In this document: positions 1-48,873 of the stretch, one piece after another
How positions within the stretch are numbered: the first letter of the stretch is position 1
Layout of the letters: every line of letters starts with the position of its first letter
NCBI RefSeq assembly: GCF_018918095.1
Contig: NZ_JAHLPV010000018.1
Span: 1-48,873 of the forward strand
DNA length: 48,873 nucleotides
Reading direction: 5' to 3'
Origin: Acetivibrio sp. MSJd-27
GTDB lineage: Bacteria; Bacillota; Clostridia; UMGS1840; HGM11507
The notes under the pieces: model-generated
What the model saw: only the letters and a program-made list of their open reading frames with translations
What the model was told of the DNA's origin: nothing
Databases searched by the model: none
Position numbers and translations under genes: made by a program

Positions 1-269
1 TATGCGATGTTCATGCCAATCTCCTGCATGGTACGGCGCAGCGAGGGGATGCCGTACAGGTGCTGGATGAACACAATTTTGAACAATACCACCGGGTCAA
101 TGCTGGGACGGCCGTTGTCACGGCTGTAAAGCGCATCCACCAAGTCGTACAGATGCGTAAAATCCACCGCGCTGTCAATCTGCCGCAGCAGATGCTCCGA
201 TGGAACCAGCTCCTCCAAACATAGGATTTCTACTACATTTCTGCGCAATTCCTGCTCTTTTGCTAGCAC
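1..269 (-). CDS. IS transposase, N-terminal fragment (DUF772 / IS1182-like), cut by window edge
   Basis: The reading frame begins at a GTG (complement 267-269) behind a GGGGAGGG ribosome binding site and runs off the left end of the window, giving about 89 residues. The fragment contains a VPSEHLLRQIDSAVDF stretch, SIDPVVLFKIVFIQHLYGI and a SLRRTMQEIGMNIAY stretch. This is the typical N-terminal DUF772 region of IS5/IS1182-group transposases, which bind the element ends and carry a DDE catalytic core further on. The core is outside the window, so activity cannot be judged. The right end of the element should lie in the next 100 bases or so. No terminal repeat could be defined with only one end visible. 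Confidence 0.8.
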   Translation of the reverse strand, partial: MLAKEQELRRNVVEILCLEELVPSEHLLRQIDSAVDFTHLYDLVDALYSRDNGRPSIDPVVLFKIVFIQHLYGIPSLRRTMQEIGMNIA

Positions 270-320
270 ACGCCGTCCCTCCCCAGTCTTTTCTTATCTT
301 TATTTTACCACACATACGCA

Positions 321-348
321 AAAAAGCCCAGTGTATACTGGACTTTTT
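321..348 (-). terminator. Hairpin with T tract, probable terminator
   Basis: Twelve-base arms AAAAAGCCCAGT and ACTGGACTTTTT face each other across a 4-base loop. Read on the minus strand, the one mismatch becomes a G-U wobble and the stem is followed by TTTTTT. It could end transcription of the glycosyltransferase gene, or form part of the right end of the insertion sequence. Confidence 0.6.
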
Positions 349-358
349 CGACAGGCTG

Positions 359-385
359 ACGCGCCGATTTCATCGGCGCGTTTTT
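359..385 (+). terminator. GC-rich hairpin with T tract
   Basis: A perfect 10-bp stem (ACGCGCCGAT / ATCGGCGCGT) with a 3-base loop is followed by TTTTT on the plus strand. No plus-strand gene ends here. It may shield the glycosyltransferase gene from read-through out of the insertion sequence, or act with the preceding hairpin as a bidirectional stop. Confidence 0.6.
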
Positions 386-389
386 CTAT

Positions 390-1631
390 TTAAGATTCCA
401 ATTCATCAATGCTAATTTTTCTGGTATGCTGTGTATGAAACCATTCTTTCTGGTTCTTTTTCGCCATACCCACCGCCGCAATCGGCATCCAAGTGTAGGT
501 GAAAGCAATATAAGGAATATAGTAAAGCAGCATCTTAAAGGTCAGCTTCTTTTCCAGCCAGAGAATAAACGGGAAAAAGGCCAGCTGAACCAGCATGATA
601 ACATTCCACGCCGCTGCCGGTATCGCTAAATTTGGTGTAAACCAGAATTGTACGGTAGGGTAAAACAGCTGCACAATTGACATTGTGGTAGATATCAGCA
701 TAGCAACCAAAAGAATCGGCTGGAAAAGGTAAATCATTCCGTCAAAAGCGGCCCAGTCATTATCCTTCAGCCATTTTTTTGCAAGAGGTTTCACAAAACG
801 GGAAGCCACATCGGTATGTCCCTGCATCCATCTTGTCCTCTGTTTAAAGGACTGAGATAACGTCAGCGGCTTTTCATCATAGATAACCGCTTTTTTTGCC
901 CAGCCAACTTTGATATTATTCAGAATCAACTTCATGGTAAATTCCATGTCTTCCGTCAAACAGGTGGCACCCCAGCCCATTTCCTTGAGGACCTCGGTGC
1001 GCAGGGCAAAGCCGGTACCATTGATCTGATTGGAAAGACCTGCATTGCTCCTTGCCGTCTGAAACACCTTGTTCAAGCACCAGAAAGAAATCGCATAGGA
1101 TGCTGTAATCCATGAATCGTTGGGGTTTTTGGTGTCAACATATCCCTGAACAGCTTTGTAACCCTCATTCAGCTTTTTGTTAATCTCGTTTAAGTACTGC
1201 GGATCGACAATATTATCCGCATCGAAAATACAGATGGCATCATAATGTTTTTCCATCTTGAATATCTTCTCAAACATCCACTCCAGCGCATAGCCTTTTC
1301 CCCGTTTTTCTGAATTGAAGCGTTCATGCACCAGCGCGCCGGCTTCCGCGGCAATTTTGGCCGTGTCATCCGTGCAGTTATCCGCAATCACAAAGATATC
1401 GTACTTTTCTTTGTCGTAGTCAAGATTTCTTAAACTTTGCACCATCTGCTTGATTACACTGTGTTCATTATGAGCGGCGACAACCATTGCAAACATATTC
1501 TTTTTGTTGGGAATATCTGTTTTCTTTTTTCGTTCAATAAAAGCAAAGACACCAATTACGCAATGATACAATCCGATAAACAAAATAAACAGTTGGATCA
1601 ATATCGATAACGCATATACGACTGTTCTCAT
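390..1631 (-). CDS. Membrane-bound family 2 glycosyltransferase (processive type)
   Basis: The protein of 413 residues starts with a transmembrane segment, followed by a cytoplasmic GT-A catalytic domain and three C-terminal membrane segments (QPILLVAMLIS, NVIMLVQLAFFPFILWL, YYIPYIAFTYTW). All four hallmarks of processive GT2 enzymes are visible: DNCTDD near residue 87, DADN near 140, TED near 230 and QRTRW near 268. These are the D,D,D,QxxRW residues that bind the UDP-sugar and acceptor in cellulose, hyaluronan and poly-GlcNAc synthases. The product is not predictable because no export or modification genes are adjacent. The frame opens five codons earlier at a TTG, but GGAGG sits 8 bases before the ATG at 1631, so that ATG is preferred. 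Confidence 0.85.
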   Translation of the reverse strand: MRTVVYALSILIQLFILFIGLYHCVIGVFAFIERKKKTDIPNKKNMFAMVVAAHNEHSVIKQMVQSLRNLDYDKEKYDIFVIADNCTDDTAKIAAEAGALVHERFNSEKRGKGYALEWMFEKIFKMEKHYDAICIFDADNIVDPQYLNEINKKLNEGYKAVQGYVDTKNPNDSWITASYAISFWCLNKVFQTARSNAGLSNQINGTGFALRTEVLKEMGWGATCLTEDMEFTMKLILNNIKVGWAKKAVIYDEKPLTLSQSFKQRTRWMQGHTDVASRFVKPLAKKWLKDNDWAAFDGMIYLFQPILLVAMLISTTMSIVQLFYPTVQFWFTPNLAIPAAAWNVIMLVQLAFFPFILWLEKKLTFKMLLYYIPYIAFTYTWMPIAAVGMAKKNQKEWFHTQHTRKISIDELES

Positions 1632-1695
1632 TCTTTGCGCCTCCAAATGATTTTTCTAAGTACTCTTTTCATCCACTTTTCTATCTACTTAGAGT

Positions 1696-1724
1696 ATTTT
1701 ACACCAACTGGCTTTTATTTGCAA
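1696..1724 (-). promoter_or_regulatory. Promoter of the glycosyltransferase gene
   Basis: On the minus strand a TTGCAA -35 (complement 1719-1724) and a TAAAAT -10 (complement 1696-1701) are 17 bp apart, about 65 bases upstream of the start codon. Confidence 0.6.
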
Positions 1725-1815
1725 GCGATTTTGATGAAATTCTGATTTTTTGAAGATTTTGGATTCTTCTTTTCTCTTTAGTTTATGCTTTTTCTCTATA
1801 TTTATGAAGGACCAG

Positions 1816-1844
1816 TAGACAAACTTTGTTTTATTTGATAAAAT
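1816..1844 (+). promoter_or_regulatory. Probable radA promoter
   Basis: TAGACA and TAAAAT are separated by 17 bp. The radA start codon lies about 250 bases downstream, which leaves a long untranslated leader. Confidence 0.5.
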
Positions 1845-2094
1845 GGCAATATCGGTTAAGCATTAGAGCGTCGGAACCAGTATGGTTTTCACAGAACAAA
1901 TTTTTCGCAAGACAAGGAAAAAGAGCAGGTAATCCTGACGGAACATTACAAAATTGTGCGGCATTTTGATAAAGGCATAGCGGAAAATAATGGTTCAAAA
2001 AAACAGGTTTGGATACTTTGCTCTATGATTTATGAATTCGAAGAATAGAAAAATAATTTTGACGGGATCTGCAAAGCATAAAGGAAGTGAGAAA
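1845..2094 (+). other. radA upstream region, no gene seen
   Basis: This AT-rich stretch has no convincing coding frame. A 12-base string TAAGCATTAGAG near 1857 also occurs in the inverted-repeat unit at 21.2 kb, and could be a decayed remnant of that element. No riboswitch or strong hairpin was recognised. Confidence 0.4.
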
Positions 2095-3453
2095 ATGGCG
2101 TCTGTAAAAACGGTTTTTTATTGCAGTGAATGCGGTTATGAATCGCCCAAATGGTTGGGAAAATGTCCCGGCTGCGAACATTGGAATACCTTCACCGAGG
2201 AGGTTATGAAAAAAGAGGCGAAACAGAACCGCTACAGCAGCGTGGTCACAAACAGCAAACCGAAAAAAATGAGCGATATCGAAGTTGGAAAAGAAATCCG
2301 TTTCATTACAGGATACAGAGAACTGGATCGTGTTCTGGGAAACGGCGCCGTTATCGGCTCAGTCAATCTGGTAGGCGGCGATCCGGGTATCGGAAAATCA
2401 ACCCTTCTCTTGCAGATGTGCCTGAACATCCAGAAAAATTTTAAAATTCTTTACTGCTCGGCAGAAGAGTCTGTGGAGCAGATCAAGCTTCGTGCAAACC
2501 GATTAAAGGATGGAAACGAAAATATATTTTTATCGTCTAATACGAATATTGATGGGCTGATAGCGGATGCCCAGACACTAAAACCAAATGTGGTCATTGT
2601 GGACTCTATCCAGACCGTCTACGCCGAGGACATTTCTTCCGCTCCCGGCAGCGTATCCCAAGTCCGGGAATGCACTTTGAAAATGACACGCTTTGCAAAA
2701 GAGAATAATATTACGGTCTTTATCGTCGGGCATGTTACAAAAGAGGGGATGATTGCAGGTCCCAAGGTTTTGGAGCATATGGTGGACTGTGTCCTTCAGT
2801 TTGAAGGAGAGCGGTATTCCAATTTCCGAATTATCCGGGCGGTTAAAAACCGTTATGGTTCTACAGATGAGATCGGTGTGTTTGAAATGACCGACAGAGG
2901 TCTTCTAGAAGTGGGCAATCCCTCCCAGGTTTTTCTGGAGGGCAGACCGAAAAATGTGAGCGGCACGATCGTCATCTGCACGATGGAGGGCACCCGTCCC
3001 ATCCTGGCAGAGATTCAAGGCCTTACCGCTCACAGTGCCTATGCTGCCCCCAGACGGATGACTACGGGGCTTGATTTTAACCGCGCCAGCATGATAATGG
3101 CTGTTTTGGAAAAAAAAGCCGGATTTAACCTATCCTCCAGTGATATTTATCTGAACATTACAGGCGGGATAAAGGTTATGGAACCTGCCGCTGATTTGGG
3201 CATTTGCCTCGCGGTTGCTTCCAATATCAAAAACCATCCCGTAGGCGATGATACCGTTGCTTTCGGAGAAATGGGACTGACCGGTGAGATCCGGAATGTA
3301 AGTTTTGTTGAAAAAAGGGTGAACGAAGCGTTTAAATTGGGTTTCAAACGCTGTATCATCCCGTATTCCACCAACTCTGAGAGTCTTTCTCTGGAGGGAA
3401 TGGAAATAATAAGAGTGAAAAATATTTTGGAGGCTTTCGGCGCAGTATTCTAG
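2095..3453 (+). CDS. radA: DNA repair protein RadA
   Basis: RadA is a RecA-like, hexameric branch-migration helicase that helps process recombination intermediates. The protein of 452 residues has the complete family layout: an N-terminal four-cysteine zinc finger (CSECGYESPKWLGKCPGC), a RecA-type ATPase with Walker A GGDPGIGKST, the family-specific KNRYG motif, and a C-terminal Lon-protease-like domain. The frame is open 21 codons further upstream, but AAGGAAGTGAG lies just before the ATG at 2095, and the zinc finger follows directly as in other RadA proteins. In many Clostridia radA sits near clpC and disA; neither is present in this window. Confidence 0.95.
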   Translation: MASVKTVFYCSECGYESPKWLGKCPGCEHWNTFTEEVMKKEAKQNRYSSVVTNSKPKKMSDIEVGKEIRFITGYRELDRVLGNGAVIGSVNLVGGDPGIGKSTLLLQMCLNIQKNFKILYCSAEESVEQIKLRANRLKDGNENIFLSSNTNIDGLIADAQTLKPNVVIVDSIQTVYAEDISSAPGSVSQVRECTLKMTRFAKENNITVFIVGHVTKEGMIAGPKVLEHMVDCVLQFEGERYSNFRIIRAVKNRYGSTDEIGVFEMTDRGLLEVGNPSQVFLEGRPKNVSGTIVICTMEGTRPILAEIQGLTAHSAYAAPRRMTTGLDFNRASMIMAVLEKKAGFNLSSSDIYLNITGGIKVMEPAADLGICLAVASNIKNHPVGDDTVAFGEMGLTGEIRNVSFVEKRVNEAFKLGFKRCIIPYSTNSESLSLEGMEIIRVKNILEAFGAVF

Positions 3454-3486
3454 ACGGCGTTCTCGGAATACCGCACGCCTTGTTAA

Positions 3487-3638
3487 AAGCGGGGTTATAA
3501 CAAGATTGAAATGCTTTTGCGAAGCAAAAAATGCCTTGCAAGCATTTCAACCCTGCGATATTTAAGATATATTCTCACCGTATTAAGAATTCAATACCCA
3601 ACCGTCTGCAGAGACGAGGGTTATAGAAGCGGGGTTAT
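3487..3638. repeat. Repeat-bounded radA-sigma factor intergenic region
   Basis: AGCGGGGTTATA occurs twice, near 3488 and 3628, as direct repeats bounding about 140 bases. Next to the first copy is a relative of the promoter-bearing repeat seen at 36.48 and 46.61 kb (TTATAACAAGATT then TGCTTTTGC). Inside is an 11-bp inverted repeat, TTGAAATGCTT and AAGCATTTCAA. The region carries no gene and leads into the sigma factor ribosome binding site. Confidence 0.5.
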
Positions 3639-4220
3639 ATGTACATGACAGAAAAGGAACTGTTAAGACGGAGCAAGGAAGGTCATGTTGCCAGTTTTGA
3701 AGAGCTGATAAGCGTCCATCAGCAAAAGGTATATAACATTGCCCTTCGAATGCTCGCAAACGAACAGGATGCATTTGACGCCTCCCAGGAGGTATTTATA
3801 AAAGTTTATAAAAATTTGGACAAGTTTCAGGAGAATTCATCTTTCTCCACCTGGTTGTATCGTATTACAACCAATACTTGTCTAGATATGATTCGAAAAA
3901 ATAAGGATAAAAAGAATGACATCTCCATCGATTCACAAATCGAATTCGAGGATGGAGAAGCTTCTTTTCAGTTGGAGGACAAAAATGCTGACGTGGAAGA
4001 GGAAATCCTGAAAAAAGAACGCAGACAGGCTCTTTATGAGGCCATCCAACAACTGAATGATGAGCACAAAAAAATGATCGTTCTAAGAGAGCTTCAGGGA
4101 ATGAGTTATCAGGAAATCGCTGAGATCACCGGCGCCAATATTGGTACGGTAAAATCGAAGATCAACCGGGCTAGAATTTCCCTAAAAAATTCCTTACTGA
4201 AATATAAGGAACTTTTTTAA
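3639..4220 (+). CDS. ECF-type RNA polymerase sigma factor
   Basis: The 193-residue protein has region 2 (DASQEVFIKVYKNLDKF then STWLYRITTNTCLDMIR, residues about 48-90) and region 4 (LNDEHKKMIVLRELQG then YQEIAEITGANIGTVKSK, about 135-180). These bind the -10 and -35 elements. An acidic linker joins them. This is the SigW/RpoE-like ECF architecture. The next gene starts 41 bases later and encodes a membrane protein with a zinc-binding anti-sigma domain, so the pair most likely forms a surface-stress signalling unit. ATG codons exist at 3639 and 3645; GGGG upstream fits either. Confidence 0.9.
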   Translation: MYMTEKELLRRSKEGHVASFEELISVHQQKVYNIALRMLANEQDAFDASQEVFIKVYKNLDKFQENSSFSTWLYRITTNTCLDMIRKNKDKKNDISIDSQIEFEDGEASFQLEDKNADVEEEILKKERRQALYEAIQQLNDEHKKMIVLRELQGMSYQEIAEITGANIGTVKSKINRARISLKNSLLKYKELF

Positions 4221-4261
4221 AATGCTCCCGTCTATACTAGTAGGAATGTGAGGTGTATCCT

Positions 4262-5242
4262 ATGAACCAATGTAAAAAATTTCAAAATATGTTTTATGAA
4301 TATATGGACGGGACCCTCGGCAAAGCGGACGAGGTCAGATTGCTGGAGCATCTTGAAACTTGTACACAATGCAAAGAGGAATTTGCGTTTGTCAAAGCGG
4401 TTAAACAGGAGCTGCAAGATATCCCTATGGCTCCTCTGCCGGAAAACTTCAATGTGAAGCTAAGGGAGAACCTGATCAGAGTAAATCTGGAAAAACCACA
4501 AGAAAACAAAAGAAGTTTTTTGAAATTTCTTCCCAAATATGGGTTGGCTGTCTCGGCTGCAGCCGCCTTTGCAATTATGATTATGGCTTATGGCGGCAAT
4601 TTCAAGCCTGCTGATTATCAATCCGGTTCTGACAGCAATCTGCCTATGGCTGTAACATCCGCACCGGAGGCATCAGATTATAGCACGGAAGCAGAACAGC
4701 CCCATACTCAAATACAGCAGGAAATCAACGGACAGGAAAAGGTTTACGATGATTCGACTGTCTCTGAAAACAAGCCGGAAGACGAACAGAGCAAAACTTC
4801 CACCAAGGCTCCTTCAAAACGGCCTGGTTCCACTGTTCAAAAACCCAACACGGCCTATCAGACGAAGGCGCCGGTTTCAACCCCTTCTCCTCAGACCCCC
4901 GAAAGTGAGACCCCTTCCACTGGCTCAGGTTTCACTTCTGAGACCGACAAAGGCAATTCAGGAGGAGGTTCCGGAGCTTCTTCACAGTACGGCATCAATT
5001 CGGCGTCGACGCGCACCACACAGGGATTAATCTTTGTGATTCACAGCACTGTGGACAGTCAAACCTTGAAACAGCTCTACGCCCTTCCCACTTTTCAGGT
5101 AGTAGGAGGTAACCGTTATCAGATGCAGCGCTCCTATCAAAATGATTTAATCAAAGCGCTGAAAAATTTGGAGTATTCCATTCATTTTTCTTCCGAGACA
5201 AGCCGTATCGATAGGGATGCCGTCATCATTGAACTAATTTGA
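4262..5242 (+). CDS. Membrane anti-sigma factor with zinc-binding domain and large outer domain
   Basis: The first 40 residues carry a zinc anti-sigma signature: Cys4, then HLETCTQC around residues 30-37 (HxxxCxxC), the fold that clamps ECF sigma factors. A single membrane helix follows at about residues 95-112 (GLAVSAAAAFAIMIMAYGG). Outside is a long Ser/Thr/Pro-rich low-complexity linker (about 125-250), then an unfamiliar C-terminal globular domain of about 75 residues that may sense the signal. GAGGTG seven bases before the ATG at 4262 sets the start, three codons after an in-frame GTG. It is cotranscribed with the sigma factor and ends at a strong terminator. Confidence 0.82.
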   Translation: MNQCKKFQNMFYEYMDGTLGKADEVRLLEHLETCTQCKEEFAFVKAVKQELQDIPMAPLPENFNVKLRENLIRVNLEKPQENKRSFLKFLPKYGLAVSAAAAFAIMIMAYGGNFKPADYQSGSDSNLPMAVTSAPEASDYSTEAEQPHTQIQQEINGQEKVYDDSTVSENKPEDEQSKTSTKAPSKRPGSTVQKPNTAYQTKAPVSTPSPQTPESETPSTGSGFTSETDKGNSGGGSGASSQYGINSASTRTTQGLIFVIHSTVDSQTLKQLYALPTFQVVGGNRYQMQRSYQNDLIKALKNLEYSIHFSSETSRIDRDAVIIELI

Positions 5243-5300
5243 ATCATTTAACAGACATATCTACAAAACAAGTCTGAAAGAAATTGTATGTTTATATCAG

Positions 5301-5344
5301 AAAGACAACGGGCCGGTGACGATAATCACCGGCCCGTTGTCTTT
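5301..5344. terminator. Strong hairpin between convergent genes
   Basis: The 19-bp perfect arms (AAAGACAACGGGCCGGTGA and its complement) are separated by a 6-base loop. It lies between the ends of the anti-sigma gene and the ECF S-component gene and probably serves both directions, although the T tracts are short. Confidence 0.8.
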
Positions 5345-5383
5345 GTTCGAACACCTATTCATATTGGCTTTTCCGTTGAAATT

Positions 5384-5974
5384 TTATTTCTTTAAGTGAA
5401 TCAAAGCTTTTGATACTGCAGAACCTAACACAAAGCAGGTTGCCGCTTCAATCAGTCCGTTCACTCCTACAAACAAAATGATAAATGCAAACGGATTCGC
5501 TGCCCCCAGCGTCGCCGCAAAGCCCTGAATATATTCCGTATTATAGAAAAACAGGACGAGGGAACTCATAAAAAGAACCGTGTTGAGTAAAGGACAGCTT
5601 AAATTAGCAATCCACACCGACGCTTTCTCTGCCTTCCCTCTTTTCAGGACAGCATACACAACGCCAGAAAGCCATCCGGCTAAGATTCGGGGAATGATAC
5701 AAGTAATGAACGTCCCTACTGGACTAATGCTCAAGAGCGCCGCTCCGAACGGGCTCATTCCAAAGCATTGAATAAAACTGGTCACTCCGAACACTGTACC
5801 CAAAACAGCGCCGCCTTTCGGCCCTAGAAGAACTGCGCCTATCGCTACCGGGACAACAATCAAGGTTATCTCCAATCCCAGTGTTTTAAGATAACCGATG
5901 GGGGTAAAAGCCATCACAAGAATCACAGCCGTCAAAAGTGCCAGTTGTACAAGTTGTTTGGTGTTTGTCTTCAT
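5384..5974 (-). CDS. ECF transporter S component (substrate-binding membrane protein)
   Basis: A very hydrophobic 196-residue protein with about six membrane segments. It has the style of energy-coupling-factor S components: an early FTPIGYLK stretch, the conserved VAIGAVLLGPKGGAVLG loop, and SPVGTFITCIIPRILAGW. S components bind a vitamin and work with a shared EcfA-A'-T module, which is not in this window. The TPIGY and CIIPRIL features resemble the pantothenate-type group, but the vitamin cannot be assigned from sequence alone. Its leader is structured and it is divergent from the P1 peptidase gene, with which it shares a promoter region. Confidence 0.8.
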   Translation of the reverse strand: MKTNTKQLVQLALLTAVILVMAFTPIGYLKTLGLEITLIVVPVAIGAVLLGPKGGAVLGTVFGVTSFIQCFGMSPFGAALLSISPVGTFITCIIPRILAGWLSGVVYAVLKRGKAEKASVWIANLSCPLLNTVLFMSSLVLFFYNTEYIQGFAATLGAANPFAFIILFVGVNGLIEAATCFVLGSAVSKALIHLKK

Positions 5975-6006
5975 TTTGGTCTTTTCCTTTCTGTATTTTA
6001 TTTTTT

Positions 6007-6071
6007 ATTGAACTGTGCACTCAGTGCAATCCGTCCCGGTGGAAAATCCCATCCGGGCAGAACAATTCAAT
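6007..6071 (-). promoter_or_regulatory. Structured 5' leader of the ECF S-component mRNA, candidate riboswitch
   Basis: Read on the minus strand, the outer ends ATTGAA and TTCAAT can pair, enclosing two hairpins. One is CCCGG...CCGGG, extended by an inner 3-bp helix with a one-base bulge. The other is TGCAC-TGA-GTGCA. The -10 box ends five bases before the outer stem, so transcription should start at its 5' base. About 30 bases then remain to the start codon, with GGAAAAG as the likely ribosome binding site. No known riboswitch class was recognised. Confidence 0.45.
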
Positions 6072-6075
6072 AATC

Positions 6076-6127
6076 ATTATACATAATATTTGCGACAGTT
6101 GCAAGAGTGTTTTTAATATGGTATGAT
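6076..6127. promoter_or_regulatory. Divergent promoter pair sharing one -35 hexamer
   Basis: The self-complementary hexamer TTGCAA (6099-6104) lies exactly 17 bp from a TATAAT on the minus strand (complement 6076-6081) and 17 bp from a TATGAT on the plus strand (6122-6127). One -35 could serve both the ECF S-component gene and the P1 peptidase gene, making their use mutually exclusive. Confidence 0.6.
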
Positions 6128-6166
6128 AAATAAAATAATTGTGAAACATATTTCCAGGAGGAAACA

Positions 6167-7144
6167 ATGAGCAAGTTATATCACGAAATACCGATATCGA
6201 AAATTGAAAACCTCAGCATAGGTCATGCACAAGACTATGCCAATGCTACCGGCTGTACGGTACTGCTCTGTGAAAAGGGAGCTCCCGCCGGATTGGATGT
6301 ACGGGGCGGTGCTCCAGCGTCCCGAGAAACTCAGCTTCTCGATCCTACCGCTTCCAACAATGAAATCCATGCTTTAGTATTATCCGGCGGCAGCGCTTAC
6401 GGACTGGACGCCGCCGGAGGCGTAATGCGCTATCTGGAGGAAAAGGGAATCGGCTTTGACGTAGGAATGACCGTGGTGCCGATTGTCTGTACAGCCTGCC
6501 TGTTTGATCTGGAACTGGCAAATCATAAAGTGCGTCCCGACGCTGCTATGGCGTACCGCGCATGTATGGATGCCCAGCGTAAACGGAATGATTCCGGGAA
6601 CATTGGCGCTGGCACTGGCGCGGCTGTCGGAAAGTTTTACGGGACTGATTTTATGATGAAATCCGGATTAGGCTGCTATGCCGTCCAGCTCGGCGATTTG
6701 AAAGTAGGTGCAGTTGTCGCTGTCAACGCTTTGGGGGATATATACGATTGTGAAACAGGAAAAAAACTAGCCGGGCTTTTAAATGAAGAAAAAAATGGAT
6801 TTCGCGATACTGAGACCGAATTCTACCGTTCCTATACGGGAATGAAAAATCTTTTCACTGGAAACACCACGATAGGAGCTATTGTTACAAATGCAGCATT
6901 TCATAAAGTACAGATGAAAAAAATCGCAATGATGGCCCATAATGGCTATGCGAGAACGATCCGTCCCGTTCACACTTCAGCGGACGGTGACAGCATTTAT
7001 GGCCTCTCCACCGGCAGCATCTCTGCGGACTTGGATGTGGTCGGCACCTTGGGCTCTTGGGTAATGGCAAAGGCAGTAAACCGTGCTGTTCTCTCCGCCA
7101 CTGCAATGTATGGGTATCCTGTGGCATCCGATTTTTTAAGTTGA
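6167..7144 (+). CDS. P1 family peptidase (DmpA/aminopeptidase-esterase type)
   Basis: The 325-residue protein matches the DmpA/BapA family of N-terminal-nucleophile aminopeptidases, which mature by cutting themselves and then release N-terminal, D- or beta-amino acids from small peptides. Visible features are LSIGHAQDYANATGCTV at the start, VLSGGSAYGLDAAGGVMRYL, GNIGAGTGAAVGK and GNTTIGAIVTNA near residue 228. The TT of the last motif is where the family normally splits and exposes its nucleophile. GGAGGAAACA precedes the ATG. No signal peptide is seen, so it should act in the cytoplasm. The shared control region with a vitamin transporter hints at a role in breaking down an imported amide or beta-alanyl compound, but this is only inference. 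Confidence 0.85.
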   Translation: MSKLYHEIPISKIENLSIGHAQDYANATGCTVLLCEKGAPAGLDVRGGAPASRETQLLDPTASNNEIHALVLSGGSAYGLDAAGGVMRYLEEKGIGFDVGMTVVPIVCTACLFDLELANHKVRPDAAMAYRACMDAQRKRNDSGNIGAGTGAAVGKFYGTDFMMKSGLGCYAVQLGDLKVGAVVAVNALGDIYDCETGKKLAGLLNEEKNGFRDTETEFYRSYTGMKNLFTGNTTIGAIVTNAAFHKVQMKKIAMMAHNGYARTIRPVHTSADGDSIYGLSTGSISADLDVVGTLGSWVMAKAVNRAVLSATAMYGYPVASDFLS

Positions 7145-7148
7145 TTTT

Positions 7149-7291
7149 CCAATAAGGACTTGTCCCGTCATTCAACGAGGACAAGAACACTGCTTGGCAG
7201 TGCCGCAGTCAGCAGGAGATTGCGCTCCCGCTGACTGCGGATATGGAACTCGCCTTCTTTCGAGGCGGGGGACATCTTGCCCACAGTTATA
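7149..7291 (+). repeat. Multi-hairpin dispersed repeat, copy A
   Basis: About 142 bases matching the copies at 27.04 and 48.30 kb. It contains a CTTGTCC/GGACAAG stem, a CACTGC/GCAGTG stem, a 16-bp stem (CCGCAGTCAGCAGGAG with CTCCCGCTGACTGCGG, one mismatch), a CGCC/GGCG stem, and the common end ACATCTTGCCC...AGTTATA. It sits between the ends of two convergent genes. Confidence 0.85.
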
Positions 7292-7350
7292 ATCTTCAAG
7301 CTGCCAAAAAACCGTTTTCCCCAAGCCAAATGAAAAGAGGAAAGAAAGCA

Positions 7351-7380
7351 AAAAAGCCATCCAAAATTGGATGGCTTTTT
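7351..7380. terminator. Bidirectional terminator between convergent genes
   Basis: A perfect palindrome with arms AAAAAGCCATCCAA and TTGGATGGCTTTTT separated by two bases. T tracts follow on both strands, so it can end both the peptidase and the sugar-binding protein transcripts. Confidence 0.9.
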
Positions 7381-7437
7381 TCATCAAATATCCTTTGGAA
7401 ATCTTGGCATTTTAATGCCTAGAGGTTTGTGAGATTA

Positions 7438-9048
7438 TTATTTCGCATCATAACGAGCCTGTGCTGCATTATAGACATCCTCAACATTTTTTGCCCCAAG
7501 CTGTTCTGCCTGTTTCAGCCATGCTTCCCATGCTTTGTCCCCAGTCTGATCATTGGTCAGAATATATTTAGAAGCAAATTCTGCAGCAGCTTTTCTCACC
7601 TTCGGATCATACTGGGACCGGATATCCTGCTCTTCGTTTGTCAAAGTCACTTCCGGCGGTTCGGGAATAAATCCGCCGCCTTCTTTGTTCAGCATCATAT
7701 CTTGAGCTTCCTGCTCTTTTTCTGTGAAGTCAAAATAACCGGATTTCCGGTCAAATCTCTTATAAAGACCAGAAACATATAACCCGTATTTCTCTTCCAT
7801 GATATTGATATCGCTGAACTGATTAGGCTCTACACCGATATACTGCGCCTGCGTTTTATCTGCATTCCAGTTGAAAGTAACACCTTCCACACCGCAAGTC
7901 ATCAACTCTGCGCCATTCTGGCTAAGCAGATAATCTTCCAGTTTCATTGCCAATTCACTGTTTTTTGATTTCTTGATAGCAGGTCCGCCATTCGCTTTCG
8001 CCAGAGTAATCACTTTCTGAGTGGGTCCAATCGGGTTTGCATATCTCAAATCATAATCGGGAACGGTCGCCTTCGCCTGTTCATAGAACATTTCCAGTCG
8101 TCCGATCCAGTCAAATGTAACAAAAGAGGTTTCCGCCTGTGTCATCTTGGAAGTCCATGCTGCCTGAGTAGCCGTTAAAAATTCAGGATCCAGCAGCTTT
8201 TCATCATACAACTTCTTTAAGAAATCCAACATTTCCTTGTATTTCGGATCGGTGGACGCGTACTTCCAAGTGTTGGTGTCCGCATTGTAATAGATACCGG
8301 GAGACTCACTCCCCAAGCCCCAGCTCTGCCCGATCTGGTTGAAGATGGTATCTTTGGTTTTGGAAACCATCGGGATGGAGTTGGGATAAATCGATTTCAA
8401 TTTTTTCAGCGCGTCGTAGAACGTTTCAGGGCTGTTCCACATTGGGATATTATGTTTGTCAAAAATATCTTTTCGATACAGCATACCATGATTTACATCA
8501 CGCTGCACATCATATCCCGGGAAAACATAAAGCTTTCCGTCAGAGGCAGTAAAGCTTTTCATTACCTTTGCTGTTCCAAGCTCCGCGGCATTGTCAATAA
8601 AAATGCTCTTGAAGTTAGGCAATTCATCTATGTGGTCAGTGACTGGTTCAAAAGCTCCCTGTGTTGCAATATCGTTCACCTCGGCAATCGTCATGCCGCC
8701 GCTAAAGATATCTGGCATTTCATCCTTTGACGCAACCATCACCCGGGCTTTTTCTTTAATTGTCGCTCTGGGTACTTGAATCAGCTGAAGATTGATTCCA
8801 GTTCTGCGGCGAAGTTCATTGATAACAATACTATTATTGCTGTCTTTGTCCGTGTCGCAAAGAATAGTAAGGGTTGTCCCTTTTTTGTCAAGGGGCAGCT
8901 TCAATCCGCCTGTATCCTGCTCAAATTTTGCGATTTCTTCACTTGTCATCGTTCCTACGTCCACTTCGCTGCTGTTGCCACAGCCGCTGAACATCGAAAC
9001 AGCCAGCACTGCGGAAAGCCCCGCAGCCATCCACTTTTTGGTCTTCAT
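7438..9048 (-). CDS. Extracellular carbohydrate-binding lipoprotein of an ABC importer
   Basis: The 536-residue protein begins with a lipoprotein signal peptide (MKTKKWMAAGL, lipobox ending at Cys23 in MFSGCGNSS). It then has the two-lobe fold of family 1 solute-binding proteins, with the GGxxxAEVNDIATQGAFEPV region and a conserved LKKLYDEKLLDPEF segment. It resembles LipO/YtcQ-type proteins of the oligosaccharide uptake group and is anchored on the outer face of the membrane. The two permease genes lie directly upstream, but a terminator-like hairpin and a near-consensus promoter separate them. That arrangement would give the binding protein extra expression, as is common. No ATPase gene is nearby; such systems usually borrow a shared MsmX-type ATPase. 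Confidence 0.88.
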   Translation of the reverse strand: MKTKKWMAAGLSAVLAVSMFSGCGNSSEVDVGTMTSEEIAKFEQDTGGLKLPLDKKGTTLTILCDTDKDSNNSIVINELRRRTGINLQLIQVPRATIKEKARVMVASKDEMPDIFSGGMTIAEVNDIATQGAFEPVTDHIDELPNFKSIFIDNAAELGTAKVMKSFTASDGKLYVFPGYDVQRDVNHGMLYRKDIFDKHNIPMWNSPETFYDALKKLKSIYPNSIPMVSKTKDTIFNQIGQSWGLGSESPGIYYNADTNTWKYASTDPKYKEMLDFLKKLYDEKLLDPEFLTATQAAWTSKMTQAETSFVTFDWIGRLEMFYEQAKATVPDYDLRYANPIGPTQKVITLAKANGGPAIKKSKNSELAMKLEDYLLSQNGAELMTCGVEGVTFNWNADKTQAQYIGVEPNQFSDINIMEEKYGLYVSGLYKRFDRKSGYFDFTEKEQEAQDMMLNKEGGGFIPEPPEVTLTNEEQDIRSQYDPKVRKAAAEFASKYILTNDQTGDKAWEAWLKQAEQLGAKNVEDVYNAAQARYDAK

Positions 9049-9120
9049 AAATTTCCTCCTTTAACTCAGCCCTTAACTGGGCTTCATGCATTTCCCCATT
9101 CATCCTATAGATGCAATCTT

Positions 9121-9148
9121 ATTATATCACACCCAAATAGAGTGTCAA
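9121..9148 (-). promoter_or_regulatory. Strong promoter of the binding-protein gene
   Basis: A perfect TTGACA (complement 9143-9148) and a perfect TATAAT (complement 9121-9126) are spaced 16 bp apart on the minus strand, followed by a leader with AAAGGAGG before the start. It lies in the 390-bp gap between permease and binding protein. Apart from this promoter and the terminator at 9367-9399, nothing else was recognised in that gap. Confidence 0.8.
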
Positions 9149-9366
9149 TAAAAATAGACTCAACTCTTCTTTTTTGTGTTATTTTACAGTTTTTTATTGC
9201 AATTTTTGTTTATAATGCTGATACCAATTTTAAGTTTGCTGCCTTTTTCCATGTTGTTTCACTGTTTACATAATGTCTGATTTGTTTTTCGCCCGAAAAT
9301 AAGTCTCCTTGTGGTGGTTTTATTTGCTATCTCCACCAATCGATCATATACAATCTATTGAAATGC

Positions 9367-9399
9367 AAAAAGAACCGGTACTGTATACCGATTCTTTTT
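9367..9399 (-). terminator. Intra-operon terminator or attenuator downstream of the permease gene
   Basis: The arms AAAAAGAACCGGTA and TACCGATTCTTTTT pair with one mismatch, with a T tract on the minus strand. It lies 40 bases past the second permease gene and before the separate promoter of the binding-protein gene. Confidence 0.75.
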
Positions 9400-9438
9400 A
9401 TTCATTCTATTTCCTTTTCACGCATCGAAGTTGATCAA

Positions 9439-10365
9439 TTATCCTTTTACAGCTCCAACTGTTAAGCCCTTAATAAAGAATTTCTGCAGCCAAGGATAAA
9501 CAACCAGCATGGGAAGAATGGAAACAAAGATGGTTGCGTTCTTCAATGCTTCCGGTGTAAATTTCGCATCGTCCATGATATCGGAAACCTTGGTCGTATC
9601 ATTCATAAGCATGTCTCTCAAAACTACCTGCAATGGATATTTATCCGCAGAGGTAAGATAGATAGACGGGATCAGGAAGCTGTTCCAGTTACCCATGATA
9701 AAGAACAGTGCAATGGCCGCGATAGAAGGTTTTGCCAGAGGGACAAAAATGGTAGTCATAATCCTGAACTCACTGGCTCCGTCTACAATAGCTGCCTCAT
9801 ACAACTCATGCGGAATTCCCTCGAAAAAGTTTTTCAAAATAATCAGGTCAAATGTCCAAATCAAGTTCGGAATAATCAACCCCCACATGCTGTCAAGCAG
9901 GCCCAAGGAGCTTACAATCAGATATGTAGGAATCAAACCGCCGGAAAAGAACATCGTAATCGTCACCATTACCATCAAGGGTTTCCGGAATATGAATGTC
10001 TTTCTTGAAAGCGGATAAGCGAACATGATTGTCATTAGCAGTTCGCACACAACACCAACGCCTGTGTAGCGGATGGTATTCCAATATGCCCGCGGAATCT
10101 TTGGTGTGGAAAGAATTTTCCCATAGGCCTCAAAGCTGAATCCGGGGACAATCTTTCCGGCAGTTTCCGAAAACTTCATCGGCAGGAAATTGACAACCCC
10201 CTGGTTAATCGCTTCCGATGAACTTAAAGAGATACAAAGTACATACCAAACCGGGTACAATGTTATAAAAATAACAAGAAGCATCAGTACGACATTAATA
10301 TAGTCGAACAGTGTATAGCGATCCAGCTTGCTTTTTGGTTTTCTTGTTTTTACTAATCCACTCAT
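9439..10365 (-). CDS. Carbohydrate ABC transporter permease (YtcP/LplC type)
   Basis: The 308-residue inner-membrane protein has about six membrane segments and the EAA loop that contacts the ATPase (YEAAIVDGASEFRIM then VPLAKP near residues 195-222). The FSGGLIPTYLIVSSLGL and GLTVGAVKG ends are typical of the YtcP/LplC branch of sugar permeases. It forms the channel with the partner permease encoded 13 bases upstream. AAGGAG precedes the ATG. A terminator-like hairpin follows the gene. Confidence 0.9.
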   Translation of the reverse strand: MSGLVKTRKPKSKLDRYTLFDYINVVLMLLVIFITLYPVWYVLCISLSSSEAINQGVVNFLPMKFSETAGKIVPGFSFEAYGKILSTPKIPRAYWNTIRYTGVGVVCELLMTIMFAYPLSRKTFIFRKPLMVMVTITMFFSGGLIPTYLIVSSLGLLDSMWGLIIPNLIWTFDLIILKNFFEGIPHELYEAAIVDGASEFRIMTTIFVPLAKPSIAAIALFFIMGNWNSFLIPSIYLTSADKYPLQVVLRDMLMNDTTKVSDIMDDAKFTPEALKNATIFVSILPMLVVYPWLQKFFIKGLTVGAVKG

Positions 10366-10378
10366 TCTCCTTACCCCC

Positions 10379-11368
10379 TTACCACAAGCTTGTTTCGGTT
10401 AACTTACGGCTGATGGTATTGCAAGTGATAACCAAAATTAACGCTACAGTTGATTCAAACAGGCCTACAGCAGTAGAGTAACTATAGTCCATGTCGATTA
10501 TACCTTTTCTATATACAAAGGTTCCAAAAATATCAGCAACACTATAAGTAGCCGGCTGATATAACAGAATAACTTTCTCGTAACCGATTTTGATCAGATT
10601 ACCGGAACGCATGATAAACATTGTCGCAACAGTAGGCAGGATACTTGGAAGGGTAACATACCACATACTCTTTATTCTGCCGCAGCCATCGATTTTTGCC
10701 GCCTCATAAAGCTGCTGATCAACTCCTGCAAGAGCAGCAACATAGATGATTGCGTTGTAGCCACAGTTTTGCCAAATATCACTGGCAATATAAATGGTGC
10801 GGAACCATTCCGGCTTGATCATGAAATAATATCCGTCTTCCCCTACCAAGCCGATTGCTTTCAGCAATGAATTAATCGCGCCGTTGCTCGGGGAAAGCAT
10901 GTCAACCAGCATAGAACATACGACAACAACGGACAGGAAGGAAGGAAGGAAGCTGGTTGTCTGAACGAGCTTTTTGAATTTTGAATTCTTTACTTCGTTC
11001 AGCAGAATTGCAAATAGAATTGGGAAGGGAAAACCCCAGAACAACGAATATAGCCCCAATAACAACGTGTTGCGGAACAACGGTAGAAAATCGCTGGATG
11101 CAAAACCAGTCCATCCGTTTTGAATATTAAAGAATTCGACAAAATTCTTAAACCCTATCCACGGACTCCCCAAAATACCCGTGTAAATACCGTAATCTTT
11201 AAATGCGATTGTCAAACCATACATCGGTCCATAGCGGAAGATGATATAGAAAACAACGCCAGGCAATGCTAGTAAAATCAATTGCCAGTCTTTTTTGAGA
11301 CGTTCGCCCAAGGTCCTTTTTCTTACAGTGACCGTTGTGGAAACATCTGCCTTTGACGCTTTCGCCAT
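10379..11368 (-). CDS. Carbohydrate ABC transporter permease (LplB/YteP type)
   Basis: This 329-residue membrane protein is the first permease of the pair. It shows the start of this branch (LKKDWQLILLALPGVVFYIIFRYGPMYG, in parts), about six membrane helices, and the ATPase-contact EAA loop YEAAKIDGCGRIKSMWYVTLP. The frame opens six codons earlier at a TTG, but GAGGGGGT is well placed for the ATG at 11368. It overlaps nothing and is followed 13 bases later by the second permease, so the two form one transcript from the promoter at about 11.48 kb. Confidence 0.9.
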   Translation of the reverse strand: MAKASKADVSTTVTVRKRTLGERLKKDWQLILLALPGVVFYIIFRYGPMYGLTIAFKDYGIYTGILGSPWIGFKNFVEFFNIQNGWTGFASSDFLPLFRNTLLLGLYSLFWGFPFPILFAILLNEVKNSKFKKLVQTTSFLPSFLSVVVVCSMLVDMLSPSNGAINSLLKAIGLVGEDGYYFMIKPEWFRTIYIASDIWQNCGYNAIIYVAALAGVDQQLYEAAKIDGCGRIKSMWYVTLPSILPTVATMFIMRSGNLIKIGYEKVILLYQPATYSVADIFGTFVYRKGIIDMDYSYSTAVGLFESTVALILVITCNTISRKLTETSLW

Positions 11369-11467
11369 CTTTGTTGACCCCCTCAAAATTATTTTTAATA
11401 TTTTTCTTTATCTTATGAAAAATACCGTTCTCCTCCCCATAACTTGCATGGGAAAGCTCATGACTGT

Positions 11468-11496
11468 ATTATATAGAAAAGGACGTACCGCGTAAA
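11468..11496 (-). promoter_or_regulatory. Promoter of the permease operon
   Basis: TTTACG (complement 11491-11496) and TATAAT (complement 11468-11473) are 17 bp apart on the minus strand, about 100 bases before the first permease. A 12-bp perfect palindrome, TCCACATGTGGA, at 11575-11586 lies about 80 bases upstream of the -35 and might be a regulator site. Confidence 0.6.
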
Positions 11497-11615
11497 TATT
11501 TCTTTTTCAACCGACTTTTAAATATCCTTCTTTTTTTCAAAAAAGCCTTCGAACCTTATGATGCCAGCGGTTTTTCCACATGTGGATTTTTTTATATTTG
11601 TAGATATTTTGATAT

Positions 11616-13874
11616 TCAATTTTCTTTTTTCTTGTCATCTCCCGTGTTTTTATGCATATCCCTGTATTTCCCAGGCGGTACGCCCACATTCTTTTTGAAC
11701 GCTACCGCAAAAGTAGCTTGATTAAAATACCCTACTTTCTCACCGATTTCGCCTAGCGAACTTTTTGATTCGATCAGCAGTTTCTTTGCATGAGAAATCC
11801 TGATTTGTGTTAGATATTCACTAAATCCAATCGAAAATTCTTTTTTAAAGTAGTTTGAAAAGTATTTTGATGTCGTGTCAAATACCGAGGCGATTTTCTC
11901 CAGATACAAATCCTCATTATAATGGGTATTGATATACTTGATAACGTCAGCCCGGTTTAAGGTATTCTTTTTGCTGTCGCACATGGCAATGCTCAGATGC
12001 AGCAGATTATAAAAGCTATTGATAACACCTTCAAAGTCATAATCTTCTTTCAGATGCTCGATTCTGCTCAGGAAAACCTGTTCTATCTCAAACAATTCTG
12101 ATTTTCCTTTTTTGTTGGTGGAGAGCACTTCTATGATCGCATTTTGCATTGTTCTTAAAAGAAATTCAAATTTGATGATCGGGATATTATTCTTTAAATT
12201 CACTTGAAAAATTTCTTTGCAGTAATCTTTCAAGGCTTGTTCTTCTTTTGTCACCATCTTGCTTGTAAATTCATCCTTGAAATTCAACGGAATATATAAG
12301 TAGCTTCCATATTTGATATCTTTTATATGCAAAACGCTTTCCTTGTCGTTAACCCCTCTGTAATCTCGGCAGATTTTAATATCGCCGTACGCTTCATAGA
12401 TACCGCTAAGTCCAAAAAATTCTTTGCTCACCGAAACCAGAATATCGATATCCCTGCTACGTATCTCCTTGGCTGTTTTATTGATTTCATCCGTCAGCAA
12501 TTCGATGGATGTGGTGTCGTACATTCCCAAAATGAACAAATATTTTCCACCCTGCTCCTCTATGGTGATCTCCTGTATGCTCATATCAGAAAATTTTTCT
12601 GAAAACGCCTCCACCTCATACTTGGGCGAGTACGAGTTCTCTTTAATAACCTCCAGGGAAATCACAATATATTTTTCCCTTTCACTGATCTTCTCAAATA
12701 CCATCTCCACCGCTTTTTTATGTTTGTTGTAATAGGAACTGCTGTGCACCAGCTTTGCAAATAAACTGTTCTGTATCTCCTGCTTCATTGTGTCGATACG
12801 TCCGTTTCTCTCCTCAATCTCCGCCTTCAAACCCAGAATACCTTCATCGATCATGTCAATATAACTTTCATTCTCGTCCATGTCCAGCTCCCTGTACACT
12901 TCTGCAAGAATTTTATTTGACTTTTTAATGCGCATCACTACAAAAAACGCGGCTGTTATCAGTCCCAAAAACAATAAAATGCAACTGATCAGCATACTGG
13001 TACGCACATAGTTATTGATCTCTGCGATATAGTAAAAGTTATTGTAATCGGATTTTTTGACATATAATATTTTGGAACCTTCCTTGATTACCTCCTCCTT
13101 ATACTCCGGCGGTACCTTTCCCGTATTTATCCGGTAATCATCAGCAGCATTTGAGAAGATCAGTTCGTCGCCCTGATCATAAATCCGGAATGTCATTTTA
13201 CCATCAATTTGTTCCAGATTGGTATAGCGCAGGAACCGCTCCTCCGATACAAATAGTATGATGTTTATGTTTGTAGATGGTATACTCTTGATAAAAACCA
13301 TAAGCCTCTGGGGATCTTCGGAGGGGTATTTTACCAAATTTTTATAGTATGCAGAAGGCAGTGCTTTAATCGTATAATAATCCGTCTCAATAATATTAAA
13401 AAAGTTCAGATTATATTGTTCACAGTTGTATCTTTTTTCAAAGAATTCTGTTTTGTCCACGGTTCCCTGGGAAGTGATCATATGATTTTGATCTTTCTTC
13501 ATAAAGGCAATTTCTTCAATAAAGTCATTGCTAAGCGTCAATGTATTAATTTGAGAAGAAAATTTAATTTTTGTTGCTGTATCCGCATGGATAATGCCAT
13601 TATCTGAGAAAATATCATTGTTCTCCTGCAATTCCACCAGACTCTTATTGATATCATCAATTTTTTTAAATACATTGTTCAAAGAACGCGACAGGGTATT
13701 TACAATAATCTCGTTATTGCTGTCAAATCGGCTAATCAAGAAAGAACCCATAGCAAAAAAGGAGAATACGGAAAAAGAGATAATAATCAGTACAATCATC
13801 CCATAATTCAACATAAGCTTCCGATTCGAACGGCTTCCAAAAAATGCTTTGCAATTCTCAATCCATTTTTTCAT
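11616..13874 (-). CDS. Membrane-anchored AraC-family transcriptional regulator
   Basis: The 752-residue protein has a membrane helix near residues 22-45, an extracellular sensor of about 240 residues, a second helix near 295-315 (SMLISCILLFLGLITAAFF), a coiled stretch, and a C-terminal AraC DNA-binding domain at about 648-745. That domain contains two helix-turn-helix units (LEKIASVFDTTSKYFSNYF and LGEIGEKVGYFNQATFAVAF). Similar one-protein sensors are found beside LplBC-type sugar importers in Bacillota and switch them on when an outside saccharide is sensed. The start is the ATG three codons after an in-frame GTG; AGGTGG lies six bases before it. It is encoded immediately upstream of the permease operon and in the same direction. 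Confidence 0.88.
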   Translation of the reverse strand: MKKWIENCKAFFGSRSNRKLMLNYGMIVLIIISFSVFSFFAMGSFLISRFDSNNEIIVNTLSRSLNNVFKKIDDINKSLVELQENNDIFSDNGIIHADTATKIKFSSQINTLTLSNDFIEEIAFMKKDQNHMITSQGTVDKTEFFEKRYNCEQYNLNFFNIIETDYYTIKALPSAYYKNLVKYPSEDPQRLMVFIKSIPSTNINIILFVSEERFLRYTNLEQIDGKMTFRIYDQGDELIFSNAADDYRINTGKVPPEYKEEVIKEGSKILYVKKSDYNNFYYIAEINNYVRTSMLISCILLFLGLITAAFFVVMRIKKSNKILAEVYRELDMDENESYIDMIDEGILGLKAEIEERNGRIDTMKQEIQNSLFAKLVHSSSYYNKHKKAVEMVFEKISEREKYIVISLEVIKENSYSPKYEVEAFSEKFSDMSIQEITIEEQGGKYLFILGMYDTTSIELLTDEINKTAKEIRSRDIDILVSVSKEFFGLSGIYEAYGDIKICRDYRGVNDKESVLHIKDIKYGSYLYIPLNFKDEFTSKMVTKEEQALKDYCKEIFQVNLKNNIPIIKFEFLLRTMQNAIIEVLSTNKKGKSELFEIEQVFLSRIEHLKEDYDFEGVINSFYNLLHLSIAMCDSKKNTLNRADVIKYINTHYNEDLYLEKIASVFDTTSKYFSNYFKKEFSIGFSEYLTQIRISHAKKLLIESKSSLGEIGEKVGYFNQATFAVAFKKNVGVPPGKYRDMHKNTGDDKKKEN

Positions 13875-14050
13875 TATTTCCACCTGTTTTCTGAACCTAA
13901 AATTCTCTACAATTATAGCATATTTCTATAAAAAATGCTACTGTTATGAAAGAAAATACTGTGTTTGACAGAATCCTATGTGCTATATTCCTCGATTTTT
14001 CAGATCAAATTTTTGATTTCATTTCTCTGTTTTTTATTTTTCCACATTTT

Positions 14051-14082
14051 AAAAAGCCCATACCGGTACGGTACAGGCTTTT
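14051..14082 (-). terminator. Terminator of the NagB-like gene
   Basis: AAAAGCC-CA-TACCG pairs with CGGTA-CA-GGCTTTT around a GTA loop. On the minus strand the stem ends in TTTTT, 24 bases past the gene end. Confidence 0.8.
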
Positions 14083-14105
14083 CAAACACATATTGCTTTT
14101 TCTCT

Positions 14106-14870
14106 TTAAAGAATGTATTTTCCAGCGTCAGAGTCTACATACAAATTCGAATTCTCATGGATTCTTAAAATAGTAGCAGGAACCTGTTCTGTAATGATAC
14201 CCTGGCAGGTTGCTTTTACTGCATTTGCCTTTGTCGGAGCAGGAACGATACAGAAAATATATTCCGGAAGCATCAAAGCAGGAATTGTCAGTGTGTATGC
14301 ATATTTCGGAACATCATCAAAAGTCTTAAAGCAACCATCGTTTACCTGCTGCTGTCTGCAGGTGTCATCCAGATCCACTACTTTCACCAGTTTGTCATCA
14401 TCGAAATGAGCGACATGCGGATCATTGAATGCGATATGACCGTTTTCGCCAATTCCCATGCAAACGATATCCGGTTTGTGTTCCTCCAGCAAAGCGGAGT
14501 ATTTTTCACAAACTTCCTCTGGTTCACCTTTGATATCCTTTAAGTAATGAACAGCTTTCAGCGGAACCTGCCCGAATAATTTTTCTTTCAGATAATTTCC
14601 AAAGCCCTGAGGAGCTTCCGGATCCAGCCCGATATATTCATCCATATGATAAGCGGTAACCTTTGTCCAGTCGATTGATTTATCTTCAACCAAGGCAGCG
14701 GTTAAATCGTCCTGGGAAGGTGCAGCGGCAAAAATAATATAGCATTCACCTTTTTCTGCGATTACTTTTTTGATTGCTTCCGCTGTCTCTTTCGCAGCAA
14801 CCTGACCCATTTCGGTTCTCTTTTCAAAAACCTTTACATCCATTTTGCCAACCTGAAATTGTTTTAACAT
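14106..14870 (-). CDS. Glucosamine-6-phosphate deaminase-like protein (NagB family)
   Basis: The 254-residue cytoplasmic protein has the NagB/6-phosphogluconolactonase fold and the signature GIGENGHIAFNDP near residue 138, with the MDEYIGLD segment near 76. Classical NagB converts glucosamine-6-phosphate to fructose-6-phosphate and ammonia. The usual GLATGSTP phosphate loop is replaced here by FAAAPSQDD, a feature of a divergent NagB subfamily often found in sugar-catabolic clusters. The exact substrate is therefore uncertain. It follows the fusion flavoprotein gene in the same direction but is separated by 215 bases that include a degenerate repeat, so it may have its own promoter. Confidence 0.78.
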   Translation of the reverse strand: MLKQFQVGKMDVKVFEKRTEMGQVAAKETAEAIKKVIAEKGECYIIFAAAPSQDDLTAALVEDKSIDWTKVTAYHMDEYIGLDPEAPQGFGNYLKEKLFGQVPLKAVHYLKDIKGEPEEVCEKYSALLEEHKPDIVCMGIGENGHIAFNDPHVAHFDDDKLVKVVDLDDTCRQQQVNDGCFKTFDDVPKYAYTLTIPALMLPEYIFCIVPAPTKANAVKATCQGIITEQVPATILRIHENSNLYVDSDAGKYIL

Positions 14871-14974
14871 GTTGATCTCCCTTTCTGTTTCCTATTTATT
14901 TTAGTTTTTCACTGGCTTTTTGACGGCTGGACAGGGAGACGTTTCCATCCCCCCTGTCCACACCAAAAAATATT

Positions 14975-15077
14975 TTCAATAAGGGACATTGCCCCGTTAT
15001 GCAACGATTCAGCGGGAGTACAACCCCCGCCGAAAAAAGAAAGTAGTTCCCAACACTCACAGAGGCGGGGATATCTT
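14975..15077 (+). repeat. Degenerate, shortened copy D of the multi-hairpin repeat
   Basis: The start TTCAATAAGGG, the internal TTCAGCGGGAGTA and the end AGAGGCGGGGATATCT line up with the full copies. The first hairpin and most of the long stem are lost or altered. It fills much of the gap between the fusion flavoprotein gene and the NagB-like gene. Confidence 0.6.
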
Positions 15078-15085
15078 TCTTTTCG

Positions 15086-17740
15086 TTATTTTACAACAAT
15101 GCCGGTGTCAATCATTTCAATGTTTTTATTCGGGCATCTATTAAAGCACATTCCGCAGGCAACACACTCATCCTTGTTGATTTCAATCTTATCAGACAGC
15201 GGATTGTAGATAGCAAACTCGCTGCAGATTGATTTACAAAGCTGGCACCCTTCGCCGCAGCCGCATTTCAGGCATCTGGAAGCTTCTGCAACTGCTTCTT
15301 CCTCCGTCAGTGTTCTGACATAAGTCTCAAAGTTGTTTACTCTTGCCTCAGCATCAACAACATTCAAAGATTTTCTCGGTTCATCTTCGATGAAGTCGTT
15401 TCTCTTCAGGACATCAATCGGATTCACAACGTTGGTTACCGGCTCCCATTTGATGGTAGCTTTATCACCCATGTTGTCTCTGTCGATCGCTGCAGCACAT
15501 TTTCTGCCTGCTGCAATCGCAGCAATCACAGTCTTAACAGTCGTTGCATCACCGCCGGCGTATACGCCTTCAATACTGGTCTTACCATTCTCATCTACCT
15601 GAATCATACCCCATTTTGTTTCGATGTTATGGCAGGAAGCACTGTCCGGCGTTTGTCCGGTTGCGGCGATAACCATACCACAGTTGATGGTATAATCCGC
15701 ATTGACAATTGCCTCCGGTTTTCTCCGGTTGGAGCTGTCCACTTCACCCAGAACCTGGGTTTCCAGAACGATGCCGGAGACCTTGTTGCCATTCTTCTGA
15801 ATCGATTTCGGAGCAGCCAGATAAATAATCTTAATGCCTTCTTCCTCCGCGTCGATAATTTCATCCCCAGTTGCAGGCATTTCGTCTCTGGTTCTTCTGT
15901 ATGCAACATAAACATCTTTTGCGCCCAGGCGTTTTGCAGCTCTTGCAGCATCCATCGCAGTGAAGCCGCCGCCGATAACCACAACGGTATCGCTGACAGA
16001 TTTGATTTTTCCTTCATTGACGTCTTTCAGAAAGTCAACAGCTGTCACAACGCCCTCTGCGTCATCATTTTCAATATTGAGCGTGCGGCCTTTCCATGCA
16101 CCGATTCCCAGGAAGATAGAATCAAATCCTTCTTCTTTCAGACTATCCACTGTGATATCTTTTCCGAAAGCTGTATTATTTACAAATTTGACCCCCAAGT
16201 CTTTGATAGTCTCGAGCTCTTTGTCAAGGATGTTCCTGTCCATACGGAATGTGGGCAGACCATATCTGAGCATACCGCCGCATTCCGCTTCTTTTTCGTA
16301 AACGGTGACATCATAGCCACCCAGAGCCAGGCTGTAAGCCGCGGACATACCTGCAGGTCCCGAACCGATAACAGCGACTTTATGGCCATTTGCTTTTGCT
16401 TTATTGATAGCAGGAGTCCATCCCTGTTTTTCACCATATTCCAGAACAAATTTCTTGATATCCCGGATTGCAATTGCCTCACCGGCTATGCCCCGGGTAC
16501 AGCTCTTTTCACACTCGTGGTTACAGACCCATCCGCAGAGAGACTGCAGTGGACCTTTTTCTGTGATCAGTTCATATGCTCTCTTGAAATCTTTTCTGGC
16601 AACCGCATTGATATACGCCTGAGCCGGAACATTAAAAGCACAAGCAGCTTTACAGGGAGCAGCCAGATTGTTGTCTTTGATATGTGCATAACCTTCGTAA
16701 AGAGTTACATCAGCAGCTGTTTTTACTTTTGATACAATAGCGTCTCTTACATCAGCCAGCGTTTCTTTGCCATGTCTGTGCAGATAATCACGGCATCCAT
16801 CGATCACATCGCCGATGAAATCAAATCCGCTGATCAGAGTTTCGGAACAAATTCCGATCAAGTCAGCTCCGCACATGGACATTTCGACTGCGTCAGACCA
16901 CGTTCTGACACCGCCAGCCTGCATGATTTTCGGTTCAGGACCGTTGACTTTACGGATTTCATAACAGTCTCTCAGTGCAAGCGGTTTTACCCAGGAGCTA
17001 CAGTGGCAGGACATAGAGATTTCATCCTGCAGATGATACGGTGCCTTTGAAGGATCGCCTTCAATGTCAATCGGAGGGATCGCCATCCGGTTGGAAGTAC
17101 CGCCGACCGCATCCGCACCAGCTGCATAACAGGCCTGTGCCACATGTGCAATCTGACCGCCTTCCGGTGTCAATTTGACAAACAGGGGGATTTTGATTTC
17201 TTTTTTGATTGCTCTTACAATTTCAGCAACCGCTTCCCCGTTCATTCCAAGAGAAGCCCCTGTCTTTTTTGTTGAGGCGTTGTCATTGCCGGAAGACAGC
17301 TGTAAGTTAAAGGACATATTCGGGCAGCACATATTCAACTCAATGATATCCGCACCGACTTCCTCAAACTTTTTCGCCATGTTCACCCAGCCGGCAACAA
17401 TATCCCCGTCGCCAGCGTATGTAATATTCGCAAACAGCTTTAACTCCTTGGAAAGTTCCTTCTTTGCATCCTCCATCAGACGCAGCCCCTGTTCAAAGTT
17501 CAGCCTTTTTTCAACCGTAAAGCACAGTGCATTTCTGTCGCTGAACATTGCGTATCTCGGTCTCCTGTTAATATAAGGGGTCGGATCGATGGTCAGTTTA
17601 ATGGATGCGCCGCCCCAGCCGCATTCATCAATTTTTCTCAACTGTTTTACCGACTTGGTTGTAGGACCGGAAGCGACGAAGAACGGGTTTCTGAACTTCA
17701 CGCCGGCAACTTCAACCGGTAAATCAAAATTTCTTTTCAT
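15086..17740 (-). CDS. Fusion flavoprotein: dihydroorotate/dihydropyrimidine dehydrogenase-like domain + GltD-like FAD/NAD(P)H domain + ferredoxin
   Basis: The 884-residue protein joins three modules. Residues 1-325 form a PreA/DHOD-type FMN barrel (FRNPFFVASGPTTKS, ELNMCCPN at 135-141, AGGVRTW). Residues about 355-440 hold iron-sulfur cysteines (CKAAC, LCGWVCNHECEKSC), followed by a GltD/PreT-like domain with an FAD site (GSGPAG at 459) and a nucleotide site (GGGFTAMD at 590). Residues 823-870 carry ferredoxin-type cysteines (CLKCGCGEGCQLC and CVACGMCFNRCP). Electrons probably flow from NAD(P)H through FAD and the clusters to FMN. Animal DPD carries the same modules in the opposite order. 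The cysteine that acts as the proton donor in DPD appears to be missing, so the substrate is unknown. It is in an operon with a MocA-type oxidoreductase and TetR. Confidence 0.82.
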   Translation of the reverse strand: MKRNFDLPVEVAGVKFRNPFFVASGPTTKSVKQLRKIDECGWGGASIKLTIDPTPYINRRPRYAMFSDRNALCFTVEKRLNFEQGLRLMEDAKKELSKELKLFANITYAGDGDIVAGWVNMAKKFEEVGADIIELNMCCPNMSFNLQLSSGNDNASTKKTGASLGMNGEAVAEIVRAIKKEIKIPLFVKLTPEGGQIAHVAQACYAAGADAVGGTSNRMAIPPIDIEGDPSKAPYHLQDEISMSCHCSSWVKPLALRDCYEIRKVNGPEPKIMQAGGVRTWSDAVEMSMCGADLIGICSETLISGFDFIGDVIDGCRDYLHRHGKETLADVRDAIVSKVKTAADVTLYEGYAHIKDNNLAAPCKAACAFNVPAQAYINAVARKDFKRAYELITEKGPLQSLCGWVCNHECEKSCTRGIAGEAIAIRDIKKFVLEYGEKQGWTPAINKAKANGHKVAVIGSGPAGMSAAYSLALGGYDVTVYEKEAECGGMLRYGLPTFRMDRNILDKELETIKDLGVKFVNNTAFGKDITVDSLKEEGFDSIFLGIGAWKGRTLNIENDDAEGVVTAVDFLKDVNEGKIKSVSDTVVVIGGGFTAMDAARAAKRLGAKDVYVAYRRTRDEMPATGDEIIDAEEEGIKIIYLAAPKSIQKNGNKVSGIVLETQVLGEVDSSNRRKPEAIVNADYTINCGMVIAATGQTPDSASCHNIETKWGMIQVDENGKTSIEGVYAGGDATTVKTVIAAIAAGRKCAAAIDRDNMGDKATIKWEPVTNVVNPIDVLKRNDFIEDEPRKSLNVVDAEARVNNFETYVRTLTEEEAVAEASRCLKCGCGEGCQLCKSICSEFAIYNPLSDKIEINKDECVACGMCFNRCPNKNIEMIDTGIVVK

Positions 17741-17780
17741 GGTTCTACTCCTCTTTCATATGTTTTTCACACAAGTACAA

Positions 17781-18854
17781 TTACTTATTTAAAGCAGGGT
17801 TGATAATTTTAACCCCTTCTTTTGCAGATTTGTAAATTAAATTAACAACTTTCAAAATTTCCAAACCGTCAATGCCGCGCAGCCCTACTTTCGCATCTTT
17901 ATTGTCACGGACACTCTCCATAAAATGTCTGATTTCGGCCACATAACCAAGATTATATTTCTCATCCACAGCGGGTCTGGACCAGCCCGTTGTGATTTCC
18001 GCTTTTTCCACTGTGTAGTTCACGCCGGGAATGGAATATAAATGAATCGGAGAAGAGAAAGTCAGGTCGATCGCCATCTTTCCTTCCGTTCCGTAAATTT
18101 CGATGCTGTCTTCCATTCCGCCGGTGGCCAGATAATTTGCTTCCAGAAGCGCGCTGGTTCCGTCAGCGAATTTCATCATAACGGCTGCCCAGTCCTCGCC
18201 TTCCATACCGGTGTGCCACATATTGTTTTCTTTTCCGCCGGAAGTCATCGCAACCAATTCCGTCCACTCATTGTTCTTCATAGACAGCATAAACCCGATG
18301 GGATGACATCCCAGGTGGATCATACTGCCGCCGCCGCAGAATTCAATTGACTGAGCAAAGGGTGAATGGGAACCACAGTGACATTCCCTTGCACGGATAT
18401 ACATCTGTCTTCCGATCGCACCTTCTTCCACCAGTTCCATCGCTTTGTTCAGAGCAGGTGCAAACAGCCAATCCTCAGCGTAGTATAATTTTTTTCCCGC
18501 TTTGTTAGCTGCCTCCAGCATTTCAATGCCGTGTTCTACTTTTGTTGCAATCGGTTTTTCTGTAATAACGTTTTTGCCTTTGGAGAACGCATACATCGCA
18601 ACTTCATAATGCAGGAAGTTAGGAAGGCAGATATCTACCACATCACAGTCCACATTGTCAATTGCCGTCTTATAGTCGTCATAGTATGCCACGTCAGAAA
18701 GGCCGTATCTCTCGGCAATTTCAGCCGGCTTTCCCGGCACCTTGTCGCAGATAGCGACGATTTTTGCGATATCTGTGCATCTGGAGTAGCCATCCATATG
18801 TAGGTCCGCACTGAATGCAGCGCCTACCAAAAGAACTTTTACCTGTTCAGCCAT
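17781..18854 (-). CDS. Gfo/Idh/MocA family oxidoreductase
   Basis: The 357-residue protein has an N-terminal Rossmann fold (VKVLLVGAAFSADLHMDGY, then VAICDKVPGK) and the family motif EKPIATKVEHG near residue 98. A C-terminal substrate domain follows, with GGGSMIHLGCHPIGFML. The family uses NAD(P) to oxidise or reduce sugars, inositols and related carbonyl compounds. AGGGGG precedes the ATG. It lies between the TetR gene (24 bases upstream) and the fusion flavoprotein gene (40 bases downstream), so all three should share one transcript and one pathway. Confidence 0.9.
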   Translation of the reverse strand: MAEQVKVLLVGAAFSADLHMDGYSRCTDIAKIVAICDKVPGKPAEIAERYGLSDVAYYDDYKTAIDNVDCDVVDICLPNFLHYEVAMYAFSKGKNVITEKPIATKVEHGIEMLEAANKAGKKLYYAEDWLFAPALNKAMELVEEGAIGRQMYIRARECHCGSHSPFAQSIEFCGGGSMIHLGCHPIGFMLSMKNNEWTELVAMTSGGKENNMWHTGMEGEDWAAVMMKFADGTSALLEANYLATGGMEDSIEIYGTEGKMAIDLTFSSPIHLYSIPGVNYTVEKAEITTGWSRPAVDEKYNLGYVAEIRHFMESVRDNKDAKVGLRGIDGLEILKVVNLIYKSAKEGVKIINPALNK

Positions 18855-18878
18855 AATAGATCCCCCTGTATATATAAT

Positions 18879-19502
18879 TTAATTTTTTATCGTTTTGAGT
18901 ATCATATCGGTGACAAACGCAATCCGCTCGTCATAATCCTTTTCAAAATCCACTTTTCCTTTGAGCAGATTGGACAGTGTATACCGATTCGAAAAATAGG
19001 AGAACGTAAAGGTGAGGATGGAGAGGATAACCTGATCCTCATTGAAATCCCCGCGGAATTCTCCGGTCTTCTTTCCTGCTTGGAGCACTTTATATATGAA
19101 ATCATAAACTTTGTTTTTAATGTTGGAAAAATCCAGATCATTCACATACAATCCCTTGTGTAAATTTTCCCATAAAATAAGGCTAACATAGGTCGGATTG
19201 GATTTCAGATAATCAAAATACATTCGGATCAGGTTTTTTATCGTCTGTGTCGCATTTTCCTGAACGGTAAACAATTCTGATTCCGCTTTGGCCATCTTCG
19301 TATACGCGTGAATCAAAACCTCCTTATACAGCTGTTCCTTACTGTTAAAATTCTGATAAATGATCCGTTTGTTGATGGTCGAATTTCTGGCAATCTCATC
19401 AACTCTTGCTCCATAAAAACCTTTGTTAGCGAACTCTTCCTCCGCTGTCTTCAATATGATTTCACGGGTTTTGTTTTCTTCTCGCCTGATTTCCTCGGAC
19501 AT
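18879..19502 (-). CDS. TetR family transcriptional regulator
   Basis: The 207-residue protein has an N-terminal TetR helix-turn-helix (ILKTAEEEFANKGFYGARVD, then IARNSTINKRIIYQNFNSKE, residues 15-62) and a helical ligand domain whose C-terminus resembles TetR_C proteins of Bacillota. It heads the operon with the MocA-type oxidoreductase and the fusion flavoprotein. A perfect palindrome overlaps its probable transcription start, so it most likely represses itself and the operon until an inducer binds. GGGGG lies seven bases before the ATG. Confidence 0.9.
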   Translation of the reverse strand: MSEEIRREENKTREIILKTAEEEFANKGFYGARVDEIARNSTINKRIIYQNFNSKEQLYKEVLIHAYTKMAKAESELFTVQENATQTIKNLIRMYFDYLKSNPTYVSLILWENLHKGLYVNDLDFSNIKNKVYDFIYKVLQAGKKTGEFRGDFNEDQVILSILTFTFSYFSNRYTLSNLLKGKVDFEKDYDERIAFVTDMILKTIKN

Positions 19503-19525
19503 GATAAACCCCCATCACAACGCAA

Positions 19526-19570
19526 GTAACTAATTAGTTACAGTGTAACACTTTGCTTTTTGTTTGTCAA
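19526..19570 (-). promoter_or_regulatory. TetR operon promoter and palindromic operator
   Basis: On the minus strand, TTGACA (complement 19565-19570) and TACACT (complement 19542-19547) are 17 bp apart. Immediately downstream, covering the expected start site, is the 16-bp perfect palindrome GTAACTAATTAGTTAC (19526-19541), a typical size and place for a TetR-family operator. Confidence 0.75.
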
Positions 19571-19705
19571 TATGAATATCAAAATTGAATCAAAAAGTTG
19601 TATACAAAAAAAGAAGATATTTTTGTGCAATATGAATATCCATAAAAACGTTTTTCAGAAGAGGAAAGAACGCTTAAAGCTCTGTTTTCGGCAATATCAC
19701 AACCT

Positions 19706-19745
19706 AAAAAGGAGCGTCCGCCTTTTCCTTACCCGGCGGCTGCTC
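19706..19745 (-). terminator. Terminator of the antiporter gene
   Basis: GGAGC-AG-CCGCC pairs with GGCGG-AC-GCTCC on the minus strand and is followed by TTTTT, 12 bases after the gene end. Confidence 0.85.
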
Positions 19746-19757
19746 CCTTCTGCGCTC

Positions 19758-21056
19758 CTATTTTCCTATTTTCTCTTTCTCAATATAGTCGATGATATGT
19801 TCCTCCGCATCCTCCAACTTCTGCACCTCTTCATACTGTTCTATTAATTCGCTGTGGATCGGTTCGACCTGTTTTTTCTGAAAGACAAGTTTCAGCAAAA
19901 TCGGCGTGATAATAGTGGTCACCACTACCGTCACAACAACAGGGCCAAAAAACAAGGAATTCATTAATCCCACTGCAGCGCCCTTGCTGGCTACAATCAG
20001 CGCAACCTCACCTCTCGAGATCATGCCGACTCCGATTTGAAGCGATTCGCTGTTTTTATACCGGCATATCTTTGCGCCAAGGCCGCATCCCACAATCTTT
20101 GTGAAAACAGCCACAATCACCAAAATCGCGGTAAACCAAATAATCCCGGCGTTCATTTCAGGCAGAACCACCTTAATGCCAATGCTTGCAAAAAAGATAG
20201 GGGATAAAAGCATATAGGAGGTTGTCTCAAACCGGGCGGCAATATAGGATCTTCTTTTACATTTTGATAGGATTAGTCCGGCCAGAAAAGCGCCTGTGAT
20301 ATCGGCCACGCCGAAAAACTTTTCCGCCGCAAAAGACAGAAGCAAGCAAAACACGAATGCAACAATGACAAAACGCCTCATATCCTTCTGATATCTTCTG
20401 ATCCATTTGTCATAAAATTTATAAAATACAACACCTACCGTAGCGGCAAGCACAAAGAAAGCCACAATTTTCAACAATACAATTCCGATTCCCGCCGACG
20501 CATTTTTGTCTGCAAGGCTGGTGATCAATGTCAAGGCTACAATCCCCAGAATATCATCAATCAAGGCAGCTCCAAGGATTGCATTTCCTGCACGGGTATT
20601 CAGCTTTCCCAATTCCTTTAGCGTTTCTACCGTAATGCTGACCGAAGTAGCAGTCAGTATCACCCCAATAAATACGTTTTGTAAAAAGACGCTGGGGCCG
20701 CCTTCCACATTTCCTTCATGGAAGAAGTGTGCCACCAAGAATCCGCCAACCAGCGGTATAACAACACCAAAAAGTGCGATCAGAAAAGATGCTTTTCCTG
20801 TCTTTTTCAGTTCATTGATGTCTGTTTCCAAGCCAGCCGTAAACATCAGGATGATCACACCGATCTCCGCCATTTGCTTGATGAATTCTGTCTCCTGAAG
20901 CACATTCAGCATGGCAGGTCCCAAGATTAAACCCGCAAGCAAAGCCCCTACAACCTGCGGCATTCTGATTTTCTTTGTCAAAAGCCCTAACAATTTTGTG
21001 CTTAATAAAATCAATGCGATATCAAACAAATAATTGTATGACAGCATTTTCCTCAT
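19758..21056 (-). CDS. Cation:proton antiporter (CPA2/KefB-like membrane domain)
   Basis: The protein of about 432 residues has 11-13 membrane segments with the Na+/H+ exchanger signature: QVVGALLAGLILGPAML, the LMFTAGLETD segment, and GAALIDDILGIV, which carries the acidic transport residues. It exchanges Na+ or K+ for protons across the cytoplasmic membrane. The short C-terminal tail (ELIEQYEEVQKLEDAEEHI) has no TrkA-N nucleotide-binding domain, so it is smaller than KefB/C. The frame opens at a GTG at 21068. ATG codons at 21056 and 21047 are both plausible; GAGG six bases before 21056 favours that one. Confidence 0.88.
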   Translation of the reverse strand: MRKMLSYNYLFDIALILLSTKLLGLLTKKIRMPQVVGALLAGLILGPAMLNVLQETEFIKQMAEIGVIILMFTAGLETDINELKKTGKASFLIALFGVVIPLVGGFLVAHFFHEGNVEGGPSVFLQNVFIGVILTATSVSITVETLKELGKLNTRAGNAILGAALIDDILGIVALTLITSLADKNASAGIGIVLLKIVAFFVLAATVGVVFYKFYDKWIRRYQKDMRRFVIVAFVFCLLLSFAAEKFFGVADITGAFLAGLILSKCKRRSYIAARFETTSYMLLSPIFFASIGIKVVLPEMNAGIIWFTAILVIVAVFTKIVGCGLGAKICRYKNSESLQIGVGMISRGEVALIVASKGAAVGLMNSLFFGPVVVTVVVTTIITPILLKLVFQKKQVEPIHSELIEQYEEVQKLEDAEEHIIDYIEKEKIGK

Positions 21057-21213
21057 CCCTTTCCTCACTATTTGACATACTGTAACCAGGCTCGGTTATT
21101 ATACCATATCTAACCCAAAAATGCCTCCCATTAATTTGTTAAAAAATTAACTATTTTTGTGCACAAGCAACAAATGACCACCTTTTATGCTATTGCGTTC
21201 GGCTCCCTAATAC

Positions 21214-21490
21214 TTAAGCATTAGAGTACCGTATACGAACCCGTTTTTTTGAACGCTTTTCCGCCATTACGTCGTCAAAATGCTCGCGCATACGCCAGTA
21301 TACCCTGTGCTTTTTCCTCGTCCTGACAAAAAATCGAATCAAAAAAATTGCAAACCGAAAGCAATCATAAAATGAGAAGTTTTCAAGGCGAAAGGGTGCA
21401 GGCATATCGTCGTATGACAAACCCGACAACACAGAAAAATTCTGTTTTTGGTTGGTTGCGGCGGGTTCGGATACGGTATTCTATGCTTAG
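21214..21490. repeat. 277-bp unit bounded by imperfect inverted repeats (MITE-like)
   Basis: TTAAGCATTAGAGTACCGTA continues as TACGAACCCG at the left end (21214-21243). The right end (21462-21490) is its imperfect complement, with four or so differences. The interior encodes a 72-codon minus-strand frame that ends inside the left repeat and includes ENFSFYDCFRFAIFLIRFF and AEKRSKKRVRIRYSNA. No clear target-site duplication was found. It fills the gap between the antiporter and gdhA genes. Confidence 0.6.
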
Positions 21491-21558
21491 ATAAATCCCC
21501 TGTTTACACTCAACTTTCCTCCGCAGTCTATAGAAAAAAACATATTCGGCAGGAACAT

Positions 21559-21602
21559 AAAAAACTCTCCCCCATTTTATGCCGAATGAGGAAGAGTTTT
21601 TT
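21559..21602 (-). terminator. Terminator of gdhA
   Basis: On the minus strand AACTCTTCCTCATT pairs with AATGGGGGAGAGTT (two wobbles) and is followed by TTTTT, 24 bases past the stop codon. Confidence 0.85.
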
Positions 21603-21625
21603 GTATATTTTCTGTTATTCTAATT

Positions 21626-23017
<1,392 letters not shown>

Positions 23018-23026
23018 TCACCATTA

Positions 23027-23055
23027 ATTATACCTTATTTTTGAATGTTATGCAA
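23027..23055 (-). promoter_or_regulatory. gdhA promoter
   Basis: TTGCAT (complement 23050-23055) and TATAAT (complement 23027-23032) are 17 bp apart on the minus strand, about 50 bases before the start codon. Confidence 0.75.
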
Positions 23056-23187
23056 CAAATTTTTTAAATAAATTTCAAATTCCTATAAAAAATATGAAAA
23101 AATATCGCTTTTTGCAATTTCTCCGATTGCCAACTTTCAATATTTGGACATTTTATTCTATCACTGGAAGAAAAAAGGACTTCATTG

Positions 23188-23217
23188 AAAAGGCCCACCT
23201 TTGACAGGCAGGCCTTT
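23188..23217 (-). terminator. Terminator of the 2-hydroxyacid dehydrogenase gene
   Basis: AAAGGCC-TG-CCT pairs with AGG-TG-GGCCTTTT across a short loop on the minus strand, 21 bases beyond the gene end. Confidence 0.75.
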
Positions 23218-23237
23218 CCTCTATGTATTTGTAATGG

Positions 23238-24239
23238 TTATCTTGTCTGATTCTTCGCATACGCTGCGGAAATTTGGCAATAAAAACCGTCTTTTTTGCC
23301 TTCTTTAAATTCCTTGATGTCCTTCGCCAGAGCCATTGTCACATATTCACGCCGGTCAATGGTCGGACCGCCCATGTGCGGGATTGCCAAAACGTTGGGA
23401 AGATATCTCAGCTTGCTGTCCGGATCCAATGGTTCTTTCGTGAACACGTCTAAAGCGGCTTTGAACCGCAGCGTTTCCAATTCACGAATCATAGCCTCTT
23501 CATCAATGACCGCACCCCTGGCCGTATTGACAAGCAATGCGCCATCCTTGATTTTCTTTAGCTGTTCTTCCCCGACAAGATGAAATGTTTTCGGGTTGGA
23601 GCCAGAGTGTACTGAAATAATATCGCAGGTTTCAAAAATTTCATTCAAAGGAACAACGGTGGCATTATATTTTGCAGCCTCTTCCTGTGTCAGGTAACTG
23701 GAATAAATCTTAATATTGCAGTGGAAAGGCTGCAGCATTTTTGCAAAGAATTTTGCAATCATACCAAACCCGACCAATCCGATGGTTCTATCCATGATAC
23801 CCTCGTTATAATAGGCAGTGGATCTCCATCCGCCGGCTTTTACCAAATTATCATATTTCGGAATATCCCTCAGCGCTGCCATAATATAGCACACACAGCT
23901 CTCTGCAACGGATTCCGCAAAGACAGGGTTTCCGCTTAAAACGATGATGCCGCGGTTATACACAGCATCGGTGGCCAAACTGGCTACCGTTCCCCCAGTG
24001 TGTGCAACCATTTTCAGCTTATCCGCTTTTGCAATCACTTCTTCTGTCAGTGCAGGCGTACCCCAGCCTGTAACTAAAATGTCTACGCCTTCCAGCTTAT
24101 CCCTCAGTTCTTCAGGGGTAAAATGTCTGTCATACGGATTGTATTCTACTTCCCCCAGATCTTCCAACATCTTTTTGGAACGATCGGTGAAAAAGGTATC
24201 TTTCACGTACCCCGTTGGTGAAGTTACCAGTATCTTCAT
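23238..24239 (-). CDS. D-isomer-specific 2-hydroxyacid dehydrogenase
   Basis: The 333-residue NAD(P)-dependent enzyme interconverts a D-2-hydroxyacid and a 2-oxoacid. The N-terminal catalytic half is followed by the inserted Rossmann domain (TIGLVGFGMIAKFFAKML near residue 153). The catalytic Arg is in VNTARGAVID (near 238), the Glu in FTKEPLDPDS (near 267) and the His in AIPHMGGPT (near 285). It resembles phosphoglycerate dehydrogenase-like enzymes but has no C-terminal ACT domain. The GFGMIA turn differs from the usual GxGxxG by a final Ala. It is preceded by GGAGG and transcribed alone, so the substrate is unknown; a role in sugar-acid metabolism is possible. Confidence 0.88.
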   Translation of the reverse strand: MKILVTSPTGYVKDTFFTDRSKKMLEDLGEVEYNPYDRHFTPEELRDKLEGVDILVTGWGTPALTEEVIAKADKLKMVAHTGGTVASLATDAVYNRGIIVLSGNPVFAESVAESCVCYIMAALRDIPKYDNLVKAGGWRSTAYYNEGIMDRTIGLVGFGMIAKFFAKMLQPFHCNIKIYSSYLTQEEAAKYNATVVPLNEIFETCDIISVHSGSNPKTFHLVGEEQLKKIKDGALLVNTARGAVIDEEAMIRELETLRFKAALDVFTKEPLDPDSKLRYLPNVLAIPHMGGPTIDRREYVTMALAKDIKEFKEGKKDGFYCQISAAYAKNQTR

Positions 24240-24284
24240 TTTGCTTCCTCCTATTTTTCAGCTTAAATATTGATATACGGGTGT

Positions 24285-24313
24285 ATTATAACACTCTGTC
24301 AAAAAAATATCAA
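24285..24313 (-). promoter_or_regulatory. Promoter of the 2-hydroxyacid dehydrogenase gene
   Basis: TTGATA (complement 24308-24313) and TATAAT (complement 24285-24290) are 17 bp apart on the minus strand. Confidence 0.65.
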
Positions 24314-24438
24314 GAATTTCAGATGGAAAAAGTGAATTTTCTGAAAGATCAGCAACTTTTGCACCCTTTTGAGCAAACAAATGATAGCTTTGTTCAAGAT
24401 ATGCCTGAAAAATGACAAAGAATGCACAGGGAATAGGA

Positions 24439-24467
24439 TTGAATAACCTCCCCGTTTCGGATAAAAT
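24439..24467 (+). promoter_or_regulatory. Promoter of the secreted propeller gene
   Basis: TTGAAT (24439-24444) and TAAAAT (24462-24467) are 17 bp apart, 33 bases before the ATG. GCAGGTG is the likely ribosome binding site. Confidence 0.6.
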
Positions 24468-24499
24468 AGAGATAGAAAGAGAAAGCAGGTGATTGGAAA

Positions 24500-26965
24500 A
24501 TGAAAAAATTTGCTTTGTTGCTCCTGGCGTCTATGATCCTATCAGCGGTTCCGGTGGCAGCAGCCGATCTGGACAATGTTTCCTTCAGCGGTTATGAATC
24601 CCTTACTGACACCGCCATTACCGACTACCGCCAGACGCCTGACTGCATCGTATCGCAGAAAAACGGGACAAACATTTTGTGCACGACCACCTCCGGCGTG
24701 CCGGGAAAATTCAATGTATTTGACTTGGATGCCCGAAAGCTGATAGAGTCTTATAATCTGAACGAGGAAGCCACGGTCTGGTCTCACGCAGTGGATTCTC
24801 AGGGCCGGGTTTATCTGACAACCTATAACAACTGTAAAATGTACCGCTATACTCCTGCCCTGAGCAAATTTGAGGATTTGGGCTCTGTTGCCGGGGAAAG
24901 CGCTGGTCTTGCCATGGCTGTAGATGATCAGGACAATGTCTATATCAGTACCTATAAGAGGGCCAAGCTGATTAAATTCGATCCGAAAACCGGAGTGTTC
25001 ACCGATTTAGGGGTTGTGTTTCCCGACGCCCAGTATGCCAAATCTATGTCTTATTATAAGGGTTCTCTCTATATCGGCAGCAAAGCTCCGAATACCCGGC
25101 TGAAAAAATATGACCTTTCATCCGGCGTCTTTACCGAAATCGCCTTGCCTGATACCAATTTCAAGATTACATCTCTCTATTCCTCCCGGGTTGTGAGGGA
25201 TTATCTTATCAGCTATACGGAATCGGACGCAGGCGGAAAATGGCTCATCTACCATATTCCTGAGAACCGCTGGCTTCCGCCGGTATCCGGAGCAAACGGA
25301 CTGTACCCCTCCCCTGAAATAAACGGCAAATGCTATTTCCCTGCAGGCGGATATATTCAGGAATTTGATTTGGAATCCGAGACGGTAACTCAGACGGATA
25401 TCAAATACAATACTGGCTTCCGGCGGGGCGGGGCTGTCATGCTAAAAAATGACAGCTACCTGCCAAACCTCACTTTTGTACATGTCTTTTTCGATGGGAC
25501 GATTGCCTATCTGGATCCTGTCACTGGAAAGACACGGGGTGTGAAGGATGCTCTGCAATCCTGTCCCGCCGTGCTGCGAGGACTGGGATACTTGGAAGGC
25601 AAGCTGTATTACAGCACATATATGTCCACCATCGGCGTGGAATATGATGTCAATCAAAAAAGCCAGAACCGTTTTTCCTCCGGTCAGACGGAAGGAATTG
25701 CCGTGTCAGACGGGAAGGTGTATCTGGGGGTATACCCCGGTGCGAAAATTCACGAATTAGATCCTTCTAAGCCCTTTGACAGCACAAATCCAACCCTGCT
25801 GAAAGCCCTCAGTTCTGACGGGCAGGACCGCCCTTTTGCCCTAGAGGTCTTCGGCGATTATCTGGTTGCCGGAACCGTAGCGGATTATAACAGTGTGGGC
25901 GGCGCGCTTTCCCTTTATAACCGCAGGACAAAGCAATGGACGGTCAAAAAGAATATCATTCCGAATCAGAGCATTACCGGGTTGGCTTTCCGGAACGGAA
26001 AAATCTTTCTGTCTTCCTGCATCTATGGCGGTCTGGGAATCGATCCGGTGGAACAATCGGCACAGGTTGCGGTCTACGATATCGCTCAGCAAAAGCTTGC
26101 CGGAACATCATCGCTGAAGCTCCCCCAAACCTCACAGGCAATCACCTTTATCGGTGATCTTGAGATGGGGCCGGATAATCTGCTGTGGGGTGTGAGCAGC
26201 GGTGCGCTGTTTGCTCTGAATCCCGATACGCTGGAGCTGGTAAAATCAAAAAGCTATGAGCCTATGAGCTATGGAAGGCAGTGGCGCCCCTTCCGTATAT
26301 TCTTTGACAACGGTTACCTCTATGCGACTATCCGGAATATCCTGTATGTGGTTGACCCGAACACGCTGGAAGCAAAAAAGGTTCTGCCAGGTTCCAGCGA
26401 AAACGCCCCTCTCACCGAACTGGTAAAAGGGGACGATGGCTATCTGTATTTTATAGAGGAAACCCAGCAGACCGTGATCAAGCGGATCAAAATGGACTAT
26501 GCTGTGCAGGCATCCCTGATAGGCTCTTCGACCGACGAGAACAACAAGGTTTTTCTGCAGTTTGCTAACGCCTCAAATATCAAAAGCGAAATCCATATAT
26601 GGAAAGACGGAGTTTTGAAAAAGACGGGAACCGCCGCTGTGAGCGGGGATGGTACGGCAGAGATCACTGCCCTTTTGGACGAAGTTGGAGATTATGAAGT
26701 CTCCGCCATTATAAACGGTACGGAAACCGGAAAGATAACCCTGTCGCGGACAGCAAAAATAGAGCGTCTGGCGGAAAAAAGCGATTTGGATTCCATGACC
26801 GCCGCCGAAAAGGAAAAATGGGAGCCTTATATCATTGCGCAGGAAGTGGAAACCTTTGAGCCGGACCGGATTGAATTTCCGGAGAGCTGTCTGGTAAAGC
26901 TGGATGTAAAAATCAACGGGAGCTATTTTACCACGGTAAAAACCGATTGGCGGATAACCCCTTAA
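24500..26965 (+). CDS. Secreted beta-propeller repeat protein, function unknown
   Basis: The 821-residue protein has a cleavable signal peptide (MKKFALLLLASMILSAVPVAAAD). About ten or more repeats of roughly 45-60 residues follow. Each has a glycine or aspartate turn, then a strand such as GRVYLTTYNN, DNVYISTYKR, GKVYLGVYPG or GYLYATIRNI, then a phrase like LIKFDPKTGVFTDLG. This is the pattern of NHL/WD40/PQQ-like propellers, probably two stacked wheels. Residues about 690-770 look like an immunoglobulin-like sandwich (EIHIWKDGVLKKTG, GDYEVSAII). No LPXTG, SLH or membrane anchor is present, so it should be released or held by other surface material. No catalytic residues could be assigned; carbohydrate binding or lyase activity is possible. 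Confidence 0.75.
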   Translation: MKKFALLLLASMILSAVPVAAADLDNVSFSGYESLTDTAITDYRQTPDCIVSQKNGTNILCTTTSGVPGKFNVFDLDARKLIESYNLNEEATVWSHAVDSQGRVYLTTYNNCKMYRYTPALSKFEDLGSVAGESAGLAMAVDDQDNVYISTYKRAKLIKFDPKTGVFTDLGVVFPDAQYAKSMSYYKGSLYIGSKAPNTRLKKYDLSSGVFTEIALPDTNFKITSLYSSRVVRDYLISYTESDAGGKWLIYHIPENRWLPPVSGANGLYPSPEINGKCYFPAGGYIQEFDLESETVTQTDIKYNTGFRRGGAVMLKNDSYLPNLTFVHVFFDGTIAYLDPVTGKTRGVKDALQSCPAVLRGLGYLEGKLYYSTYMSTIGVEYDVNQKSQNRFSSGQTEGIAVSDGKVYLGVYPGAKIHELDPSKPFDSTNPTLLKALSSDGQDRPFALEVFGDYLVAGTVADYNSVGGALSLYNRRTKQWTVKKNIIPNQSITGLAFRNGKIFLSSCIYGGLGIDPVEQSAQVAVYDIAQQKLAGTSSLKLPQTSQAITFIGDLEMGPDNLLWGVSSGALFALNPDTLELVKSKSYEPMSYGRQWRPFRIFFDNGYLYATIRNILYVVDPNTLEAKKVLPGSSENAPLTELVKGDDGYLYFIEETQQTVIKRIKMDYAVQASLIGSSTDENNKVFLQFANASNIKSEIHIWKDGVLKKTGTAAVSGDGTAEITALLDEVGDYEVSAIINGTETGKITLSRTAKIERLAEKSDLDSMTAAEKEKWEPYIIAQEVETFEPDRIEFPESCLVKLDVKINGSYFTTVKTDWRITP

Positions 26966-26976
26966 AATCGGTTTTT
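26938..26976 (+). terminator. Terminator overlapping the end of the propeller gene
   Basis: AAAAACCGATT in the last codons pairs with AATCGGTTTTT just after the stop codon, ending in a T tract. Confidence 0.65.
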
Positions 26977-26990
26977 CCCTTATTTCCCTA

Positions 26991-27217
26991 CCTGTCATTC
27001 TGAGCGAAGCGAAGAATCTCAAAGCTGACTCGCCTGGGGATTCAATAAGGGCTTGCCCCGTCATTCAACGAGGACAAGGGCACTGCATAGCAGTACCGCA
27101 ATCAGCGGGAGATTGTACTCCCGCTGATTGCGGATATGGAACCCGCCACCTTAAGAGGCGGGGGACATCTTGCCCGCAGTTATAAGCTGGGAGATTTCTC
27201 GTTTCTCGGAATGACAG
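26991..27217. repeat. Outer inverted repeat (CCTGTCATTCTGAGCG type) split by repeat copy B
   Basis: The left part reads CCTGTCATTCTGAGCGAAGC and on to GAATCTC (26991-27020). The right part, GAGATTTCTCG to GGAATGACAGG (27191-27217), is its imperfect complement. The multi-hairpin repeat copy B lies between the two halves, so it appears to have landed inside an older palindromic element. Confidence 0.7.
27041..27184 (+). repeat. Multi-hairpin dispersed repeat, copy B
   Basis: The 144 bases match copies A and C closely. The long stem is perfect here (CCGCAATCAGCGGGAG with CTCCCGCTGATTGCGG, 16 bp). Compared with copy A, one G-C pair has become A-T on both sides. The outer GGGC and GCCC can close the whole structure. 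Confidence 0.88.
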
Positions 27218-27248
27218 GCAGGCGGCTTTTTCGTTTGTTTTCAGCAGT

Positions 27249-27286
27249 AAAATAGGAACTTCTCATCGAGAGGTTCCTATTTTTTA
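27249..27286 (+). terminator. Hairpin with T tract
   Basis: AAAATAGGAACTTCTC pairs with GAGAGGTTCCTATTTT (one wobble) around ATC, ending in TTTTTT. It could serve either strand. It separates the repeat cluster from the small two-gene module. Confidence 0.75.
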
Positions 27287-27352
27287 TCTTGCCTTCTTTC
27301 TGCTTGCCAGGTGAGTGCTTACAGCGTAATACGATTATATACAATATAAACT

Positions 27353-27381
27353 TTGATTCCGACTTCCCATTGATGTAAAAT
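27353..27381 (+). promoter_or_regulatory. Promoter of the ribbon-helix-helix module
   Basis: TTGATT (27353-27358) and TAAAAT (27376-27381) are 17 bp apart. The first gene starts 32 bases after the -10 box. Confidence 0.55.
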
Positions 27382-27412
27382 AAAACTATAATATTCAAAT
27401 CGAGGTGGTTCC

Positions 27413-27592
27413 ATGGGAATCGAAAGAAAAGTATGCAGCTTCCGGTTAGAAAAAGAACTGATTGATCAACTGCTGTATTTTGCAGGTTTGGAAAACCGAA
27501 CTCTCTCCAATTTTATCGAGACTATTCTGAAATCCTACCTGAATGAACGTCAAAAAGATATCCCTTCTATAGATAGGAGGGATATTTTATGA
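27413..27592 (+). CDS. Small ribbon-helix-helix-like DNA-binding protein
   Basis: This 59-residue protein has the layout of MetJ/Arc-type repressors: a basic beta strand (ERKVCSFRLEKELID), a first helix (DQLLYFAGLEN) and a second helix starting RTLSNFIETILKSYL. Such proteins bind operators as dimers and often control their own operon, including plasmid, phage or toxin-antitoxin genes. GAGGTGG precedes the ATG. The stop codon overlaps the start of the next gene (ATGA), so the two are translationally coupled. Confidence 0.72.
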   Translation: MGIERKVCSFRLEKELIDQLLYFAGLENRTLSNFIETILKSYLNERQKDIPSIDRRDIL

Positions 27593-27813
27593 CTTCTCGT
27601 TTAGATACAGATTCAGAAAGGTACCGAAAGCTATCGAACCAACTTCATGAACTGGAAGAAAAGCTGATGAATACGCTCAACCTGGAACAATTCCGAATCT
27701 ATCACGAACTGCAGGTTTGCCGCTTTCAGATAGACGCTGTGGAATGCGCGCGTATATCCGCTGTCAAACAGGAGATTCTGAACGCGATAAAAGCGGATTG
27801 TGGGAAAAAATAA
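27589..27813 (+). CDS. Small helical protein coupled to the ribbon-helix-helix gene
   Basis: The 74-residue protein is predicted to be nearly all helix, with heptad-like charged and hydrophobic spacing (RYRKLSNQLHELEEKLMNTL and EQFRIYHELQVCRFQ). It has no signal peptide or membrane segment. AGGAGGG inside the end of the preceding gene serves as its ribosome binding site. Small coiled proteins of this kind occur in Clostridia near accessory DNA, but the function is unknown. A toxin, antitoxin or accessory subunit role is possible and unproven. Confidence 0.65.
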   Translation: MTSRLDTDSERYRKLSNQLHELEEKLMNTLNLEQFRIYHELQVCRFQIDAVECARISAVKQEILNAIKADCGKK

Positions 27814-27822
27814 TTAAGGAAC

Positions 27823-28224
27823 TCACTCGTCTATGTCCAGCAAAGGCACTTCGATAGGCTGATATTCGCTGTCCATCGCCACAAAAACAAAGTCTGCACG
27901 GTTGGCAATAATCGTATTTCCCGTTTTCAGGTTTTCCGCAACCGCCTCCACGCTGATGTTCATGGAGGTTCTGCCCACCTTTGTAAGTTTTGCTGTCAGC
28001 GTGACCATTTCCCCCATGCGCACGGGATGCTTAAAATCGATGTGGTCAACCGCCGCCGTTACCACCGCCTCATTGGCGTGCCGTGCGGCGGCAAGTCCTG
28101 CACAGATATCCATCCAGTGCATCAGAGTTCCTCCCAAAAGATTTCCCAGCGGATTGGTATCGTTGGGCAGCACTTGCTGTACCATGGTAACAGTGGAATC
28201 GGATACTTTTTTTGTCTTTCTCAT
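27823..28224 (-). CDS. Acyl-CoA thioesterase (hotdog fold, YciA-like)
   Basis: The 133-residue protein matches the bacterial acyl-CoA hydrolase family. An N-terminal strand is followed by the hotdog helix region NPLGNLLGGTLMHWMDICAGLAA, which contains the catalytic acidic residue (MD), and then AVDHIDFKHPVRMGEMV and VFVAMD. It releases CoA from acyl-CoA in the cytoplasm, probably as a hexamer. The likely ribosome binding site is AAAGGA about 10 bases before the ATG. It ends ten bases from the oppositely oriented small gene, with no terminator in between. Confidence 0.88.
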   Translation of the reverse strand: MRKTKKVSDSTVTMVQQVLPNDTNPLGNLLGGTLMHWMDICAGLAAARHANEAVVTAAVDHIDFKHPVRMGEMVTLTAKLTKVGRTSMNISVEAVAENLKTGNTIIANRADFVFVAMDSEYQPIEVPLLDIDE

Positions 28225-28323
28225 CTCTTCTATTTCCTTTCTTTCAGACAGATTGGCTGCTTTTGATAAGTATAGAGCCTGAACAAGATTTTTCTTGTTC
28301 GTGGCGTTTCACCTCTCTCGCGT

Positions 28324-28355
28324 AAAAAAGAGCAGAAGCAAATCGCTTCTGCTCT
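28324..28355 (-). terminator. Terminator of the ABC importer operon
   Basis: GAGCAGAAGC and GCTTCTGCTC form a perfect 10-bp stem with a five-base loop, followed by TTTTTT on the minus strand, about 30 bases past the last gene of the operon. Confidence 0.85.
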
Positions 28356-28381
28356 CTATTATATCCAATTTCTGAAAAAGT

Positions 28382-28699
28382 TCAATCAAAAACATAAAAA
28401 TCGATGATATTACAGCAATTGGATTTTACGCAGGAAAGTTCATTCAAGACTCTTTCTCTTATTCTATATTGAAAGCAATACTCGCCTTCCTCCAGATCAA
28501 AAATGCATTTGATTATGGTCTTTTCGCCTTCAATACGGTCAATTTTTGGTGTGTTTCCTGTAAACATCGCGCCGACAAAATAAATTTTATTGTGAAAGAG
28601 AATTCTGCCGGTCTGTTTTTTCTCTTTCTGATAGATCGTTAATATACTGCCATTCGGGTCCCTGGCCGCAATATTGACCAGCAATTGAGTCGTATTCAT
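28382..28699 (-). CDS. Hypothetical protein at the end of an ABC importer operon
   Basis: A 105-residue protein with no recognised family. It appears beta-rich (NGSILTIYQKEK, TGRILFHNKIYFVGAMF, ECYFQY-like strands) and contains four cysteines near the C-terminus (SCVKSNCCNIIDF). There is no signal peptide. The start is the ATG after AAGGGTGG, three codons after an in-frame GTG. It begins 14 bases after the binding-protein gene and precedes the operon terminator, so it is probably cotranscribed with the importer and may handle the imported compound. Confidence 0.65.
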   Translation of the reverse strand: MNTTQLLVNIAARDPNGSILTIYQKEKKQTGRILFHNKIYFVGAMFTGNTPKIDRIEGEKTIIKCIFDLEEGEYCFQYRIRERVLNELSCVKSNCCNIIDFYVFD

Positions 28700-28713
28700 A
28701 AAGACCACCCTTA

Positions 28714-29718
28714 CTATTTGTTTGTCTCTTTTGCCTTTTCTGCGTATGTATTATTGACGATCTGTTCATACGGTGCTTTTTTGGAGAGCTCACCCGCTGA
28801 CGTCATAACTGTCTGGAGCAGTTCAAAGGAAGAGGATTTCATCACCGGATCTTTTGACCAGGCATCGATATCCTGATATCTCTGCACCACGGTTGTCAGG
28901 AGTTCCAGATCTGTGTCCGGGAAAGAAGGCTGAATCACTTGGGCAATCTCCTTTGCACTATGATTTGCAACCCACTGCTGTCCCTTATAGATAGCATTGG
29001 TGAATTTCTGGATGATATCAGCGTTCTTCTGGATATAACTTTTCTTTGCAAAGTAGGCCGTATATGGAATTTCGCCTGCTTCCTGTCCGATAGAGGAGAG
29101 TACGTATCCCTTCCCCTCCTTTTCCACCATGGAAGCAGTCGGTTCAAACAGAGCCACATAGTCTCCTGTTCCGGCTGTGAACGCACCTGCCATCAGGGCA
29201 AATTGGATACTGTCGTCCAGCGTGACATCCTGTCCGGGCGTCAGCCCTTTGGATTTGATGACATATTCCAGAGCCATATAGGGAACGCCGCCTTTTCTTC
29301 CCGGAAGAACAACAGAACCTTTGACTTTGGCCCAGTCAAAAGGATCGTCTGGAGTTCTCCCTACCAAAAAGGAACCATCCCTCTGTGTCATCTGTGCGAA
29401 CACTTGAGTGTGATCCTCCTTCCCCTCGTTGTATACATAGATGGAAGCCTCCGGCCCTGCGAAACCGATGTCAATATGGTCGGAGAGCACGGCAGACATT
29501 ACCTTATCTGCCCCCTGTCCGTTGGAAAGTTCCAGTTCAATGCCCTCCTCCGCAAAAAAGCCTTTATTGATGGCAACATACTGAGGCGCATAGAAGACGG
29601 AATGAGTCACCTCACTGACCCGTACCTTCTGCAGTTTTTCTCCTCCGCACCCGGCAAAACAGAAAGCACCGACTGCAAACAGAAGGGGGATGCAAAGAAA
29701 TTTTTTGACTTTTTTCAT
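28714..29718 (-). CDS. ABC importer substrate-binding lipoprotein (NMT1/SsuA/ThiY-like)
   Basis: The 334-residue protein has a lipoprotein signal (AFCFAGCGGE, Cys24) and the periplasmic-binding fold typical of NMT1/THI5-like proteins: VFYAPQYVAINKGFFAEEGIELEL and AVLSDHIDIGFAGPEASI. Relatives bind pyrimidine precursors of thiamine, sulfonates, taurine or aromatic acids. No riboswitch was seen upstream of the operon, which argues against thiamine control. AAAGGAG precedes the ATG. A perfect stem-loop lies between this gene and the permease gene and could protect its mRNA, keeping the binding protein in excess. Confidence 0.87.
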   Translation of the reverse strand: MKKVKKFLCIPLLFAVGAFCFAGCGGEKLQKVRVSEVTHSVFYAPQYVAINKGFFAEEGIELELSNGQGADKVMSAVLSDHIDIGFAGPEASIYVYNEGKEDHTQVFAQMTQRDGSFLVGRTPDDPFDWAKVKGSVVLPGRKGGVPYMALEYVIKSKGLTPGQDVTLDDSIQFALMAGAFTAGTGDYVALFEPTASMVEKEGKGYVLSSIGQEAGEIPYTAYFAKKSYIQKNADIIQKFTNAIYKGQQWVANHSAKEIAQVIQPSFPDTDLELLTTVVQRYQDIDAWSKDPVMKSSSFELLQTVMTSAGELSKKAPYEQIVNNTYAEKAKETNK

Positions 29719-29740
29719 GGAAACACTCCTTTCACAAGAT

Positions 29741-29765
29741 ACACAGGCGCTTTAAGCGCCTGTGT
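29741..29765 (-). other. Intercistronic perfect hairpin in the ABC importer operon
   Basis: ACACAGGCGCTT and AAGCGCCTGTGT form 12-bp arms separated by one base. It overlaps the permease stop codon and lies 20 bases before the binding-protein ribosome binding site. No T tract follows, so it is more likely an mRNA-stability or processing element than a terminator. Confidence 0.7.
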
Positions 29766-30579
29766 GGTTGATACATTTATTTACCAGCCTTTCCAGCAGC
29801 ACGACTCCCTCATATAAAAGAGCCGCAACCACCGAAAGGATGATGACGCTGGTCATGACCAGATCCAGTTTAAATACCTGCCCTCCATACACGATAAGGT
29901 ATCCAAGCCCCGCTTTGGAAACCAGGAATTCCCCTGCGATAACGCCTACCAGAGAAAGTCCGATATTGATTTTCAGCGAGTTGAACAGAGTACTTAGATT
30001 GGACGGAAAAATCACCTTCGTGAAAATCTGTCTGCGTGTCGCACCGAAGGTCTGGACCATTTTAATTTTCTCCTGCTCCGTATGCATAAAGCCGTTTAAC
30101 ATCTCCAGCACTGTGACAATCAGCGATATGGCAAGAGCCATCACAATGATAGCGTTGGTTCCCGCACCGACCCAGATGATAATGATAGGCCCCAGCGCAA
30201 TTTTCGGCAGACTGTTTAAAACCACCAGGAAGGGCTCGCAGACTTTTGATATATAGGGCGACCACCATAGGATAACAGCCGTCAGGGTACCCATACACGC
30301 GCCCAGCAGAAAACCAACGATTGTCTCATAGCAGGTGACGCCCAGATGAAGCAGCAGATCGTTTGATGACAGGTTCGCAAAGGTTTTTAAAATGCGGGAA
30401 GGCTGGCTTGTGATAAAGCTGTCGATCATCTTTAAATCAGCGCAGATTTCCCAAACAGCAAAAAAGCCGGCCAAAAGCAATATCTGGACAACAAATATAG
30501 ATATTTTTCTTAATTTCGTTCTTTTTAAGTAGGAGATTCTCTCTTTGGAGAGCCCTGCTTTTTGATTAGAGATGTACAT
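29752..30579 (-). CDS. ABC importer permease (SsuC/TauC/ThiX-like)
   Basis: The 275-residue membrane protein has about six helices and the BPD-permease loop (KMVQTFGATRRQIFTKVIFPSNL, in parts, near residues 180-202) that docks to the ATPase. GVIAGEFLVSKAGLGYLI near the C-terminus is a hallmark of the SsuC/TauC group. GGAG eight bases before the ATG at 30579 makes it preferable to the preceding TTG. It overlaps the end of the ATPase gene by 14 bases. Confidence 0.88.
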   Translation of the reverse strand: MYISNQKAGLSKERISYLKRTKLRKISIFVVQILLLAGFFAVWEICADLKMIDSFITSQPSRILKTFANLSSNDLLLHLGVTCYETIVGFLLGACMGTLTAVILWWSPYISKVCEPFLVVLNSLPKIALGPIIIIWVGAGTNAIIVMALAISLIVTVLEMLNGFMHTEQEKIKMVQTFGATRRQIFTKVIFPSNLSTLFNSLKINIGLSLVGVIAGEFLVSKAGLGYLIVYGGQVFKLDLVMTSVIILSVVAALLYEGVVLLERLVNKCINHTGA

Positions 30580-31333
30580 CAAGATCGCTCCAAATCGTAT
30601 TAAAATATGTGCTGAATTCCGGCATTTTCCTGGTTTTTAAAGGTTCCCGCTCTTCCATATCAAAAGTTGTTTCGTAGATGCTTTTAACCATCCCGGGTCT
30701 TCTTGTCAGAACGACAACCCGATCCGCCATGCTGATGGCCTCCGGGATATCGTGGCTTACCATGACAGACGTCTGGTTCTCTTTTTTCAGTATCTGATAG
30801 ACATCCTGGCTCACCGCCAGACGAGTCTGATAATCCAACGCGGAGAACGCCTCATCCAGCAAAAGAAGTTTCGGGCGTGTGGCCAAAGTCCTTATAAGCG
30901 CCGCCCTCTGCCTCATTCCGCCGGATAGCTGGGCGGGATACTTGTCTTTAAATTCAAATAGGCCATAGGTTTTCAAAAGTTCTGTCACATACGCTATGTT
31001 TTCTTTTGTGAGCATGTGCCGGATCTCCAGCCCTAGAATCACATTTTTATAGATCGTGCGCCATTCCAGCAGATTATCCTTCTGCAGCATATAGCCCACC
31101 TTATCGGAGATGCCGTTTATCGGTTCCCCTGCAATATATATTTCACCGGAAGTCGGTTTCAGAAGTCCGGATATGATGGAAAGCAATGTGGATTTCCCGC
31201 AGCCGCTGGGACCTACAATAGAAATAAACTCTCCCCGGCGGATGGATAAATTGATATCCTTTAAGGCTTCCACCTCGCCGGTTTTGTCCTGATACTTTTC
31301 ACTGATATGTTTCAGTACAAGCATATCGTTCAA
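30566..31333 (-). CDS. ABC importer ATP-binding protein (SsuB/TauB-like)
   Basis: The 255-residue ATPase carries Walker A GPSGCGKSTLL (near residue 40), the Q-loop GYMLQKDNLLEW, the signature LSGGMRQRAALIRTLA, Walker B KLLLLDEAFSALD and the switch His in MVSHDIPEA. It powers the importer encoded by the next two genes. GAGGTG is seven bases before a TTG codon at 31331-31333, so translation probably starts at TTG; the next ATG is three codons on. It is the first gene of the operon. Confidence 0.88.
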   Translation of the reverse strand: MNDMLVLKHISEKYQDKTGEVEALKDINLSIRRGEFISIVGPSGCGKSTLLSIISGLLKPTSGEIYIAGEPINGISDKVGYMLQKDNLLEWRTIYKNVILGLEIRHMLTKENIAYVTELLKTYGLFEFKDKYPAQLSGGMRQRAALIRTLATRPKLLLLDEAFSALDYQTRLAVSQDVYQILKKENQTSVMVSHDIPEAISMADRVVVLTRRPGMVKSIYETTFDMEEREPLKTRKMPEFSTYFNTIWSDLDVHL

Positions 31334-31515
31334 CTTTCATCACCTCTTTTTCCTTCTATACTTTATCTTATTAAAAGAAGATGATTTTGGTGTAAAATAA
31401 ATTTTGGCTCCTTCAGCGGTCTCTCTGTTTTGATATTCAACTCCCCAGAATAATTTTCAAAAAAGGAAGGCACTTCTTTTCTCTCCTGCATAAACTGCTT
31501 GTGAAGGAGGTTACA

Positions 31516-32499
31516 ATGATGAGTTGTAATAACAGTAATAACATTTTTTCAAATAACACCAAAATTTTAAAACGCGATGGTTCCTGCGGATGCGGATGTG
31601 ACCGCGAGCCCGAAAACACATGCGGATGCGGATGCAGCCATGAGACGCAGGCAGAAAACAATGAAATCCGGTTAAACGATTTCTGTAACGTTCCGGAATG
31701 TCCGCCTGTAAAAAATTTTTGCTGTGAAGGCATAACACCTGATAGAAACAGCGGGGGCAAATCAAAAGATATCTTTGCCTATGTCAACCAGATTGTTGAT
31801 TCCAAATCTGTTCAAGGTACCCAGTTAAACGAAATGATACGTTTAACCCCTCAGAACTGCGACCTGATTGCAGAATTCACAGACTGCAACGGATGCTCCT
31901 GTGCTCAGCCGGTTTTAGACAGTGATTCCTGCTTTAAGGTTTTGGCTTATGAATCCAAGATCGACGTTGCATTTCCAACAGCAACCCTTCCGAACACGGC
32001 ATTTGTCATTAATAAATACATTCCTTCCGCAGTGATTTCAGACAGCAGAAACATGTATGAACTGCCTCTGGCCAACTTCAACAATGCAATTTACAATGAC
32101 ATATGTACGCTGGAAGGGAGAAATTCTTCCGCTCCGCTGATCGTTGCTCCGATGGGTACGACCATCACCTATCAGGCATCTTTCGTTCTGTGCGGGACAG
32201 TTACGTCCAATTCAGGCGTCTTTAAGTTCAAGTTTATCATTGATATGGATGAACCGATTACGTCCTGTCACTGCACCAGCTTTATGCTGCCTGAAATTTG
32301 TCTGCCCCGTATTAACTGTTTTGAAGATCCCAGACTGCTGGTCGGATTCTGTTATGACAGCCAGCTGGTCGCACCCAACATCGATATCAGCAATGACGGC
32401 CAGCTGGTATTCACTTCCGCGCTGATGATCTCTCCTACAATGAAAGCGGAGACGGTTGTAAACAAGAAAGTCATCCTCAACGTGAGAGAAATCTGCTAA
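31516..32499 (+). CDS. Cysteine-rich protein of unknown function
   Basis: The 327-residue protein begins MMSCNNSNN and soon has two CGCGC clusters separated by 10 residues (CGCGCDREPENTCGCGC), which could bind metal or form crosslinks. Further cysteines follow (CPPVKNFCCEG, DCNGCSCAQ, CHCTSF, CEDP-like). The rest looks beta-rich, with a repeated-domain appearance around residues 100-327. No signal peptide or membrane segment is seen, so it might be a spore- or coat-type structural protein, as cysteine-rich coat proteins of Clostridia are, but this is a guess. The start follows AAGGAGGTTACA; the frame opens five codons earlier at GTG. It is transcribed alone. Confidence 0.7.
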   Translation: MMSCNNSNNIFSNNTKILKRDGSCGCGCDREPENTCGCGCSHETQAENNEIRLNDFCNVPECPPVKNFCCEGITPDRNSGGKSKDIFAYVNQIVDSKSVQGTQLNEMIRLTPQNCDLIAEFTDCNGCSCAQPVLDSDSCFKVLAYESKIDVAFPTATLPNTAFVINKYIPSAVISDSRNMYELPLANFNNAIYNDICTLEGRNSSAPLIVAPMGTTITYQASFVLCGTVTSNSGVFKFKFIIDMDEPITSCHCTSFMLPEICLPRINCFEDPRLLVGFCYDSQLVAPNIDISNDGQLVFTSALMISPTMKAETVVNKKVILNVREIC

Positions 32500-32525
32500 G
32501 CCATCATTCAAAACATAAGAGATAA

Positions 32526-32562
32526 AAAACGCCAAAGGATCGATAGGATCCTTTGGCGTTAT
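32526..32562. terminator. Bidirectional terminator between convergent genes
   Basis: AACGCCAAAGGATC and GATCCTTTGGCGTT make a perfect 14-bp stem with a five-base loop. It lies between the cysteine-rich protein gene and mutY. Confidence 0.85.
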
Positions 32563-32571
32563 TCTTTTGCT

Positions 32572-33630
32572 TCAATAAGGGGCTTTCCCCTGTTCTTTCT
32601 CTAATATTTTCGTATAAAACTGAAAGGCTGACGGGATCGGAAAACGGTCCTGACGCTCTTCTTTGGTTGTCCAGAGAAACCGAGCGCTCTCCTGCTCCAC
32701 ATCAACTTGAAAGCCCTTCATATGCCATTCCACATGGCTGAAAATATGCTTCGCTTTCCCCGTCTCTTTTATGGAAACCATCTGCATTCCCCATTTCTCA
32801 ACCTGTCTTCGTATCTGCTCGTCGCTGAGATACCCGTCCAGGTTGGGAAATTCATATAGCCCTGCCAGCAACCCTTTTTCCTGCCGTTTTCGGATCGCTG
32901 TTTTTTTACCGCAGATCAATAGAAGAACCGTTTTCTCCTCTATTTTCCGTGCTTTTTTTGTATTCTTTTGGGGAAAATCCAAAGGGTTTCCCTGCCTTTC
33001 CGCCTCACAGATCTCTTTCAGAGGACAAATCTCACATTTCGGCAGACCGTTCGGCAAACAAACTGTGGCTCCCAATTCCATCAAGGCTTGATTCATATCT
33101 CCTGCTCTTGCAGGCGGAAGAATATCCCGAACCTTCTCTTCCATCTCCCGCTTTACCTTCGAATCGCTCACATTGGAGTAGTCTGCCGTCACACGGGTAA
33201 TCACCCGCAGCACATTGCCGTCCACAGCCGGCGCGGGTATGCCGAAAGCAATGGAGGAGATCGCCCCTGCGGTATAAGGCCCAATGCCCGGCAATTTCAA
33301 AAGCTCGTCATATGCGGCAGGCAGCCTACCTCCAAACTCCTCCGCAGCGAGCTGCGCTGCTTTTTTCAAATTTCGTGCCCGACTGTAATACCCCAGCCCT
33401 TCCCAGAGCTTCATCAGCTTATCATCATCCGCTTCAGCCAGCGCCGTGATATCCGGCAGCTGTGACACAAACCGCTCAAAGTAAGGCTTTACCGCCTCCA
33501 CCCGGGTTTGCTGGAGCATAATCTCGGAAATCCACACCCGGTAAGGCGTCGGTTCCTCCCGCCAGGGCAACACTCTGGCATTCCTGTCATACCACGCAAG
33601 AAGCGGTTCAACGATCCATCCCAATACCAT
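32572..33630 (-). CDS. mutY: A/G-specific adenine glycosylase
   Basis: MutY removes adenine mispaired with 8-oxoguanine. The 352-residue protein shows MLQQTRVEAVKPYFERF with the catalytic Glu, the helix-hairpin-helix LPGIGPYTAGAISSIAFG, and PAVDGNVLRVITR with the catalytic Asp. A four-cysteine iron-sulfur loop (CLPNGLPKCEICPLKEIC) follows, with seven residues between the first two cysteines, and a C-terminal Nudix-like recognition domain (KHIFSHVEWHMKGFQVDV). The gene begins 23 bases inside the end of the Nudix hydrolase gene, so they are cotranscribed. Confidence 0.95.
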   Translation of the reverse strand: MVLGWIVEPLLAWYDRNARVLPWREEPTPYRVWISEIMLQQTRVEAVKPYFERFVSQLPDITALAEADDDKLMKLWEGLGYYSRARNLKKAAQLAAEEFGGRLPAAYDELLKLPGIGPYTAGAISSIAFGIPAPAVDGNVLRVITRVTADYSNVSDSKVKREMEEKVRDILPPARAGDMNQALMELGATVCLPNGLPKCEICPLKEICEAERQGNPLDFPQKNTKKARKIEEKTVLLLICGKKTAIRKRQEKGLLAGLYEFPNLDGYLSDEQIRRQVEKWGMQMVSIKETGKAKHIFSHVEWHMKGFQVDVEQESARFLWTTKEERQDRFPIPSAFQFYTKILEKEQGKAPY

Positions 33631-34186
33631 TTTCTCTAATCCTTCCCGTCAGTTTCCGATAAATCGGCAGCATGTGCTGTTCTCGGCTATATTGCTCAAT
33701 TTGGTATAAATATATCCATTTTACAGCGGTATTTTCATCCTTTTTGGGACGGATTGGCTGATCCTCGTCCGCAATGAGAAGGTAGGCGGCGCACAGATGC
33801 AAATGGGGACTTACATAACTTCCGTTTTTCCAATGGCCATGCACCGGCAGAATATCAAGAGAAGCAATCTCAAACGAAAGAGGGTCAACCTGCACAAGAC
33901 CGGTCTCCTCCTTTGCCTCTTTGACGGCAACCTGCAAAAGATCGCCGTTCCCATCGGCATGCCCTCCTGTCCATCCCCATGCATCATAAATGCGGTGATA
34001 CGCAAACAGACATTTATCCAAATCCTGATTCAATATAAACCCGGAGCTTGTAAAGTGTACTGCCCGGCAGTCGCGCCAAAGCAGGCGTTGACCGCAGCTT
34101 TCCATCAGCTCCAGCATCATGGCCTTATCCCGTTTCTCCTGCTCACATCGGGGCTGATACCGCTTTATCTGTTCTCTGTAATCCAT
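33608..34186 (-). CDS. Nudix hydrolase
   Basis: The 192-residue protein carries a slightly divergent Nudix box (GGHADGNGDLLQVAVKEAKE then ETGL near residues 73-96), with KE in place of the usual RE before EExGL. The family hydrolyses nucleoside diphosphates linked to another group. The central region (GWTGGHADGNGD, HLHLCAAYLLIA) is like the Nudix proteins of the IDI/ADP-ribose-like type in Clostridia. Sharing an operon with mutY suggests cleaning of oxidised nucleotides, though MutT activity is not proven. AAGGAT is 10 bases before the ATG, and the gene lies 12 bases after the acyl-CoA ligase gene. Confidence 0.85.
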   Translation of the reverse strand: MDYREQIKRYQPRCEQEKRDKAMMLELMESCGQRLLWRDCRAVHFTSSGFILNQDLDKCLFAYHRIYDAWGWTGGHADGNGDLLQVAVKEAKEETGLVQVDPLSFEIASLDILPVHGHWKNGSYVSPHLHLCAAYLLIADEDQPIRPKKDENTAVKWIYLYQIEQYSREQHMLPIYRKLTGRIRENGIGMDR

Positions 34187-34198
34187 TGGCAGATATCC

Positions 34199-35863
34199 TT
34201 ATTTATGATCATTGTTTCTGATTTGAGCCCGTTTGATTTTTCCTCCTAATGTTTTTGGAAGTTCATCAACAAACTCGACAATTCTCGGATATTTATAGGG
34301 CGCAGTTGCTTTTTTAACATGATTCTGCAGCTCCTTTACAAGCTCGTCCGAGGCGGTGTAACCCTTTGCGAGAACAATCGTGGCCTTGACCACCTGGCCT
34401 CTTATCGGATCAGGAGCCGCGGTGATGGCGCACTCAACAACCGCGGGGTGTTCGATCAGCGCGCTTTCCACCTCAAAGGGGCCGATCCGATATCCGGAAC
34501 ATTTGATAACGTCATCATGCCGTCCGACAAAGGTATAATAACCATTGTTATCTCTCCAGGCAACATCTTTTAAATTATAGTTTCCGTCTCCCATCGCAAG
34601 ATTTGTCTGCTCTTCGTTTTTATAATAGCCTACAAACAGACCAACAGGCGGTTTTTTCTTCACATTGAAAATAACAATTTCGCCCTCTTCCCCGCTGTCA
34701 CAAACTTCACCGTTTTCATTTACCAGCCGGATATCATAGATGGGGGAAGGCTTTCCCATTGACCCTGGAATCGGTTCAAACCATTCAAAATCGGCGAACA
34801 GAACCGTTCCCTCTGTCTGACCGAAACCGGTATGGATTTTCCCTCCCGTGAGTTTAAGCCACCGGTTGAAAACCTCAGCATTCAGCGGTTCCCCTGCGGT
34901 TGCCCAGTTTTCTATGCTGGATAAATCGTAGCTTTTTACATCCTCCTGAAGCATAAAGCGGTACATGGTAGGCGGCGCGCAAAAGGTTGTGAGTTTATAA
35001 TTCTGCATGATTTCTAAAAGCTTGGAGGGAATGAATTTATCCATATCATAACAGAAAACGGTTGCGCCGCAGCACCACTGACCATAAATTTTACCCCAGC
35101 CAAACTTCGCCCAACCGGAATCGGAAACGCTCATGTGAAGCTTGTTTTCCTGCACCCTCTGCCAATATTTTGCTGTTACGATTTGTCCAAGAGGGTGGAA
35201 ATGGTTATGCATAACCATCTTTGGCATCCCCGTGGTTCCGGATGTAAAATAGATCTGCATGATATCGGAGCCTTTTACCGCGTTCTCCCCCACAGGTCTT
35301 TCCAATTCATTTGAACAGTTTTCGATTTCCCTATTGAAATTAAACCATCCATCTCTATCCGTATTTCCGACAAGGCCAATATTTTTCACGCACGGCATTT
35401 CGGGAAGCGCTTTTTCAACCTGTTCCACGACATAACTGTCGTTTACACAGAGGAACATTTCAATATTCGCGGCATTTGCACGGTATGCGATATCCTTTTT
35501 GGTAAGCTGCAAGGTTCCGGGAATAAAGATAACTCCTAATTTTATCAACGCCGTCGCACATACCCAGTATTCCCAGCGTCTTCTTAAAATAAGCATAACG
35601 ACGGAGCCCTTCTTTAAGCCCTTCGACTGAAAAAAGTTCGCCGCTTTGTTGCTTAATTTACTCATCTGTTCGTATGTAAAAGTATACTCCTCGCCGTGGT
35701 CATTGCACCAGACCAAAGCTCTGTAATCCTTCTGCTCTTTTGCCCAGCCGTCAACGATATCAAACCCAAAGTTGAAATCTTCCGGCGTGTTTACCATGTA
35801 ATTCTCCTTGAAATCTTCATAGGAGTCAAATTCCTTTCTGGGTAAAAAACGATCTAATATCAT
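34199..35863 (-). CDS. AMP-forming acyl-CoA ligase (medium-chain type)
   Basis: The 554-residue enzyme activates a carboxylic acid with ATP and joins it to CoA. Adenylate-forming motifs are in order: YFTSGTTGMPKMVMHNHF (phosphate loop, near 209), GFGQTEGTV (near 344), GRHDDVIKCSGYRIGPFEVE (near 440) and the C-terminal catalytic Lys in LGGKIKRAQIR (near 545). The overall length and the GQWCCGATVF segment fit medium-chain acyl-CoA synthetases. The XRE-cupin regulator gene lies directly upstream, a common pairing in Clostridia, so the ligase is probably under its control. Confidence 0.9.
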   Translation of the reverse strand: MILDRFLPRKEFDSYEDFKENYMVNTPEDFNFGFDIVDGWAKEQKDYRALVWCNDHGEEYTFTYEQMSKLSNKAANFFQSKGLKKGSVVMLILRRRWEYWVCATALIKLGVIFIPGTLQLTKKDIAYRANAANIEMFLCVNDSYVVEQVEKALPEMPCVKNIGLVGNTDRDGWFNFNREIENCSNELERPVGENAVKGSDIMQIYFTSGTTGMPKMVMHNHFHPLGQIVTAKYWQRVQENKLHMSVSDSGWAKFGWGKIYGQWCCGATVFCYDMDKFIPSKLLEIMQNYKLTTFCAPPTMYRFMLQEDVKSYDLSSIENWATAGEPLNAEVFNRWLKLTGGKIHTGFGQTEGTVLFADFEWFEPIPGSMGKPSPIYDIRLVNENGEVCDSGEEGEIVIFNVKKKPPVGLFVGYYKNEEQTNLAMGDGNYNLKDVAWRDNNGYYTFVGRHDDVIKCSGYRIGPFEVESALIEHPAVVECAITAAPDPIRGQVVKATIVLAKGYTASDELVKELQNHVKKATAPYKYPRIVEFVDELPKTLGGKIKRAQIRNNDHK

Positions 35864-35886
35864 ATGTAAAATCTCTCTTTCCTCTA

Positions 35887-36438
35887 TTACTCAGCAATCA
35901 TTGTAAGAAATCTCGCCTTTTTATCCCCGTGGCATTTCTGCCCGTGAGGATGAGTGGGATTGAAATAAATGGAATCTCCCTCATTTAAAATCAGTTCTTT
36001 TCCATCAAACACAACCGCCACGGAACCTTCCAGTACAAGATTAAATTCCTGACCGGAATGAGCTACCAAATCAGCCGGTTTATCCGACGGATCCAAGGTT
36101 ACCAGCAAGGGCTGCATAATTTTATGGCTGTAACGGAAAGCCAGATCCTCAAACCGATATCCTGGATATCTGCTGACACTTTTGCCTTCTCCTCGTTTTA
36201 CGATATGGTAGGTGTCAAGTTTTGCACCGACACCTGTAACAATCTCTGTAAAGTCCACGCCGAATTTATTGGCAATTTCATAAATGACGCTGATCGGGAT
36301 ATTCTCCCCGTTTAGCTCGTAGCCCGCATAAACGCTTTCATCGATGCCAAGCTCTTCTGCCAGCTGTTTCTGGGAATATCCGCAGACTTCACGCAATTCC
36401 CTGATCCGCGCCGAAATCTCATTGAATTCTTTTTTCAT
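35887..36438 (-). CDS. XRE-family regulator with C-terminal cupin domain
   Basis: The 183-residue protein has an N-terminal lambda-repressor-type helix-turn-helix (IRELREVCGYSQKQLAEELG, residues about 10-60) and a C-terminal cupin (HSGQEFNLVLEGSVAVVFDG, residues about 110-180) with YFNPTHPHGQKC. The cupin may bind a small acid or acyl-CoA that tells the repressor to release DNA. It lies 23 bases before the acyl-CoA ligase gene and is transcribed with it, together with the Nudix and mutY genes. Its promoter is embedded in a dispersed repeat. Confidence 0.9.
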   Translation of the reverse strand: MKKEFNEISARIRELREVCGYSQKQLAEELGIDESVYAGYELNGENIPISVIYEIANKFGVDFTEIVTGVGAKLDTYHIVKRGEGKSVSRYPGYRFEDLAFRYSHKIMQPLLVTLDPSDKPADLVAHSGQEFNLVLEGSVAVVFDGKELILNEGDSIYFNPTHPHGQKCHGDKKARFLTMIAE

Positions 36439-36476
36439 AACAATGATCCTTTCCGTTTTATAATAGATATGTTTTT

Positions 36477-36527
36477 ATTATAACAAGATAAAAACGCTTT
36501 TGCAAGGCAAAAGCCGTCATAAAAATG
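36477..36527 (-). repeat. Promoter-bearing dispersed repeat, copy upstream of the XRE-cupin gene
   Basis: On the minus strand TTGCAA (complement 36500-36505) and TATAAT (complement 36477-36482) are 17 bp apart, 38 bases before the start codon. The surrounding 50 bases, including the spacer AAGCGTTTTTATCTTGT, closely match a copy in front of rph (46610-46660). Confidence 0.7.
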
Positions 36528-36561
36528 CATAGAGCAGAGTGCAGCATCTATTTTAACGATC

Positions 36562-36591
36562 AAAAAGCAGGCGCCCAATGCACCTGCTTTT
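36562..36591 (-). terminator. Terminator of the hydrogenase operon
   Basis: AAAAGCAGG and CCTGCTTTT pair across an 11-base loop, followed by a T tract on the minus strand, six bases after the gene end. Confidence 0.75.
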
Positions 36592-36596
36592 CCATT

Positions 36597-38108
36597 CTAT
36601 TCTTCCAATCCTTTAATCAGATCGTTTTGAGTGGGTGACTGCATTTCGGAAGATGTGCTGAATTTTTTTACCGCAACCGTTGCCTTGGCCGGAGGTGTTA
36701 ATGTTCCAGGTCCGCCTACGCATCCGCCGGGGCACGCCATCCCTTCCAGCAGATAGCCGTTCCGCTTACCGGCTTTCGCAATCATCATCATCTTTTTGCA
36801 GTTGGAAAGTCCCTCCGCGCGGTCAATTTTCATCTCCACTTCGGGATAAAATTCCTTTACACAACCCGCAATCGCTTCGCAGACGCCACCCGCGACCGCA
36901 TAGCCGCGTCCTGCTTTTGAGGCTTGATTTACCTTCTGATCATCATCGTAATCGTCAAATTCAATTCCCTTTGCAACCATCATACCCATAAGTTCTTCAA
37001 AAGTGATAACAAAATCAATGTAGGGCCGAACTTCCTCGCGGGAAGCTTCCAGCTTCTTGGAAATACAGGGACCGATAAACACCACAATGGCATCCTCGTT
37101 TTCTTTTTTGATCAGCTTGCCCGTAGCGACCATAGGGGTCGAGGATTCTGATATGCACGCTGCATACTCCGGAAAATTCTTCTTTGCCATCGCCGCCCAG
37201 GACGGACAGCAGGAGGTTCCGAGAAAGGGCTGTTTTCCATTTGCCACGTGATTTACATAGTGATGCGCTTCCTCCACTGCTCCGGCATCCGCGCCAATAG
37301 CAACCTCATACACCTCATGGAAACCCAAAGCCTTGATTGCCTCAAAAACCTTTTCCGGCGTAGCCAATGGTCCAAACTGAGAGATAAAAGAGGGGGCGAT
37401 TGCCGCACATACTTTTTTATTGTTTTTAATCGCTGTAATAATCTGATATAACTCTGACTTGTCCGCAATTGCCGCAAAAGGACAGCTTACGATGCACATG
37501 CCGCAAGCCACGCAGACATCATGATTGATTTTTGCCCTGCCCAAATGGTCACTCTCAATCGCGTCTACACCACAGGCCGCGGCACAGGGCCGCTTGTAGT
37601 TCGTAATCGCATTGTAGGGGCAGACCTCCGCACATCTGCCGCACCGGACACATTTGTCCTGATCGATGTGAGATCTTCCGTGGACAATCGAAACCGCCTT
37701 CACCGGACAGACCGATGTACACGGATGAGCAAGACAATTCCTGCAGTTATCCGTCACCATATAAGAATTGGGAGGACAGGCAGCACAGGCAAAGCTGATC
37801 ACATTCACCAAAGGATCTTCCAGCTTGATCTCATCACAGCGATACTTGTGCAAACCTTTTGAAATAACAGAGTGCTCATCAACCCTTCGGATTGGCATTC
37901 CCATAGCAAGCCGCAGACGCTCCCCTACGATCGCCCTCTCCATGAAAACGCTTTCGCGGTACTGTGGAATTTCCCCCGGAATAATGGTATATGGAATCTC
38001 GTCAAAATCGTGATCCGATTTATCCGAATAAGCCAGCTTCGCAATCTCCGTAAAAACCTGACGGCGGATCTTTGTAACCGGCGTATAAATACCTCTCATT
38101 AGCATCAT
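36597..38108 (-). CDS. [FeFe] hydrogenase-like protein with multiple iron-sulfur clusters
   Basis: The 503-residue protein has four ferredoxin-type cysteine groups at about residues 108-210 (CRNCLAHPCTSVCP, CVRCGRCAEVCP, PCAAACG, CVACGMCIVSCP), followed by the H-cluster domain. The three H-cluster motifs are present in modified form: GTSCCPSW (298-304), FIGPCISKKLEA (345-355) and GMACPGGCVGG (456-466). In classical group A enzymes the second motif reads MPC; here it is GPC, as in group B-like proteins. The enzyme should interconvert protons and H2 or act as a sensor. The reading frame has three possible ATGs (38108, 38105, 38096), and the first overlaps the stop of the ferredoxin gene. HydE, F and G are not in this window. 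Confidence 0.85.
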   Translation of the reverse strand: MMLMRGIYTPVTKIRRQVFTEIAKLAYSDKSDHDFDEIPYTIIPGEIPQYRESVFMERAIVGERLRLAMGMPIRRVDEHSVISKGLHKYRCDEIKLEDPLVNVISFACAACPPNSYMVTDNCRNCLAHPCTSVCPVKAVSIVHGRSHIDQDKCVRCGRCAEVCPYNAITNYKRPCAAACGVDAIESDHLGRAKINHDVCVACGMCIVSCPFAAIADKSELYQIITAIKNNKKVCAAIAPSFISQFGPLATPEKVFEAIKALGFHEVYEVAIGADAGAVEEAHHYVNHVANGKQPFLGTSCCPSWAAMAKKNFPEYAACISESSTPMVATGKLIKKENEDAIVVFIGPCISKKLEASREEVRPYIDFVITFEELMGMMVAKGIEFDDYDDDQKVNQASKAGRGYAVAGGVCEAIAGCVKEFYPEVEMKIDRAEGLSNCKKMMMIAKAGKRNGYLLEGMACPGGCVGGPGTLTPPAKATVAVKKFSTSSEMQSPTQNDLIKGLEE

Positions 38109-38377
38109 TCTCCTTTTTTGTTCACAATGGATATGATATGCGACATGACGCTTTCACTGTCTGCATTCTCAATCAACTCTCCATCCACACGCACGAAGGG
38201 ACCACACTTGCCCTCCTTACAAAGTCCAAAACATTTGCTGGTTACAATATCTATCTTTCGATCCAGTCGCAGCTGCTGCTTTAATGATGACAGGCTCTGA
38301 ATGGATGCGACAATGTCCATTGCCCCCATCATAACGCACTGAGTCCCGGAACAAACTTCAACTTTGATTTTTTTCAC
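38105..38377 (-). CDS. Thioredoxin-like [2Fe-2S] ferredoxin domain protein
   Basis: The 90-residue protein matches NuoE/HoxE-like ferredoxins: CSGTQC at the start and SKCFGLCKEGKCGPFV later, giving the C-x4-C and C-x3-C cluster ligands. It probably shuttles electrons to the adjacent [FeFe] hydrogenase-like protein. The frame is open up to an ATG at 38410, but that codon has no ribosome binding site. GGAG eight bases before the GTG at 38377, and the family's usual short N-terminus, favour the GTG. Confidence 0.8.
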   Translation of the reverse strand: MKKIKVEVCSGTQCVMMGAMDIVASIQSLSSLKQQLRLDRKIDIVTSKCFGLCKEGKCGPFVRVDGELIENADSESVMSHIISIVNKKGE

Positions 38378-38437
38378 CTTAGCCACTCCGCCTTTCCCTG
38401 GATTTCTCATCCAATTTATTCTTTTACAGTTAGCTAA

Positions 38438-38466
38438 ATTATACTATTTTTCAGGCAGAAAATCAA
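38438..38466 (-). promoter_or_regulatory. Promoter of the ferredoxin-hydrogenase operon
   Basis: TTGATT (complement 38461-38466) and TATAAT (complement 38438-38443) are 17 bp apart on the minus strand. The palindrome TTAGCTAA overlaps the end of the -10 region and could be an operator. Confidence 0.6.
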
Positions 38467-38492
38467 TACCAAGTTGATAAAAGGTTAACAAT

Positions 38493-39857
38493 CTATAGCT
38501 GTATCATTCCAAACGTATTTAAAATGGATGAAATCAATGTTATCACAACAGCCACAGGCGTGATATATTTTATCAATATCAGATACCATTTTTCCCGGTG
38601 AAAGGCTGAGGATTTTTTGATCTCGTCCGTCAAATGCCACGTTCCCCAGATATAGCTGACAAGAATACAGGTCATCACTGCACCCAGAGGCATCAACAGC
38701 TGATTGGTGCAAAAATCGGTAAAATCAAGAATATTCATCCCAAAAATGGAAACTGAGTCCCAAATTCCGTATCCCAGCGAGGCGGGGATACCAGCCAGGA
38801 ATGCAATCAGACCAACCAAAATGGTGCAGCTCTTTCGCTTTAGATGTAATTTCTCCTTCCAGGTCGAAATTACAGTCTCCATCAGTGCAATGGAGGACGT
38901 AAGGGCGGCAAAGAAAATGAGAAGAAAGAATGTGCCGCCGATCCATCCCGAAAAAGGCATCTTTATAAAAACTTTAGGCAGCGTGATAAATACCAGAGTA
39001 GAGCCCGCCTGAAGTGCATTTTCCAAAGACTCCGAACTGGAGGAAAATACAGCAAAGATAGCTGGTATAACCATAAAGCCTGCCAAAAGTGCAATTCCTG
39101 TGTCAAACAACTCAATTTTCTTTGTCGCCTTTTCCAGATCGATATCCTTTCGGACGTACGAACCATATGTGATGGTCACACCCATACCTAGGGAAAGTGA
39201 GAAGAACATCTGCCCCAAAGCTGCCAGCACCGCACGAAAAGACAGTTTTGAGAAATCGGGAACAAGATAGTATTTTAATCCCTCCAGGGCGCCGTCCATA
39301 CTTAGGGCAAAGATGCTTACTATAATCGAAAGAATAATCAGTGCAGGCATCAAAACTTTATTGAGCCGCTCCACTCCATTCTGTACGCCAAGCATCACCA
39401 CAAACATGTTAAACAGCACAAATAAAGCCTGAAATAAGACCGGCCATGTGGCTTTTGAGATAAATCCGTCAAAAAAACCGTCTCCGGCGGCAAGGAGTTC
39501 ATTACCGGAAAAATACACCGTGATAAATTTTAAAATCCATCCTCCAATCACGCAGTAATAGGACAGGATTAAAAAAGCAACCAGAACCGCAATATATCCT
39601 AGAAAGGTGAACTTTCTGTTTATCTTCCGGTAAGCATCCACTACATTGCAGTGAAACTTTCTCCCAATCGCCGCTTCGGTCAGTACCAGAGAAAAACCAA
39701 TGGTAGCGACAAAAATGATATACAGCAGAACAAAACTGCCTCCCCCATATTTGGTGGCTAGCGTGGGAAAACGCCATAAATTCCCCAATCCAACTGCAGA
39801 ACCTGCCGTAGCTAAAATAAATCCCAAGTGACCGGAAAACATTTTTCTTTTTCCCAT
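38493..39857 (-). CDS. Sodium-dependent transporter (NSS/SNF family)
   Basis: The 454-residue protein has 11-12 membrane helices and the family signature GSAVGLGNLWRFPTL near residue 18, which holds the sodium and substrate sites. Bacterial members take up amino acids or amines with sodium. GGGGG precedes the ATG. No specific substrate can be named. It is transcribed alone, in the same direction as the hydrogenase operon, with no obvious terminator in between. Confidence 0.92.
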   Translation of the reverse strand: MGKRKMFSGHLGFILATAGSAVGLGNLWRFPTLATKYGGGSFVLLYIIFVATIGFSLVLTEAAIGRKFHCNVVDAYRKINRKFTFLGYIAVLVAFLILSYYCVIGGWILKFITVYFSGNELLAAGDGFFDGFISKATWPVLFQALFVLFNMFVVMLGVQNGVERLNKVLMPALIILSIIVSIFALSMDGALEGLKYYLVPDFSKLSFRAVLAALGQMFFSLSLGMGVTITYGSYVRKDIDLEKATKKIELFDTGIALLAGFMVIPAIFAVFSSSSESLENALQAGSTLVFITLPKVFIKMPFSGWIGGTFFLLIFFAALTSSIALMETVISTWKEKLHLKRKSCTILVGLIAFLAGIPASLGYGIWDSVSIFGMNILDFTDFCTNQLLMPLGAVMTCILVSYIWGTWHLTDEIKKSSAFHREKWYLILIKYITPVAVVITLISSILNTFGMIQL

Positions 39858-39923
39858 GATGTCCCCCTTTTCTCATAAAAATGATGAATAAAGTGTTAAT
39901 TTTCTATCAAAATAGGATAAATA

Positions 39924-39952
39924 ATTTTATTAACTGATGACTTTTGTGTCAA
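39924..39952 (-). promoter_or_regulatory. Promoter of the NSS transporter gene
   Basis: TTGACA (complement 39947-39952) and TAAAAT (complement 39924-39929) are 17 bp apart on the minus strand, 67 bases before the start codon. Confidence 0.7.
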
Positions 39953-39963
39953 AGTAGGATATA

Positions 39964-40091
39964 ATAACCTTAAGAAATATCACGAAATCATAGATTTCTA
40001 TATTCCGAAAGAACATTGAAACGCAATATTACGGCGACATCCCGCCGCCTTCATTGTTCCGTTATAGATAACCTTAAGAAATATCACGAAA
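39964..40091 (+). repeat. 24-bp perfect direct repeat in the NSS / AI-2E intergenic region
   Basis: The sequence ATAACCTTAAGAAATATCAC followed by GAAA occurs at 39964-39987 and 40068-40091. The 104-base period contains a GAAATC-ATA-GATTTC hairpin and a CCCGCCGCCTT string followed by GTTATA, which may be a remnant of the multi-hairpin repeat. The first copy overlaps a TATAAT at 39960-39965. The 351-bp gap holds no gene. Confidence 0.6.
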
Positions 40092-40208
40092 GCAAAGAAC
40101 GCTACGCTCTGCAGGCGAAGGTGATTCTTTTCTCCATCCTAGAAGCAAGGTGCCTGTTCTGCCGCAAATGACAGCAAAAAGTGGGATTGGATTTTAAAAG
40201 GGGAATTC

Positions 40209-41432
40209 ATGAAATTTAAACTCGATAAAAAATATTTTAAAATTACATTGTATGCAACAGGAGCTGTTTGCTTTTCTATTTTATTTTACATGTTCCTGAA
40301 AAACATTCATAATTTCACCGGTTTTACGGCAAAAATCGCTTCCCTGCTGGTTCCCTTTCTCTATGCATTTGCGTTCGCATATTTGTTGAACCCGGCTCTG
40401 AAAAAAACGGAGAAGCTTCTCGCATTCCTGTTGGAACGAAAAAAGCAGCGTCCGAAATTAAAACGGGGATTGGCTATTGGAATTACTTATTTATTAGCAT
40501 TGCTTTTGATCTATATTTTTATACTGATACTTCTTCCCCAACTTCTGATCAGCCTGCGCAGCCTGATTATGGGGATTCCTGATATCGTCAACAACCTGAC
40601 CAATCAAGTAGACGCATTGCTGTCCCACTGGAATTTCCCTGTGGAAGGCGCTGGTTCCAGGCTCGACAACCTGATTACCTCCACAGGTGATCTGCTGAAT
40701 AGAGCCTATGAAGTTTTAAATAAAACCATTCCTTTGCTGTATGGACTGACTACAAAAGTTGCCGGTTCTGTACTGGATATTATTCTTGGCGTAATCATCT
40801 CCATTTACATGCTGGGGAGCAAAGAAAAATTCTTTGCCCAGATAAACAAGATACTCTTTTCCTGCTTTGGAAGTGAACGGGCAAAGCAGATTATCCATTT
40901 TGGGCATTATACCAACGATACCTTTACCGGCTTTATCATCGGTAAAATTATTGATTCGCTGATTATTGGAGTTATCTGCTTCATCGGGATGCGCATTTTC
41001 CGCTTTCCCTATCCGTTGCTCATAAGCGTGATTGTCGGAATTACCAATATTATTCCCTATTTTGGGCCATTTATTGGAGCTATTCCAAGTATCATTATTA
41101 TTTTGTTTGTCAGTCCCATCCAGGCACTCTGGTTCGGCGTTTTTATCCTTGCACTGCAGCAGTTTGACGGTAATATCCTGGGACCCAAAATTTTGGGGAA
41201 TTCCACAGGTCTCTCCTCCTTTTGGGTTATTTTCGCTATCATCATAAGCGGCGGCCTGTTCGGCTTTATCGGAATGCTGGTTGGCGTGCCGCTGTTCGCA
41301 ATTGTGTATGCAGGTATCAAATATAAAATTGAAAAAAATTTGGCGGAGAAATCCCTCCCTGTCAATACGGTTTCTTACAGCGGAAACACCTACGAGGCAA
41401 TCACGGAAAGAAAAGCTGAGACAGAAGATTAG
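40209..41432 (+). CDS. AI-2E family transporter (PerM-like membrane protein)
   Basis: The 407-residue protein has about eight membrane segments and the family features GIPDIVNNL, the conserved SVIVGITNIIPYFGPFIGAI segment (about residue 270), and QQFDGNILGPKILGNSTGLS near 318. Members have been linked to export of autoinducer-2, or to Na+/H+ antiport, depending on the protein. The substrate is therefore not certain. AAAAGGGG precedes the ATG. The DUF5685 gene follows after about 100 bases. Confidence 0.9.
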   Translation: MKFKLDKKYFKITLYATGAVCFSILFYMFLKNIHNFTGFTAKIASLLVPFLYAFAFAYLLNPALKKTEKLLAFLLERKKQRPKLKRGLAIGITYLLALLLIYIFILILLPQLLISLRSLIMGIPDIVNNLTNQVDALLSHWNFPVEGAGSRLDNLITSTGDLLNRAYEVLNKTIPLLYGLTTKVAGSVLDIILGVIISIYMLGSKEKFFAQINKILFSCFGSERAKQIIHFGHYTNDTFTGFIIGKIIDSLIIGVICFIGMRIFRFPYPLLISVIVGITNIIPYFGPFIGAIPSIIIILFVSPIQALWFGVFILALQQFDGNILGPKILGNSTGLSSFWVIFAIIISGGLFGFIGMLVGVPLFAIVYAGIKYKIEKNLAEKSLPVNTVSYSGNTYEAITERKAETED

Positions 41433-41529
41433 AAAACGCTATGTTTTTTCACAGAAGTTATGAAAGAAAGCTTGGATGGAAAGGGATATTGTCCTGCTCT
41501 ACAACATGGAAAAAGAATGGAGGTCAACC

Positions 41530-42432
41530 TTGTTTGGGTATGTATCCGTCTTTAAAGACGAACTGAAGGTCCGTGAATATAATATATACCGCGGGTATTA
41601 CTGCGGCCTTTGCAAAGCTCTGGGAAAACATTTTTCCCACCCCGTTCGTATGGGACTAAACTATGACTTTGCATTTCTGGCACTTACCATGGGGGCTATG
41701 TCGAAAGAAAAAACAGAAATCAGACAGGAGCACTGCGTGATACATCCCCTCTCCAAACGTCCCGTTTCCCATGATGAGCAGGCACTGTCCTATGCAGCGT
41801 ATATGAGCATTATGGTAACCTATTTTAAGCTGATCGATGATTACAATGATTTAAAAAGCCCAAAAAGCATCTTTGCCATACTTTTCTATAAAGGACAGCT
41901 GAAAAAATGCAAAAAATATTATGAGCATGAATACAATCTGATAGAAAAACAGTTAAAAGAATTAAGCCACTTGGAAAAACAGCACTGTGATGACATTGAC
42001 AGGACAGCCGACTGTTTTGCGAAAATTCTGGAATGCCTTTTTACTCCCTCTTATCTGAATTTGACGGAATCCGAGAAAAAGGCCTTGGGGATATTCGGTT
42101 ACCAACTGGGTCGTTTTATCTATATCATCGATGCTCTTCAGGATATCCCAGAGGATGATAAACATCAAAATTATAATCCAATCTTGCTCAAAGAGAGGAA
42201 AAAAGGGGAGTCCGTCGATGCATTCTATCAGAGAATCAAAGAAAAATATTGCTTTACCTTGACTCTGACATTGGACGCCGCCGCAAAAAGTTTTGAATTG
42301 ATTCCATTCCGGCGTTACCGCCCTATTGTAGAAAATGTGGTCTACTTAGGGCTGCGGGGTGTGTTGGACAGAGTGATAGAAAAACACGGGCAGGAGAGCC
42401 TGCCAAAAGGAGAATTCAATGAATCCATATGA
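41530..42432 (+). CDS. DUF5685 family protein
   Basis: The cytoplasmic protein of about 300 residues begins [20 protein letters not shown] with the conserved CGLCKALG motif, as in the DUF5685 family. The start is a TTG at 41530 behind GGAGG (spacing 6); an ATG at 41476 gives an extra, non-conserved 18-residue tail. Residues near 100-105 read [10 protein letters not shown], and the region near 218 reads [20 protein letters not shown]. The second resembles the aspartate-rich stretch of squalene/phytoene synthases (LGxAxQxTNILRDxxED). The function is unknown. It overlaps the J-domain gene by 14 bases, so their products probably act together. Confidence 0.8.
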
Positions 42433-43012
42433 AATTTTAGGCGTTCCCCAGGGAGCGGATGAGGAGACCATCAAAAAAGCTTATAAGGAACTGGTGAAGA
42501 AATACCATCCGGATCAATATGCCAACAATCCTTTATCGGATCTGGCGGAAGAAAAATTAAAAGAGATCAATGAGGCATATCGTATGCTGATGAATCAGAA
42601 AGGCGGAACCGCTGGGTCTGGTTCCAGACAAAGCAGCTCTTACAGCGGAAATCCCAGCTTTGCAAATATCCGCCAGCTGATTCAATCCGGCCGGATTACA
42701 GAGGCAGAACAAATTTTGGACAGTATGCGGGAACAAACTGCTGAATGGAACTATTTAAAAGGAGTTATCGCCATCCAGCGCGGATGGTTTGATCGTGCGG
42801 TAAACTATCTGAATACAGCAGTGCGCATGGACCCCCAAAACTTTGAATATCGCAATGCCCTTGCACAGTTGAATCAAAGAGTGAATACCTACCGCAATGT
42901 AGGCAACATGAACGGATACGGAAGAAATACCGAATGTGATTGTTGTACCAAGCTGGTTTGTGCGGATTGTTGCTGTGAAAGCATGGGCGGCGATCTGATC
43001 AGCTGCTGTTAA
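42419..43012 (+). CDS. J-domain protein with cysteine-rich tail
   Basis: The 197-residue protein starts with a J domain ([20 protein letters not shown] and [10 protein letters not shown], with the HPD tripeptide near residue 32) that stimulates Hsp70/DnaK. A helical repeat region like a TPR follows at about 85-150. The C-terminus is rich in cysteines ([17 protein letters not shown] and ISCC), which may bind zinc or iron-sulfur. It is not DnaJ itself because the G/F and central zinc domains are missing. AAGGAG is in place before the ATG. It is encoded between DUF5685 and a small membrane protein, a set that also occurs in other Clostridia. Confidence 0.88.
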
Positions 43013-43024
43013 GGAGGAATGAAG

Positions 43025-43537
43025 GTGGCGCGAAAAATCGCTCTCACTGCAATGTTTTCTGCTCTGGGCACTGTCTTTCTTTTTCTAACAGGTATCTGGC
43101 CCTTCGGAACGGTTGCCTTGCTCTGTGCGGCGTCTGCATTTGTGGCATTCAGCGTGATGGAATGCGGGATGGGGTATGGCCTTTTATCCTATATCACTAT
43201 CTCTGTTCTGGGCTTTTTGCTTGTCCCCGACAAGACAATCACTCTTTGGGAATTTGTCCTTCTTCTGGGATATTATCCGGTTATCAAATGTCTGATTGAA
43301 CGGCTCAACAGACTATGGCTGGAGTGGCTCATCAAAGTATTATTCTTTTCGGTTATGGTAATTGTGCTTTTGCTGCTGTTTCAGTTTGTACTTTTCATTC
43401 CTATCGTCACAGAACTTCCTGTATGGCTGTATGGTATCGGAGGAATTGCTCTGCTTGCAGTGTATGACTATGCTCTGAGTGTTTTTCTCTCTTATTACCG
43501 CAATCGGTTAAAAGGAAAACTTAGAAAAAACAGCTGA
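43025..43537 (+). CDS. Small polytopic membrane protein
   Basis: The 170-residue protein has about five hydrophobic segments and no recognised signature beyond the ALTAMFSALGTVFLFL start, which is reminiscent of small S-component-like membrane proteins. GGAGG is seven bases before the GTG at 43025 and only one base before the ATG at 43019, so the GTG is preferred. It is the last gene of the AI-2E, DUF5685, J-domain series. Confidence 0.72.
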   Translation: MARKIALTAMFSALGTVFLFLTGIWPFGTVALLCAASAFVAFSVMECGMGYGLLSYITISVLGFLLVPDKTITLWEFVLLLGYYPVIKCLIERLNRLWLEWLIKVLFFSVMVIVLLLLFQFVLFIPIVTELPVWLYGIGGIALLAVYDYALSVFLSYYRNRLKGKLRKNS

Positions 43538-43634
43538 TATCGCATCTTCAAAATCTGTTTCGCAGGACATCTTATCAAAAACATGAAACAACGGTAGAGG
43601 TGTGCTCTTGTCAAATAATCTAATATCCAACAAC

Positions 43635-43670
43635 AAAAAGCGCCGTGCATAAAATATGCACGGCGCTTTT
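43635..43670. terminator. Bidirectional terminator
   Basis: AAAAGCGCCGTGCAT and ATGCACGGCGCTTTT form a perfect 15-bp stem with a 5-base AAAAT loop. It lies between the small membrane protein gene and the SLH protein gene, which converge. Confidence 0.9.
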
Positions 43671-43691
43671 CATTTTTATGTTATTCACTTA

Positions 43692-45173
43692 TTAGTTTAC
43701 TTTGCCATACGCGTACATAGCAGAATACAGAATCTTAGCAGCTTCCGCACGGGTAATATGGTTATCCGGCCGGAAGGTGTTGTCTTCGTATCCGTTTATA
43801 ATCTTTGCGTCAACAGCGTTCTTAACAGCTGCTTTTGCCCAGTCGCTGATTGCACTTCCATCCGCAAACGCGGTTGTCTTGTCCCCTTGGTCAGTGCCGC
43901 GCAATGCACGCTCAATGATGACTACAAACTGTTCCCTCGGAATAATTTCATGAGGCTTAAATGTCTGATCTGCATATCCTTTGAAAATACCGTATTCGAC
44001 TGATAGCTTAACATATTTCATCGCCCAGTCATCAATTGTAAAGATATCAATAAACTCTATATTTTTGGTGACTTCTTTATTTTCTAATCCCAGAGCACGT
44101 ACCATAATGATAGCGGCTTCCTGCCTGGTAAGACCGTTTTCTGGATTGAAGTTTCCTTGGTCATCACCAATAAACAGATTCATTTTCTGTACAGCGCTCA
44201 CATAATCTTTTGCCCAATGTCCTGCCATATCCGGAGCGATCTCGTCTTCAGCAGCCGGTTGGGGGACTGGAATCGGGTTTACTGTCACAACAGGAGTTGT
44301 TGTAGGGGTAGAAGTAGGAACATATATGGTTCCTGAACCTGTCCCCGTACTCGGCTTTTTCGTCGGCTTAGGGGTCGGTGTAGGCGTTTCCAGAGGACTG
44401 TAAATACCCATCTCTTCAAACACGTTCTTAATATCCTGTAACTCTTTGGATGTCGAACCATCATTAAAAGAATCGATCAATGCAGTGATAATATCCTCCG
44501 CACCTGTTACAGAATTTCCGTTTACGGTTTTGATATCTGCCCATTTTTCGTCCAGCTTACTTTCAAAAGAGGAATTAAGGCTCTTCAGCGCAATTTTTTC
44601 ATTATCCGTTTTATTATCCGTCAGATAAATCTTACCCTTCAGCGCATCAAAAACATTTAGAATAACGTTTCCGGTAACACCATGGGATGAACTAAGCATT
44701 TCCTGTACATCAGCGGATACAAAACGGTTATACACATTTTTCATAGATATCTGCACTGAGGAGGACAGCGTATAAGCCTTGCGTGCCTGAAAATCATTGA
44801 TATACTGTGTGCGGACACTCTCACCAAATGCATCTATAAAGTCCAGAAACATAATTAATTCGTTCTTATAAGTTGATTTTCCACCGATCACATCAAGCAT
44901 TTTGTTGATTTCATCGGCAATTTCTCCGGTCAGTTCACCGTTCAGCACCTTTTTAACTGTCTCAATTCCCAGTTCGGTTGTCAGATAATTCTTTCCGATT
45001 GTGAAAATGTCAACCCTGTCCTCCGCAGACAATTCAGTCAGGTTGTTGCCCAGGTTCGTGAACATAGCTTCAAACATATCCATATTAACAGACACACTGT
45101 CTGCCGCCATACTAGGCATGAAAGAGAAGACCAAAGCGAACACCATAATGATTGACAATATTGTCTTTTTCAT
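43692..45173 (-). CDS. Surface-layer homology (SLH) domain protein
   Basis: The 493-residue protein has a signal peptide (MKKTILSIIMVFALVFSFMP, cleaved near SMAADS), an N-terminal helical domain of about 220 residues, and a Pro/Thr linker (TPTPTPKPTKKPSTG then TPTTTPVV). Three SLH modules end the protein (HWAKDYVSAVQKMNLFIG, DWAMKYVKLSVEYGIFKGYA and DWAKAAVKNAVDAKIINGYE). SLH modules hold proteins to pyruvylated cell-wall polymers. The N-terminal domain is unfamiliar and contains no catalytic motif, so an adhesive or structural role is likely. It has its own promoter and terminator. Confidence 0.88.
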   Translation of the reverse strand: MKKTILSIIMVFALVFSFMPSMAADSVSVNMDMFEAMFTNLGNNLTELSAEDRVDIFTIGKNYLTTELGIETVKKVLNGELTGEIADEINKMLDVIGGKSTYKNELIMFLDFIDAFGESVRTQYINDFQARKAYTLSSSVQISMKNVYNRFVSADVQEMLSSSHGVTGNVILNVFDALKGKIYLTDNKTDNEKIALKSLNSSFESKLDEKWADIKTVNGNSVTGAEDIITALIDSFNDGSTSKELQDIKNVFEEMGIYSPLETPTPTPKPTKKPSTGTGSGTIYVPTSTPTTTPVVTVNPIPVPQPAAEDEIAPDMAGHWAKDYVSAVQKMNLFIGDDQGNFNPENGLTRQEAAIIMVRALGLENKEVTKNIEFIDIFTIDDWAMKYVKLSVEYGIFKGYADQTFKPHEIIPREQFVVIIERALRGTDQGDKTTAFADGSAISDWAKAAVKNAVDAKIINGYEDNTFRPDNHITRAEAAKILYSAMYAYGKVN

Positions 45174-45228
45174 AACAAACCACCTTTTTTCTTAATATTA
45201 TGTACACTGAAAATCTTGTGTTTAGATT

Positions 45229-45257
45229 ATTTTACCATATATCAAAAAAATGTGCAA
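45229..45257 (-). promoter_or_regulatory. Promoter of the SLH protein gene
   Basis: TTGCAC (complement 45252-45257) and TAAAAT (complement 45229-45234) are 17 bp apart on the minus strand. A leader of about 50 bases precedes AAGGTGG. Confidence 0.65.
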
Positions 45258-45267
45258 GCCTTTCTCA

Positions 45268-45846
45268 TCATTTCGATAATAAAATCTTTAATTTATCCAA
45301 AGCTTTCTTTCTGTGGCTGACCATATTTTTTTCTGTTTTATCCATCTGGGCGAATGTTTTCCCCAAAGCGGGAACATAAAAAAGCGGGTCATATCCAAAA
45401 CCACCGTTGCCTTTGGGCTCATGCAAAATTTCTCCAGGACATTCCCCCTCTGCCTGCAGAACTCTTCCATCCGGAAACACTGCACAGACTGCGGAGACAA
45501 ACTTTGCACGGCGTTCTTTGTTCCCCTTCATCTTTTCCAAAAGTTTCTCATTGTTCGCCGCGTCGTCTCCATGCCGGCCGCAGTATCTTGCAGAGTAAAC
45601 CCCCGGCTCTCCGCCAAGAGCTTCCACCATCAGACCCGAATCATCCGCAATGGTCGGGAGACCGGATAGCTTGGCAATGGTCCCCGCTTTCATATAAGCG
45701 TTTTCCCTGAATGTTTCTCCTGTCTCCTCAAAATCCGTATCGATATTTACTTCTTTTAAGGAGACTGCCTCATGTCCAAATTCCTTTAAAATATCTCGGA
45801 ATTCCTGCAGTTTCCCCCCATTGTTGGTGGCTACCACAAATTTCAC
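45268..45846 (-). CDS. rdgB: XTP/dITP diphosphatase (RdgB/HAM1)
   Basis: The 192-residue enzyme hydrolyses non-canonical purine nucleotides such as XTP and ITP to the monophosphate, keeping them out of DNA and RNA. Family motifs are VVATNNGGKLQEF at the start, ETGETFRENAYMKA, GLPTIADDSGLMVEAL and GGFGYDPLFYVP. The start is a GTG at 45846 behind GGAGG; it overlaps the rph stop by 4 bases (GTGA), so the two are translationally coupled, as is common. Confidence 0.93.
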   Translation of the reverse strand: MKFVVATNNGGKLQEFRDILKEFGHEAVSLKEVNIDTDFEETGETFRENAYMKAGTIAKLSGLPTIADDSGLMVEALGGEPGVYSARYCGRHGDDAANNEKLLEKMKGNKERRAKFVSAVCAVFPDGRVLQAEGECPGEILHEPKGNGGFGYDPLFYVPALGKTFAQMDKTEKNMVSHRKKALDKLKILLSK

Positions 45847-46580
45847 ATCGGTTCCCCTCCTTCTTTTCCTGTGGCTTCCAGAGCATTTTTCTGTGCTTTT
45901 ATCAACTCGCAAACGCCCTTTTTGGCAAGGGCAAATATACGGTTGAATTCCTCTTCGTCAAAGGGCCGCTGCTCCCCGGTGCCCTGTATCTCAATAATTT
46001 TTCCTTCCTCGTTTAAAATAAAATTAAAGTCTGCAACCGCGCTGGAGTCCTCCTCATAATCCAGATCCAGAACACAATCTTCCCCGACGATACCTGCTGA
46101 GACAGCCGCGACAAAAGACTGAACCGGCATCTGCTCCAAAACGCCCTGTTCCACCAGTCTGGAAAAGGCCAGATACATTGCCACAAATCCACCGGTTATA
46201 GAAGCTGTCCGGGTTCCGCCGTCCGCTTGGATCACATCGCAGTCGATTGTCATTGTATTCTCACCCATCTTTTCAAGATCGGTGACCGATCGAAGTGCCC
46301 TGCCTATCAATCTCTGAATTTCAGAAGTTCTCCCGTTCATTTTTAATTTTGCGATGTCCCTGGCATTTCTCTGTTGCGTAGCCCTGGGCAGCATAGAATA
46401 CTCCGCCGTTACCCAGCCCTCGCCGGTTCCTTTCTTATGAAACGGGACTTTTTCCTCAAAGCTTGCCGTGCAGATTACCTTCGTCTCCCCCGTCTCTATC
46501 AGTACGGAACCCTCCGCGTATTTCGTATAATCCAATGTAATCTTCGTTTCCCGCAGTTCATCAAACGCTCTGTCTCTCAT
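45843..46580 (-). CDS. rph: Ribonuclease PH
   Basis: The 245-residue phosphorolytic exonuclease trims the 3' end of tRNA precursors. Seen are the N-terminal TLDYTKYAEGSVLIETGETKV (in parts), GEGWVTAEYSMLPRATQQRN and CDVIQADGGTRTASITGGFVA, with the RxR/phosphate region IGRALRSVTD. AAGGAGAAA precedes the ATG. Its promoter lies in a dispersed repeat and should start transcription about 25 bases upstream of the ATG. It is followed by rdgB. Confidence 0.94.
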   Translation of the reverse strand: MRDRAFDELRETKITLDYTKYAEGSVLIETGETKVICTASFEEKVPFHKKGTGEGWVTAEYSMLPRATQQRNARDIAKLKMNGRTSEIQRLIGRALRSVTDLEKMGENTMTIDCDVIQADGGTRTASITGGFVAMYLAFSRLVEQGVLEQMPVQSFVAAVSAGIVGEDCVLDLDYEEDSSAVADFNFILNEEGKIIEIQGTGEQRPFDEEEFNRIFALAKKGVCELIKAQKNALEATGKEGGEPM

Positions 46581-46609
46581 ATGTTTCTCCTTCTATCACT
46601 GATTTAAAT

Positions 46610-46660
46610 ATTATAGCAAGATTAAAACGCTTTTGCAAGGAAAAGCCAATATAAAAATGT
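46610..46660 (-). repeat. Promoter-bearing dispersed repeat, copy upstream of rph
   Basis: On the minus strand TTGCAA (complement 46633-46638) and TATAAT (complement 46610-46615) are 17 bp apart. The spacer AAGCGTTTTAATCTTGC and the flanks (GGCTTTTCCTTGCAAAAG) are nearly identical to the copy before the XRE-cupin gene. Confidence 0.75.
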
Positions 46661-46729
46661 TTCAAATTTCGGCTATGCAAACAGGATTGCACTCTTTCCC
46701 AATCTCAATTACAATATTTTTCAAACCCA

Positions 46730-46758
46730 TTGTTTCTTTGTATATTATATGTTATACT
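46730..46758 (+). promoter_or_regulatory. Promoter of the NfeD-like gene
   Basis: TTGTTT (46730-46735) and TATACT (46753-46758) are 17 bp apart, 21 bases before the start. AAAGGAGG is the ribosome binding site. Confidence 0.6.
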
Positions 46759-46779
46759 AAACAAAAAGGAGGCTTTTTC

Positions 46780-47199
46780 ATGGAATATGCTTGGATTGTA
46801 TGGATTCTGATAGCTGTGGTGCTGTTCATTTTTGAAGCTGTCACTGTTACCCTGACAAGCATCTGGTTTGCAGTCGGCGCACTGGTTACAGCTGTCATAT
46901 CCTATTTCACACAAAATATTTGGATTCAGATCCTCTGTTTCCTCTTGTTATCCGCTCTGCTTCTTGTTCTGACAAGACCTGTTCTTGCCAAGTGGATCAA
47001 AAGAGCGCCTACCAATTCTGACTCCATGATCGGAAAACAAGTTTTGGTTATCAAAAAAATTGATAATGTCAGCGGAGGCGGACAAGTAAAATATAATGCC
47101 GCCGTATGGACAGCAAAAAGCGCCGATAACAGTATCATTGAGGAAGGGCGGAAAGTTACGGTACAAGAGATAAAGGGCGTCAGCCTAATTGTAAAATAA
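46780..47199 (+). CDS. NfeD-like membrane protein
   Basis: The 139-residue protein has two or three membrane helices (WIVWILIAVVLFIFEAVTVT, IQILCFLLLSALLLVL) and a C-terminal OB-like soluble domain (DSMIGKQVLVIKKIDNVSGG, GRKVTVQEIKGVSLIV). NfeD proteins partner with SPFH/stomatin-like proteins in membrane microdomains. The frame could extend 49 codons upstream to a TTG, but AAAGGAGG lies next to the ATG at 46780. The partner SPFH gene follows 69 bases later. Confidence 0.9.
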   Translation: MEYAWIVWILIAVVLFIFEAVTVTLTSIWFAVGALVTAVISYFTQNIWIQILCFLLLSALLLVLTRPVLAKWIKRAPTNSDSMIGKQVLVIKKIDNVSGGGQVKYNAAVWTAKSADNSIIEEGRKVTVQEIKGVSLIVK

Positions 47200-47268
47200 A
47201 CAGATTTGTTTTACGGTATGCAAAAATCTTTTTATAAAATCTTGTTGAGAAAGAAAGGATGGTTTTAA

Positions 47269-48198
47269 ATGGAAGGGCTTATTATTTTTCTTGTGATTCT
47301 CGCGTTGATCCTAATTATAGCTGCCCGTATGATTGTGATTGTGCCTCAGGCCAGCGCCTATGTGCTGGAGCGCTTGGGCGCATTTCAGGCAGTGTGGGAC
47401 GTGGGTCTGCACATTAAGGTTCCCTTTATCGATAAAATCGCGTCAAAGGTGACTTTGAAGGAAACAGTCTATGACTTTCAACCCCAGCCGGTTATCACCA
47501 AAGACAATGTTACCATGTCTATCGATACGGTTATCTTCGCGCAGATCACGGATCCAAAGCTGTACACTTATGGCATTGTAAATCCCACCAAGGCAATCGA
47601 AAATCTGACTGCCACAACACTGCGTAATATTATCGGCGATCTGGAGCTGGATGAAACACTCACCTCCAGAGATACCATCAACACTCATATGCGCTCTATT
47701 TTGGACGAAGCCACCGATCCTTGGGGCATCAAGATTAACCGTGTGGAACTGAAAAACATTGATCCGCCGGAAGATATCAAAAACGCGATGGAAAAACAAA
47801 TGCGCGCAGAGCGTGAAAAGAGAGAACAGATTCTGCAGGCAGAGGGAAAGAAACAGTCCGCTGTTTTGGAAGCACAGGGTGAAAAAGAAGCAAAAATACT
47901 TCGTGCCCAAGCGGATAAAGAAGCTCAGATTTTGAAGGCTGAGGGTGAAAAAGAGGCAAAAATCCGTCATGCGGAAGGGGAAGCGGAAGCCATTCTGAAA
48001 GTGCAGGAAGCTACCGCTGAAGGCCTCAAGAAATTAAACGAATCTCATCCCACTACAGAGGTTTTAACACTGAAAAGCTATGAAGCGATGGAAAACGTGG
48101 CGCAGGGAAACGCCACCAAGCTTATCATCCCTTCGGATTTACAGGGAGTTGTCGGAATGGCTTCCACGATCAAAGAGGTATTCCAGGAAAAAAATTAA
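47269..48198 (+). CDS. SPFH/band 7 family (stomatin-like) membrane protein
   Basis: The 309-residue protein has an N-terminal membrane helix (IIFLVILALILIIAARMIV), a band 7 domain (VPQASAYVLERLGAFQAVWD, then FIDKIASKVTLKETVYDF and VTMSIDTVIFAQITDP), and a long charged coiled coil (residues about 165-265, repeats like AQGEKEAKIL and ADKEAQILKA). It is like QmcA/stomatin family proteins that form rings and organise membrane proteins or proteases. The NfeD gene directly upstream is the standard partner. Confidence 0.93.
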   Translation: MEGLIIFLVILALILIIAARMIVIVPQASAYVLERLGAFQAVWDVGLHIKVPFIDKIASKVTLKETVYDFQPQPVITKDNVTMSIDTVIFAQITDPKLYTYGIVNPTKAIENLTATTLRNIIGDLELDETLTSRDTINTHMRSILDEATDPWGIKINRVELKNIDPPEDIKNAMEKQMRAEREKREQILQAEGKKQSAVLEAQGEKEAKILRAQADKEAQILKAEGEKEAKIRHAEGEAEAILKVQEATAEGLKKLNESHPTTEVLTLKSYEAMENVAQGNATKLIIPSDLQGVVGMASTIKEVFQEKN

Positions 48199-48242
48199 AA
48201 TATGGATAACCTAAAAACACTTTGTATTCCATAAAAAAGTAT

Positions 48243-48278
48243 TTCCGCAAGATTAGAAATAATCTTGCGGAATTTTTT
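48243..48278 (+). terminator. Terminator of the NfeD-SPFH operon
   Basis: TTCCGCAAGATTA and TAATCTTGCGGAA form a perfect 13-bp stem with a four-base loop, followed by TTTTTT, 45 bases beyond the SPFH gene. Confidence 0.9.
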
Positions 48279-48301
48279 ATCAACAATCACCATTATATAA
48301 T

Positions 48302-48444
48302 TTCAATAAGGGCTTGTCCCGTCATTCAACGAGGACAAGGGCACGGCACAGCAGTGCCGCGATCAGCGGGAGACTGCACTCCCGCTGACTGCGGATATGG
48401 AACCCGCCGCCTTAGAGGCGGGGGACATCTTGCCCGCAGTTATA
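48302..48444 (+). repeat. Multi-hairpin dispersed repeat, copy C
   Basis: The 143 bases match copies A and B. The order is: opening TTCAATAAGGGC; stem 1 CTTGTCC/GGACAAG; a short stem 2; the long stem 3, which ends with CTCCCGCTGACTGCGG; stem 4 CCCGCC/GGCGGG; and the closing CTTGCCCGCAGTTATA. Stem 3 carries one wobble and one mismatch here. It lies just past the SPFH terminator. Confidence 0.88.
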
Positions 48445-48642
48445 GAAGAAAATCCACTTCAAAAGAGCAATCTAATTCGTTTGTGAGCGTTTTAAAATGA
48501 ATAAAGAGTACATTTTGCAGCAAAAAAGCGGTGCGCCTTTTGCTGATGCCTGATAAGGAAGTATTTTGAAAAAAATAAATGTAGAATTATCGGGCATTGC
48601 AAAGGCAACTGCCCAACGGTACAGATGGACAATTTGCATATC

Positions 48643-48689
48643 GTAGAAATAGAAACCGATACTTTCATCGTATCGGTTTCTATTTCTAC
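48643..48689. repeat. 20-bp perfect inverted repeat
   Basis: The arms GTAGAAATAGAAACCGATAC and GTATCGGTTTCTATTTCTAC enclose a 7-base loop. No T tract follows on either strand, so it is not a typical terminator. It could be an end-structure of a mobile element or part of an RNA. Confidence 0.8.
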
Positions 48690-48801
48690 ACGAATAAAAG
48701 ATTTAGAAATAATTTCATTTATCCATTAATAATTACGCCTTTATACCAAGTGGGTCTGCTTCTAACTTTGTGTAAAGTCCAAACAAGGGTAAAATTGGTT
48801 G

Positions 48802-48830
48802 GCAGGGAGTGTTTTTGCTCCCTGCTTTTT
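48802..48830 (+). terminator. Isolated intrinsic terminator
   Basis: GCAGGGAG and CTCCCTGC with an 8-base loop are followed by TTTTT on the plus strand. No plus-strand gene ends here, so it may end a small RNA or guard a following mobile element. Confidence 0.75.
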
Positions 48831-48845
48831 CAATATAACAGAAAC

Positions 48846-48873
48846 ATGGCAAAAACTCAAGCCTTAATCCGGC
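48846..48873 (+). CDS. Possible start of a gene cut by the window edge
   Basis: ATGGCAAAAACTCAAGCC opens a frame reading MAKTQALIR before the window ends. The upstream sequence AACAGAAAC is a weak ribosome binding site. Together with the isolated terminator and the IS-end-like string before it, it could be the start of a transposase, but nine residues cannot show this. Confidence 0.2.

Follow-up and report, generated by a model that had tools for sequence, protein, structure and literature searches.

The repeat and its copies in the analysed DNA

The 48,873-nt stretch of DNA analysed here, hereafter the window, carries three copies of a 143-bp repeat (A, B and C) together with a shorter, diverged fourth member and a possible left-end remnant (Table 1). 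The three copies had been described in the initial annotation, and they do exist at the sites given there, with 87-93% identity to the copy at 48302. The limits then drawn were right as to the three sites, while TTCAAT and GCAG bound the element proper, and the trailing TTATA is best read as target. The AATAA/TTAT pair, proposed at the same time as a closing stem, is therefore no stem, as it sets the end of the element against its target. The fourth member, absent from that annotation, was recovered by a covariance model built from 40 genomic copies. The placement of the copies downstream of plus-strand genes holds within the window and breaks down genome-wide, where a plus-strand gene is the left neighbour in 16 of 41 cases, a count that rests on simple ORF calling. 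In tandem gene contexts, the top strand of the element runs against the genes (16 arrangements <E< vs 3 >E>).

Table 1. Features of the repeat family and associated repeats in the window
Feature	Position	Strand	Remarks
Copy C	48302-48439	+	Top strand as in the initial annotation; followed by target TTATA
Copy C, end hairpin of the TTCAATAA end	48310-48320	+	GGGCTTGTCCC here; GGGGC..GCCCC in most relatives
Copy C, near-invariant block CGTCATTCAACG	48320-48331	+	Adjoins the end hairpin
Copy C, arm X (GGACAAG)	48333-48339	+	Can pair with CTTGTCC (48313-48319) or X' CTTG (48429-48432)
Copy C, hairpin 2	48342-48356	+	CACGGC/GCAGTG here; consensus CACTGC/GCAGTG
Copy C, 16-bp hairpin	48357-48394	+	Richest in double-sided changes; 4 of 40 copies have an inverted apical loop
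Copy C, CCCGCC/GGCGGG hairpin	48403-48422	+	Near the TTATA-side end
Copy C, ACAT (bottom strand ATGT)	48425-48428	-	5' foot of end hairpin; putative guide tetranucleotide (rule based on PMC5934647)
Copy C, TTATA target	48440-48444	+	Kept on right flank
Copy B	27041-27179	+	TTATA at 27180-27184; sits within the REPIN-like unit
Copy A	7148-7286	+	Begins TCCAATAAGG; TTATA at 7287-7291
Fourth member, shorter and diverged	14975-15085	+	Closing stem X/X' AAAGAAAG/CTTTCTTT; TTAT at 15086-15089
Possible left-end remnant	32571-32590	+	TTCAATAAGGGGCTTTCCCC only
REPIN-like unit	26991-27218		CCTGTCATTCTGAGCGAAGCGAAGAATC ... TCTCGGAATGACAGG; uninterrupted version in L284 near 19102 (- strand)
Second dispersed repeat family	3493-3528, 36476-36511, 46609-46644		Starts TTATAACAAGATGAAAACGCTTTTGC; also in L007, L012, L023, L027 and L029

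Ends, modular interior and distribution

Members of the family have two different ends in common, namely TTCAATAA-hairpin-CGTCATTCAACG on the left, where TTCAATAA starts 175 of the 180 elements, and a CCCGCC hairpin followed by GGACAT, X' and (N)G on the right, after which comes TTAT. Variable hairpins lie between these ends, and the lengths of the elements span about 50 to 470 bp and peak near 118 and 140, down to minimal copies composed of the ends only (L027/L055, about 50 bp, and L213). The ends thus appear to be recognised with no need of the interior, which allows versions of 50 to 470 bp to coexist. In the host genome and in the other MAGs inspected, paired ends are always less than 500 bp apart and enclose no gene; the long end-to-end distances returned by a loose pattern proved to be chance matches.

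In the host genome (3.05 Mb), the covariance model gives 135 places at E up to 0.01, made up of about 44 near-full-length copies, a tail of several dozen shorter relatives and reverse-strand echoes of the palindromes, and a BLAST-type search gives at least 40 copies. There are 58 exact occurrences of the left-end core CCGTCATTCAACG, or 75 when one mismatch is tolerated (control 2), and 83 matches to the right-end pattern at up to two mismatches (control 3). Three further genomes from the family gave no match to the 143-bp query, and the left-end pattern was without a match in 397 other genomes sampled across the phylum. A scan of GTDB contigs with the pattern CAATAAGGGN{3,9}CCCGTCATTCAACG retrieved at least 101 stretches, and among the matches listed nearly all belong to Oscillospiraceae, Ruminococcus, Ruminiclostridium, Clostridiales or Clostridia MAGs. 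The common ends, TTCAATAAGG-hairpin-CGTCATTCAACG ... GGACAT-N-G followed by TTATA, recur in 20 or more other MAGs, most of them Oscillospiraceae; the 20 of these genomes that were counted hold 1 to 65 copies each as judged by exact left-end matches (control pattern 0). Among 2.9 million viral contigs the left end was matched once and the right-end pattern was unmatched; this single match is low for an active element and counts against the mobile reading.

Rfam searches at gathering and at permissive thresholds returned nothing credible for the repeat, and a literature search for papers giving its sequence or similar repeats found nothing relevant. These sequences apparently constitute a large, uncatalogued family of short gene-less mobile elements of gut Oscillospiraceae and their kin.

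Insertion at a one-sided target

The copies have sharp ends, and their flanks are unrelated right up to these ends. The left flank is near random, and the right flank reads TTATA, with A as the fifth base at 89% in a search whose pattern itself required TTAT; among 40 copies collected free of that requirement, 39 have TTAT on the right. Nested insertions lie exactly between the right end of another element and its TTAT (L062, L122, L142, L179 and L225), and others lie in the second repeat family (L016/L066 and L061). Furthermore, copy B interrupts the REPIN-like unit, and once it is excised in silico the remainder matches the uninterrupted unit with no duplication. Unrelated flanks, a one-sided TTATA, nested copies and the site of copy B together establish insertion without duplication that is specific on one side only. 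Loci fetched from different MAGs were too diverged for an orthologous empty-site comparison. The idea of a palindromic mobile unit (REP/MITE-like), put forward in the initial annotation, is supported by the many dispersed copies, the sharp ends, the nested insertions and the one-sided target.

Fold, covariation and closing stem

All four stems of the plan originally drawn for the repeat are present, and the three window copies fold far better than shuffled sequences (z -6.0 to -6.4, with 0 of 200 shuffles as good). The covariation test that the initial annotation had recommended was carried out on 40 copies, in which 94.8% of cells pair, as compared with 34-47% when the structure is slid by 1-3 columns, and 32 double-sided changes were counted, for a shuffled mean of 10.7 and with none of 500 shuffles reaching that number. 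The single compensatory change noticed earlier in the 16-bp stem is real and is accompanied by far more such changes among these copies, seven of the eight pairs that bear double-sided changes being located in this hairpin. Within the stems of the 143-bp copies, G-T mismatches are as frequent as A-C mismatches (25 vs 26), so that neither of the two strands resembles an RNA under selection. Four copies with differing stem backgrounds (L021, L027, L028 and L037) show an exact inversion, from AGATTGCACT to AGTGCAATCT, of the 16-bp hairpin's apical loop. The structure of the 143-bp copies therefore looks selected, or corrected, as DNA rather than as RNA. Two other subfamilies show G-T in excess of A-C (37/17 and 18/10), for pairs whose choice, made by RNAalifold, is biased.

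A further stem closes the element by pairing X' with the distant X, and the two segments change together from one subfamily to another (GGCAAG/CTTGCC, ACGACT/AGTCGT, AAAAGTAAG/CTTACTTTT, AAATTAAG/CTTAATTT and AAATGAAG/CTTCATTT). The complement of its own X' was found in 59 of 157 elements, as compared with 10.5 on average and 19 at most in 500 trials with X' swapped between types. In the 143-bp type, X and X' form only a short stem, CAAG/CTTG with flanking pairs, in competition with the pairing of CTTGTCC and GGACAAG.

Such strong compensatory changes, a very stable fold and a closing stem that stays complementary across subfamilies of different species are also what would be seen in a family of structured RNAs (regulatory RNAs or small RNAs) multiplied by duplication. 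This reading is unlikely, and we attach very little credence to it, given the balance of G-T and A-C mismatches in the 143-bp copies, the mixed orientation to neighbouring genes, the want of any Rfam family, the sharp insertion junctions with nested copies and the free loss of interior modules; for the 143-bp copies, where the loop inversions moreover suggest events at the DNA level, the structured RNA family initially offered as an option is unsupported. It is conceivable, if short of probable, that the compensatory changes are the correction of imperfect palindromes by replication template switching, in which case covariation would be silent on function and a mobile element would be equally compatible with it. 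The inverted loops on differing stem backgrounds speak for this explanation, and because of them part of the covariation may stem from palindrome correction during replication; the confinement of most double-sided changes to the longest hairpin points the same way. The distant X/X' stem argues against it, since its covariation between subfamilies is not readily produced by local palindrome correction. A word of caution follows, in that strong covariation in intergenic repeats need not imply a functional RNA.

Search for an enzyme or an autonomous partner

No autonomous element with these ends was found in the host genome or in 20 incomplete MAGs, and no copy carries a gene. An IS200/IS605 or RAYT transposase with matching ends, which the initial annotation advised looking for, did not come to light. 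In the host genome, PF01797 matches only IS200-like fragments, most of them at contig ends and with other ends than the repeat, and PF01797 (Y1) matches occur in 10 of the 20 other element-bearing MAGs, where the ends of the IS200-like copies inspected differ. RAYT-like genes are present in 5 of 21 genomes, none of them flanked by the element.

Two RAYT-like genes, L262 (G000:C7:23242-23770) and L263 (G000:C7:79113-79610), have their own short palindromes (GGGACGATGTGGGCATCGTCCC; GGGGCGAACTGTGTTCGTCC), some of which lie inside the coding frame. Located by the search at C7:23257 and C7:79118, these genes were considered as partners and rejected on account of their own hairpins, a copy of the element about 600 bp off one of them being no flank. 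A TnpB guide RNA (reRNA) was likewise considered for the bottom-strand end hairpin-TTATTGAA and dismissed, as no gene lies within any copy, and a Helitron/IS91-type reading, considered from the end sequences, is unsupported.

Proposed mechanism

The repeat is probably a PATE/REP-like non-autonomous element, moved in trans as single-stranded DNA by an enzyme of the HUH/Y1 type. Its presumptive active strand is the bottom one, on which TATAA is followed, across the putative cleavage point, by C...ATGT-hairpin(CCCCCGCC/GGCGGG), variable cargo hairpins and CGTTGAATGAC-hairpin(GGGGC/GCCCC)-TTATTGAA. A single-strand transposase of the HUH/Y1 type, acting in trans, would bind both end hairpins and cleave on the 3' side of TATAA and of TTATTGAA; the excised single strand would be rejoined 3' of another TATAA without target duplication. 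The covarying closing stem and the cargo hairpins would fold the element compactly as single-stranded DNA.

IS608 keeps TTAC on its left, and the bottom-strand TATAA of the repeat likewise lies on the 5' side (PMC5934647). From the published IS608 pairs TTAC/AAAG and TCAA/GAAT (PMC5934647) we derived a rule in which positions 1, 2 and 4 of the guide are complementary to positions 2, 1 and 4 of the target. For a target ATAA this rule predicts the guide ATNT, and the hairpin foot has ATNT in 144 of 157 elements; the search pattern itself called for ACAT and tolerated a single mismatch, which overstates this conservation, so that the test lies in the fit of the putative guide ATNT to ATAA. At the other end, the guide CANT expected for TGAA is absent from CGTTGAATGAC-hairpin-TTATTGAA, which we count against a Y1-type enzyme. 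In the host genome the bottom strand favours the G-rich, gene-sense strand (39 vs 17, p 0.005), a bias that insertion into the lagging-strand template would give (PMC6006769). In other genomes the skew test gives a non-significant 58 vs 45 (p 0.24) and the gene-strand test a significant 63 vs 40 (p 0.03), gene direction and replication direction being confounded in these counts.

That another enzyme (such as a plasmid-type Rep, or a rolling-circle or unknown integrase) or template switching in host replication, rather than a Y1 transposase, moves the element seems doubtful to us. Half of the element-bearing MAGs are without a recognisable Y1 gene and most are without a RAYT of the searched type, the guide rule fails at one end, and the loop inversions show strand switching at the hairpin. 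Nevertheless, IS605-type elements and PATEs are typified by a one-sided target, the absence of duplication, hairpins at the ends and copies made of the ends only (PMC3119063), and the scarcity of genes weighs less in MAGs, which lose multi-copy IS genes in assembly, the IS200 genes of the host genome itself lying mostly at contig ends. More speculatively, the repeats could form a widespread, undescribed superfamily of gene-less single-stranded-DNA elements in Oscillospiraceae and their kin, maintained and propagated by an HUH-type enzyme that is domesticated or unknown; the covarying long-range closing stem would then serve recognition or circularisation, a role with no known counterpart in IS200/IS605 elements.

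Comparison with known systems

PATEs, for example the HqIRS families of Haloquadratum walsbyi, are transposase-free and have near-terminal palindromes and a one-sided target without duplication (PMC3119063). The repeat is akin to them in having near-terminal palindromes with neither a transposase gene nor terminal inverted repeats, a short one-sided target without target duplication, and end-only versions (about 50 bp, vs 52 bp in HqIRS), and in being often inserted beside other elements (PMC3119063). It departs from them in its interior, with conserved extra hairpins and a covarying closing stem, in its spread over many species with conserved ends, and in that no IS605-type transposon with matching ends was found for it in the host genome and the 20 incomplete MAGs. 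As the related IS605-type transposon was not found, we withhold PATE membership proper.

Movement of RUP depends on a DDE IS and involves terminal inverted repeats and duplication of TA, and the 143-bp repeat shows neither of these two features; terminal inverted repeats and target-site duplication, the features of classical (DDE) MITEs, are absent in the copies inspected. RUP and BOX of Streptococcus pneumoniae resemble it as small, dispersed, transposase-free repeats (PMC3049150). With REP, BIME and REPIN sequences and their RAYT (TnpA-REP), the repeat shares an intergenic location, many copies, the lack of an autonomous copy and hairpins whose foot is preceded on the 5' side by a candidate tetranucleotide (PMC6006769). 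It is distinct from them by its length (140 nt vs 21-65 nt) and its two different ends (PMC6006769), and by the absence of a GT[AG]G-type guide 5' of the hairpin, where the bottom strand has ATGT instead; the hairpins that belong to the RAYTs of the host genome are unrelated to the repeat, which does not flank these genes. End hairpins, a target on one flank, a candidate guide at one end and the strand bias of the host genome recall IS608 and ISDra2 (PMC5934647), from which the repeat differs by having no tnpA/tnpB, by the failure of the guide rule at the right end and by its target, TTATA/TATAA as opposed to TTAC or TTGAT (PMC5934647).

The elements apparently make up an uncatalogued superfamily of PATE/REP-like gene-less mobile elements. 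They add to gut bacteria a high-copy and apparently uncatalogued mobile hairpin family, with up to 65 exact left-end matches per MAG, and with hundreds of elements, modular interiors and covarying stems they offer a clean natural data set on the recognition of single-stranded DNA folds, which also serves the question of spread without an autonomous partner.

Associated repeats

Other repeats accompany the element. The end of the second dispersed family (on the reverse strand ...CATCTTG, followed by TTATAA) is similar to that on the right of the 143-bp element, for which it provides an insertion site. A third repeat (TTATAAAAAGTTTTTCATTCTGAAAAACG ... CCTATG) abuts the element in L018, L019, L030, L035, L038 and L065, which suggests another TTATA-associated family. 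Finally, a different transposase-free element, with the terminal inverted repeat GCATTAGAGAATCGAAC and flanked by TTAA, occurs in either orientation within the CCCGCC hairpin loop (L034 14294-14596, L057, L063 and L067).
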